Assembly: GCF_036711975.1 (NCBI RefSeq)
Contig: NC_091967.1
Location: 13,764,001 to 13,828,000 of the forward strand
Direction of reading: 5' to 3'
Origin: Onthophagus taurus
Lineage: Eukaryota; Arthropoda; Insecta; Coleoptera; Scarabaeidae
DNA: 64,000 nucleotides
Below the pieces are notes generated by a model. That model did no database searches and was not told the DNA's origin. It saw only the letters and a list, made by a program, of their open reading frames with translations. The position numbers and the translations under genes were made by a program. Positions 1-64,000 of this stretch are shown piece after piece (the stretch's first letter is position 1; every line of letters begins with the position of its first letter).

Positions 1-541
1 TTCAAAATTTGACTTTGAGAAAGAAATTTGTACATTTTAACACTCAAGATATATCTATCTTTATATAACTCAACTATGAAAATAGGTTTATTGTAAGAAA
101 GTAATTTGTAGACTGATTTTATGTAAACAAGGAAGGTTCTGCAGAGTTTTCAGTGGGTAACTGGGGGCTACGAGCAAACCCACACTCGAAGTGCGTATTT
201 TATCCTTTTCTGCGGAAAAAGAAAATAGTTGGGCTGGACTAGCAATCCAGAGGAATCAGGCGACAACAGAATAAAGAAGAGATATATTAGCACTGGCAGG
301 AGAGGTGGAACCACGGATGGGCAAGCCATTCCATGGAGCACATATGTTTTAGAAGATCGGGAAGATGTTTGCTGAAAATATTTAGAAAATATATATATGT
401 TGTAAAGTATGCATGGAAAGTATGTCTCAATCTAGATTATTCCTTTACATCCTACCTTACTAATACTAAACTTGTTATTCATTAATTCATAAAAACTCAT
501 TTGTTACATTTAAATCAATGTCAGAAATAATCATCAATTAA
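1..541. other. upstream non-coding stretch
   Basis: AT-rich sequence with no supportable gene. A stop lies directly in frame ahead of the start at 542, so the downstream ORF is not an extension of anything here unless an unseen 5' exon is spliced in. Confidence 0.5.
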
Positions 542-1345
542 ATGTCAAAAGACACATGTCCACGTTTCTCAAGAGCACATGAAAAGCATGCTTTACGAAA
601 AGAAATGTCTTGTGATACAATTCCAACTCGTAGCAGATCGGGAAGGGATCAATCAAATCAAAGAGAAATAATATTAAATTTACAAACAGATTTGGCAATG
701 ATTGTTAATGAAAATATAAAATTAGCAAATAAAAATGCTTTGTTGGCCTTAAACGTACAAGAATGCGAAGATAAAATTAAACAACTTCAATGTGAATTAA
801 ACGAGAGTAAATCTACCTATAAAAATGAAATGATTTCGTTTCAAAAACGACTTACAGAATTACAAGATTTATTTCAAGAAAAAACGGAAGCTTTAAATAA
901 AAAAGAAATTGTTCATGCTGAAGAGATTGAGGAATTGAAACGTATACATTCGAAGAATGAAAATTTAGCGATAGACCAAGAAATGGTTTTGATTGATGAA
1001 ATAGGAAAGTTAAAAGATAAATTTGAAGGTGCAAAAAAATATGGTAAAGAAGTTTCGACACAATTAAAAAAATCGAAAGAAAAATTAAGCCGTTATAAAG
1101 ATAAATTTAAAATGTGCGTTGATACCATAACCAAAATGAACACTTTTTTGAACCATCTAAAAATTAAACCACCTCAAACCGATCAAATTTGCCAAACTGA
1201 AGAATTATGCAAATTTCATACAGCCAGATGTTGTACTTACAACGAATGCGAAAACATCATTCTTTCCGAATTATTTTTTAAAGAACACGCCGTTCAATCG
1301 GCTATTGAAGAGATTTTCTTTGATCACGACCAAACTTTTAATTAA
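542..1345 (+). CDS. coiled-coil protein of unknown function
   Basis: Single-exon ORF of 267 residues. I do not recognise the family. Residues about 40-200 are almost entirely heptad-like, rich in Glu, Lys, Gln and Leu, which predicts a long parallel coiled coil. The N-terminal 40 residues are basic and Ser/Arg rich. The C-terminal 60 residues are Cys-rich (CQTEELCKFHTARCCTY), perhaps a small folded or metal-binding patch. No signal peptide or membrane segment is visible. A stop codon sits immediately upstream in frame, so this Met is the natural start, and AATAAA-like poly(A) signals follow within 40 bases of the stop. It could be a centrosomal, ciliary or testis-type structural protein, but that is a guess from composition only. 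Confidence 0.65.
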   Translation: MSKDTCPRFSRAHEKHALRKEMSCDTIPTRSRSGRDQSNQREIILNLQTDLAMIVNENIKLANKNALLALNVQECEDKIKQLQCELNESKSTYKNEMISFQKRLTELQDLFQEKTEALNKKEIVHAEEIEELKRIHSKNENLAIDQEMVLIDEIGKLKDKFEGAKKYGKEVSTQLKKSKEKLSRYKDKFKMCVDTITKMNTFLNHLKIKPPQTDQICQTEELCKFHTARCCTYNECENIILSELFFKEHAVQSAIEEIFFDHDQTFN

Positions 1346-2864
1346 ACCAATGTAAATTGAAACAAAATAAAACAATAAAATTTATCCTAATCCGTTACAT
1401 TGAGTTCAAAAATCGTTCTACCATCTGCCGCGGCGTTTTGGTCAGTTTTATCCGTCGGCCTTTTTTAAATTCTTTAACATTAAAACACCTTATGCCGAGC
1501 ACGTGCCGGTCATCGAAGTGGTAGGGATAAGAAAACTAACAACCCCGACCGTAAAGGCATGGGCTATAGAGACGTTTTTTCTTTGATAAAACGACAACCG
1601 ACCGTTCGGGACGGTGACAGATGCCGTAATTAACCGAAGATGCTTTTGATGATTAGATCGTCGCCGACGATAACATGAATATGTATACACATTTCTTTAT
1701 TGTTGACTTGTACCCGGTACTTTATCAGGTGATTCTTACGGTGACGATCTAAAATTAATTTTAGAAAAAAACGTCTTAAGAGACGTACGGCTAAACCCGA
1801 ATTATTATAGTTCTAGTTTTAGTTTAATGAAAAATATACAACAATCTAACTCTGTATAACAACTAAAACTAGAAGTAACACTAGACCTAGAACTAGAAAT
1901 ATTCGGGTTTAGCCGTCTTAAGAGAGGTACGGCTAAACTCGAATGATTCTAGTTCTAGGTCTAATGTTAGTTCTACTTTTCGTTCAATAAAAATATACAA
2001 CAATCTAACGCTGAATAACAATTAAAACTAGAACAACCGTCAATGATTTATAATCGCATAAAAACTCGGGGAATACCCCGAGTTCATCTGTGACATGGAA
2101 TAGAGCAACTTGAGGAATATCCCAAGTTAGGTTCTATCAATGAGCTCTAACGTCTAACGACTTAAAAATATTTTGTCTGTTATATAAAAAGTTTGTTCTA
2201 ACGAGGTTTCTTATATCGAGATTTTACTGTATTAAACATTTACAAATCAAAAATTAATCTATCAAATCTTTTATTAGATTTATATTAAATACGTGAACCA
2301 TCTGCTAATACATACCCTTCATTAAAAAAGGAAATCAAAAAGAGAGAGGGTAAATAATTTTAACGGTGGCTCGTAAAGGAAATGCTCCAATTGAAAAACA
2401 ACAGTCCAACGAGATACCCACCCCTCGATATCGACCATCTGATCAAAAAGAGGTGTTCGTTGTCGGCACGCGACACGCACACGACCTACACCAGGTCTTG
2501 GTCGTCTTTTGAAGCCCCAACATTTCGTACTTCCTTATTTTGTCGTAACGTGTCTAAAACTACCATCCTATTCCCTTTCGCAAGACCTTTTTGTAAAGAA
2601 TAGAAGCCGACAGTGAAACGTGAAACGCAAATGATTGCCTTTCGTTCAACGGCGGAGCTGTTAACGACCCCGACCGAAGAAGAAGAAGTAATAAACCAAA
2701 GTCATTACGAGGTGTCGATAAATAATATTTAGTGAAAGACCAAGATTGGGAAGTACTTGACAGTGCGTGAATGGAAGCCGCGTGGTGGTAGCAAATATTT
2801 GAGTGTTTGAATTTATTAAACGTGTCCCGAGTTCAAAATTAATGATATTAAATCACGTGTTACC
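1346..2864. other. intergenic region with foldback repeats and a transposon end
   Basis: No gene is supported. It contains a GC-richer stretch (about 1430-1700), the palindromic repeat listed separately (1772-2040), and at about 2200-2233 a sequence resembling the terminus of Tigger/pogo-like DNA transposons (TATATCGAGATTTTACTGTA). The last few hundred bases should hold the promoter of the bHLH gene. Confidence 0.45.
1772..2040. repeat. palindromic (foldback) dispersed repeat
   Basis: The motif ACGGCTAAACCCGAAT at about 1788-1803 is repeated inverted at about 1909-1924, and a third, direct copy follows at about 1929-1944. The interior is rich in CTAGAACTAG-like words. A diverged copy lies at about 20226-20326, so this is a dispersed family, probably a non-autonomous DNA element. 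Boundaries are approximate. Confidence 0.55.
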
Positions 2865-3563
2865 ATGAACGTGGCAAAGAATTATTATGGTTATCAGGAT
2901 TTGATCGATACCGGTCATCAAGAATGTTTAAACAACAACCAATTAAAACCACCAAGATCGACATTACATTTTCAAAATTATCACCATACAGAAAATTATT
3001 CACCATTCACTTTTATCAAATATGAAAAGAATATTGGAGATTACAACGATGGATACAGCGACGAACATGAAATTTATTCAGAAAAAGGTAAGTTTAAAAA
3101 AATCCCTATAAAAATTTTATATTTCTTTACGTTTTTCTTTATAGTATGCGAAGTAAAATCATTTGAAATAGTTGCAAGTGATTTAAGTCAAAGTACTCTA
3201 TCGGATGCCGGATTTGATTATTATGATTTAAATCCATCACCTGTAGGATTAGATTTTCGAGGTAAATCAATAATTGGTAAACCAGAAAAATCGGTGGGTG
3301 GGATTCGGCGTAGTAATAGAAGAAAAAATGTTTTAAGAGACGGCCCTCCATCACCGACAGTTATGAAGAAACGTAGATTGGCGGCGAACGCGCGCGAACG
3401 GCGGAGAATGAACGGTCTCAACGAAGCTTTCGACCGGTTAAGGCAGGTGATACCTAACTTAAAATCGGAACAAAAATTAAGTAAGTTTGAAACGCTTCAA
3501 ATGGCCCAAACTTATATCGTTGCATTAAGAGATCTTTTAAAAAATGATAGTGCTAATAGATAA
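2865..3563 (+). CDS. cato: atonal-family bHLH transcription factor (cato-like)
   Basis: Proneural bHLH factor, expected to heterodimerise with Daughterless on E-boxes and specify sense-organ precursors. The C-terminal ~60 residues are a complete atonal-type bHLH: basic region [20 protein letters not shown], loop, then helix 2 with [14 protein letters not shown]. The domain ends close to the C-terminus, as in Atonal, Amos and Cato. The RMNGLN and [10 protein letters not shown] words fit my memory of Cato better than Atonal, but this should be settled by a tree. The ORF reads through an in-frame 57-nt intron (3088-3144, GTAAGT...TTTATAG) that would otherwise insert a hydrophobic FFTFFF-like stretch. 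Spliced, the protein is 213 residues. Confidence is high for the family, moderate for the symbol. Confidence 0.85.
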
Positions 3564-4748
3564 TATTAATTTATTATATTTATATTTATATTCGATTTTA
3601 TTGTAATAACGGTTTTGTATGTTTTAAAATGATAGCAAATGCTGTTCCTACCAAAAGCCAAATTGTTAAAATTATTAATTATAGAGAAGTGTATTATATA
3701 ATTAGTTCATTATTGAGAACATAGAAATGGTAAGCGATACAAAGTAGATTAATTAGACAAAATAATTCTTTTTTAGTACGAGTAATGCTATTGAAATAAA
3801 TAAACTCGTTTAATCAGTTTTGATCATAACTTAGGGATATTAGAAAAAACTGTAAGAAATAAGTTGCAGGAATGAAAATAACGTTGCAGTATCAATTTAA
3901 GAAAAAGGTTGTTTTACTTACAATTAGCTAACTTCACTATTGTTTACCAGATAATGACCTTAAAGTCTTCTTTTAGTGATTAACTGTTTCTCTTCTGCAG
4001 ATCGCTTTTTGTCTAATTTGTCCAAATCTACTTTAGTATCTCTGCCACATCAAAGATTGAGGAGATAATCTGGAATAATTATACAATATAAATTAGAATT
4101 TAAGAAATAGTAAAAGAAATGAGTACAAATTTACTACAAGTTTCAATTTGAAAGTAAGAAATTGATAGTGATCTCAAGATATTATTATAATTATTATTTA
4201 TTACTTAATGTATTATCAATATTATTTAACTGACTGCAATCTCAATAAAGTAAATCACAAATATATCATAAATGATATAAATAATGAATACATTATACAC
4301 GTGTTTTAAAAATAAAAATACAAATCATACTAACAATTCTTCTTCTAAAAATACGATGACTGACTAAACAAGACTTAATCATAATTTGATAATTACTTTA
4401 GGAAAAACGAAAAACTTTAAATAAACTAATGAATTATACGTTAATATTGATTCCTTGAATCTTCTCCAGTTCCTTTTATATATCAAATTTCTGTAGGTGC
4501 AATCCTACTTTGTTGATATTCAACTCCTTTTTGCATTTCTCCCATTTTATCTTCCCTACCATTAATGATCCTCTTTTAAATTGCCAACATTCTCTTAAAC
4601 TTTGTAAAAATTGTGTTGTTTAAAAAATCTCATCCCAACAAAATGAAATAACTCTCATCAATTTGATATTAGTTTTATCTCATAAATCAATAAAAACCAT
4701 GATAATTAATCCATGGAGGAGCACTATAAGAAAAATAAAAATAATGCT
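3564..4748. other. intergenic, no gene seen
   Basis: Very AT-rich. The first part is the likely 3' UTR of the bHLH gene. I see no ORF with recognisable similarity; 4440-4700 has a faint LINE-like look on the minus strand that I could not support. Confidence 0.5.
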
Positions 4749-5640
4749 TTATTTATTTTTCATTAATACAAGGTCCAGCACTAACTGTTTTAAAAAGAAT
4801 ATTTGCCAATTGTGCACTGTTGTTGTGGATGCATTGTTGTAGGGTATTTCATGACGAATATTGTTTTTTAATGCTTCCAGAGTTGCAGCACGGTTGTTAA
4901 ATACTTTCGATTTGAGGTAAAAAAAAACTTGAGCGTGGAGGCCACGAAATGTCACTTCCGTTGTAGATAAGTCGACGTGGAAAATTTTCTCTTATGACAC
5001 ATAGAAATTCGTGATGTGTGGGCAACAGAAAAATTTTCAAGAGCTTTCAGAATATGAATTTAACACTCCGATTTTACTGTTACCGTGCAATTGTCCTCTT
5101 TGAAAAAATGTGGTTTAATCCACATCCCTACTCTTGATACCAAAGTCCAAACTGTGACCCAATCCGAATGAAGAAACTTCTGATGGAGTTCCCTTGGATT
5201 GATATCGCTCTAATATGGCATATTTTGTTTCTTAACACAACATGAGATGTAGAAATGAGTCTCATCACTGAACCACATAACTGCGTCCGCAGGCAAATCA
5301 AGGTACGTATTGCATGCCATATTTTGAAGCAGAGCGCATAGGAGATCGCAAGACAGAATCTCAGACAGTGCCGATGTTTGTAGGTATTCTAACGATCCGT
5401 GCTGCACCTGGTCTCTTGCGGGACACATTTCCAACTGCCCGAAAAGCTTCCACCCACGATAAGATGGCTCCCTGTGCAAGAACAGTATATTGAGGGGAAT
5501 ATTCTACCGTAGATGAAACACCAGTTGCACCACGATGATTGACTAGCCTCGTGAAAAGTAGGTTTCTACTGCAAATGCATGTTGCTTTCTGTCCCAATAC
5601 ATTTTAACAAGTGACGATGTTTGACAAACAAATTCCCCCA
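4749..5640 (-). mobile_element. degenerate Tc1/mariner-superfamily transposase
   Basis: Minus-strand pieces in three frames match one transposase in order: a helix-turn-helix part (ILSWVEAFRAVGNVSRK, about 5361-5460), a DDE-domain part with WFSDETHFYISCCVKKQN (about 5210-5300), and the C-terminal part with YLKSKVFNNRAATLEALKNN (about 4850-4920). This is the insect mariner-like type in which the second catalytic Asp lies in F-S-D-E-x-H/T-F. Multiple frame changes show it is dead. No terminal repeats were found. Confidence 0.7.
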
Positions 5641-5759
5641 TCAACGTTCTCATCTAAAAACGCTACCACTCTGCAACTAGCTCCAGCTATGCACCACATC
5701 TCATTGAAAAAAGAAAGTTTCAATGCCAGACCCTGTATTTATCAACTATACTTAAAATT

Positions 5760-6250
5760 GGCCAAATAATTATTCACTACTTCTTCTCCTGATCCTTATG
5801 CCTGATAGGGTGGGATAAATCTTTTCCTATTCCTCCATCGACTTCTTCCGGTTCATGACTAATTCCTTTATATCTGCTAGAGTCTTCTATCTCTTCTTCC
5901 CAACTTCTGCTATTCTTTCCTCCCACTTCTTCCTAAGTCATCCCTTTTCACTATTGTCACCTTTTTTACTATTGTGTTATGTTCCATTCTAATTATGTTG
6001 GCGTACCAGTTTAGTAGCTTTCTCTCTATTTTGCTGATTATCTCCTCTTGATCTGCTCCCAGTCTCATTTCCACATTCCTTATTCTATCCCACTTCATCT
6101 TCCCCACTATTTTCCGTAAAAATTTTATTTCCATTGCTGTGATCTTTCCTTTCTTGTTTATCTTGGATTATCTATGATTCACTGGCATATGTTAATATTG
6201 GAAGTACCACCGAGTTGTACACTTTCCCTCTCCTTCTTCCCAAAAATTGT
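5760..6250 (-). mobile_element. 3' end of a non-LTR retrotransposon (LINE)
   Basis: Minus-strand ORF pieces carry the usual tail of a LINE reverse-transcriptase ORF: VYNSVVLPILTYAS, then KFLRKIVGKMKWDRIRN, then IISKIERKLLNWYANIIRM. Stops interrupt the reading. It is a 5'-truncated fossil; the upstream limit may extend into the T-rich stretch to about 6530. Confidence 0.65.
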
Positions 6251-6703
6251 TCTGTTTAGAATATGATATGTTATGTTGTTTGTTTTCCTTATTCTTGCAT
6301 TTAAATCTAAATCTATCCTTCCATCTTGTGATATTATACTACTCATATGATGATATTTCTTCTTTCTTCTGTTCCTTAATAATTTTTTTTTCGGGTTATA
6401 TTTTATTTCCGTTTTTATTTATTATCACAATTTTCCATTTATTTACGTTCAATTTCCTCTGTCCATATTTAAACCAACGTCCATATTTCATATATTGCAT
6501 ATTTTCTTGCCTTTTTAGGGTTCTCTACTATCAACACTATTCACTAATAGTACTAATTATTATAATAAAACAATTATGATTAATTTTAAAAAGAATGGTT
6601 AGGATAATATTTTAGGATTTCGACTAATTACTGAATTTTCAAATAAAATTATTACTCCAAAATATACATTTTTATTCCATAGTAAAAGAAAAATTTGCAC
6701 ATA

Positions 6704-8401
6704 TCAATATGTATTGGCAATAGATCTAATCACATTTGAAGCTGAAGTATCAGAATAAACAATAGGAAAATATTGTAACCTACCACTTGACCAACCAATG
6801 CTTAAACAAGCACCTTGTTTAAAATTCTTTTGAAAAGCTATCATACAAGGAGTTTCTTCTGGAGCACCCGCAACTAAACAACTATAAACAAAACATAAAA
6901 TAACATATTCATAATAAACAACTTCCTTTTACCTGGCATTAATTTGTACAGCTGGTAAAAAAGTAATTGTAAAAATGGTTACATAATTGCTATCGCGAAA
7001 TAAAACAGCTAAATGGTTTCCTGTTGGATCCCAATCCATACTTTGAATCAATCCACCAACAACAATCCCATCTAAATCAACTTCAGTGACATCGAATAAA
7101 GGTATAGCAATATTAGGACTTGTGTTAGTGTCTTTTGTAAAAATCAATTCGGTTTGGGAGAAAGATAGCGCGTAAATTACACTTTCTTCTGTTGTGGCGA
7201 ATAAGATTATTTGTCCACATGGTGACCAACAAGCTGTTTGAACTCTACCTGATAAAGTGTTCCATTTTTCTGATTGCCACTTAAATGTTTCCCAAACTCT
7301 AAATAAATCAATTAAGCATTAAAAAATTGTTTTAAATGAAAAGCTTTATCTTAAACCTGAAAACTACTGAATTTGTGGCACTAAACATTTTGTCTCCTCT
7401 TAAAGACCATTTTAAAAACATATTCCCCCGTCCACCTGGACGTTTAATAGCTGTTGATCTAGTCATTTCAACGTCCCACATTAAAATTTTCTGGTCGTTT
7501 GCAGCGGCGCTGGCTAATATATTACCGTGTTGGTTCCATCCTATACTTACAATAGGTGCATGATTATTTTCTGTTAAAATTATTGCATTACTAACTGAAG
7601 GGCGAGTTACCTAAAATTTGTATTAATAAATAGTAAATTTAAAAAAAACAAAAATTTCTTACAACTGAATTGGGATCAATAGTCCAAACAATAATACAAG
7701 TTTCACAAGCAACAGCAATTTCCGAATCACACAAAGGTCTCCAAGAAACCATACTTATATTTCTTTGCTGTCGACATCGTAAAATTGGAACAAGATTAGT
7801 TCCCTTAGAATAAATCCTAACTACATCATCCGAAGTTCCCACAGCAAGTTTGGTTTGATCAAAATGCCAAGCTATGCATCTAAATATACCGTTTGGCCAA
7901 TTTCTAGTTTGACTAACAGTACTCATAATAGACACGGTTGATTGTAAATCAGTTGAACCCCAAAATAATCTAACCTTATTGATCATATCAATCATTTGTA
8001 AAACACCCTGAGCCACTTTTGATAATATAAACTGTTGGTTATTTGCTGCTACATTTAAAGCTTCCATATATCCTTGTTCGTAAAAGATTTGCACCAAGTG
8101 TTTCGTAAATGGTACATCAACCGGTATAAACAATTCTTTTGCATCTTCACCTGTTCGTATTGGATGTAAAGATTCTCTCGTTATATGGATACTAGGATAA
8201 CCATCAACCTTAAATTTATTAACACATTTATGTTATATTCAATACGAAAATTGTCTTTGGTTAGGGTTAATATAACCTTACCACATTAGTAAAGATATTT
8301 AAATTTGCAAATTCGATATTCATGGAATGCACTCGACCGTCTACTTCGCATAGTGTTATTTCGTTATCGGGTGGTGCTGTAAAATCAAAAAGATTTTTCA
8401 T
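6704..8401 (-). CDS. AAAS: aladin, nuclear pore WD40 protein
   Basis: Orthologue of the nucleoporin aladin (the triple-A syndrome protein in humans), a WD40 propeller anchored at the pore through NDC1 and also tied to spindle function. Five exons on the minus strand: 8401-8282, 8208-7663, 7610-7357, 7298-6933 and 6881-6704. They sum to 1464 nt with all phases matching, giving 487 residues. Family landmarks include WPNGIFRCIAWH, QRNISMVSWRPL, IAVACETCIIVWTIDP, GRVQTACWSP, the SMDWDPTGNHLAVLF blade, and the C-terminal CLSIGWSSGRLQYFP, which parallels the human GALLSVGWSTGRI. The start is the first Met of exon 1, followed by FDFTAPPDNEITLCEV. It lies between LINE/mariner debris and mRpS31, transcribed in the same direction as mRpS31. 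Confidence 0.93.
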
Positions 8402-8621
8402 TTTGTACAAAAGTTTGTTCGCTTTCTTTTTGTCACGTTTGAAAATTCAAGAAATAACTGTCAATGTCAACATGAATTGGGGAGTTTAATACCAACATAT
8501 AAAATTAAAATTCCCTATTTCTTTCTTATATGGCAATTTTATATTTTAATAGTTCTTGCAATAAAAATAAATCGTATTTTTTTGAAATGTTTATTTATTA
8601 ATCTAAAATTAAATTATAATT

Positions 8622-11272
8622 TTATTTTTTAGAAACAGTTTTTTTATTTGGTGACATAGAAAAACCTTGCGGTAAAGCTCCAATTTCCGCCAATAATTTT
8701 TCTTTATCAGTAAAATATTCTTTGTACCATTCTATATGTTCCTTTTTGTGTTTTACACTCATATAAGGATTTTTAGATAACCCTACACATACTAATTCCA
8801 TGTAATGTCTGATTGGCCCTTTTGGTGGACACCAAGGTTCTAAATGTTTCTCCAAAAAGACATGTTCAGCGAAGTAAATATTTTTTTCTTCTTCCATTCC
8901 TAACAAAAATACATTAATGATTTCTTTTTTGGGTAAATCACCAATTTACCTTGTTCATTATCAATAGGAAATTTCCATATTTTTCCCTGATCGGTCCAAA
9001 GAATCATTTCTTGAAAATAATTAGATGGGGGATGAGTTACCGCCAATTTTAATTCGCGTTCATGCAAAAATTGCCATGTTTTTAAAGGCTGACTTTCTTC
9101 ATATTTTTCGGTAGTTTGAAAAATTCCTAATGGTTTACTTCCAAATAAATTAATTTTTACAATTTCACTGAAACCAACAAGATAACTTTTTGTTTGATCA
9201 ATAATTTTTTAGCGTACTCTCTATCTGTTGGCGTAAATTTTCTAGGTTCTCTTCTTTTGAATGGCATTCCCGATTTTTCTGATTGTTCAAGAAGACCACG
9301 AATTTGAGATGATCTTGAAACATCAGGCAATGGTTTCTTTTCTGTAACTATTTTCATTCCTTTTATCGTTTCACTAAAAAATATAAATGTTGATATTAAA
9401 AAATTAACTTGAGTTACACTTTCTAACAATATTTACGAGAGCTCATTGATATACAGTGTGTCCCAGGATAGACGTTACAAGAGGTATAATGACTTGAAAA
9501 AATTGGAATTTTATGCTAAGGCTGACGAATTAAGCCCTGCTTGGTGTGGAGAGAATTTTAAGTATATTTTTATATTTTGAAAATCAACTTGGTCTTGATA
9601 GTGAAGCGAAAACTACTTTTAGTTCAGGTAAAGTAAGCTTTTTGTTCCTGATACGGCAAAATATCATTAAGAAAAGTTGTTCAGAATGAGAAATTGTGGC
9701 ACTATGCAAAATGTCAGAAAGATCTACCTACATTGATTAAACTATCATATTTTAGATAAGATTTTTTTTTGCTGATAGAAAGACAGGCAATTTACTTCCA
9801 ACACGATGGATGCTCTGCACATTCTACAGCACGTGTAGCTGAATGGTTAATTTAATACTTCGAAAAAAGATTATATCTAGAAATGGTCCAATTGCGTGGC
9901 CTCGAAGGTCTCCCGACCTTACAATATTAGATTTCTTTCATGGGGTCGCCTTAAACAACTAGTTTTCGCTCAACCAATATCGAACAATCGAAAAATATTA
10001 AAAGAACGGATAACAAATGTTATACGACAAATACGCATCGAAGAAATTCAGAACAGCTTTAGAGAATTTAGGCATCGTATAGAAAAGTGTGCAAAAAAAG
10101 GTGGATGTTATGTTGAATAAACGACAGTTAAGTTTAGGTTCGATTTTCTATAAATAAAATAAAATTATACAATATTTATGTTATTTAAACTAAAATGTGA
10201 TGGTTCAACTAAAGTAGATAGATCCTTCTGAAATTTTGCATAGGACTATAATTTCACATTTTGAAGAACTTTACTTAATAACATTTTTCAGTATCATGAA
10301 CAAAAAGGTTACGTTACCTGAACTAAAAATAGTTTTCGCTTTACTATCAAGGCCGAGTTGATTTTCAAAATATGATAATATACTTAAAATTCTCTCCACA
10401 CGAAGCAGGGCTTAATTCCTCAGCCTTAAAATAAAATTCAAAAATTTTTAAGTCATTATACCTCTTGTAACATCAATCCTGGGACACACTGTATAAAAAG
10501 AAATTTTAAAATCTTTGGATCAAAATATAGTATTATTACAAATAAATTAGTAATAATGACTAAATTATTATTAGCAATAATTATTTGATACTAAAAATAA
10601 TTTGAAAAATGAATTAGTTTTAATTGAAAAAATCTCTTGACATAACCTATCTTTTAGAATCTGTCAATTCTGACAGGAAGTTAACCTTAAATTGATCAAT
10701 ATTGAAAAAATTATGTTAATATCAGTTAATTACTAAATAGTGACCTTAAATCGAATTGATTTGGTTTCCCTGTTGTAGATAATAACTTGGCCAACAACTC
10801 AGATTCAGTTTGTTTAACATCACCACCTAAAGATTCAGCAACATCTTTCACAGTTTTAGCTACATTTTGCTCTAAAAAAATAAATGTAACATCTTTATAT
10901 TATAAACTTTAAAAACTAACCAACAGATTCAACTTTCACTTGAGCATTTTGTACATCTTTTCCTTTATTCATGCGAGGTTTAGCTAAGTCAAGTTTTTTA
11001 GTGACAATCGTTTTCTCATTTAGCATGTCTTTTAGGAGCATATTAAGTCTTTCAGCAGCTTGATTAGGACTTTTATTCTTATTTAAATCACTATCACTGC
11101 TGCTGCTATCACTACTACTGCTAGGCACCTTTTTATCGGCTAGAGTTCTTATTAAAGACAAACTTCCACAAAATTTCTGAGGATACCTAAAATTTAATTG
11201 AATAATTTTAATTGAAATAATATACTGCATTAAAGGAAAGCGCTACCTTGAAAGTAAGGTTAGTTTATTCAT
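8622..11272 (-). CDS. mRpS31: mitochondrial small ribosomal subunit protein mS31
   Basis: Component of the mitochondrial 28S ribosomal subunit. Exons: 11272-11247, 11186-10921, 10871-10745, 9373-8950 and 8899-8622. The C-terminal exon is strongly diagnostic: [54 protein letters not shown]. The N-terminus is short and basic ([14 protein letters not shown]), as for a mitochondrial presequence, followed by a Ser/Asp-rich linker. Exon 4 switches frame inside an A/T run at 9205-9210. Restoring one A gives a continuous product ([13 protein letters not shown]...) and makes the total 1122 nt, 373 residues. The 10744-9374 intron holds a mariner-type transposon. The gene is head-to-head with DCAF6, about 650 bp apart. 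Confidence 0.88.
9452..10494 (+). mobile_element. Tc1/mariner-superfamily element with ~310-bp terminal inverted repeats
   Basis: Flanked by TA on both sides and bounded by inverted termini beginning TACAGTGTGTCCCAGGAT. The inverted repeats are unusually long, about 9452-9765 and 10185-10494, with roughly 80-85% identity by eye. The core (about 9780-10140) encodes a degenerate transposase C-terminal half: [17 protein letters not shown], then in other frames [13 protein letters not shown] and [12 protein letters not shown]. It sits in a mRpS31 intron and is non-autonomous because the N-terminal half of the transposase is missing. Confidence 0.8.
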
Positions 11273-11920
11273 TTTAACAAAATTTCTATTTAAATCTCTT
11301 TATAACCGTTTTAAACTGTTGAAGATTGATGGGATTGGAAAAAATAATCTTCATATATCACACATTTAACTCTTACATTTATTTATTTTGATTTATATCA
11401 TAGACTCAAAAGATGTATTAAAAACGTGATCAAGATAAAAATATACCGGTTGCGCATGCGCATATGTTCGTAATACATCCACCTGGTTATGAATCCAGCC
11501 AATTTATGTATTATTTAATAACACTTCTAATAATCCTAACAGTTCTCGTTTAAAAAAAAATAATCATCATCAACTACGATAAGGTTGTAAGTATATCTTT
11601 AGACTTGAAGGAAAGATTGAAATAGACACGTTTGTTAATAAAAGATAACTTGACATGTAAAATTGATATATTTTGCAGGTTATTTTTATATTAGATTTTT
11701 CCAACCTTCATAATCACTACGGACACGCTTGTTAACCCAACCAGTGTTGAAATTGAACGTTTTGAATGTGGATCCAAATAGATACAAGACGAACTAACGT
11801 AAAACATTTATTTTTAGTTGAGTGTCTGGTTTAGATGGTCTCTGGCAGATGATAGAAAATGTTTATTTGACATTTTTATTTTAACATTATCTCTGTTATT
11901 CCTTCATTTATACACATATA
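11273..11920. promoter_or_regulatory. shared upstream region of mRpS31 and DCAF6
   Basis: 650 bp between two divergently transcribed housekeeping genes. No ORF. A CG-containing palindromic patch (TTGCGCATGCGCATA, about 11451-11465) resembles an NRF1-type site (GCGCATGCGC), which would fit a mitochondrial ribosomal protein promoter. Assignment is by motif only. Confidence 0.45.
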
Positions 11921-14900
11921 ATGAGTAAATCTGTGTTTAATAATATTTATTGTCAACCTTATAAAAGTAACAAGATTAAGTTATACAAAAATGCAAAAGG
12001 TAAGATAACAATCATTGATTGAAAATGTTCATAAAAATTACTTAATGGTATTATGATATTTTTAGATAATATAAATTTTATACAACGATTGGGACTATTA
12101 AAAAAATTACCTGTTCATTATGGTTGTGTAAATACATTACAATGGAATAGTACCGGAGAATACATTTTATCTGGATCAGATGACCAACATTTAATGGTTA
12201 CAAATGGTCATAATTATAAAGTATTAGTTGATTATAACACTAGTCACAATGCTAATATATTTAGTGCAAAGTTTTTACCTATGTGCAATGATCAACAAAT
12301 TGTTTCTTGTTCTGGAAATGGTACTATATTGCATACAGGTAAGTTTGAATGTTAATGTTGCATAAAAATGTTATGTTACAATATTAATTGCTGTGATGAA
12401 TTAAATTAGATTTACAAAGACCAAAGGAAACTTATAATAATCAATTTACTTGCCATGGTGGTACAACATATGAAGTTATTACCATATACAATGATCCAAA
12501 TACATTTTTAAGCTGTGGGGAAGATGGCACAGTACGTTGGTTTGATTTAAGAACAAAATCAAGGTAACATTTTATTTAAATAAAACATATCAATAAAATG
12601 ATACCACTCTATAGAGAAACTTCTATGTATTAATGTTGTAAAATTTTAATAACATGACTATCATTTTAGTTTTGTAATTCACAAAGGCAAAGCAGTGTTA
12701 TGAATAAGGTTACCTCTGCAGACTAATGTTTGTAGTATAAATAGCAAAAACCAATGACTATTTTTTTCACAAATTAGGCGCATCACTAAATAAACATTAT
12801 ATTACATAGATTACATATTGGGTAGTTAGAGCAACCAACCTTACACCGCGACCCTACAGATTTATTGTACCTCAATAAATAACATTATCAAATTTCGCTC
12901 CTAAAGATCCTTTGGGGAGATAAACTGCGACCCAAAGATCAAGAATCTGATACGATTATCAGCAGGGTCTTCCATGTTAATAAACAACTTAGCGTATCTC
13001 ATTCCAGGAGAACTGGTCCAGAGTAAGCAAAGTCTCACTTCAGCCCATAGTCTAATCCTTTGTTTGACTATCGCAAATGATACTGCTGGTTCTGGCCCCA
13101 CTCAAACTCTGTTATCACATCTCAGTGTGTTTAAAGTTCTTTTACAGTCATTAATCAGAGACGACACCGTTTTCACCGTCTGGAGAGCGGCTTGACTGTC
13201 TGAGAAAAATCGTACTGTCATGTTCTTCACCCCTGTCTCAAGAAGGATTTTAGCGCCCATGTCAATAGCAAATACTTCCGCCTGGAATACAGTAGAGTAC
13301 ATACCCAGGCTGTAAGCTTGCTTAATCTGAAGATTCTGGCAGTAAAATCCTGCCCCGACCCTACCAGCGTTTTTGGTCCATCTGTGAACATGCAAATATT
13401 TGCCTGAACTAGAAAATTTTCGGTTTCGATCCAGGACTGCCGTACAGGCAGTACAATCTGGTATCAAGCATTAATCACCGATAGTGACCCCACTCTATCT
13501 CCAGCTACATAAACCAATCTACTGATTTTCCAAAGATAAAATGCGAGCGTGTCAATAATCCCAGCTATACCGCTCATTACCAATTATATGAAATCTAAGC
13601 CACTCGCATACCAAGGAGTTGCATGTAAACAGGGATGACGGCATTAGCCACTACGCAAAAGTGTTTAAGAAATTGTAATGGTTCTACTTTCACCTTCCTC
13701 TTTCGAAGTCGATCGAGCATCCAATCTAAGGTTTAAGTGATCCAGTTAGAAAAGAGATTATTCAGGTTTGAAGCCTTGCATTGCTTCTACGAGTCGTTTT
13801 CAACTCGCCCTCGCCAGTCAGATGCGTTCTTAGCTCGGTCATCAGCTCTTTCATGCTGGGCCAAATCCTGCTCAACATACCCTACGTGCCGTGTCAAAGC
13901 CTAGTCAAATGGCGTTGAGATGTATTGTCCTGCAGTTATATACCGTGAAAAGGTGTTAATTATAAATAGTATTTTTTTCCTTGCATATACACTTGGTCAG
14001 TAACCAATCATCTTTGAAAAGCGTATGATTTGAGAATTGAAATTAAAAGTGATATAATTTAAAACTGAATAATTGACATATAAATTATTCTATAGAGAGG
14101 CAATTTTATTGAAAATACTTAGAATTCAACTTCCATTCAATTATTATCCCAATAAAATATATTTTTTTCTATATTAGTTGTAAAAAATCGGGTTGTAAAG
14201 AAGATATTTTGGTCTCCCAATTAAGTGCAGTAACAGCTTTGGATATCAATCCAATGATGTCACATCATCTAGCAGTAGGATGTTCAGATTCTACAGTCAG
14301 ATTATACGATAGACGTTTTCTAAGCACATCAAGTAAAAAAAAATTTTTTTTCTTAAAAAGAAAATCTAATTATCTGTATTATTTAGATGCGAGCAGTATA
14401 AAACCGTTTTCAACAATAGTTGCAACCGAATTAGAAGAGAAAAACTATCGTATTACCTCTTTAAACTACAGCGCGGATGGTCACGATATGTTAGTCAGTT
14501 ACTCTTGCGATCACATCTATTTATTCGGTTTAAAAGATGTGAGTTGTACGAATTTAAAGCGGGGTCCGAGAATTAGATGTAAATCCAAAAATTCAAACAA
14601 ACGCGAATGGAAGTGTCCGCCTACCGTAAGAAGACTTCGATTGCGTGGTGATTGGTCCGATACTGGTCCGGATGCAAGACCAGAAAGAGAAAATACTTCA
14701 AATCCAAGTATCTATAGTAGTTCTATTTTGAATCATTTTGATAACGCCAGTTTTCTTCCTATCCTGTAGCAGAAATAAGTCAAGCTCGCCCTCAATTACA
14801 TGGTAGTTTAATGCAAAGAATGACTCGGGTGTTATCTCATATGTTAAACGATCCGATGACCAGAGCCGCATTAAATGCTGTGGGTGATGGGGGTCCGGAA

Positions 14901-16743
14901 GGAGAAAATGCAACCGTTGACGTCACCGCTGACGCCAATGAAAATAACGCGGAAGCTTCGCAAAATAACGAAGAAAATAATTCGATGGTTTTGGAAACTT
15001 CTCCGGCTTCATCTCAAAACAACGCAGACTGTGATACAAATTCATCTGAAGGCGCAGATTTTTCTTCGCAACCTTCCAGTTCCCAAACGACTAGAAGTGA
15101 AGCTATGGAAACTGAAGATGGTGAGGAAGAGAACCAAGACGAGGGCGGAGAAGATAAAAAAGAAGATAATTGGTAATTTTAGATTTTTGTTGTTTGATCA
15201 TTATTAACGTTATTGTGAGATTGTGCTTTGGCATTTTAATTTGATTTTTATCCTGTGTTTTTATAGCATTATTCATTTAATCACACGATTAAAAATCACG
15301 TGACTAATTATTTTTATACTTTTTTTATCGTCTATATATTAAAAAAATTAACTAATCCCATAATAAAATGTTCAATTAAAACATTAGAGACATTAAATTT
15401 TCATTAGGCAGCTTATTTGTTAGTCACTTAACTAACAGATTCAGCTGGAAATTGATAAATCGGTTCTCAGTTAAATAAAGAACATTGCTCTCTAAAAGTT
15501 TTATCATATTGAACACCTGCAAAAAAATATAGTAAGGAATACGCTGTTTGACTATGTCTAAAGATAAAAGGAGAATCACAGGATAAAAATAATGCTGTTA
15601 AATAGCATAATTAAGCTAAGTTAACTTGATTGGCTTGTTTATGGGTATTGCGGCTGTGGCAAATTGCAAATTGAACGAAAAACAAGTACACAAATAAATA
15701 ATAAGAAAACTAGAGCGTGTGTCTCTTTCTACGTTGTAGTACAAAAAAAGTCCAATCCACGTCTTCAAATCAGACAAGTCACACAGTTGATCCCTCGACA
15801 ATTAATACATCAATAATAACTAGGCATCTAAGACAACATCTATCTCTTCTACGTAGCTTGCGTCAGGGTTACATTGCGCAGCACGGCGATGAACCTTCCG
15901 TTAGTCTGCGTTATTTCGACCAGAGCACTTCCGGGTCCACCATCAGCCTTAATCCATCTAATATTATTTACGATAATTTACCGGAATCAGAAGATACCAA
16001 AGAATTAGTAAGTATTTGATTATTTCTATACGTTTTATTTTTTTCATTTATGGCTTTATAGCCGCAGGATGGTGATGTAGAGTTGGATTATGAAGAAACC
16101 GATGAAACAGGGTATTCCGATATCGTTTTTGAAGCGGAAAGGAAAATGAAATATTCTGGACATCGAAATGCACGGTAAATTAAAAAGAATTATTATTATT
16201 TAAAAAAAATTTAAGTGATATATCGTGATATTGTGTATTTGAAATAAAGAGGTTTTTAGGACAATGATAAAAGAAGCAACATTTTGGGGTAATGATTATG
16301 TAATGTCTGGTTCCGATTGCGGGCACGTTTTTGTTTGGAATCGCCATAACGCTGAGTTGCAAATGTTGCTCCAAGCTGATCAACACGTAGTAAATTGTTT
16401 ACAACCTCACCCATCATTACCATTATTAGCAACGAGTGGTATTGATCATGATATTAAACTGTGGGCTCCAGTTTTACATGAACCTGCTTTCGATAGCGTT
16501 ACAGCCAATAAGGTTAGTACTAATATTTTAATATATTGTCTCTAATAAACATTTTAAAAATCTAATAACTATTAATGTGTTAATATTATATAGCTTATGG
16601 AAAGAAATGAGATAATGTTGGAAGAAACAAGAGATACAATAACAGTTCCAGCAGCTTTTATGATTAGAATGTTGGCGTGTTTGAACCAAATAAGGCAAGG
16701 AGCTCGAGCTAGAACGAACGCGGATGAGAATGAAGATTGTTAA
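11921..16743 (+). CDS. Dcaf6: DCAF6-like WD40 substrate receptor of CRL4 ubiquitin ligase
   Basis: Orthologue of DDB1- and CUL4-associated factor 6 (IQWD1/NRIP). Ten exons: 11921-11999, 12066-12338, 12410-12563, 14178-14332, 14387-14707, 14770-15172, 15740-16007, 16062-16174, 16260-16512 and 16594-16743. They total 2169 nt (722 residues) with every phase consistent. The N-terminal propeller shows [58 protein letters not shown] and [15 protein letters not shown] long acidic Ser/Asn-rich linker follows, then the C-terminal blades [20 protein letters not shown] and [20 protein letters not shown], and a tail with [19 protein letters not shown], all typical of DCAF6. The 54-nt intron 14333-14386 is in frame and stop-free. 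Intron 3 carries a LINE relic. Confidence 0.93.
12880..13920 (-). mobile_element. LINE relic with RNase H domain in a DCAF6 intron
   Basis: Minus-strand ORFs carry an RNase H-like domain ([51 protein letters not shown]) followed by the usual downstream [20 protein letters not shown] segment and [10 protein letters not shown]-like words. This order is typical of insect I/R1/Jockey-type non-LTR elements. It is 5'-truncated and interrupted by stops; only the 3' part of the polyprotein survives. Confidence 0.7.
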
Positions 16744-17450
16744 AGATTATTACTTACATTTCTTTTAAAAAAATTGTTAATATTGTTGTACTTTATTATA
16801 ATGATCTTATTTATGATATAGTATCTAATGTAAATAATAGATTTTTTTGTGGATAATAATATATTTCTAAAAAGTTAATTAATAATATTGTTTTTTTAAA
16901 TAAAACCAATTTAATTGTATAACAGAAACTTTATTGCACAACAGGTTTTAAAATTCCATAAAACATTTTTAAGATATAAGTACATGGTTTTCAATAAGAC
17001 TAGAACGTTTTTTAATGATTATCAACCTCATATTTTTCTTAAATAATTTTTCGTTAAAATTTCATTTTAAAATAACAAACAATAAATTAGATCCATAAAA
17101 TGGTGTTCAAATACAACAAACTTAAAACTAGGTTTGTACATATATCACAAAATTTGTGGACGGTCCTAAGCAAACATATTTTCATTTTTCTCTTTATCAC
17201 TTACTCCTACTGTTTAAAATATTGACCATGCAAAGTTAATTACTTTCCATACATATAACACCAAAACTGTGGGATAAAAATAACATCGATTATTGTAATT
17301 ATTAAGAATTAAGTACTACTTTTTTAACAATCTGCAAATAATACCTAAAAGTAGCTATATTCTATTAAAAAGAGATTAAATCGTAGAAGTTAAGTCTAGA
17401 TATTTTTTAATAAAGAAGTATTATCACTGTTGAATAAAATTTTAACTATA
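16744..17450. other. intergenic between convergent DCAF6 and ENPP genes
   Basis: AT-rich, no ORF of note. Contains the two 3' UTRs; AATAAA-type signals are present on both strands. Confidence 0.55.
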
Positions 17451-20400
17451 TTATGCTTCTTCAGCTTCTAATAAATGTTGTGCTTCAACTGCTTGTTGAA
17501 AAGATTTTGGAAATCGTTTATTTAAAGCTGCAGCGGTTGTCATATTTTGTTGTCGTCTTATTAATATTATTGTAATTGCAGCCGCGCAACTTATTAATAA
17601 TAACGATAACGACATACCGACCACTAAAAACAAATTTGTACTTAAGATCAAACAAACAAAAAAGATAATAACTAATAATTAACTATTAATTAAAAGTGAG
17701 AAATAAAAAATAAACTATTAGATGTAATAATACCTGTGATAACAATCACTTTAACAGCATGTGAAGTTTCTTTTTTATCCACCACTTCTTTTATTAAATT
17801 TGTATTGATGGGTCTACGAGATTGCAGTTCTAAAATATTTGCGAATACTGAATATAAATCCACTGTATTAAATGGATTAATTTTGTGGTTTTTCCTTATT
17901 TTTGGACCACGAGCGATAAAAAATGAATACATTTCTTTAATATCCACTGCATAACCATGCATTCCAAACAAAGAATTTGGTCCCACTAAAAAAATTCAAT
18001 ATTAATGGAATGAAAGAATTTTCTTTTCAACACACCTTTCAAATTATACAATTTTGTATAATATGCAACTGTGTCAATAAAATCATCAAACGCATATCCT
18101 TTATCAGCCAATAATAAAATAGGTGGGGTACGTATATTTCGCCTGAAATGCCATCTGTTTGGTATTTCACTTTTTTTATAAACGGTAAAATGTCCCAATT
18201 CTGCCGATGCCTTTTTTAATCGATTATAAACATCATCTGTGTAACCTAAATTATTTCTGTTTCAATGTCTGTTAAGAAAAGGCAAATAATTCTTACCCTC
18301 TTCTGGTATGACATGTAATGTGGGCGACGAATCGGCGAACGAATAGGTATTTTTTTCCAAATAATTCGATACGTTTAAAATATTTTTATATTTTATACTA
18401 ATCATTCCATGATCTCCTAAATGTATCACGTTAACTAGATGAGATAAATGATGTTTTCTTAATTTGTCATGCAAATATTGTGTTACATTATCCAATTTTT
18501 TTATCATATTTTCAACAACTGTAGAATCTGGACTGTAAACGTGTCCATGAAAATCTGGTTCTTCTATATAAAGCATTACTAAATTAGCTGGATATTGAGG
18601 ATCCATTATCCAAGAAATAGCCTACATAAGCTTATTATTATTATAATTAAAAACCTTTATTATTAAAAATTTAGAAAAATTAATAACATTTTACAAAAAT
18701 ATCTAAATTATAAAATTGCATAAAATTTTAATTGAGTTATTACAAAATATATAACTACAGAATTAAAAATACAGTTTAAAAATGTGATAGTTTAAATAAC
18801 AGACGATTTACAAACGATGTGGCAATTGCCAGCTAATAGCTTTTAGTATTCATTATACAGTGTCAAATAATTACAATTTTAAGTCCACATAGATGAGAGC
18901 TTGGACAGTTTAAGAAATGTACGCCCCTCCACATGAAGCGAAAAATATTCATACTCCACATGCACATTGTGTGGAAAGAATATATTGACGCAGTACCGTT
19001 GTGGGTTTTAACCTTACCGTTTATCGTCATAGCTACAAAAAGAATCTAAACAGAATGCAGTCCACCTCCACTGCAGCCAGAAAAATCATGTTAAGCCTAC
19101 CAATTTTAAAAATATATTAAGAGATGGCGCTGGTTGCCATTTTATGACTAAATACATAATTGCTATACTCTGTTTTTAAACCAGGAGGAGTAAACGCGAA
19201 AGTCAGATTTACACTAGGAAAAATCACCAGAAAATATCACTAGATATTTTGGCGGTAAATTTAAATTAATAATTATTATTATTTATTTACTTATTATTAT
19301 ATTTATTTTCGTTCGTTATTGTCAACACTAAACATACAAATTAACATTGAAGTTATGAGTGTATTTATTTCAAAATATAATAAAGAAGGGTTTAAGAACA
19401 CAAAATTTACAATAATGACACGAAACTGTCGATTTGTCAATAACCTAACCTTCAAAATCAAAATTCAAAATTGCCTGTGTGTGAACCTTCCTCGCATTCA
19501 ACCAATCACGTGCAAGGTCAATCTGGTGACAAATTTAAAATACTCCTCCTGGTTTAAAAACAGAGTATAATTGCCAAAGAAAATTTCAAGGTATAATTAA
19601 TGTTTGTAAACAAAACTAACCTTACCTAACATTCCTTCACGCTATAATTGACATTACAAAAGAAAACTTCACGCTATAATTGCCATTACTAATTGCCAAA
19701 GAAAACTTCATGGTATAATTAACGTTTGTAAACAAAACTAACCTTACCTCACATTCCTTCACGCTATAATTGACATTACAAAAGAAAACTTCACGCTATA
19801 ATTGCCATTACAAATTGCCAAAGAAAACTTCAAGGTATAATTAATGTTTGTAAACAAAACTAACCTTACCGAACATTCCTTCACGCTATAATTGACATTA
19901 CAAAAGAAAACTTCACGCTATAATTGCCAAAGAATACTTCATGGTATAATTAATGTTTGTAAACAAAACTAACCTTACATCACATTCCTTCACGCTATAA
20001 TTGACATTACAAAAGAAAACTTCACGCTATAATTGCCATTACTAATTGCCAAAGAATACTTCATGGTATAATTAATGTTTGTAAACAAAACTAACCTTAC
20101 CTCACATTCCTTCACGCTATAATTGACATTACAAAAGAAAACTTCACGCTATAATTGCCATTACAAATTGCCAAAGAATACTTCATGGTATAATTAATGT
20201 TTGTATACAAAACTAACCTTACCTAACATTCAGCGTCTGAAGACACAGGGCTAAACCCGAAACTTAAAAATATACAACTTAGCGCTGAATAACAATTAAA
20301 ACTAGAACTAACACTTGCACTAGAACTATACTCTGCTTTTAAACCAGGAGGAGTAAACGCGAAAGTCAGATTTACACTGGAAAAAATCACCAGAAAATAT

Positions 20401-22453
20401 CACTAGATATTTTGGCGGTAAATTTAAATTAATAATTATTATTTATTTATTTACTTATTATTGTATTTATTTTCGTTTGTTATCGTTAACACTATAAATA
20501 CAAATTAAATTTGAAGTTATGAGTGTATTTATTTCAAAATACAATAAAAAAGAGTTTAAGAACACAAAATATACAATAATGACACGAAACTGTCGAATTA
20601 TCAATTACCTAACCTTCAAATTCAAAATTGCCTGTGTGTGAACCTTCCTCGCATTCAACCAATCACGTGCAAGGTCAATCTGGTGACAAATTTAAAATAC
20701 TCCTCCTGGTTTAAAAACAGAGTATAGCAAAATATATTTAGTATACCTATTAAACACACGACCTGGCGTAGTTACGAGCTACAAGTCCATTCTTTTGTAT
20801 CGTAAATGAAAGATATCATCGTCAAATAGGCACCGCTATAAAATTTGCTGCTGACTATATTTAGTTCCAACATTACGATTATTACTGATAGTACTATATC
20901 TGTTTTAGCTCTAATTATAAGTAGAGAAAAGATCACCTCCGTAATAGTAATGGATCGCCATCTAACGCTTGAGGACGCGGCAACACTCAACTGTGATACA
21001 TTCCAGTGATTATAGGAAATTTTGACATACCTATGAAATAAGCACTTCTATTCATTTGATTCTCTAGTGTCTTATATTGATATAATCAAAAATCTATTAT
21101 GCATGAAATATTTAGATTGGTGGGAGAGAATTACAAATTACCAACCAGTTATGAAGTTATTCAACAGAGGAGGCAGCTCAGTAAATTAGGCTAAGTAAAA
21201 ATATCCTACACATTGTTACACAACTTAAGACTAGTTACTGTAAACATACACCTTTATAACTTAAGACTTGTTGATACCCCTCTATTTCATATCTATACAT
21301 AATACATAAGACAATCAAAGACATCTCCACTTTGCTAGACCTCAAATTCAAAGCAATCAAGTCAATTAATCAAAGAAGAGTGGTTGAGCACAGATAGAGC
21401 CAGAGACAAACCTCTGAGCCGTATCCTAGCCTTTGGTAATTTCTTTGGCTGGTACAATGGGTCCAATCCAACACAATAGTTAGGTTGATACAAAATTGTT
21501 AGGAACATTTCCAACAAAAACAATATAAACAAGTGTTTCAAGTAACTCCAGTTTGATAAGAGTCAAGCAATATGAACAAAAAAGTAGGACCTATTTTGCA
21601 AGAAACCTTTAAGTTGACAGGGGGACACTGCCATAATTTAATTAGGTACAATTGTTTAGGTTGTAGAGTAAATTTTGTGAAGGAAATTACATGCTTGTTT
21701 TCACTGAATGTCACAACAAAGCTGAAAAGATATTACTTTTGTTTATTAATGATGATATTTTCTACCATACTTATCTATTTTGATTTATTTTGATCAAAAA
21801 ATTTCAGATTGTTAGTCCCAATGAAGTATTTGTTTCAATAAAATTTTACACAAATTTATAATATTATGGAAACCTTGTAAAATGCCTAATTATTTCATCC
21901 AATTACTTACAGTATCTACTCTTTTATACAGATCATATTTAGGATCCCAACTTTCAAAATGTGTAGGTGTTACATTTTGATAAGAAAATTTACATCCAGG
22001 CCACATCATACAACCTGAATATCTATTACTTTCCGACATCTCATTTAAAGTCTAAAAATCAAGTCTACACAAAATTCTTAACACTTTTAAAAATAAATAC
22101 TAACATACCCATATTGGTATAGCTTTATCATTTTGCATAAACATACTTTTCTCCATACCAATTTTTTTCCTTGTTTCAGGATCATAAAAATTATTTCCCA
22201 TAACACCATGTTCTTCAGCATACATACCAGTAGATATTGTAAAATGATTTGGAAACGTTTTCGTTGGAAAAACATTATACATATAGTCAGCATATGTTCC
22301 CTCTCGTTGCAACTTTACCAATGTTGGTGTAGAAGCTTTATTTATGTAATCATATCGAAATCCATCGTATGAAACTATTAATAATATTGGCTTATTAGAA
22401 TATGTATAGGCGAATTGTATAAAAACGCATTGTAGAAATATATTAAGTAACAT
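17451..22453 (-). CDS. ectonucleotide pyrophosphatase/phosphodiesterase (ENPP4/5-like)
   Basis: Type I membrane ectoenzyme of the alkaline phosphatase superfamily, predicted to hydrolyse nucleotide or phospholipid phosphodiester bonds with two zinc ions. Six exons: 22453-22109, 22051-21911, 18621-18297, 18245-18036, 17985-17734 and 17623-17451. They total 1446 nt, 481 residues, phases consistent. There is a signal peptide at residues 1-17. Metal and catalytic residues are all present: Asp30 in SYDGFRYDY, nucleophile Thr66 in PTKTFPNH, Asp185/His189 in EEPDFHGH, Asp232/His233 in LGDHGM, and His350 in FGMHGY. A C-terminal membrane span (SLSLLLISCAAAITIILI) and a short cytoplasmic tail match ENPP4/ENPP5 rather than ENPP1-3, as no somatomedin or nuclease-like domains are present. 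The substrate cannot be told from sequence. Intron 2 (21910-18622) is packed with repeats. Confidence 0.9.
19166..19567. mobile_element. MITE copy A (TA-flanked)
   Basis: 402-bp element flanked by TA. The ends are inverted: TACTCTGTTTTTAAACCAGG at the left, with its reverse complement at the right, for about 28 bp. It has no coding capacity. A TA target duplication and short inverted ends suggest a Tc1/mariner-driven non-autonomous element. A second copy lies at 20329-20724. Confidence 0.8.
19568..20225. repeat. ~122-bp tandem array (about 5.4 copies)
   Basis: Unit starts (ATTGCCAAAGAA) recur at about 19570, 19692, 19813, 19923, 20045 and 20167, giving periods of 122, 121, 110, 122 and 122. 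Within each unit the ~30-bp word TTCACGCTATAATTG is itself repeated, so the array is hierarchical. Copies are highly similar, indicating recent expansion or homogenisation. It lies exactly between MITE A and the foldback fragment next to MITE B. Confidence 0.85.
20226..20326. repeat. fragment of the foldback repeat family
   Basis: Shares GGCTAAACCCGAA and AGCGCTGAATAACAATTAAA with the repeat at 1772-2040. Only one arm is present here. Confidence 0.55.
20329..20724. mobile_element. MITE copy B (TA-flanked)
   Basis: 396-bp second copy of the element at 19166-19567, same orientation, with the same inverted ends and TA flanks. The two copies differ by scattered substitutions and small indels, so they are independent or fairly old insertions. 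Confidence 0.8.
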
Positions 22454-23088
22454 TACGTATACCCCACATAAAATTATAATGTTTTGAAAGAACTGACATT
22501 TATGACATTGACTTCTAACCTATTTTAAATATTTCAATATCGATTTTAAGCATAAAATAAAAAGAATTTAATTTATAAATTATTCTGGTTAATAATTTCT
22601 TAGATAGTATTAAAAATTATTTTAATATTTATTAAAAATCAACAAATTAAAATAACATAATAGAACGCTTCCTGAAATTATTTAATGAACGTTTACTAAA
22701 CGAAATAGGATTATAGAACTTTAATCAATTTTAAACCACCAATTAAAGAAAATTGTTCCCGCTTCACTAACAAACAATTACAGTGTATATCCCATTACCC
22801 TTTATAAATCCTTTAAACTCATAATTAGTGTGTACAACTGAGTGTCATGTTTGTATAAAGATTTTTTGTTGTGATTAAAGTTTTGTATTAGTCATTCAGT
22901 GGCACAATTTTTAAAGTATACAAGGGCGGAAAAGAATTATATCATAAAAAAGAATTGTTAGTTTGGTGAAAAACATGGAAATTATATTATACAATTTTTA
23001 AATACATCTAGTCGTCAAAACGGAGTGGTTAATAGAAACTAATGGGTGTGATGAGAGGTGCAGTCCCCCTTGTTGGGCTGCCTGAATT
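22454..23088. promoter_or_regulatory. shared upstream region of ENPP and AP1AR-like genes
   Basis: 635 bp between divergent genes. AT-rich, no ORF. No specific regulatory motif recognised. Confidence 0.4.
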
Positions 23089-24098
23089 ATGGGCAATTGT
23101 ATGGGGCGATGTTTGCCTCAATCGAATCGTTTCGTTTCAAAACACAATAGTATTCACGATTTTTCACAATTACTTGAAGAGGTAAGAATGTTTATCTACT
23201 TGGTTCAGAATTAACTTAATAATTAAAATTATATGTTTATAACAGAATAAGTACTAATTTAAGATTTGTTTTAAAGAATTCTATGCAGCATGAGGAAGAT
23301 AAGAGGTAATTATTTGAAATTTAGATGATTTTCTAAACAAAGAAAATGTGTATTTAAATTTTCTGTGCAATCGTGGATGTAGAAATATCTTTGTAAGGCT
23401 ATTTTCCAAAAGGAAATCAAGAAAAAAGGTGAAAAACTTCGTTGAATTATGCTTTATCATTAGTAACTTAAATCGTTTTTTTAGAAGCCCGTTCTGGAAT
23501 TTGTTGATGATATATTAACTCCTCATCTCACCACATACAATAGACTCAATGATAGCCAACAACTATCTTGTACAAGGTAAACTTAAAATTAACATTTTAA
23601 TCAAAAAATGCGATAATTAAAGATATATTTTTTAGTTCATTTACAGGCAAAGATATTCCATTACAATGTTTAGATGCGAAAGCTTTGCTTGCAAGAACAA
23701 ACATGTCAACTCCAGCTAGTTCCTTGGATTTGGAATGGGAACATGAAACTTTACCCATTTCAATGGTAAATGATGCTTCAGGTGGTTCATGGTACTTAAT
23801 AATTTCTTTAAAGAATTGAACAAGGAATTAATAAATTTGTTATAGGACGATTATGCAAGAAGATATAATGGAAAATATAGATAATACAGAATCTAGTGTA
23901 AAAAATCCAATATACACCGAATCAGATTGGTCACGAGTATCTTCCGCTAATTCTTTGGAATGGGATAATGTTCCAACTTCAATTCAGGGAAGTCCACCCG
24001 CTTCAGAAGTCGATGCGGATACCCAATTTTTACTGAGCGAAATCGAAAGACTCACATCGCAAACTTTGATGGAAACTGGCAAGGAATTGTTTAGCTGA
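23089..24098 (+). CDS. AP1AR/gadkin-like adaptor protein
   Basis: The N-terminus MGNCMGRC has an N-myristoylation glycine and palmitoylatable cysteines, so the protein should be membrane-anchored on the cytosolic side. Exons 23089-23181, 23485-23576, 23636-23791 and 23846-24098 join in frame for 594 nt, 197 residues. The acidic motifs SSLDLEWEHE and NSLEWDNV resemble the paired S-L-D/E-W motifs of vertebrate AP1AR (gadkin), which binds AP-1 and kinesin-1 and the Arp2/3 complex. The central coiled coil of vertebrate AP1AR is missing. A possible 29-nt exon at 23277-23305 has good splice sites but would break the frame, so I left it out. The family call rests on short motifs. Confidence 0.55.
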
Positions 24099-24640
24099 CT
24101 TAAATTACTCTTTTTTAATAACCCGATAGAAAAAAATTAAATTGTTATTGAATAGAATAATAATTACTGTTGTGCATTACCATATTTTTAAGATTTATGC
24201 TTTTTTTTGAATACATATTTATGGGTACAGAATTTTATTATAAATTGAAAATGAAATAAACACTATATAATGAAAGACTCGTTTAGTTGAGGCAATTTTC
24301 AATTTATAAATAAAAAATTTGTACTAAAGGGATGAAATGAGCTTAAGAATAGTTATGTAAAAACTTATTTTTTTCTTTCAAGTCAAAAGTAATGAAGGTA
24401 CAAAATGATTCATCCAAAACAGAGGAATATAAGAAGATAAATGTGTTAAAGAATGAAAAATAAAAACGAAATGTTGACTATAAAGTAATGAATTAATGTG
24501 TGTAATAATTATGTTTTAATATTGATTATTATAATCAAAATAGTAGGTAGGGACCAATAGCTTATTTTTGTATAGTTCAAATTGCAAATGGTTTATGGAA
24601 AGTTAATAAAGACAATAGGTAATGTAGTCAACATCACATA
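24099..24640. other. 3' region of the AP1AR-like gene
   Basis: AT-rich 3' UTR and spacer; no ORF or repeat recognised. Confidence 0.4.
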
Positions 24641-26263
24641 CACTGTGTATATTAAGTAAATAATATAAGTTAGGTTGAAATTCTTTCAGAAAAATGCTTG
24701 GACACAAAGAATTGAAATTCTTATATGATGATAGAGTATGAACTCAACGTGAAGTGTAGTTCTCACATGGAATTTTGTAACATGCTTAGTAATGCTAGGT
24801 CTGCTGGACTTATAACCAATAATTTTAGTTTTTAACGTTACTTGTCGAAGTTGTCCCATTATTTGCTAGTTTATATTTCTCCAAAGACTCTTATAAGCTT
24901 CAAGGTAAATTATTCATAATAGCATACTCGCAAGTTGAGTTGTTGCTAAAGCCAAGGGGCTTTATCTGTTCTACTTCTTTGAGATATGGTTGCTTTTCCA
25001 TCAAAACGAATACATCTGAGGAGAAATCTAAACCTTGTTTTAGACATCACCATACGGAATATTTCTATTCCAAAGTTATTGGTTGATAAAAAATCATCAA
25101 GGCGTCGAAGACCGCCTCGAAATACTCCTGCTAAGTTTCTTTGTAATCTATATCATAGCCGAACTTCTTGATACTATTTGAGTTACAGACCAGTTAGTAG
25201 TGAGCAAAATTGACAGGAAGTTTCGACATACTGGTTCTGTAAAAGATAAGCCAAGGAATAAACGCCCTAAAATCAACGAGGACATAAAACTAAATGTTTT
25301 ACTAGCTATAGAAGAAATACATATAGCCAATAACTATGATACCCTCTTTCATCAGTATGTAAGGTTTTACGACTGAAAAATTAATCCTTATAAAATACAA
25401 CTGGTATGTGAATTAAATGAAGACACTCAAATCTTAATGGATTCCTAGTCATGTTGAAAACATTTTGTTATCAGATGAATCAACCTATACATTAACCGGG
25501 CAAGTTAATAGACAAAACTGTCTTTGTTGGGCAAAAAAAATCCCAGAGGCATGAAAGAACAACACGCTCAATGTCCTCAAAAAATTTATATTTGGGCAGG
25601 AATTATCAACAATCGGGTCTTACTTTTTTGAAGAGACACGAAATCTTTCAAGAATGTCTAATCCCGAATTTAAGAAATTCATTTTCCAGTGGTGAACCCG
25701 ACGAAATTTTATAGCTCATGCAAGATGATGCAAAACCACACTATGCAGTTCTGGTCTATCTTGATAAAATAGCACATCCCAACTTATGGATTTGAAGGTG
25801 TGGATCAATTGAATATCAACCAAGGACCGCGGTCTTTTGGATTATTTTTGTATGGAGTTTTTACAAAAATGTTGTATACAAAACTAAACTTGAATCGTTT
25901 GACCACTTAAAAGCTAGAATTACAAGAGAATGTGCTAACATTAGTCAAGAAATAATTATTAGGGTCCAGCATGAATTTATGGAGTATTATCAGCCATAAG
26001 AAGAGTTTCAGTTTCAGAACTTAATTATGTAGATAATTATTATTCCTTATTAATTACAATATTAAGATAACACCATGTTATCTTTTACCTGAAATAAAAT
26101 AGTAGTAATATTTTTTAACAGAGATTCACAATTTCATATCTCAATTTTGGGAAAATCTGTACATTTCAATTTTATCTCAATAAATGCGCGTTAAATAAAA
26201 TAACATAGATGTCCAAGCATTTTTCTGAAAGAAAATTTTATTTCTTACATTATGTACACAGTG
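24641..26263 (+). mobile_element. full-length but decayed Tc1/mariner-superfamily element
   Basis: 1623 bp flanked by TA. Both termini read CACTGTGTA inward, and a longer imperfect inverted repeat includes TTTCAGAAAAATGCTTGGAC on both sides. The plus strand encodes transposase pieces in shifting frames: basic linker RRRRPPRNTPAKFLCNL, DDE part LLSDESTYTLTGQVNRQN, and C-terminal part YKTKLESFDHLKARITREC. Several stops and frame changes interrupt it. It is the same broad type as the fossil at 4749-5640, but better preserved at its ends. Confidence 0.8.
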
Positions 26264-26810
26264 TATATTGTGGTTAGAAAATAATGAAAATATTCTAAAA
26301 GGGAAAAAAATATTTATTAACTTATCAAAAATCTACATGGAGTGGCCTTTTTTGTTGATTATATTAGATGTTTAAAATTATGTTAAAAAAAACTTTCTCA
26401 ACTAATATGCCTAAAAACAATACTGTTTTGGAAAGCATAAAGGGATTTAATGAATTATCTTAATCTCCTCAATAAGAACATATTTTATTGTGAAACGCTG
26501 CTGAGACTTTTGATTTTAAACACAAATAAGATGTATAATCAATAATAAAATAATTCATATTTTGTAAAGAAACAAAAGAAAAGGCTAATAAAGGCTTGCA
26601 AAAGGAATTGTATTGTTATTAATTTTATAATATCTTTTTAACAAAAAAATTGTAATATATGTTAACAATGCATAGTTAAAAAGGTGTAAATAAAGTAGAA
26701 TGAAAGTAGTCTAGATTCAAATATGTGAATAAAATTGTATGTCTGGACATATCGAAATAAAAATAAAAATCTTTCCTGATTATAATTAAAAGAATTTATT
26801 TTTTAAGGAT
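26264..26810. other. intergenic, no gene seen
   Basis: AT-rich spacer between the transposon and the 3' end of EEF1AKMT1. Nothing supportable. Confidence 0.5.
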
Positions 26811-27617
26811 TTATAAAAAGTCATCAATATTATAATTACTGTAGCAATGAAATTTATTCCCTAAATTGTTTTTGTGTTGGGGTTCAAAGGAGGTTTTCGT
26901 CAATTTTAATAGCTTATTTGCTAAATCTTCCATTATAGCACCTAAAAATTAATGAATTGTATTAATTATTCATTTAAAAAAATAAAATTTTATTCAGATT
27001 TCGTCTTATTATTATTTTCCTTACCAGTGCATAAAATGTACTTTTCTTTTCCAATATATTTCATAGTTGAAACAGTTTTCATAAGACATTCTTCAGAAAG
27101 AAATGGGGGATCAGCAATAACCAAATCGTAATAACCTTTATATTCATTAGGAATTTTTAAGGGATTATTATAATCATAATAAATAAAATCATCACCGCAA
27201 TAAGAAAATCTTTTATCATATTCATACAAATGTACTATAAAAGATAATTTAATTCATTTTACTTTAAAAAATTCTTTAGAAACCTACCTGAACAGTTATT
27301 TAATTCATCTTTAAACGTTTTATACAACGTAGGACACGAAATCAATGCAATTTTATCTCCACTTTGAACACTTTTCTTAGCTATCTTACATAAAGTATTA
27401 ACTGTAGAATCGTTATACCAAAATTGACTTAATTGCTGAAAAAATATTTTATAAAATGTGAATTCAAATGTGTTTTTGTATTTACCCAATTTTCATCTGG
27501 AGTGTTATCGGATAATATTGTTTGTAAATGTTGCTTTTGGTCTTGTTCTCTATAAAATTCTTGTAAAGCTGCAAAAGTTTCAGCTGAAAGTTGAGGAGGA
27601 TCATCATCGTTTTCCAT
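26811..27617 (-). CDS. Eef1akmt1: EEF1A lysine methyltransferase 1
   Basis: Cytosolic SAM-dependent protein methyltransferase (formerly N6AMT2) that modifies elongation factor eEF1A, at Lys79 in human. Exons 27617-27486, 27435-27288, 27234-27025 and 26941-26811 give 621 nt, 206 residues, close to the human length. Landmarks are PQLSAETFAALQEFY near the N-terminus, ENW-QLSQFWY across the first splice, VHLYEYDKRF, DFIYYDYNNPL, the catalytic-pocket motif DPPF (residues 135-138) in VIADPPFLSEECL, and LCTGAIMEDLA. The start Met is the first in exon 1. A GGTGGCGCTAGTG motif lies about 100 bp upstream. Confidence 0.93.
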
Positions 27618-28628
27618 CTTTCACAAGAATATCTTAATTTATTGTTAGATTGATTCCATACAGTCATAGATAATGTATAGATGTGACATTAGCGTTGAAT
27701 TTTTGTCGCTCAGCACTAGCGCCACCAAATGCTTGATTCCATACTAATATCAAATACCGCCAATTTCAAATGTGACATATTTTTATTCTAAAAAAACTTT
27801 TCAGATAATTTTTTGATTTTGGGGCAATTAAGAAGTGTATGTTGTATACTTAAAAATTTTATTTAAATATTGAATGTTGTAAAACAAAAGTACAGTTTTG
27901 AACAGTAAAAAACTTAAAACTTATTGTTAGACAATAAATCAATCTTAGATAATAAAGAAAAAGTTTTCTAGTTATAAAGTTTTAAACAGAAATAATAATA
28001 AATAAAATAATTGAAATTTACAATTACAATAGTTGGAAATGTTAACAATATCAGAAAAATTCACATTAATTCAAATATGTGCACTGTAATTTGGAATAGA
28101 CACTTTATGTTCTATTTTGCATTATAATTTATGTTGAATAAAGACGTTTATTATTAGTATTAACAGTATTCAATACTCTTATTTAATTTTTTTGTTATTT
28201 TTCCTAATTGGTTCCAATTTGAAACCTTTATCACATTCTGACTATCGGTTCATCCTAAAACGTTCATAAAATAAAAATTTAATGTATAAGTACAATTGTT
28301 ACAACAGTCATATTAAAATTTTAACATTGATTTGATGTTATACAAAGGTTAATTGCTGTATATATAAAGATCCAACAAAACTGCTTACAATATGTTACTA
28401 TGGTATTTTAACTAAGACAGAAATAAAATAAATAAAAAGTTATAAGTATAATAAGTATTATAATTATGGTATATTATTATATTATAACATTTATTTAATT
28501 ATATATAATATATAACATGCTTGTATAAGCCTGTAGGTACAGACCTATGTATAATGTTTATAATATATAAAATATATACATAAACTCATAATCTCTTATC
28601 ATACCATCGGCAAAACTAGAACATACTA
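27618..28628. other. intergenic, AT-rich
   Basis: Includes the promoter of EEF1AKMT1 and the 3' flank of the small ORF downstream. About 28440-28600 is a TA-rich low-complexity run (TATATAATATATAACATG). No gene. Confidence 0.5.
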
Positions 28629-29052
28629 TTATTCCTTATTACTATTCCATCCAACATGTTCCTTAGAGAAATGCTTTCCACCATGAACATTTCTGTAAAT
28701 TCTCATGTCTTCATATTGCCACAATTCTTCCCATCCACTTAGTTCAATTGACCTTTGAAATATTTGTGGATAGTTTTGGGTTTGGAAATCGGTAAAAAGT
28801 TCCACACCGTTCTCTGCATTCATCCGTAGCGTAATTCCTTCCACTAATTTTCTATTAAAAAAGATGTACCTACATATTTGTCATTTTTAAATTACATTTA
28901 TAAAAAAAGAAAACTCTTAAATTAAATGTACTTACCATAGGTAAAACTTCGGAAAATAACATCCTTAATAAAATACATAGTAACAAATTACTTAAAAAAC
29001 ACCGAAAACTTACAAAATTCTTAAACATCAACTTACACCAACAAACTGTCAT
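28629..29052 (-). CDS. small two- or three-exon gene, unrecognised
   Basis: The downstream part encodes about 70 residues ending in SGWEELWQYEDMRIYRNVHG and SKEHVGWNSNKE. It has balanced composition, unlike its AT-rich surroundings, which suggests real coding sequence. An acceptor (TTTTTTAATAG) precedes it at about 28855. Upstream, an ATG near 29052 opens a short Leu/Cys-rich stretch (FLSNLLLCILLRMLF) with a GTAAGT donor, but the phases do not join, so the 5' exon structure is unresolved. One alternative (short first exon ending near 29038) reads MTVCW then YIFFNRKLVEGI. I do not recognise the family; a small mitochondrial or membrane protein is possible. Confidence 0.4.
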
Positions 29053-29061
29053 TGTCAACAA

Positions 29062-30627
29062 AACAAAGCTTTCCTAAGTCGCCCCTGAAGTTGGTAACGA
29101 TATAATGAACACTAGCGCCATCAATGCGTCGGTTCTATACTAACAATAACATTCGTGACTATGTTCACAATGGTTAACCTAGCTCCTATTAAGTGCCAGG
29201 GGTATGCATACAGTATTAAAAGCAATTAAAAGTTAGGTTATGTGGAGTGTCAAAAAGATAGGTTATGTTTTGATGTTTCATCAAAAAGAATTTTGGAGAA
29301 ACTTAGTTTGTACATAAAATAATAATTCAATATTTAATAATTAAAAATAACAAAAATGTGTTTTCATTAAGAATGAATTAGATACGTGGAACAGCTTTAT
29401 AACCTATTTGTCAAGTTTGAATTTTTGATGATTTTAAGTAACATTAACGAAATATGTACGTGTCTTTAATTATTTGAGCTTTTTATGAAAACGACAAAGT
29501 TTTTTAAAAAGTAATAAGAGTAAAAAATTTTAAAATTAAGTTCCACATGAAATGTATTAAATCCGCCAAAAGGTTAGAAAAATCTGTCAAAATTTAGAGG
29601 ACCATCATCTTAATCAACCCTTTGAAATGCTTTAATAGGTCTCAACTTGCTACCAATTAATACCCTTGGCACACTCATAACGTATACCAAATTTGGTACT
29701 TCTAGCTTAATGTATTACGAAGATATTGAATGTTTTAAAAATTTAAGACCCAACTTTGAGGGCCTATAACTCCTCAGCAACTTAGTATAGAGATAAGTTG
29801 CGTTAAATTATCTTATTTTCTTGTTTTCTACATGTCCCTGCTCTGTGTCGGTTCTTTTGTGAATCACCCTGTACAAATAGTTTATTTTTAAAATACACCA
29901 CTTCACACAATTCTAAAGCATGTGCAAATTATTAAGTTTAGTATCAAGAAGTACAATAGCAGGAAGCGGAAAGCAATCTATATAAAATTCAACTCATGCG
30001 AGAATTAAAGTCGAATGATGTTTATGTTGACTGGATTTTTTCAAATCGAGAACTTCCAATACACCTCATTATATAAATTGTCCACTGAGTATCTAAACAT
30101 CGGTATGACTATTGAACTAGCAGTGTCATAAATCCACATTTCCTTGAAAATGAAACGGCAATTGGGAATGAGTCTTGTTGGGTTGGGTTGGGATTCGAAA
30201 TTCGATGGTTGAAGCACCAAAATCATAAATGCCAAAATTTATTGACAACAATATTGATCGTATGTATAAGGTAATGAAGTATTGAGACTGGTTAGCACGA
30301 AGATGTGTGATTGTGCCTCTTTACACAAATACACGTAAAAAAGAACAGTATAGGATAAAATCACAAAAATAGATTTTATCAAATAACTTTAATGTATTAT
30401 TAATAAGTTGAAACATATGACTCATTTTCTGATAATTTCAGGAAAATCATGAAAACGGCATTGTTGACACAAACCGTAATTCACCCCAATTCTCAAAATA
30501 GGTAGGATAATTTATCTATTATTATGTCATCAAGATACATACCTGTAATTTTCTATAATGTTAGTAAATTGAAATAATTTCCAACAGTTTACCATTCACC
30601 TTTGTAAAATCAAACCAACCTAACCAA
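29062..30627. other. intergenic, no gene seen
   Basis: AT-rich. At about 29855-29880 a GAATCACCCTGTAC string resembles a mariner-type terminus, unpaired. A short TTGGG triplet repeat lies at about 30176-30192. ORFs here have no recognisable content. Confidence 0.45.
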
Positions 30628-32802
30628 ATGACTTTGTGTTTTTGCAAAACCCTAAACTTAACTTTATACTTATTTAGATTAACCGGTTTATTTCCGATAA
30701 AATGGTACCACATAAAAAGCGAGTGTCACTTTAAAATTTCGAGAATATGGGGTTTTTACAGTTATTTTTTAGCTGTATTGATGATTATTTCGTTTTTAAT
30801 GTTTACGAATGTTTTATTACTATTCCAAATTGCTTCGACACAATCTTTATCAGAAATTCTAACGGTTTTTGAGGATACAGTTTATATGGTCTATATTACA
30901 ATAATTATTTTTTCGACAGTTTTTCAATCAAAAGCATACGCTGATGTTATGAATACGTTGATTGAGTTACAAAGAACTGGTTTAATGTGTAACGGAGCTT
31001 TAAAAACTATAAAAACAATGAATTCAATAAGTTTCTTTCTTGTTTTATTTGTAATATTTGGAAAGTTTACTTTTTTGTTTTATTTCCAAAATCAGTTTGA
31101 AAATACATTAATGGATAAGAAATTTTTTCTTGCAAGAATGATTCAATTATATACTTACGTCGCTTACGCGTCTTTTGTTATAATCGTTGTTGTACTTACC
31201 ACGATTTTTGGTTGTTTTCAAGAAATTTTTAAAACTACATTAAAACGACATAATATTCATTACTTTGGTATGGCTGAAATCAAGTGGGAGACAATCGATC
31301 TTTTATGGAAAACTTGCAATCAAAAATATCATAATAAAATTAGAATTAAAGGAACATTGGAGGAAAAATTTGAATATTTAATGATTCTTCATGAACGTAT
31401 TTGCCATATTACCACCAGAATGAATCGAGTTTTAGATCTGGCGTTGTTCGTGCATATGATTGTTGAAATTGTTATGATTGTTGTTCATAGCTATTTGGGT
31501 ATTAAATGTTTTGTTGGTGATTCTTGTGATATTGGAGTGGAATTGATTACAAGTCTGTTATCTATTTTTCATATTGGAAGTCTTTTAATGTTTTTAATGT
31601 ATTGTCAAAGATTTTATAATAAGGTAATTTTAATTTATTAAATAATTTTTTTGATTCTTTTAATTGTAATTTTAGGTGTACTTTTTGAAACATTACTTAT
31701 TAGAATACTCGACAAAAATTAAGCGTTCCTCTATTCAATTACATATTAGAATATTTTTAACAAAATTTAATGTATTTCAAGATCTTACAGTTTTTGGGAT
31801 GTTTCATATCAATCTTAGTATTGCTCCTCCTGTAAGAATTTTATTTATACAGTAAAACCTCGATAGATCGGACTACGGACATAACGGATATAATATTTGT
31901 TGCCATTTGGAACATGTAAAACTACGAAATCAGCTAATTTTCATATTTTCGTATTTTTCTCGATTTTTATGCATGTGACAGAAAAAGTGTAAGAGAGCAA
32001 TATTGTTAAGAATAAAATTTGCAACAAGTTTTATTTCAAAAGATTTTTTGCAAAATGCTCCGTTTCCCGAGTATTACCATGAACAACTTGAAAATGCAAC
32101 AAATTCATCCAATTTTCATATTTTCGTATTTTTCTTGATATTGCCACATCTAAGAGCAAAAGTGCAAGAGAGCAATATTGTTGAAAATAACATTTTCTAT
32201 AACTATTGTTCCAAAAGTTTTTTTGTTATATACTCCGTTTCCCAAGTGTTACCATTAAATTGAAAAAATGCAACAAATTCATCCATCTTTCATACTTTCG
32301 TATTTTTCTTGATATTGCCATATCTAAGAACTAAAGAGAAGAAGAGCAATATTGTTAAGAACAAAATTTTCTATAACTATTGTTCCAAAAGTTTTTTTGT
32401 AATACACTCCGTTTCCAGAGCATTACCATTAACAACTTGAAAATCCAGCAAATTTATCCAATTTTCATATTTTCCTATTTTTCTCAACATTAACGCATCT
32501 GAGAGAAAAAGAGAAGAAAAGCAATATTGTTCAGAATAAAATTTTCTACAACTATCGTCCAAAAAACTTTTTTGCAATATGCTCCGATTTCCCACTATTA
32601 CCATTAACAACTCGCAAAAAACAACGAATTCATCAAATTTTCACACTTTCGTATTTTTCTCGATATTTACGCATCCCTTCCCCGTATTAGTCCGTTATAT
32701 CGAGATTTTACCGATTTATTTTAATCATGTTTTTTTTAGATCTTAGCAAATATTTTAACATACGTTTTGGTTGCTTTGCAGTTGGATATAAAGCGAAAAT
32801 AG
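30628..32802 (+). CDS. insect gustatory receptor (7tm_7 family)
   Basis: Ligand-gated chemoreceptor channel of the insect Gr family, inverted seven-helix topology. Exons 30628-31623, 31676-31831 and 32740-32802 join at phase 0 for 1215 nt, 404 residues, a normal Gr length. Hydrophobic spans fall at about residues 43-70, 84-105, 130-160, 180-205, 270-295 and 305-330, with a last helix split over the final exons. The C-terminal exon carries the family signature TYxxxxxQ (TYVLVALQ). The 3' position of these phase-0 introns is characteristic of Gr genes. The ligand cannot be inferred. Intron 2 (31832-32739) is filled by a repeat element. The gene ends only 74 bp from the convergent kinesin gene. 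Confidence 0.88.
31850..32712. mobile_element. Tigger/pogo-like non-autonomous element carrying a 175-bp tandem array
   Basis: The left end reads ACAGTAAAACCTCGATAGAT and the right end is its imperfect reverse complement (ATATCGAGATTTTACCG), a terminus type common in insect Tigger/pogo elements. Inside, the word GCAATATTGTT recurs at 31997, 32172, 32346 and 32521, a period of 174-175 bp over about four copies. No transposase is encoded. It occupies nearly the whole second intron of the gustatory receptor. Confidence 0.7.
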
Positions 32803-32876
32803 AATGGGATAATATATATTTGTTATAATTTATAGACAAAATCGCGGAAAAAATAAATTTAATGAGAATTTAAAAT

Positions 32877-35589
32877 TTAAATTTTGATGGTATTATGCCA
32901 TTTTTTGTTTCTCACCTCCCTCAATTTCATTTTAACTTTTTCTTGTTGCATAATACTCTTTAACGTTTCATATTTGACTAAATTATTGTAACATTCTGAT
33001 AAATCTTTTGATATCAAATCATCAGGCAATTCGTCGGGCACCTCCCCACTTTGTTCCACTTCATCTTGAGCCTAAAAAAATTATATTATACAAAATATTA
33101 ATTATTAAAAAAATGTTGTTTCATTTCCGTACTTCGGATTTTTCTTTAAGATTTGGAAGCAATGTACTGTAATGTTCAGCACAAAACAACTCATATTGGT
33201 CGTTAATGGATTTACGCGTTTCCCGGCAAATCTCCAATTCCAATCTTAATTGAGTTTGAAGCAATAACAAATTTTCTTGTTGCTGCACAATCTCATCTTC
33301 CATTAGCTTAAGCGTGTTTTTACATTCAGTCTCTGCATCGGAAATCTTCATGTTTCCATCGTCATCGTATGTAATAACTCCAGCTATTTCTCGCCCCATT
33401 TGTGCCAAACGTAATGCTTCTTCTTTCGTTTCTAAATTTTCTCTCATTTCCTGTAGAGCTCGAATTTCGGTTAAATACTTAACGTTAATGTCTTTTGTAA
33501 CAGTTTCGTTTTCATTTAATTGTTCCATTAGTTGTTGGTAACCGTATTTTTCGTCAAGTGTAAACTCATTCCAAGCTTCATCATAACTTGGTACATCACT
33601 TGGCATTGAATCTTCCATGGTTTCCGACATTGCATCTTTCATTTCCGTACTCATACTAGATCGTTTTTTAATTCCTTTACGAATGGTTTTTGAACCTTGT
33701 CGTGATGACTGATCTTTTGTAGACAAAGATGCTAAAAATTACTAATTTTAATAGCTAAAATAATTTGATTATTAATAGAATCAAAACGTACGAGATTTTC
33801 GTGATGTTTTATCTTTTGATTTCCTTCTTTCTTTCGAATCTTTAGACCCTTTCACAGACACCGATCGTTTACTAGCTTTCGAAGATTGACTACGAACACT
33901 ATCTTTTGATTTCATTGTTGGTATCCTGCCAGAAGACTGCAAAATTATAGCTTATTATAAAATATGTACAATAATTATTTAAAGCACTGTTCTAAAAGAT
34001 TGCGCGGCTCTCTCCATCGCCATTTGATATGCCCCGTCAATTTCCTCTTGCTTTTTCGCTTCCAAGTCTATAAAGCGATCTTTAAAAATTTGAAGAATGG
34101 TACTGATGTCGCTAAAACTAACCACCACCAATTCGCTTATCTTATCGGATAAATAATTTTCGGCTAATTCTTGTAAATGCTTGATTCGATCGCGAGTTAA
34201 GTTTTTATCCAAAGTGTTATTTAAAATCATCGATTGAACTTCTAGTTCTTGACGCATCGTGTTTACAGTTTCCTAAAATTATTAATTTTGGAGAAAATTT
34301 TTTTTTTTTTTTTTAATTTAAACCTGTAGATGATTAATTTTTCCCTCGTCAGTTTCTTTTGCGTTGTGTTCGGCTCTTTTACCTTTTACTCCTCGTATAA
34401 TGTTACTTAATCGTAACATGGAAAGGGTCATTGTCAAATCGTTTCTTCCGGTTCGAATATGGCCAATTAACCTATATATTCAAAACGAGTATGATGCGGA
34501 TTAGGTTTAAGTAATTTTATGAGTACCTCATTTGACTGGATTGACTCAAAGCTTTTCCAAGATATTGTATAAGAATGTTTAATTTTTGTTTTACTAAGAT
34601 ATTTTCCGTGATATTTGTAATGAGGGCGAGAACGAATTGTTCGATTTGCGTTTTTGTAACATTTGCCATACCTATTTCAATAACATTCTTATAAAAACAA
34701 CTTTGGTTGCCCACTGTGTCGACTCCAGCTAAATCCACAAAATGTAGCTAGAAACATTTTTATCAGAAAAAATTTTTGCAACTACATCTTTGTTACTTTT
34801 GACACAACTTCTAAAAGTTTTGCTTCATCAGTTAATCTACACGTTGCTGTAATCGTTAAAACACTATGGGATGAATGTGAGTCATAAAGAGATTTTTGAA
34901 CGTTTGACTTTCTCCCTTCTCCTAAACAACACAAAATTAATCAACCCGATACGCTAAAAATAATTGTTTACCTTTAAATATTTCGAGGAATACACTCTCC
35001 ATATCGTTAATAGGTTTTTTTGATATATGGTGCATAGATTGTGTATGATACACAGCAAGGTTTTCGTCCAACAAATCATAAATATGCGTGTTAGTCGCTT
35101 CAACAAATGATAAAGTAAATGAAATTTTCATTTTTGTTTTGTACTCTTCACGCAAAGCCAATAAAAATTCGATAGATCTTGAAATTAACCCTCTGTCTTC
35201 AAATGAATTATTGATTCCACTCATGGTTAAACTTTTTCCTGTTCCTGTAGCACCATAAGCTATAACAGCCGCGTTTGAGCCCTCTAAAAAACTTAAAACT
35301 TGGGTCAATCTCGGAATACAGTTATGATTGAGTACCTGTGCAACACATCTGGCATTATAAGGTTGAATATATCGCGTTGAGAATCGTTATAAAAGACTCC
35401 ATCGGTTTCAAAACACCAATAGTTAGGGATGATGTTATCGTTTCCAGGTAAAAAATCTTGCAAGCATCTAACGTACATGGTTTTTTTGTTGTCGAGGATT
35501 TTTACGTACTCCCATGATGTATCGACTGTTGGAGTACAACGGAAATAAACTTTTGCAGTTTTACATCTGCGGTCACTTCCTTTTCCCAT
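32877..35589 (-). CDS. kinesin-9 family motor (KIF9-like)
   Basis: Microtubule motor of the axoneme-associated kinesin-9 family. Exons 35589-34972, 34921-34797, 34747-34527, 34471-34324, 34272-33988, 33936-33792, 33731-33133 and 33071-32877 give 2336 nt. One extra base in exon 1 near 35345 makes 2337 nt, 778 residues, with all later phases correct. The motor is divergent: the P-loop reads GATGTGKS instead of GQTGAGKT, switch I reads YDSHSSHS instead of NxxSSRSH, and switch II reads DLAGVD instead of DLAGSE. The C-terminal coiled coil (ITYDDDGNMKISDAE, LLLLQTQLRLELEICRETRKSI) parallels human KIF9. A Ser/Lys-rich linker lies between. It may be a weak or non-motile motor. Confidence is high for kinesin, good for the subfamily. 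Confidence 0.82.
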
Positions 35590-35889
35590 TTTCTTTACTT
35601 TACAAAAACCTTACAAATTCATGTATATTTTTTGAGGGTTTATGTCAACTATCACAGTGAAGTTTTTAAAACGTCTATTATGTACATACACTTTGTATCA
35701 TTCTTACAGAGTCATAGTATTTTATATCATTTCGCTTTTCTGTAATTGCTACACTCGCTTAATACTAGGAAAAAAGGATGTATGGCAAAGTTGTTCCAAA
35801 TACTATCGCCTATATCTATATAAAATAAGAGGATTTAGCCAAATATGCACATTCTTTTCTATCAATTTCAAAGTAGCCCGATTTTAAGG

Positions 35890-36400
35890 CAAGTTAACCC
35901 TAAAACAAGCCTATCAAACGTCAAATCAACTCAACCACAAAGTAAGCCAACCTCAGAGCATTCCAATCCACTTCCAATACAACTTAATTCCAAAGTTTTT
36001 ACATGAATGGATATAATTACTTTTTGAATTTGGATGACTATGAAAGTCAAATCCACTTCAACCTCATCTGACCATAAGGCAAGCAAATGCAAACTCAAAA
36101 CATAACGACTCAACCTCAAAGCAACAGGATCAAACGCTAATGACTCTAATTTAATTGCAAAGAAATATAATCTAACCGCAAAAGAAACTCTAAAGCAAGC
36201 TAAACCAATCGTTCTTAACACTAAAGTGACCCAACCCCAAACCAAGCCACGCAGAATTCAAAGCTTGTCAATAATAATGTAGTCTAACTTCAAACCAAAG
36301 TAATCAACCCTTTATATCCATTCAACTTCAAAGTAACTTAACTCCAAATCAAAACAATCACTCTTCACAACAAGCCAATACAATCCATTGCAATACTTGG
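35890..36400. repeat. degenerate C/A-rich minisatellite
   Basis: About 500 bp in which words such as AACCTCAAAGCAA, CAACTTCAAAGTAA and AACCAAGCC recur with irregular 13-20 bp spacing. Strong strand asymmetry (few G). It is probably an old, decayed tandem repeat; ORFs across it are compositional artefacts. Confidence 0.55.
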
Positions 36401-36479
36401 CATGCGATTGGGTTGGGTTGGGTTGTAGAATAGAATGTGTGATGAATTAGAATAAAACATAACTTGCTTTAGACAATCA

Positions 36480-37265
36480 ATTTAAACAGAATGGTGAGGT
36501 TCGCAAAACAATAAACCAGTTCTTTTCGGCGGGAAGAAAAATGTGTTGTACATGATAATGTGTAAAAGATGATTATGAAAGAAGAGGAGACGAGGTTGAG
36601 CAGGGTTATAACATAACACTAGATATCATAGAAAGCACTTTTCCAGGTGTATGGAAAGTGGAAAAATTGATACTTATAGAACATATATAGATGTTTGGAA
36701 AGACACTTTAAAGCACATGGCTCAATGTATTAAGGCTTTACTGTCTAGACAAAAGTAGAAGCTAGAATTAGTAGTGAATGAGTAGAATCATATGAAGAAG
36801 ACTTAATTTTATGGAACGTTCTAAATGCTTAACGGTAGACAGTGCGTTACACATATTGTAGGTATCTGTATTCATATAGATATGAAACTTGGTAATGAAT
36901 TGTGGAATCAAAGAATATATCAATAACATGTAAGAGAAGAAACTGGATACCTGACAGTGAGAGAAATTTACCTCTACAAGGCAAAACTATTAAAAACGTG
37001 ATATTCTATCGATAGCTGCGAGTGTAAATTACAGACAAGGGGATAGCAATAAGGAAATAATTAGTAGAATGAGTCAAGCAATAAATGCAATTGAGTACTA
37101 GAGGAGAGATAAAATGAAGAATGTTGAAGTTGGAATTGACATAAGTACATTAGAGTCAATCGAGGTGAAGAGCGTGGAAGGCCCAAGAGAGCATGGAGAG
37201 AAGGTGTGGCAGAGGCAATGAAATCTAGGAAATTTCCAGATGGGGATTGGCATAACCTCGCTTAA
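36480..37265 (+). mobile_element. possible LINE 3' relic
   Basis: Broken plus-strand reading ends in RPKRAWREGVAEAMKSRKFPDGDW, the kind of tail seen after the reverse transcriptase of insect non-LTR elements (GRPRxxWxxGVxEAM). Upstream frames are interrupted by many stops. Limits are approximate. Confidence 0.45.
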
Positions 37266-38250
37266 CAATAATAATAATGTGAGGGAATTTTTTTGGGACA
37301 AACGATCTGATATGGAAAAATCCATTAACCAAGGGATCAATACACAGTAATGTATTAAAACAATAATCAGGTCCATATTATTACTTAGTTAATGTGAATG
37401 ATACCCTGAAGAAAAAACACCAAGTCAGATACGATTTCGATACACATTATTATTTCGTTGGTTTCATTATACTTCAAGGTAAACCATTATCTAATGGTGT
37501 CCTAAATATTAGTTTCAGTTAACCGAGATAACATGCGGGCATATATTCTAGGAAGTCACTATTATTAAGATAACGATTTATCATAATTCGTTTAAAAAAA
37601 CAAAGACAACATTAATCAATTTCCGTCTATCACGTAGTTATTAGCATATAATGTTATACTGTGTTATTAGTAAGTTGCAAGATACCGACCGATCGAGTTT
37701 GAACTGGACATCCGTTTAGGCATAACTTAGGTAAATAACACTTTCACGGCCTATTGAGTGTGATATATGTATTACATAATAAACAGGCAACCGCTGTAGC
37801 CATGGAAGTGTTAAAATAATTAAATTATGCTGAACATGTTTTCTAAAGTATGATAATGTTTTAACAATTTCAGGTGTATATGACCAATTTTGGATAACCT
37901 TTCTAATTTCTACTTTGCGTTAAAGTAATTAGCAATAAAGAAAAATAAATATTATCAAGTAATAAAAGTAAATATACTCAAAAAAGGTGAGTTCAGCTTT
38001 TAGGTTATGTTTCAATTCATGTTAAAAAGACTTTTTCAAATATTAAATTGGAATTGTTTTTATCTGTATCTTATTAAAATTAGACTATGTTAATTAACTT
38101 AGGATAATATCTAAAAAGTAATAAGAATCAAAGATATAAGTTTCTTATAGATAATGTGTTATTTTAGTTGCCTATAGTTAGATTGTATTTCTTTATATGG
38201 TTTTATTCAATACACTTAAATTGTTAAATAGTATTACTAACTATAAGAAG

Positions 38251-39250
38251 ATGTCAATCTTAATTGGTAAGTCTTCCATACAATTAAGACCAAGTATATA
38301 CTAATCATTCAATTTTAGAAAAGGTAAAACTAAATCCAGTAGATTTTTCTAAAGCAAACGCCAAAAGAGAGGAAGTCTTTTATCATTTATTCACAAAACT
38401 CAAAGCTGATAGTCAAATAATAACCGAATCAACAGTTCAAACTATCCCACTGAATAAAAATTTAGAGACAAAAGTGTTTATACACGGTTGGAACTCTTCA
38501 ATTCACAAAGGAAATTGGTATGATGGTTTTAAAGATGCATACTTTAAAAGAGGAGATTACAACATTTTGTATGTTGACTGGTTTATACCGGGAAGTCAAG
38601 AATTTCCCGTATCAGCTGCTAATGTAAAACCTGTCGGACATTTTATAGGAGATCTTTTGTTAGCTTCCAAGATTCCATTAGAAAAAATTCATGTTATTGG
38701 TAAATCATTAGGTTCACATGTTGCATCATATGTAGGAAAAAGAATTTTTGAAGTAACCTCAAACAAAATTGCTAGAATAACAGGATTAGATCCAGCCGGA
38801 CCTAAATTTGAACATACAGATCTGAACGAAGACCAAAGATTATTTAAATTAGATGCCGAATTTGTTGATATCGTCCACACAGATGCTGGTTATTACGGGT
38901 TTATTAATCCAATAGGAACAGTTGATTTTTATCCAAATGGAGGAAAAGATCAACCTGGATGTGGAAGTGATGATAGCGGACGTAAGTTTCTCTTTTTTAG
39001 CTTTAAAATTGATTTTAGACGATTATAAATAATTGTAGATAATGACAGTCATGGAAGGTCAAATTGGTTCTTTTTGGAATCGATTAATTCGAAAAATTTC
39101 TTAGCAAGAAAAGCTGAAAGTTGGGAAAAGTACTTAGAAGGAAAATATGAAGATAATGAAGGTGTTGTGTTTGGAGAAGATGTTCCAAAAAATGTTAAAG
39201 GAAATTATTATTTTGAAACTAACTCGAAATATCCATATGCTAAACTATAA
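38251..39250 (+). CDS. lipase 1, pancreatic lipase/PLA1 family, GKSLG variant
   Basis: Alpha/beta-hydrolase of the animal neutral lipase family. Exons 38251-38266, 38319-38981 and 39039-39250; 891 nt, 296 residues. The catalytic triad is intact: Ser135, Asp163 in TGLDPAGP, and His231 in NDSHGRS. The nucleophile elbow is GKSLG, with Lys where nearly all family members have His. VFIHGW forms the oxyanion region. The N-terminus MSILIEKVKLNPVDF lacks a signal peptide, which is unusual for this secreted family. The 16-nt first coding exon is shared with lipase 2, which is also exactly 296 residues with the same splice phases, so they are tandem duplicates. The lid and beta9 loop are short, as in insect phospholipase A1-like enzymes. 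Confidence 0.87.
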
Positions 39251-40307
39251 ATTGAAATATTTAAGTTTATAGCAACACTATTTATTAGAAATTTATAAAT
39301 AAAATAAATATTTTTCTAATTTTTTAGATTTCATTATTGTTGTTGGTTGGGTTGCCTAAGTTAGATATAGATATCAAAATAAAGATTAAGACGCTTGTAG
39401 AAATGTGAGTGTGACTAGAGTTTTAAAATATATAGTATAAAATATGTAAGTGAATGAGATATAAACTAGTTTCAAAAATAAATATAAAAATTTAAATTTT
39501 ACTTCGAATCAAGTAGAGTTAGTTGCATACATCCTACTATTTTCTGTCAAAAATAAAGTGCTACAGATAATCTGGATAATCTAGATCAGTCGTTCAATTG
39601 ATCTAGTTAAGAAGCTATATATATTTATATAGAATGGTACTATCTAAGCAAAATTTTAAGCCGAATAGATAATTTCAACTTATGAAAATAGAATTCGATT
39701 TCATCTCTCTTGAATTGTCATGGATAAGATTAATTATCCATTTGCCAGTTTTTACTGTATCATGAGCAACTAAGATCTTATCTATATCAAAGATAAGATG
39801 CGGACAAGTACTTTGGAAGCTGCTCAGGATTTAGATAATATGGTAAAAGTAATCCTTATGAGGAAACAAAGATGAAGAAGTAATTTATTGATGGATTGAA
39901 TTTGAAAACTGAACATCTATATAGGTAATTAGCTAATGAATACTAAATCTATTATAATAAAAGGTAATTGTTGCAATAAAAATTATACTAAATGGACGTT
40001 TTCACATGGTACCATTAAATGTTTTAGCTAGTAGGATTTTTGAATTCTTTAGTTGATTTAAAAATGTTAATGTTAATTGCAAACAGAACAAATTAACACT
40101 GTTACTTATAAATTAGAAAGATTTTATCCACTTAAAAAAGCTCATCATATAGGTTATGTTTTTATTAAGGTTAAAATATGTTGAAGATTTTATGATTAAT
40201 CTAAAAACCTATCTTTTGCAAATAATTGTGATTATTGTAAGTTAAATTATTTATTTCTTTTTTACAGTTGTATTAAATTATTTAACAGTATTATTAACAC
40301 TAAGAAG
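39251..40307. other. spacer between lipases 1 and 2
   Basis: AT-rich, no ORF. About 40270-40300 aligns with the region just upstream of lipase 1 (TTAA-rich run ending in TAAGAAGATGTCA), consistent with tandem duplication including the 5' flank. Confidence 0.5.
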
Positions 40308-41309
40308 ATGTCAACATTAATAGGTAAGTTTGTAACAAAATTTAAAAGATAACAATTAACATAATCAAATTTTAGATAAAACAAAGCTAATTCCAGTGGA
40401 TTATTCTAAAGCAAACGCTAAAAACCATGAAGTATTTTATCATTTATTCACAAAATCATCAACTGGAAGTCAACTAATATCCAAAACAACCATTCAAACA
40501 ATCCAATGGAACAAATCACTTGAAACTAAAGTGTTCATCCATGGTTGGAAGTCTTCAATGCATAAAGGAAATTGGTACCATGCATTTAAAGACGCCTACC
40601 TCAAGAAAGGCGATTACAACATTTTGTTTGTCGATTGGTTTATACCAGGAAATCAGGAATTTCTTGTAGCAGCAGCTAATGTAAAACCTGTAGGATATTT
40701 CATAGCAGATTTTATATTAGCTTCAAAAACACCATTAGAAAAAATTCATGTTATTGGTAAATCATTAGGATCACATGTTGCATCATTTGTTGGAAAACGA
40801 ATTTTTGAATTAACATCAGAAAGAATTGCTAGAATAACCGGATTAGATCCTGCTGGGCCTACATTTGAGCATGAACATCTAAATGAACAGCAAAGATTAT
40901 GCAAATTCGATGCTGAATTTGTTGATGTTATTCACACAGATGCTGGTTATTTTGGATTTAATACATCGATTGGAACAGTCGATTTTTATCCAAATGGGGG
41001 GAAAAACCAACCTGGGTGTGGAGATGATGATATTGGACGTAATACTTTTTAAATAAACAAATTTTTTGATTTTTTTAAAGATTTTTTATGATTGTAGATG
41101 ATGAATGTCATGGAAGATCTAATTTATTCTTTTTAGAATCGATTAATTCTAAAAATTTTGTTGCAAGAAAAGCTGAAAGTTGGGAAAAATACTTGGAAGG
41201 AAAATACGACGATAACGAAGGTGTTATTTTTGGGGAAGATGTTCCAAAGAATGCCACAGGAAATTATTATTTTAAAACAAATTCAAAACACCCATATGCT
41301 GAGATATAA
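40308..41309 (+). CDS. lipase 2, tandem paralogue of lipase 1
   Basis: Exons 40308-40323, 40376-41038 and 41098-41309; 891 nt, 296 residues, identical architecture to lipase 1. The triad is intact: Ser135 in GKSLG, Asp163 in TGLDPAGP, and His231 in DECHGRS. It shares the Lys in the nucleophile elbow, the missing signal peptide (MSTLIDKTKLIPVDY) and the 16-nt first exon. By eye the two proteins are about 75-80% identical. Retained open frames and triads in both suggest selection for function, possibly intracellular or secreted by another route, unless an upstream exon supplying a leader has been missed. Confidence 0.87.
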
Positions 41310-41354
41310 AAAGAAAGATCTAAAAAATTAAATTTATTAAAAATTAGCAAATTT

Positions 41355-43477
41355 TTAAGTCTTTACAAAGTATATTCCTTGAGCTGATTCCGAAATATTC
41401 TCTCCATAAATAGTTTCGTCAGTCATATCATAAATTTTCCTTCTAACATTTTCCAAACTTTTACATTTCCATCCAATAATATCTCGATTATTTATAGAAT
41501 CCATAAAGTATTTACAACTTTTCCTATGACCATAAAACACTAAAATCAAAACGAAAATTTATTATGTAAACAATAAAAAAGAAAAATCTCACGATATTCC
41601 TGAAAATCATCTTTATTCCATAACACATTCAAATTTGGTGGACGATTTCCGGGTTGAAATCTCGAACCATTAAAATAAAAATCAACCGTTCCAAGCGGTT
41701 TTTTAAATCCAAATAATAAACAATCTGTGTGAGTAATATCTACTAATTCAGCGTCGGTTTGTTGTAGACGAGCCGAATCCGGACAACTAGGTATTTCGAA
41801 TAATTGTTTTGCTGGATCTAAACCGGATATCCTTCCAATTTCTTTTCCCGTTAATCGGAAAGTTTCTTTACCCGCAATTCCCGCGATATGAGCTCCCAAA
41901 GAATGTCCGATTAAGTGAATTCGATTGTGAGACGTTAATCCTGAATCAAGAAGACGAACTATAAACTTTCCAATGTAATTTCCTAAACAAAAAAGAATAA
42001 AAGATGAATCAATTTTAAACATATTCCCATATTTCGAATTAAAGGTTTATTGTATTTAATTAACAGTATGTGGTCAGATATTCTGTAAGATATAATTTAT
42101 TAGTCAATTATATCTCATTGATACAGATTTATTATCAATATAGCTAATATTAAAGGCGAACGATGATATTGTAAGATTATAGATAATTTTGTTTATAAAC
42201 TTGGGTGGCTTTAGACAAAATGTAATCAAATAATTCTTAAAAGACAGTACGACGATGGAAGAAAGCGACAGAATCTTCTAAATTAGATGAATTCATATTC
42301 TTACAAGCTTTAGCAAAACTTTTAGAACAAAAGTTGTAGCAAATTTTATTCTTAACAATATGCCCTTTATCACTTTTGCTCTCAGATGCATCAATATTGA
42401 GAAAGGTACGAAAATATAAAATTTGGATGAATTTGTTGCTTTTAGAAGTTAATGGCAACATTCGAGAAACGGAGTATATTACAAAAAAAACTTTCTGAAT
42501 AATAGTTATAGAAAATTTTATTCTCAACAATATTGCTCTCTTACACTTTTAATCTCGGATACGTCAATATTGAGAAAAATATGAAAACATGAAAATTGGA
42601 TGAATTTGTTGCATTTTCAAGTTGTTAATAGTAACACTTGGGAAACGAAGCATATTATAAAAAAGCTTTTAGAACAAAAGTTATAGCAAATTTTATCCTT
42701 AACAATATTGCTCTCTATCACTTTTGCTGTGAGATGCATAAATGTAGAGAAAAATTATTTTGATTTTTGTAGGATTGCAATATGTTGCAGCTGAAGATTC
42801 ACCTCGAATGAAGACTTTGAAGAATTATATGGAATTAAATTGTGAAGGAATATTTTCATGGTTGATGTTATTAGAAATAAAACTACTTCTACTAATTCAC
42901 TCAAATGGCTTGGGTACTTCTGTAATGGCCATGTTTTTGATATAGCTATTGAGATAGTTTTTGGTACTATTTCGTAAGATGTAATGCTCTATAACCAAGA
43001 AAGTAACCATATTAAAACTTTTCTGCCTTGGTCACAACATCCTTATTTTTGTCCAAATAGCTTGCAATTTTATAATCGTAGCATAGCCATACCAGGTGTA
43101 CCCATTTTATATAATAAAAAAGTATACTATTTACCAACAGAAATTGATGTTTGAATTGCATTAACATATGTTAAACCAGACAATTTTGACCAATCGGCTT
43201 GAATAACATTACAATTTCGCTTTTGCAAGTATTTTTCCATTAATTCTACGTAATGCGAAGTACATTTGGATTCGAGCCAACCATGTACGATCAATTTAAT
43301 GGGTAAAGGTTCCAAATAACAATCTTGAGGACCATGACACGTACGATTCTGTATTTTTCGCGTAGTTAAAGCAAAATGAACGTCGCCCGTTTTAATCGGT
43401 TTATCACGAGGAATCAAGAATTGTGATTTCCAAAAATTTTTCAAATTCAATTTCGTATATAAAATTTTTTTATGCAT
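41355..43477 (-). CDS. lipase 3, canonical GHSLG type
   Basis: Exons 43477-43135, 41982-41593 and 41539-41355; 918 nt, 305 residues, in phase. The nucleophile elbow is GHSLGAH, the Asp lies in SGLDPAKQL, and the triad His is in GHRKSCKYF, so it should be catalytic. LPIKLIVHGW gives the oxyanion strand. The start is uncertain: the frame stays open upstream to a non-ATG, and the first Met in frame (HKKILYTKL) gives no convincing signal peptide, so a 5' exon may be missing. The 1.15-kb first intron contains a 175-bp tandem array. It is divergent from lipase 4, with start codons about 130 bp apart. Confidence 0.8.
42240..42765. repeat. 175-bp tandem array, inverse orientation of the Gr-intron array
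   Basis: AACAATAT(TG)C words recur at 42354, 42526 and 42701 (periods 172 and 175). The units are the reverse complement of those at 31997-32700, sharing ACAATATTGCTCTC, ATGAATTTGTTGC and GAAACGGAGTATATTA. About three copies. No transposon termini were seen at the edges. Confidence 0.75.
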
Positions 43478-43604
43478 AACGAAAGAAAATTTTTCTGTTT
43501 TCTCGATACAATTTGAGGTTTCGTTTGTTTTAACGTCACTTTTCAAAATATTTTGTCATCTAATCATCTCTCATAAAAATTATTAAAAAAATTTAAAAGT
43601 AAAA

Positions 43605-44751
43605 ATGGCAACGGGTGAAAAGTTAAGTATCCAACCAAGATGTTGCGGAAAAATGTGTAAGAATGATCAAGTTTTTTTATTAAAATTATATTTTTATTGA
43701 TTATTTTTTTGTAGCAAGACACATCTTTAAAGTTAAAAAAGTGGATTTTTCGATAGCTGATTGTAAACTAGACGATGTTAAATACAAGGTTTACAGAAAT
43801 AATTCAGACGAGGCGGTACCTTACACTGAAGATACGATAAAATCAGCTGAATTAGACCTCGATCTTCCTTTTACGGTTTTAATTCACGATTGGTTATCTA
43901 ACGGGGATTGTTATTGGTATGAACCATTTCGAAAAGCACTTTTCCAAATAGGGCAGAATAACTTGGTCTGTGTCGATTGGTCAATTTCCGCCGCAAAATA
44001 TTACGATATGGCGGCGGCTAATTCAAAATATGTTGGGGGATTTATTGCAGATTTTATACTCGCTTCAAAAGTTGACATAAAAAAAGTACACGTAATAGGA
44101 CATTCATTAGGCGCGCAAGTAGCCGGATTCGTTGGGAAAAGAATCTTTCAACGAACATGTGAAAAATTGGCCAGGATTACGTTATCCGATCCTTCAGCAT
44201 TAGGTTTTGAACTGCCTACCGTTAGAAACGATGAAAAAGCGTACGAAGAAGACGCTGATTTTGTTGATGTTATTCATTCAGATATGGGCCATTATGGATG
44301 TATTGATCCAGTTGGTCACGTTGATTTTTATCCAAATGGTGGTAAAGAACAACCAGGGTGTCCAGAATTATGTGATGACGGTACATTAAAAATCAGTTTT
44401 AAGGTGGTTAAAAAATAATTTTCTTTTTAATTTTTTTGAGATGACTGTAGCCGCTCAAGAGCGATTTTATATTTCATCGAATCGATCACAAGCGATGAAT
44501 TTAAGTCTGCCCCAAGTGAAAATTTTGATGAATTTATAGAAGGAATTTTCGCCGAGGAAGATATTATTGTTTTTGGTTATAATTGTCCAACAGAAGCGAG
44601 AGGAGTACACTATTTTGCAACGAATGAAACTCCGCCATATGCTCAAGGCGATATATATCCAAAAGTTTTCAGTGACGCTTCGGATGATGGGGAAGAAGGT
44701 GATCAGGGTGAGGAAGGTGAAGAAGGTGATCAAGGTGAAGGAGGCGAATAG
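43605..44751 (+). CDS. lipase 4, probable catalytically dead lipase homologue with acidic tail
   Basis: Exons 43605-43656, 43715-44380 and 44441-44751; 1029 nt, 342 residues. Ser148 (GHSLGAQ) and Asp176 (TLSDPSAL) are kept, but the triad His position in the C-S-H-x-R-S motif is Arg244 (DCSRSRAIL). The oxyanion H-G-W has also become H-D-W (LIHDWL). Loss of the His base should abolish hydrolysis. The C-terminus adds about 25 residues of Glu/Gly/Asp repeats (GDQGEEGEEGDQGEGGE) absent from the paralogues. The N-terminus (MATGEKLSIQPRCCGKM) has no signal peptide. Open frame and clean splice sites suggest it is expressed, as a binding or storage protein perhaps. It is tail-to-tail with lipase 5. 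Confidence 0.82.
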
Positions 44752-44829
44752 GATTAAAAGTTTGAAATTTAATGAATGTTTTTTGAAGGTAAAATAAAAG
44801 CGTTTTATACATTTATTGCAATAAGAACA

Positions 44830-45856
44830 TTATTTTATTTGTGCAAAAGGAGGATTATCATTAGTTATGAAATAATAAACACCCCTAGCTTGAAAATCAA
44901 CATTTTCCCCAAAAGTAACGTTTTTACTATCATTTCCACAATTTACTTCTTTAAAATTCTCCCAAGATTCACAACTTGTAGCAATAAAATCATTTGAATT
45001 TATTGATTCTATGAAATATAAATTACTTCTCTTGTGGCTACATTTATCGTCGATTTGTAAAAGTGGACAACCAGGTTGTGAAGAACCACCGTTTGGATAA
45101 TAATCAATCATTCCAATCGGTTTTTCGAATCCATAATTTCCAACATCAGTATGAATGATATCAACAAATTCGGCGTCTGTGTCTGCCAAACGGAATTCGG
45201 ATGTCATGTTTGATGCTTCAAACATTCGACCACTAGGATCTGTTCCGGTTATTCTTCCTAACTTTTTTGAAGTTTTCTCATAAATTGATTTTCCAATAAA
45301 TCCAGCGACATGCGACCCTAAACTGTGTCCGATTACGTGTACACTTTCAAGATGAAAATTTCCAGCTATGATAAAATCCGCTATAAATTCGCCGATTGGT
45401 TTTGAATTAGCCGCGGATATTTGAAATTCGTTACTTCCAGCTTTAGACCAATCGATGTAGATTATGTTACAATCAAAATATTTTTTAAAGTATTCATTTT
45501 TTATCGGTTCATACCAATTAGTTGTTTCATTAGACATCCAACCGTGAATAACAATTATTGTTGGAGCATTCGCAATTAAAATCGAGTCAGAAACAGTTTC
45601 TTCTGTTAAATATTGCCCTTCGGAAACATTTTTTGTAAAAACGTGGTAAAGAACGTCCGTTTTTTTGGCATCTGCTAGTATAAAATCAACACCGGGGAGA
45701 TAACCATACTTTTTAACACCTAAATAAAATTAAAGCAGTTAAAAAAATTTGTTGATGCAGCCAATTATAAGACTTACCATTATAAACGTAGGAATTCGTT
45801 AAAATAAAACAATAAATTATTAAAATAATAGTACAAAACAATGATGATTTATTCAT
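44830..45856 (-). CDS. lipase 5, secreted, canonical triad
   Basis: Exons 45856-45778 and 45719-44830; 969 nt, 322 residues. The signal peptide is clear (SSLFCTIILIIYCFILTNS). The triad is present: Ser159 in GHSLGSH, Asp187 in TGTDPSG, and His255 in KCSHKRS. Four or more N-x-S/T sequons (NVSE, NETT, NMTS, NVTF) suggest glycosylation. It lacks the last intron found in lipases 1, 2, 4, 7 and 8. About 90% identical by eye to lipase 6 with identical length and intron, so a recent duplicate. An alternative Met lies one codon upstream. Confidence 0.9.
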
Positions 45857-46689
45857 CATAAGTTTTAACTTTACAATAGTCATATTATAACTTGAAAATG
45901 TAATGAAATATAGTGGGTAAGGCAAAACAAGGAATTCATTTATTCTATTTTAATGGGAAATTCATTTACAGTCGTTTGATATGTTTTAAAAATCAATTTG
46001 TGGTAAACAACACAAAAACGTAAGCACATAATGATATATTATTTGACTTTTTTGCTATAATTTGACCTTTACCAATTTTATTTTACAGATCAGAGAAGAT
46101 TTATTTTAACAAGATCTTTAAGGAACTTTACGTGTTCGAGCAAGGTAAGCAAGAAGTCCAACAAGAAGTCTTGTAGTACGCAGGCCAGCTTATATCTTGA
46201 TGACTCCCTTATTACTACCTTGCGTTTAGCTTTTGAAGTAGAGATAGCCATGGTTTAGGCCTTCTGAAAATAGTATTTAATCTTTTTCCAACAGTATCTA
46301 TTAGCAATATCTAGTCTCCTACCGATACTATAGTCTTTTACTAGCAGTATGTAGTCTCCTGGAAATAGCATCTATACTTTTGCCCACAGTATCTAGTCTC
46401 CTATCGATACTACAGTCTTCTGCCATAGCTTTGTAGAGACAAAACGTCATACTTAATTATAGCTTTGTTTTGCTTATGGCTTATAAACTCCAGTTATTTG
46501 AGTTTTAGATAGGAAAATGTTGTAAAATTGATCAAATAACTAATCCAATATCTTTTAGACTTGAGGTATTTAAAACCAAGTGAGTTAAATTCATTTTTTG
46601 TTACAATTTTGAACTACACATACTTACTGTCTAAGCAACGCTGATGAATTAACTTAAAATGGCAGAGAATGTCCAGGGTCCAAGATAAT

Positions 46690-47330
46690 TCTTCCACCAA
46701 CTGTATGCTTTCTTTAATGGGGTTGGTTTGTCTTTAGCTATCGGAAGGGCGTTTCGAATTTTGCTAACTGTACCGTATTGTACCACTATATCATTCTTTT
46801 TCAGACAACTTGCGATCCGTTCCATTACAGAAACATAAAGGAGGCAGATAAAACCGGCTGGTCCAGTACTTACCGTGTCTTTCTTCTGCTTGCGTTTTTG
46901 GTGTCTCGTTAATATCCCTCAGAGTGTAGCCATTCTTCTGGAGTACATTTAGAAATTCTTTTCCTTTCTTGAAATTATTTTCGTCATACAACCTTTCTGG
47001 GCGTTGGAACAAGGCTTGAAACTGATCTATTCTGTTGTGGATGGTGATATTAATTTACGGAAAATTACGGAATTTTCGTTATTCAAACATCTCCATGTAG
47101 AAAATGGCGATACCGGGGACAAAGGTCCCTCCACATTGCTTGTACAATTCTTGCTCCCAATTAAAATAAGTAGATAAACATACTTCGGTAATCCCTCTGG
47201 GATGAGTTTCTGGCAAAGACCATCCTCGGAATGTTTAACTGCTACTCAGGCAAATGGAGATTTCACATCGAAATATACCGGGATATTCTGATCCAAATTC
47301 ATTATTTTGGTTGTTTCCACAACGCTAGTG
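46690..47330 (-). mobile_element. retroelement relic, probably Penelope-like
   Basis: Minus-strand pieces read RPERLYDENNFKKGKEFLN, LQKNGYTLRDINETPK, then CLKKNDIVVQYGTVSKIRN and AKDKPTPLKKA, resembling the region between the reverse transcriptase and the GIY-YIG endonuclease of Penelope-like elements. It is fragmentary and broken, and occupies the place where the 5' part of a duplicated lipase 4 would be expected. Confidence 0.5.
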
Positions 47331-47344
47331 CTAATTCAATTCAA

Positions 47345-47500
47345 TCCGGAAGTTTAAGGCTTTGTACTTATAGAACAAAATAATTTGATCTGTGTCGATT
47401 GGTGATATAATAGAGGATGATGGTGAAGAATGTGTTTAGGATGAGGAAGGAGATCTGGAACCAGATGTCATAAGCCATAGAAGAATACAAGCATTTTATA
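47345..47500 (+). pseudogene. relic of a second lipase 4 copy
   Basis: Two short blocks align collinearly with lipase 4: AATTTGATCTGTGTCGATTG matches the codons for NLVCVDW, and, after an internal deletion, GAGGATGATGGTGAAGAATG matches the acidic tail. The following GCATTTTATACAC also matches the lipase 4 3' flank (GCGTTTTATACAT). The 5' half and most of the catalytic core are gone. It sits tail-to-tail with lipase 6, just as lipase 4 does with lipase 5, so the ancestral pair was duplicated as a block and this member decayed. Confidence 0.65.
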
Positions 47501-47567
47501 CACTTTTTTTATACTCTATCATTAAAAACAAGAATTTTCTAACTAAGTCTAAATTATACATTACAAT

Positions 47568-48595
47568 TTATTCTATTTGTGCAAATGGAGGATTATCATT
47601 AGTTATAAAATAATAAACCCCCCTAGCTTGAAAATCAACATTTTCCCCAAAAGTAACGTTTTTACTATCATTTCCACAATTTCCTTCTTTATACTCCTCC
47701 CAAGATTCACAGCTTGTAGCAATAAAATCATTTGAATTAATTGATTCTATGAAATATAAATTGCTCCTTGCGTGGCTACAGTTATCGTCGATTTCTAAAG
47801 GTGGACAACCAGGTTGTGAAGATCCACCGTTTGGATAATAATCAATCATTCCAATCGGTTTTTCGAATCCGTAATTTCCAACATCAGTATGAATGATATC
47901 AACAAATTCGGCGTCTGTGTCTGCCAAACGGAATTCGGATGTCATGTTTGATGCTTGGAACATTGGACCACCAGGATCTGTTCCGGTTATTCTTCCTAAT
48001 TTTTTTGAGGTTTTCTCATAAATTGATTTTCCTATAAATCCAGCTACGTGTGAACCTAAACTGTGTCCGATTACGTGTACACTCTCAAGATGAAGTTTTC
48101 CCGCTATAATAAAATCCGCTATAAATTTGCCGATTGGTTTTGAATTAGCCGCAGATATTTGAAATTCTTTACTTCCAGCTTTAGACCAATCGATGTAGAT
48201 TACGTTGCAATCGGGATATTTTTTGAAGTATTCATTTCTTATCGGTTCATACCAATAAGTTGTTTCATTAGAGAGCCAACCGTGAATAACAATTTTTGTT
48301 GGAACATTTACAGTTAAGATTGAGTCAGAAACGGTTTCTTCCGTTAAATATTGTCCTTCGGACACGTTTTTTGTAAAAACGTGGTATAGAACGTCTGTTT
48401 TTTCGGCATCTGCTATTGTAAAATCAACACCGGGGAGAAAATCATATTTCTTATCACCTAAAAAATTTAAGAAATTAAAAAAAAGACATGATTAATGTAA
48501 CAATTATAAGACTTACCATTATAAACGTAGGAATTCGTTAAAATAAAACAATAAACTATTAAAATACTAGCATAAAGCGATGATGATTTATTCAT
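47568..48595 (-). CDS. lipase 6, secreted, recent duplicate of lipase 5
   Basis: Exons 48595-48517 and 48457-47568; 969 nt, 322 residues. Signal peptide MNKSSSLYASILIVYCFIL. Triad Ser159 (GHSLGSH), Asp187 (TGTDPGGP) and His255 (NCSHARS). VIHGW forms the oxyanion region and PNGGSSQPGCP the beta9 loop. The protein and even the UTR flanks closely match lipase 5. As a digestive or hemolymph neutral lipase or phospholipase A1 it would be secreted; the short lid predicts phospholipase rather than triglyceride preference, by analogy only. Confidence 0.92.
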
Positions 48596-49066
48596 AATAT
48601 AGTATTTAACTTAGCAATATTTAGTTATAAATATAAGTTGAATACGTAACGAAGCTACGTAACAAGGAATTTGCTTACGTTACTCGTGTTGTTACACCAC
48701 AAATAGATTTTTAAAACCTGTAAAACTGTTTCAAATGAACATTTTCGTTAACATAGAATAAACCAACAATCATGCAGTTTTTGACTTTTAGCAAAAATAT
48801 AATAAATATAATTTGACCTTTATCACTCTTATTTTATTATAGATTAGATAAGATTTATTTTATTAATTTATTAGATTATTAACTTCATCTATGTTGACGT
48901 CAAATTAAGGATATTTCATGACAAATGTTATTAAAGTTAAACTATTTCTTGTTATTATCAAATCAATTCCATCAAATCACTTTATTTATATTCATGATTA
49001 CTTTGTTTGTTTCCTTTCACTTCAAATCATTCCTTTTATTAACTCCTCAAAACTATAAAGAAAAAA
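48596..49066. promoter_or_regulatory. shared upstream region of lipases 6 and 7
   Basis: Divergent genes about 470 bp apart. AT-rich. The proximal 280 bp matches the lipase 5 upstream flank. No specific motif recognised. Confidence 0.4.
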
Positions 49067-50173
49067 ATGTTTAACCAACATTCTTTCAAGCTAACATATT
49101 GCATCATTTATTCTTTTACAAGTATTTATTTTCTAAATCTAAATCGTTCAATTAATAATTTTTTTTAGTTCAACTGTCTTATTGCGATTCAAATCCAATA
49201 AACGAAGCTTTTGATTATTGGAAGAACATTCTTGAAGGTTCAAAACGTTTTCTAGGAACTGTAAATGAAAAAGACGTCCAATTCGTTTTATTCAACAAAA
49301 AATTTGATGAAATCTTTTTAGATGCGACTCAAGATAACATTTATCAATTTTTTTTACCCGAAATCGAAACGAAATTTATTGTTCACGGTTGGGGTGAGTC
49401 TCGATTTCGGCCTTATTACAGAACTTTAACTGAAGAATACACCAAGAAAGGTGACTATAACATCGTTCATGTTGATTGGTCAAAAGTAGCAAGTGTTGAA
49501 TATAACGTAGCTGTTGAAAATACTTTTAAAGTAGGAAAGATCTTAGGGGAGTTTATAACTAAGTTGTTAACTAGTAATATTACAACGCATGAAAATGTTC
49601 ATTTATTGGGACATTCTTTGGGGGGACATATTGTTGGTGTTAGTGGGAAAGAAATTTTTAAGCTTACTGGATTAAAAGTTCGAAGAATCACGGGATTAGA
49701 CCCAGCTGGACCATCTTTTGAAATCCCACCGATTGAAATTCAAAAAAGGTTAGACAAACATGATGCTGAAATGGTTGATGTTGTTCATACAGATGGGGGA
49801 ATTTTTGGATTTATGGAACCACTTGGAACTGTCGATTTTTATCCTAATGGTGGAAAAGGTCTCCAACCTGGATGTTCGTTATTTAAAATTTCGATTCCAC
49901 CTACAATTAAATCAGCCACAGATTATGGTAATACAAAAAGAAAATTTAAGTTAGAATATTATTATTGAGTTAATTTAATTTTTATTAGCATTTTGTAGTC
50001 ATACAAGAAGTTATATTTACTTTATAAATTCGATTAATGAAAAAATGATCGCTAAAAAATGTAATTCTTGGGCGCAATTTCAAAATGGTGATTGCGATGG
50101 AAATGAAAATGTTGTTTTTGGAGAAGATGTACCTTTTAAAGCTACAGGAAGTTACTTTTTAAGTATTGTTTAA
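49067..50173 (+). CDS. lipase 7, canonical triad
   Basis: Exons 49067-49121, 49169-49927 and 49989-50173; 999 nt, 332 residues. The N-terminus is hydrophobic (FKLTYCIIYSFTIQLSYC), compatible with a signal peptide. Triad Ser168 in LLGHSLGGH, Asp196 in TGLDPAGP, and His276 in FCSHTRS. KFIVHGW gives the oxyanion strand and PNGGKGLQPGC the beta9 loop. The last exon begins at the A-F-C-S-H block, the same intron position as in lipases 1, 2, 4 and 8. It is more diverged than the 5/6 pair. Likely secreted. Confidence 0.88.
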
Positions 50174-51475
50174 ACAATGTTTTTGGTACATTTGTTTTGT
50201 TAAAATTAAAAGTAATTTAATGATACCTACAACTTTATTTAGTGTTTAGAGTCCTTCTTTAGTTTCAGTTGAGTGTTTCCATTAACAAACTCGATTTATG
50301 TGAAATACAAGCTTATTTTGCACAAAATATTTTTTTTTTTAAATTACTTACTTAGCTTTATCACAGTTTTTTATACAGCCAAAAGGTTATATATTTGGAT
50401 GTAGCTATGTTCCACTGGTTTCTGAAATCATCTACTAGTTGATTGACACCATGAAAGCAGTATACAAGCTCTGGATACTGGAACATATTACTATAAATGC
50501 TGTATCTAACAGCTGAATACCGAAATCATCCCGGGAGTCTGGAATCATGTATAAAATATATTAGAGTCATCTATTAGAGAATGCTGGAATCATCCAGAAG
50601 GTGCTAGCATTATCCAGTATATACTGATATCATCTATCAGATGCTGGAACAATCTGAATACTGAAGCTAATTACTGCATTCCATAACTGAATGTTGAAAT
50701 CAAGTACTTACAGGACATTGGAATCATCCAGAAAAAACTGGAATCATCGAGGGCATACATACACCTACAGAGTAGTGTACTGTAGAGTAGGTTGGAATAA
50801 GGTTGGATAGAGATAGGTTGGGTTGGGTTGGGTCTCACATAAAAAAGGTCTCCAAAAAGCAGGAAGCTTAATGCCTTCTCAGGCGTTACGCCCAAGGTTA
50901 GAGGTCCTAGTCAAAAAAGAGAAAGTTAAAAGCCACGGTTATTCTGACTGTGCTTTTATATGCTGACTCGGTTACCAGATGCTGGATCGATCTAAATTTA
51001 ATTACTGCATACAACAGTTACTAGAAATCAAGCACAACACACTGAAATCATCTAAAAAATACTAGAATTATCCAGAAAATACCGCATAACACCAAAATGG
51101 CAATACCGTTAAGCAGATTACCTAATTAGAGTTTAGAACAAACTCTAAAAATGGCTTACAGAAAACATAAAATATTAATAATTGAAAATTTCATAAAATA
51201 AACACATTTCGTAATCTTAGATGGCAAGAAAATACAATCTGACATATTTAACTAATTTTTAAATTGTATGATTAATAGAGGGCAGCTTAATGGTTTGCCA
51301 AAAATTAATATCATAAATAAGTAATTGAAACTCCAAAAAAAACACTAACAGGATGTTATAAATCACGTGAATTTATAATATGATAAAAAATTGAACAAAG
51401 GAAATTAATTTATAATGTATAATGGCAAAATAATAACTATAGTTATTTCAATTTTATATACAGTTTTGTTTCACA
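50174..51475. other. spacer with degenerate minisatellite
   Basis: 50390-51080 is a decayed tandem repeat (listed). A TTGGG triplet lies at about 50814-50831. No gene. Confidence 0.5.
50390..51080. repeat. degenerate ~20-bp minisatellite
   Basis: Words such as CTGGAATCATC, GAAATCATC and GAAATCAAGTAC recur every 18-25 bp on the plus strand, broken by a unique segment at about 50755-50960. Much decayed. Confidence 0.55.
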
Positions 51476-52576
51476 ATGAAGAACATTGCGATATTTATGC
51501 CAACGTGTTTATTGTTTATTTTTATTATTTGTAAGTATGTTGTAAAATATTTGTTTGGAATGATGTAATTATATTAAATTAATTCGATTTAAAGATGCAA
51601 ATGGATTGTTGGAAGAAATTTTGCGGAACGACATCTTTAAAATAATCAATAAAATCCCATTTAATTTTACCCGTTTTATCTTCAACAACATCAAAATGAA
51701 CGAAAGCGACGTTACCTATTTTTTTATAGTAGAAAATTTAAAAATATAAAATTCAATTCTAAATATATTAATCCAAATTATTCACTTAAAGTTCTTATTC
51801 ATGGTTGGACTGAACACGCAACGGTTCAATGGTATACAAACGTAATTAATGCTTATTTAAAACGTGGATATTATAATATAATAGCTGTCGATTGGTCTTC
51901 AAAAGGTGATGCTGATTATTTATCGGCTTCAAGATACACTAGAGGAATAGGAGAAAAAATCGGGATATTCTTAGTAAAGTTACACAAAAGAAAAGGAATT
52001 CCGTTAAAGAATATCCATTTGTTATCGCATTCTCTAGGTGCTCATGTTTGCGGATTCGTAGGAAAAAAAATTTATGAATTAACTGGTGACAAAATCGGGA
52101 GAATAACCGCGATGGATCCTGCAGCACCTTTATTTGAAATTACACAAGATATGAGATTATCAAAAGAAAATGCAAAATTTGTTGATGTGATTCATACGGA
52201 TGGTGGAATGTTAGGATTTAGACATCCAATAGGAACAGTAGACTTTTTTCCAAATGGTGGATCAGCAATTCAACCTGGATGTTCTTTATTAAAAGCCGAT
52301 CTCCACTATGATGATTGTATGGTAATGGGATGAAAATTTATGTTTGATAATTCTTTTTGGGTATTTGTAGTTTTTTGTAGTCATGCTAGTAGTCATCGAC
52401 TCTTCATTAAATCAATAAACCACAAAAAATTTTTTGCCAAAAATTGCGAATCCTATGAACAGTTTTCAAGAGGGTTATGTAGAAATAAGAAAACAATTTT
52501 TTTTGGGGAAGATACCCAAACGAATGCAACAGGCTCTTTTTATTTTCAAACCAAAGATACCGACATCATTTTGTAA
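51476..52576 (+). CDS. lipase 8, one apparent frameshift
   Basis: Exons 51476-51530, 51595-52316 and 52371-52576. Signal peptide MKNIAIFMPTCLLFIFII. Exon 2 changes frame in a T7 run (51719-51725). With one more T the reading SDVTYFFYSRKFKN continues into LKVLIHGW, and the total becomes 984 nt, 327 residues, with all splice phases correct, so a consensus error or a very recent mutation is likely. The nucleophile elbow is SHSLG rather than GHSLG. The Asp is in AMDPAAP, and the His region reads CSHASSHR, lacking the usual C-S-H-x-R-S arginine spacing. Activity is therefore doubtful but not excluded. Confidence 0.78.
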
Positions 52577-53248
52577 CTTTAATTTCTTTGCTGCATGCAT
52601 AGAATTTTCGAAGATATGATGCGCATTATATACAAGTATTTCAAAATAACGTTTAAATGATGGAAACTTAATAAACTCAACAAGTCAAACTTGATTTTGC
52701 CTAATCTTCTAACCTGGCTCATCTTAATCTTTCTGACTTTATTATTTACTTTATTGCTTTAATCCAAACGTCTAATTAGCTATCATAGGAGGTAGATTTA
52801 ATCACAACTATTAAACGGTCATACCTGGAAAACACTCTTCCTGAACTTTTGGAAGACTTACCGTTTAATCGGAGACTAAATCTTTGCTTTATCCAGGATT
52901 TAGTTCCGCTGCACTTTATGCTTGCTGTTGGGAAACATCTTAACAACACATTTTCTGGGAGATAGATAACGCAACAACTTCCCATTGCGTAGCTTGCCCA
53001 ATTCAATGCAGAACTAGAAACTATGTTGATGTTGCAGGACGTTCAATGTTTAAACGTTATTTTGAAACATTCTGTCTTATTCATGTAAAATTGATATAAA
53101 TAATAATTTTTGTTGAAGAAAACATTGATATCGTATTATAACACTTTTTATTTTATACATAAAAGAAGTAATAAATTTTTCTTTATATACACCATATATA
53201 CATTATCTTAAATTTTTCAATTCCTCTTTTAATAAATTTATTTTTCTT
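52577..53248. other. intergenic between lipase 8 and nompC
   Basis: No recognised gene. A minus-strand ORF at 52776-53006 has no family features. 53100-53248 includes the nompC 3' UTR. Confidence 0.45.
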
Positions 53249-56200
53249 TTAATTTTGTGGTGCAACATTATTAGAAACTTGAACTTCTTCATCTTCTTCT
53301 TCGTTGCTATCGGTATTTTGTTCTTTTACTTCATCAACTTGTCCAACCAAAGCCCGATATTTTTTAGCGATTGCTTCCCAATCGGTGACATGTTCTATTC
53401 GGGTCGTTTGAGCTGAAAAACTCAATTGGGAACCTAAAGGACTTAAATGAGCTACCGATAGCGTTGTTGATTCTTTCGGACCGACTTGGTTGCCCTTTTT
53501 TACTTTTGATAACCATTTTTGGCCCGCTTTCGATCTCGGGCTTAATTGTTGAGGACGTTGAAAACCACCCATAATGTGTACAAGGCTTGTTCTTTTCTTG
53601 GCACGAACTAAAATATTTGATGTGTGTTAGTAAAAAAAGGATAATTCTTGGTTTTTGATTTTTACCTCTACTTTTACACAGTTTTACTAAATAAAATAAC
53701 CATGTTGTTATTAAATTTATGGGGGATGGGGCTGAGGTTGTTCTGTGCATCGATCTGATGAGTTTACTCAAACCAAATTTCCATTCAATGTCGGATTGGG
53801 CCTAATTTTTTGAAAAATTTTTGTGAATAATGAGTAATTAAGATAAATTAAACAGAAAAGTGCAAAATTTTTTTGATGGTAATCTTTAACGGTTGCTTAC
53901 AGTTCGGTTGTTTGTTGAACTGATTATGGAAAGAAGTCGGTAATGGGTTTTCTTCTATTTTGTGCTTATGTGCAGGTTTATGTACAAGTGATGAGTGGTA
54001 AAAAGTGCCAAATCTAAAAATTGTAAATATGATATGATGAAAAATTTATCAAAAAAAGTATTTATTTTGTTCCCTTTTTAAAATATTATAAATATAACAT
54101 TTATTCAGTGCGAAATGGTCCAGCCCAAATGAACTGGTGCAAAGAAGCTCCTTTGGATTACATCCGAAAATTCTTTATTTTTTTTTTCAGTTCAACTTTC
54201 TGTCTTCCATAATTCCGCTGGAATCTTTTTCTACATTGATAATCGTTTATTTTATGCGTGCTGGTGTCGATTCTGGCTCATTTATTTTTTTATAGATATA
54301 TTTTTATCCGCCTTTTATTATTTTTGTTACCTGAATCTTCTGGTACGTATCCGTCATCATAGCGATGAGCAGTTTGACTAGGACAACGACCGAAATGGAC
54401 ATGTACGCTCCGTATATCATCTTAAAGAACACGATGGTCCAGAATGGTTGCGTCACTTCGTCAAGCTTTAGGTGACCAAGATTAGACTGGCCGAAAATAG
54501 CGAAAAATAGCAGCCCGAAAGCATTGAGAGAGTTCGTTTGGACTGGAATAGAGAGAGAAAAAGATGCAAGTGATTACCTGAATGCGCTGATAGGTGTCAG
54601 ACATCATAGCAATTAGCAGATTGATCAGTACAACCACTGATACCAACATGTACACTCCGAAGACCACCTTGAAGAGGTTTTCGGTCCACTGTGGTCTGTA
54701 AGCTGGTTCTCCTGCTGGCGCTTTTATCGTCACATCATCGTATGTCGTCTGGCCGAAAATGGCGAAAAACAAACGTTCGAACGCCACCAATGGACTCATT
54801 AACACTGGATTAAGGGGCAAAGAAAAAACAAGAAACGTGTAAATTTTTTTTTCTTTTTTCTCTGATTTTTTAACGATTTTTGATTTCAAGAAAGAAGATT
54901 AAAGGCTTCATGCTTGTTTGTTGAACTGTATTTACAACGATGCCAAGAAGAGAGAAGAAATGATTTCGAAATTTAAAAAAAATTGCAATCTTTTTTGTGT
55001 TTTTGAACATACAAACCTTCAATTTTTTAATATTAACGTGTTATGTTTAAAATGTAATGATACTAATATCTACACAAAAAATTTGTTGCGTAAAGCAAAA
55101 ATGTTACAGCAATTATAAAAAGCTTGTTAAAAAAGTATTTACAAATTCAAAACCATGAAATCATATTTTTTTTTTGATTTCCTGCGGAAAAATTAAAGGA
55201 TACATAAAAAACATGGCAAGACAAAGACGACACACACAGACAAAACGTTGTTTCTTCTAATGAAGTGGGCACAACACAGAAAAAATCTATTTCTTTTTAC
55301 GATTTGTTTTGTTTCGGTCTCCTTTGAAACAAATAAAAACACACAAGACATACAATGAGGACGTTTTCACAGTTATTATTTTTATGGTGGCTTAATTCAA
55401 AATAATGCGGAGCCACGAGAACACATATTTAACACAAGGACAACAATAAATATTGTTAACAAAGATATTGATAACAATAAGACCACAGCACGCAGATTTA
55501 TGGACTGACTTACTATCTCCAGACACTTCGGGTTGGGAGTATTTCTTGCGAAGAGACCCGCGTGGTCTAACTCCAGCTGGACGCTCTTCAATGTCATCGA
55601 GAAGTTCGATTGTTGATTCTCTTACCGCTATTGTCGTTTTAAAATTTGAATATCAAATATGAAAATATGTATAAAATTAGTAATAACGTTCTGTACAAAT
55701 CATGTATAATGGAAAATTATGCTTAATAAATTTAAATGTTAATATACATATTATGTACAAGATGTGGAAACTATACAAGAAGTGTTAGAAAGTACAAAAT
55801 TTTCAAATCATTTTATATACACTCATACAAGAAAGAAGATATAAAAGTATTTTTTATATACAGCAAAAGAAATAAATAAATAAATATTGATACAAACTTA
55901 CCTCCATCAAAACTTTTCGCTGAAGCAACTGTTCTTCCCAAGTTCTTAACTTCACTGTCTTTGTAGTTATCGAACCGTTGATTCAACGCAACGAAATGCA
56001 TAGAAAATCCAAACACAAAGATGGCTAAAACGGCCAAAAATCGTCCCAAATCTTTCATCAAATTTCCAATGATGATGGCCCACGGTCCAAAAAGGTGGTG
56101 AAACGACAAAAAGTCCAAAATTTGTACACAAGCCAATAAAAACGATAACGCGAATAATTGATTTCTGCAATACATCAATGTTGGCCAATAATTTATTTTG

Positions 56201-59200
56201 ACCAGTTCGGCGAGTCCAAGCAAATGAGCTGCGACGCCGAAAATTCCGAAAAGAAGTACGGAAAGTTTTATCCAACCCAATCCGGATTTGTCACTTGGGT
56301 TGGTTAATTCGAATAATAAAAGTCCACTAAGCCATATCAAAAGAACCCATTCGTACCAGTATGGAAGTAGGCTCGGTCTGACAACTGGATAAATAGGAAA
56401 AATGGCCACGAGCAAAAGGAAGAGCATGAGATAAACGTGGGATGTTAAATAGGACATAAATTTTATAATAGGTACTTTATGGTATTTATGGCCTAATGGA
56501 AGAGTAAAAGCCAACCAAATTGGTGGGCAAATAATAAATCCTACAAAAAGGAGCATCGTTCTCCACGCCGTCCAATTAAGTGGTCCTCTCCAAAGTTCCT
56601 GTAAACGATAATAATTTATTTAAACGAGTTTGAGCCAACAGATAAAATTACCTAATCTTTACCTGAAGATATCGTTGAACAACTGTATGCGCAATAACTT
56701 CTTTTTGTTCATTCTCAATTAAGACATCTAAAAATTCCACATTTCTTCTATCAGTAGCCGTTAACACTCTTCCAGCAGAATCAGCCCCTGCAGCCAATGC
56801 TAACAATTCGGTAGCCATAGCTTCACAATGTTTTCCAGCAGCTATTAAATCCTTAGCCCGTTCTTTTTCTTTAGTTGACAAATTAATCAAAATATTCGAC
56901 AACTTCGCAGCGGTATCAACTGGAGCCGGCGAAACCAAAACAAACTCCTCAATCGGTCGATTATTATGATTTTTCGAGCACACCATTAAATTATAAACGA
57001 ATCTCCTATCTTCCATCAAATTGTACGTATCGTGTTCTTTAGACATCAAGTACTCTAATACATCATGGTGACCTTCAGAAGCGGCAAACCAAATCGGAGC
57101 ACATCCGAGATTCGTTTCCGATTTCGGGGATGCACCGGATTCCGTTAAAAGCTTAACAACTTCGAAACAACCTGCCCTTGAAGCGTAATGTAGCGGCGTC
57201 CAACCGTTTTTATCAGTAGCGTTAATCTCCGCACCTTGACCTAAAGAACGAAAGCGGTATTGATTTTAGTTAGAGATTAAGTTAATTTAACTTTGATTTA
57301 ATAGCCAATTTGGTGTATAATATACATATTATATATTTTTTGAAATGATACATACCTAAAAGAACTTCAACCATCTGGTAGTGACCATTTGTTGCTGCTA
57401 TATGAAGACCTGTTTTTCCATGTTTGTCATGACTTTGAAGAAGTTCTGCTGATCTGCTTAAAAGGAGACCAACAACTGTTGTATGGCCACCAAAACAAGC
57501 TAAATGCATTGGGTTGTAACCCTAAAAAAATTTAAATTAATTAATGAACCATATTAAAAAGATAATATTATTACATTTTCATGTGTTGATGCATCAACTT
57601 GAACTCCAGCAGAATTCAACAATAATCTAACTACGTTTTCATTTCCAGAGAACGCTGCAAGATGTAACGGAGTCATTCCGGATTCGCTTCCAAGTGTTGG
57701 CACAAGCGAAGCACCAGATGGTGCATCAGATTTTACAGTTCCTGGGACATGTGCCAACAATTCCCGAACAGTATCAGCTTGTCCAAAATAAGCTGCTACA
57801 TGTAAAGGGGTAACTCCCAGTTTCTTACTGGTGACCCTTAAAGAATTTGATGATCTCAGTACTTCCAAAACTTGACCATGCCCGTTTTTCGCAGCTAAAT
57901 GCACTGCTGTAAATCCATTTTTGTTTTCATCGGTAACATTAGCCCCCGCTCTAACTAAAGCTTTAACGACTTCTGCGTGACCCCCTTCAGCTGCGATCTG
58001 AAGCGCTGTGGCGTCGGTTAATTTATTTCTGGCGGTTATAACTCCAGTTCTATCGAATTTCATTAATTCTTCGATGACGGTAACACTTCCTTGGGCTGCG
58101 GCGATGTGTGCGCAAGTATTACCATCTTTAGTTGTGGCCATCACCAAACTGGGATGTTGTTGAAGAAAAAGTTTAGCTACTTCGGAGTAGTTGTTTTGGG
58201 CTGCCGCGTGAATCGGTTTTTGTCCTTGATCATCAGTTGCATCGATGTTAGCTCCTAAATCCAAAAGAAGTTTGCAAACTTCGATTTGTCCAGCAGCTGC
58301 TGCAAGATGTAACGGAGTTTGTTTCTTTAATGTTAAAATGTCGATTACCGCGTTATGATCTTTGATTAGAAATTTCACTAAATCAGTATAACCGTTCATA
58401 GCGGCTAAATGTAAAGCTGTTCGTCCGTTTCTTGATTTTGAATTAATGAAAGCTTTGTTGGAAAGTAATGAGTCGCAGACTTGGATGTATCCTTTTTCGG
58501 CGGCTAGATGCAAAGCTGATCGACCGTCGTTATCAAAAACATCGACTCTCGCATGGTTCATTAAGAGGTTATTAACCAACTCGTAATGTCCACGATTTGC
58601 TGCAATTGATAAAGGTGTCCAACCAATTGCTGATTGCCTGTTTAAAGCTTTTTGTGTTTCAGTAACCGTCATGTGTGAAATCATCTCGATCAATACATCA
58701 TTATTTCCAGCTACAGCCAAATAATGAAACGCTGATTCATGGGCTGGTTTTGCAACCAACTTAACATCGGCTCTATTTTCCAAAAGAATCTTTACAACCT
58801 CTTTATCAGCATTAGGAAATTCCACTTCATCCTTCGTTACCGTACAAATATAATGCAAAGCGCTTTCATCGTTGTTATTTAATTCATTAACGTAGGCGGT
58901 TACTTCATCTTCGCCTTTTTGGGTTTTAACATAATTTATGAGATGTTGAACAACATCTGGTCGACAACCTTTACATGCAAGATGAAGGGCGGTTTCACCG
59001 TGTTTATTTTTGTACTGAGGATCGCCCCCATCTTCTAGAAGTAAAAGTAAAGTTTGAAGATTTCCGTGTCTTGCTGCAACATGAACCGGAGTTTGCCCTT
59101 CTTCCGTTATTAAATTTGGTCCTGCACCCGATTTTAGAAGCATCAAAGCGCATCTTTCACCATCTTTTACTCTTGCTGCTATATGTAATGGTGTTTCTTT

Positions 59201-62200
59201 TAATTTTCCACCTACAATGATAAATTAAGCATAACATGTTATTATAAATTAAGTGATTTACCTCTGACATGAACATCAGCACCATAACCCAATAATGTTT
59301 CAACAACCGCAGGTTTACAAGATTCAACAGCGATATGAAGGGCGGTGTAATTTTCCTTTTTTGCGAAACAGGGTAATAAAAATTAATAGAATTCCCGGTT
59401 GTAATATCTTTGAAACTTTTTTTTAGTAATTACTTACGTTCGTGGTAATGTCTACTTTTTCCCCTTTCTGTATCAGTGTGTTTATGATTCCCACGTGGCC
59501 ATACCTAGCTGCGGTATGTATACTTCTTGCACCGTCCTTCGATGTGGTAGGAGAAAGAAATGAAAAAAAGAAACGTGGAAATAAATAAAACCCGAAACGA
59601 CAACGAACGACACGAATAAAAATAAATTTACCTTGGCGTGTTATCTAAAAATTAATCTGTGGCATTTTAACCCCTTTTTATATTCGCCCCAGATTTCAAG
59701 TAGAAGAATGTCTAACAGAACTATATATCTTGAGAATATTTCTAGGTTTTTTGTTAGATTAAAATCTGAACTTAACCCACAGCGATTTATAAGTCAAGGT
59801 TAACGTTTTAATTAAAAATAAAAATATATGGTATGGTGTTGAAAACAATAAATATGAGAAAAATTTTTTTTAATAACTCAGTTGTAGATAACTTGGACAG
59901 TGTCAAAACTAAAAGCTGCGTAACTTATAAAGAACAAATGGATAGACGTAAGACACTTGAAACTTGTAAATAAACTTTGTAATTAAAAGTTTATATGGCA
60001 GATAAAGCTAGAACAACAAAAAGTTATCCTGACTAACATCTAAGACTACAAGATATCCAAGGAGAGAGAGCAAAAAATTCACTTTGCTATAGGTAGTAAT
60101 GGTAATAATCTACCTTCTAGAATATAATTTTGTAATTTGATTTCAGACTAACTTGGGAATGCCGTCAAACGCAATGTGTAATACATACCTTTCGAGTACG
60201 AAACAAAATAGAAATATTTCTTGAATAATACATACCTTATTTGGCATATGTAGATAAACTCCTTTCTTGAACAACATCGTAGCGCAATCAGCATGCCCAT
60301 TTAACGAAGCTATATGCATCAAAGTAGAACCATCTTTAGTTCGTTCAAAGATGCTAGCTTTGAATTTATCAGCCAATAACTCAATAATTCCCGCATGACC
60401 ATTTTCAGCGGCAAGATGCATTGGAGTTCTGTCTTGATTATCAGTTACACTAGCGGAAGCTCTTACGCCATAAAAATATTTAACCAAAACTTCGTCTCCT
60501 TCCGCTGCAGCTATATGAAGTGGTGTTTGTCCTTCCCCATTTCTAATATCTACGCTCGTTCCATAATCGACCAAAATCCTAACCATATCGACGTCTTTTC
60601 TTCTTGCTGCTAAATGCAGCGCTGTATCTCCATTTGCCGCTGCAGCTTTTAACTGATCGGCGGTTTGAGAACTTAACAGTTCTCGACACATTGATTGATT
60701 TCCTGCCTCCACAGCTAATAATAACGGAATTTTTCCTTTCTGCAAAAATTAGAATTAAATGACAAAAATGAATTTAAGCATTAAATTACTTTTTCTCGTT
60801 CCTTTTTACGTAGCATACGCTTAAGTCTTAAAAGGGCCACAATTGACAAAGTCATTTTAAAATCGTTTTAGTTCTCGTTTTGATATGGTTTTTGTTGTAT
60901 CTGGGTCACATTAGGGTTAGTAACCCTTTGGATGTATGCATGAATTCAAAGCGTTATGCAAATCGTTTCTATGCGGAGCTGTAACGCGATTAGCGATGCC
61001 ACATTAACGAAAATAATGGTCCATTTTTCGGATTTTAAAAAAACGTTAATGTTTTTTATTGTATTCCAATCAGTTGATTTTTAAAAATAACTTCTTAGCT
61101 TTAATTGGTGTATGTATAAAATGGATCCTGAAAGTTAACAGGTGTCCAAGCACAACATATGAACATTAAAAAAATCTTTGTAAATGGTTGTAAAAAAGTT
61201 TTAAAAAGACACCGATTTCACGACATTTTAGTATGTAGTTTTTTTTATTTTTTATGTATCAACTAACATCGATGGACCATTCCGTACCAGTCTACAAAAG
61301 TAGACAACATGCAATGAACCGAAAACGTTTATATCCCGATAAAAAAAGCACCAATTTAAGTCTCAAACCTTAACAGCTCAAAATCTAATATTTATTATCT
61401 ATAAGTCACTCGTAAAAATCTGAACGCAAACTGAACCAGTAGACATCAAGAAAACTACTGTAAATGTAAAAATCATTTCAAATTTTGTCGATTCGTGGGG
61501 GAAAAACTTTTTGGAGCCATCGAACGACCAAACAAAACGAAAACTTAACGATTTCCCTCAAAATTCGAGACGCAAATAGTAAATACGAGTGACATAAAAT
61601 ATGTTCTTTTGTCACGATATATTGAAATTTGGCTTAAAAAATGTACTTACCCCGTCTGGTCTTAATCGAATATCTTTTCCGGCGGCTGCTAAAAGTGCTC
61701 TTAAGATAGCTGTGGCAGTTCCCGTTTGTCTTGAAGCAACCAAATGAACTGGAGTTTGTTGCCTTGACTAAAAACATAAGAATATTTTTATTTAAGGAAA
61801 TTATTTAACATTTTTTTTGTAGAAAGCTTTTAGGTGTGAACCACTAAAAAAGCTCGTTTAAAATCGACACCTCATCTCTATGGCAACTAAAAGCCTTTAT
61901 TTGCTTTATTTAGATTGCGTGATCATGTGGAATTTTGTAAAGTTTTGTGAAATGCTTTTTTTTTGTTATTATTACCCCTCCTGTTGAATAAGGATCCACT
62001 CCACGTTTTGTAAGGAGAAGTTTAACGACATCTTCTCTTGAATACATCGCCGAGATATGTAATACATTGTAGTTGTCCTGAAATAAATCAGACCATAAAA
62101 AAATATTTATAAAAAGTGATCTAAATCTAGATATTTTACAAACAATCTTTGAAATGTACACGATGCAAAACTTTGTTCGTCGAGTGTTTATACACGCAAC

Positions 62201-62716
62201 TTAGTAGTAGGTAAAGTTAGTGTGGAATTTCTTAGAAATCGTCAAGTCACTTCAGAAAAGAAAAGTCACGTGAGAAAATCACGTTTAAATATAAATCATG
62301 ATCTGATTTCAAATCTTTTGATCATTTTAGCATAAAATAATCAAAAAAAAATTGTTTTGGAACATATTTCTTTTTTAAATTAGACCATATCACGTTCATG
62401 ATGCATTATGGGAAGCGTGATTTGACGCCCTCCATCACACAAATGGGTTTTTGAATTTTAATTGAACAATGGGGAAATTGATCGGTTTGGCCTCGATTTT
62501 CGGAAAGGGTAATCAGGATAAAATGTGAGGCTTGGCGCAATCTTAATGGATTAGATATAGAATTTTGAAATTATAAAAAAAGAGACGTTTTTATTTAAAA
62601 TTTTCTTTACTTACATTGTTTCTGGCACCAACGTCTGATCCTAAATCGATTAATTTATCCAATAGCGATGTCCTATTGTCCTTAACGGCGTACATCAGCG
62701 GTGTCATTCCGGTTGC
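53249..62716 (-). CDS. nompC: NompC (TRPN) mechanotransduction channel, 5' end outside or unseen
   Basis: Mechanically gated cation channel of sensory neurons, with 29 ankyrin repeats forming the microtubule tether in Drosophila. Exons seen: 62716-62615, 62077-61976, 61767-61651, 60739-60236, 59536-59438, 59355-59262, 59211-57575, 57521-57356, 57240-56663, 56598-55902, pore exons (54804-54578 or 54542-54331), 53801-53666 and 53607-53249; phases agree throughout. Ankyrins run from GMTPLMYAVKDN to YNPMHLACFGGH. The linker has SPAPVDTAAKLSNI. S1-S5 lie in the exon starting ELWRGPLNW, and the TRP-like helix reads AQSDIEWKFGLSKLIR. The C-terminus has WEAIAKKYRALVGQ. Compared with fly NompC only the first ~130 residues are missing; their exons were not found in 62717-64000 and probably lie beyond. 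Confidence 0.95.
54331..54542 (-). CDS. nompC: nompC alternative pore exon a (divergent)
   Basis: Encodes VQTNSLNAFGLLFFAIFGQ, then SNLGHLKLDEVTQPFW, then S6 with YGAYMSISVVVLVKLLIAMM and TDTYQKIQ. 212 nt with the same entry and exit phases as exon b, acceptor TTCCAG and donor GTAACA. It is separated from exon b by 35 nt. Open frame and good splice sites argue that it is used. Confidence 0.85.
54578..54804 (-). CDS. nompC: nompC alternative pore exon b (canonical-like)
   Basis: Encodes VLMSPLVAFERLFFAIFGQ (pore helix and filter), TTYDD, then S6 with FGVYMLVSVVVLINLLIAMM and SDTYQRIQ. It matches Drosophila NompC closely. 227 nt, enters at phase 1 and leaves at phase 0, donor GTAATC. Confidence 0.9.
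55514..55627 (-). CDS. nompC: candidate 38-residue cassette exon of nompC
   Basis: 114 nt between the S5 exon and the pore exons, with acceptor (AATAG) and donor (GTAAGT), symmetric phase 1-1 and no stop. It would insert a charged segment including ESTIELLDDIEERPAGVRPR and GSLRKKYSQPEVSGD before the pore helix. Fly NompC as I remember it has no equivalent, so it is either a facultative exon or a fortuitous open frame. Confidence 0.5.
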
Positions 62717-64000
62717 CTGGAAACTCAGATTTTTAACGTTTTAATATCGAACAAACTTTGTCCTGCACGTGTCTCTTGTGTATTTATGACACGGCTTATT
62801 AAAAATGAATCAAAAATCTAAATTTATAAACGCAATACTTATTTATGAAATAAGTTGGGTAATGATATAGTTGAAATTTATTTTTTAACAAATTTTTATT
62901 AAACATTTTGGGCTCTTTATTCTTTATCGATTCCTTTCTAGACATATTTAGAACAAGTTGGATTGGAATTAATACGGTTTCTGGTTTTAATTAATGGTCG
63001 TTTTCCTTTAGTGGATTGTAGGAAGTTGTAAATAATTAATACGATCTTTATGTCACAGTTAGGGAACAAGTTACATGTTCAATTTCAATTCAAGGTGAAA
63101 GATCTTGTACTAGAATAAGTCATGGAGTCTTATCAAGATTTATGTTAAATAGGAACTGTAAAAAAAAGATTTGTAGATATTGTTAAAACGTAAATAATTT
63201 GTAGTGGGCTAAAATCTATTTTAATATTGCGTGGAAAACTTCTAGATAATAAAGAAATTCAACACTTTATAAAGATTGTATTGTATTGAAACATTTTAGT
63301 ATATTTATTTATATATCAAAGGCAAGAAGTGAAGCAGTTTAAACATTTCGAGAGAAAGATTGCGATTAATCTCGAGACTGTTTGAGATAAATCACGCCCG
63401 AGGTATACACAACAATTATAACTAAGTCCGTTTTGCCCGAGTATATAGAAATTGGCTCCCACAATGTTATTAGCAAACAGAAAACAGTAACAAAAACCAG
63501 AAATTCTGCAACGGTTAGAAAAAAATAAAAAAGAAAGCAACTCATTCATTACCGTTATAACGAAGAAAGCACAATAAAATATGAAAAAGCTACCTAAGGA
63601 TCGACCATTAAGCCCAAAACTTAAAACCACCAAGAAAGTCGTTGCACAGAAATTTTGGCTTATAACACAAGATCCGTTCCTAACTTATCCAACTAAACCT
63701 CTATCATGCTAGATTAGCAATGATCCGCATTTGTTCTACAGGGTCTTCTCCTCCTTAAAAATGGTACTTTGTAGTCTAAATGATATAGTAGAGTACTAAA
63801 AAGATGCTTAATGTGTGACTGCTTTTGCTAACTCGATCCAAACACCTAACGATGCTCGTATTCGTGAAGACGAGTGTTTCACTCTCCACGGTAGATGAAT
63901 CAATAGAGGGAATCAATAATAATGAGTATTCAAACGGATTCCTCAGATTAGGAGAAATCCGCCATCAACCTCCGCCTCGTTATTCGATAATTGTTCGATC
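62717..64000. other. nompC: nompC 5' intron or upstream sequence
   Basis: No exon matching the N-terminal region of NompC was recognised. AT-rich with no repeat identified; the minus-strand ORF at 63316-63633 is hydrophobic but has no supporting splice context. Confidence 0.45.

What the first reader, a model, noticed from the sequence alone, without database searches (positions are those of the whole stretch)
54331..54804. Two nompC pore exons forced to be mutually exclusive by a 35-nt gap
Exons b (54804-54578) and a (54542-54331) each encode pore helix, filter and S6, enter at phase 1 and leave at phase 0. The segment between them is GT...AG but only 35 nt, well below the length a spliceosome can handle. 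Including both would also shift the frame. Steric exclusion is an established mechanism for mutually exclusive splicing; its use to swap the pore of the main insect mechanotransduction channel is the notable point. I cannot say whether it is already described.
Basis: partly seen in the sequence, partly recalled or inferred. Interest (0 to 1): 0.85.

Follow-up and report, generated by a model that had tools for sequence, protein, structure and literature searches.

The report
Two alternative pore exons in nompC
An insect touch- and hearing-channel gene carries two back-to-back versions of the exon that builds the ion pore, apparently too close together to be spliced into the same message, so the animal probably makes two kinds of channel, but no RNA data were available to prove it.

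Summary
On the minus strand of a nompC (TRPN) gene, exons b (54804-54578) and a (54542-54331) each encode pore helix, filter and S6, entering at phase 1 and leaving at phase 0. The 35-nt gap is GT...AG. Exactly one exon must be used: both, neither, or a retained gap gives an early stop. In this genome 28 modelled P450 introns are 46-145 nt, median 55, and published fly minima imply about 50 nt, so b-to-a splicing is very unlikely.

Exon a is an old, constrained copy: 52% protein identity to b, intact splice sites, dN 0.37 against saturated dS of about 2. It evolves faster than b, and the S6 gate asparagine (TRPV1 N676) is lysine. That residue is N in b and in the 8 other TRP-type pores found in this genome, and Q in the solved fly isoform.

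Best reading: a real mutually exclusive pair, enforced sterically and by frame. Expression and conservation in other insects were untestable here. Seven searches on nompC/TRPN splicing showed no description, but key papers are not held. Known mechanism, new member; the gate lysine is the most interesting part.

The parts
55902..56598 (-). Upstream nompC exon: S1-S5 and the start of the S5-pore linker, ending at phase 1
   Evidence: Open frame homologous to 5vkq; acceptor side, donor GAG|GTAAGT (one search had proposed a poorer donor 12 nt upstream)
55514..55627 (-). Candidate cassette exon, 114 nt, phase 1 to 1, 38 residues in the S5-pore linker; use unproven
   Evidence: Open and in frame with either pore exon, AG and GT borders, GC 0.50 against 0.27 in the introns
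54578..54804 (-). Pore exon b, 227 nt, phase 1 to 0; N at the S6 gate position (codon AAT, 54622-54620)
54543..54577 (-). 35-nt GT...AG gap holding exon b's donor and exon a's pyrimidine tract and acceptor
54331..54542 (-). Pore exon a, 212 nt, phase 1 to 0; K at the S6 gate position (codon AAA, 54375-54373)
53666..53801 (-). Shared downstream exon with the TRP-helix region, starting at phase 0
   Evidence: Joins in frame to either pore exon; homologous to 5vkq

Best explanation
Exons b and a are a genuine mutually exclusive pair that arose by tandem duplication of one exon. A message takes one of two routes: upstream exon (with or without the candidate cassette) to b to the TRP-helix exon, or the same with a in place of b. 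Shown from sequence: homology, matching phases, intact splice sites, and that only one-of-two keeps the frame. Inferred: the 35-nt gap is too short for b's 5' splice site and a's branch point to be used together, so U1 on b's donor and U2 near a's acceptor exclude each other; leaks shift the frame and would be removed by nonsense-mediated decay. Inferred: choosing a gives a mechanotransduction channel whose pore differs in its outer loop and has a lysine at the S6 gate. Not shown: use of a in any tissue, or what selects it.
For: Exact anatomy and phases. Only one-of-two keeps the frame; both, gap retention and neither stop early. 28 modelled P450 introns of this genome, from 22 of 40 regions given to the script, run 46-145 nt with median 55; nompC introns in the window are 53 nt or longer. 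Fly minima in PMC5762160 and the proposed threshold of about 50 nt in PMC7969005. Constraint on a: 82 of 213 aligned bases differ, at codon positions 23/21/38, NG86 dN 0.373, dS 2.00; charging every replacement to a and giving it half of dS, the ratio is below 1 in all 233 usable bootstraps of 300 (median 0.47, 95% range 0.21-0.87; 67 failed); in the last 32 codons dN is 0.18 and dS 1.48. Exon a keeps 5 of the 6 TRP fingerprint residues of this region. GC 0.46 in a, 0.47 in b, 0.27 in surrounding introns.
Against: No RNA evidence. No relative from another species could be fetched. Exon a evolves faster than b: taking the fly protein as reference, 15 columns are unique to a and 4 to b (p 0.012-0.019). 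It has lost the gate asparagine, and TRPV1 N676 mutants are reported as non-functional or unresponsive (PMC9242649). dS is saturated, so recent relaxation cannot be excluded. The codon-usage signal of a in its own frame is weak (0.07 per codon against 0.01 in one reverse frame).
Confidence: 0.72

Rival explanations
1. Exon a is a fading duplicate: still spliceable on paper but rarely or never used, with b the only functional pore exon.
For: Faster change in a (15 against 4 unique columns), a five-residue shorter outer pore, lysine in place of the gate asparagine that is N in b and in 8 of 8 other TRP-type pore places in this genome.
Against: 71 open codons although only 8% of random copies at that distance would be stop-free; intact splice sites; dN well below dS, also in S6.
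Confidence: 0.22
2. The two exons are not strictly exclusive: some messages contain both, or retain the gap, giving a deliberately truncated or decay-prone product that lowers channel output.
For: The gap is GT...AG with a pyrimidine tract, and introns down to 25 nt exist in the fly annotation used by PMC5762160.
Against: Both products stop shortly after exon b, before the TRP helix; no intron under 46 nt among the 28 modelled.
Confidence: 0.04
3. Exclusivity is set mainly by competing RNA structures or splicing factors, and the short gap is incidental.
For: Structure-based exclusion is described for insect Dscam1 (title and abstract start of PMC8042237 in the listing).
Against: No unusual folding in the 101 nt around the gap (z -0.08, 84 of 200 shuffles fold at least as well); longer-range pairing was not tested.
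Confidence: 0.02

Closest known systems
Drosophila NOMPC (TRPN), PDB 5vkq isoform L
   Same: Same gene family; the channel half with exon b matches over 458 residues, E=5.2e-188.
   Different: The solved protein shows one pore, with Q at position 1551; here there are two pore exons, with N and K. Whether the fly gene has a second pore exon was not testable here.
Mutually exclusive exons enforced by steric interference (human OGDH 4a/4b in PMC7969005; 57 of 629 human clusters potentially so in PMC5740500)
   Same: Too little room between the first exon's donor and the second exon's branch point; combined inclusion often breaks the frame (passages).
   Different: Here the whole intervening segment is 35 nt; OGDH has a longer intron with distant branch points. 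No branch point is mapped here.
Ion channels with spliced pore segments (CaV1.2 exons 8/8a, TRPM3 pore variants; recalled)
   Same: Splicing alters pore-lining sequence of a cation channel.
   Different: Here one exon swaps pore helix, filter and S6 together, in TRPN.
GluA2 Q/R site (recalled)
   Same: A switch between a neutral and a positively charged pore residue.
   Different: Made by RNA editing there; here it would be made by exon choice, and at S6 near the gate.

Membership tests
Mutually exclusive exon cluster (criteria as in PMC3228551, passages) | Neighbouring homologous exons of similar length (within 20 residues) | tested here: met
   52% identity over 71 residues; 227 and 212 nt
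Mutually exclusive exon cluster (criteria as in PMC3228551, passages) | Same reading frame and compatible GT/AG splice sites | tested here: met
Mutually exclusive exon cluster (criteria as in PMC3228551, passages) | One and only one of the exons in mature messages | not testable with these tools
   No RNA data; frame logic alone demands it
Steric-exclusion subtype | Donor to branch-point distance below the splicing minimum | tested here: met
   The whole gap is 35 nt against fly minima of about 35 plus 15 nt and a 46-nt minimum among 28 modelled introns; holds for a branch point inside the gap
Steric-exclusion subtype | Mapped branch point, and b+a products when the gap is widened | not testable with these tools
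   Needs lariat mapping and a minigene
TRPN / NOMPC | Ankyrin-rich N-terminal part and six-helix TRP channel orthologous to fly NOMPC | tested here: met
   Channel part: 5vkq, 628.5 bits. Upstream open frames read as ankyrin repeats by eye; no domain search was run on them
Group I TRP pore fingerprint in the exon region (PMC9242649, passages) | F1501, aromatic 1541, N1551, L1553, I1554, A1555 (fly numbering) | tested here: inconclusive
   Exon b 6 of 6; exon a 5 of 6, with K for N1551; the 5vkq protein itself has Q there

The most novel reading that the evidence does not exclude
Exon a is a conserved, regulated isoform whose lysine at the S6 gate puts up to four positive charges three residues before the I1554 constriction. 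It would make a poorly conducting, less calcium-permeable or dominant-negative subunit, so that splicing sets the gain or selectivity of insect mechanotransduction, much as the Q/R site does in glutamate receptors (analogy recalled).
Probability: 0.22. Interest if true: 0.8.

Novelty: new member of a known kind. Interest (0 to 1): 0.52.

Why it matters
NOMPC is a principal mechanically gated channel of insect touch, proprioception and hearing (established knowledge). A splice choice that replaces the whole pore would give one gene two transducers and would make pore properties testable in vivo by removing either exon. The asparagine-to-lysine difference at the gate gives a direct electrophysiological prediction.

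Tried and rejected
Relatives in other genomes: genome contigs (126 pattern matches, none confirmed) and viral contigs (81, none confirmed) gave no insect nompC, so there is no cross-species test. Structure prediction was not run. A local RNA structure at the gap is not supported (z -0.08). Order of the insect: six TCAGG telomere units gave no match, but that search skips simple repeats, so it says nothing.

Orthology of the fly isoform-L pore: it agrees with b against a at 15 columns, with a against b at 4, and differs where a and b agree at 4. It is closer to b, and the age of the duplication is not settled. I first suspected that isoform L might carry the a-type exon (shared N, L, T and Q columns, and a non-N residue at 1551); the column counts do not support that. 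From memory I thought the fly might also have a second pore exon; this was not checked and is not used.

Literature: ten searches were answered. Seven included nompC or TRPN with splicing or exon terms (4, 9, 10, 11, 12, 19, 55); no title, abstract start or passage that I saw describes alternative pore exons in nompC. Listings were cut (20 of 27 papers; 25 of 44; 20 of 2,186; 15 of 18), and most listed papers were not opened. Of the papers opened I saw passages only. Hatje and Kollmar 2013 (asked for by a DOI from memory), Jin 2017, Cheng 2010 and Yue 2013 are not held. So 'not described' is weak.

Limits of the intron sample: regions were chosen from P450 matches and favour short introns; introns were recovered in 22 of 40 regions; in-frame introns without stops may be missed; 3 of 28 rest on one query each. 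Some boundaries are ambiguous: L024 came out at 47 nt and 59 nt, L025 at 64 and 52, and one of the two close L017 introns (46 and 49 nt) may be spurious. One lipase intron has 69-, 60- and 45-nt candidates, and one lipase pair gave none. The + coordinates printed for plus-strand lipases are wrong by construction; the lengths are right. In the dN/dS bootstrap 67 of 300 resamples failed.

Full report
What is there. The window is C2:13764001-13828000 of a 290.8-Mb assembly in 33 contigs. Its right end holds a nompC (TRPN) gene on the minus strand: exons that read as ankyrin repeats, the channel exon 56598-55902, two pore exons, then the TRP-helix and tail exons. The channel and tail, with exon b, match Drosophila NOMPC isoform L (5vkq) over 458 residues, E=5.2e-188. 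Exon b is 54804-54578 (227 nt), exon a 54542-54331 (212 nt), and the 35 nt between them begin GTAATC and end TTCCAG. Both exons cover pore helix, filter and S6. Searches of the assembly with exon a and with exon b plus its context found no other nompC-like pore.

One and only one. Both exon lengths are 2 modulo 3 and sit between a phase-1 donor and a phase-0 acceptor. In virtual transcripts b alone and a alone remain open, also with the candidate cassette; b+a, b+gap+a and neither stop early.

Is 35 nt too short here? I modelled introns in cytochrome P450 genes of the same genome. Of 40 regions given to the script, 22 yielded 28 introns, 46 to 145 nt, median 55; a first pass on 20 regions gave nine, 47 to 64 nt. 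nompC introns in the window are 53, 58, 64, 115, 208 nt and longer. One lipase intron has a lower-scoring 45-nt alternative. [quoted passage not shown] it also shows that the fly annotation used held introns down to 25 nt. PMC7969005 (passages) cites a proposed threshold of about 50 nt. In the gap the adenines lie 3, 4, 7 and 13 nt into it, apart from one 7 nt and one 2 nt from its end, so a branch point there would overlap or crowd b's donor. It could also lie inside exon b. This is inference; no branch point is mapped.

Is exon a alive? It is 52% identical to b in protein and differs at 82 of 213 aligned bases, at codon positions 23/21/38. NG86 gives dN 0.37 and dS 2.0, the latter saturated. 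Charging every replacement to a and giving it half of dS, the ratio is below 1 in all 233 usable bootstraps of 300 (67 failed), median 0.47, 95% range 0.21-0.87. In the last 32 codons, mostly S6, dN is 0.18 and dS 1.48. Base composition is exon-like (GC 0.46 against 0.27), and codon usage scores 0.07 per codon, above the best of 166 overlapping intronic stretches (-0.08) but barely above one of a's own reverse frames (0.01). Against full function, a changes faster than b: with the fly protein as reference, 15 columns are unique to a and 4 to b (p 0.012-0.019). So a looks constrained for much of its history but is the derived copy.

The odd residue. PMC9242649 (passages) counts N676 of TRPV1, position 1551 of fly TRPN, among lower-gate residues, 93.7% conserved; TRPV1 N676A is listed as non-functional and N676F as unresponsive to temperature and agonist. 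PMC8186909 (passages) places the NompC constriction at I1554. Exon b has N at 1551, codon AAT; exon a has K, codon AAA, one base apart. The 5vkq protein has Q, although the PMC9242649 table gives N for TRPN. Eight other places in this genome matched exon b's region at E<=1 (overlapping loci counted once), and all eight have N. Lysine would place positive charge next to the gate. Whether it blocks, retunes or spoils the channel is unknown.

A further isoform. A 114-nt phase 1-1 segment at 55627-55514, in frame with both pore exons, looks like a cassette adding 38 residues to the linker between S5 and the pore helix. Four pore-domain isoforms are therefore possible on paper.

Comparison with the known. 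Mutually exclusive exons are common, and steric enforcement is an established subtype (57 of 629 human clusters potentially, PMC5740500 passages). Splice variation in pore segments is known in other channels (recalled). No description of alternative nompC pore exons appeared in the listings and passages that I saw. PMC3228551 and PMC3923563, on predicting and cataloguing such exons, do not contain the word nompC in their main text. PMC7143563 and PMC6137742 report splice forms of other insect TRP genes in the passages I saw. The fly catalogue most likely to list such a pair is not held. I therefore judge it a new member of a known kind, with modest certainty.

Verdict. The claim that the animal actually swaps its mechanotransduction pore waits on RNA. 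The lysine makes that test worth doing.

Noticed in passing
window 55627-55514 (-): Candidate in-frame cassette exon (114 nt, 38 residues) between the S1-S5 exon and the pore exons, which would lengthen the S5-pore linker.
   Followed up: partly
PDB 5vkq residue 1551, equivalent to window 54622-54620 and 54375-54373: The solved fly NOMPC isoform has Q where the TRPN consensus in PMC9242649 has N, so this gate position varies in TRPN more than the family table suggests.
   Followed up: partly
window 38330-52576: Cluster of lipase-like genes on both strands beside nompC, including two copies about 90% identical in protein (45729-44830 and 48491-47568).
   Followed up: no
L008 and L009 (G000:C6:6866115-6866444 and 6869903-6870226, +): Two neighbouring long open frames (837 and 846 codons) carrying TRP-type pores, about 4 kb apart, with no stop in the frame.
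   Followed up: no
L017-L056 (P450 regions of the same genome): Very short and uniform introns, median 55 nt in the 28 modelled, so this is a short-intron genome where a 35-nt gap stands out.
   Followed up: partly
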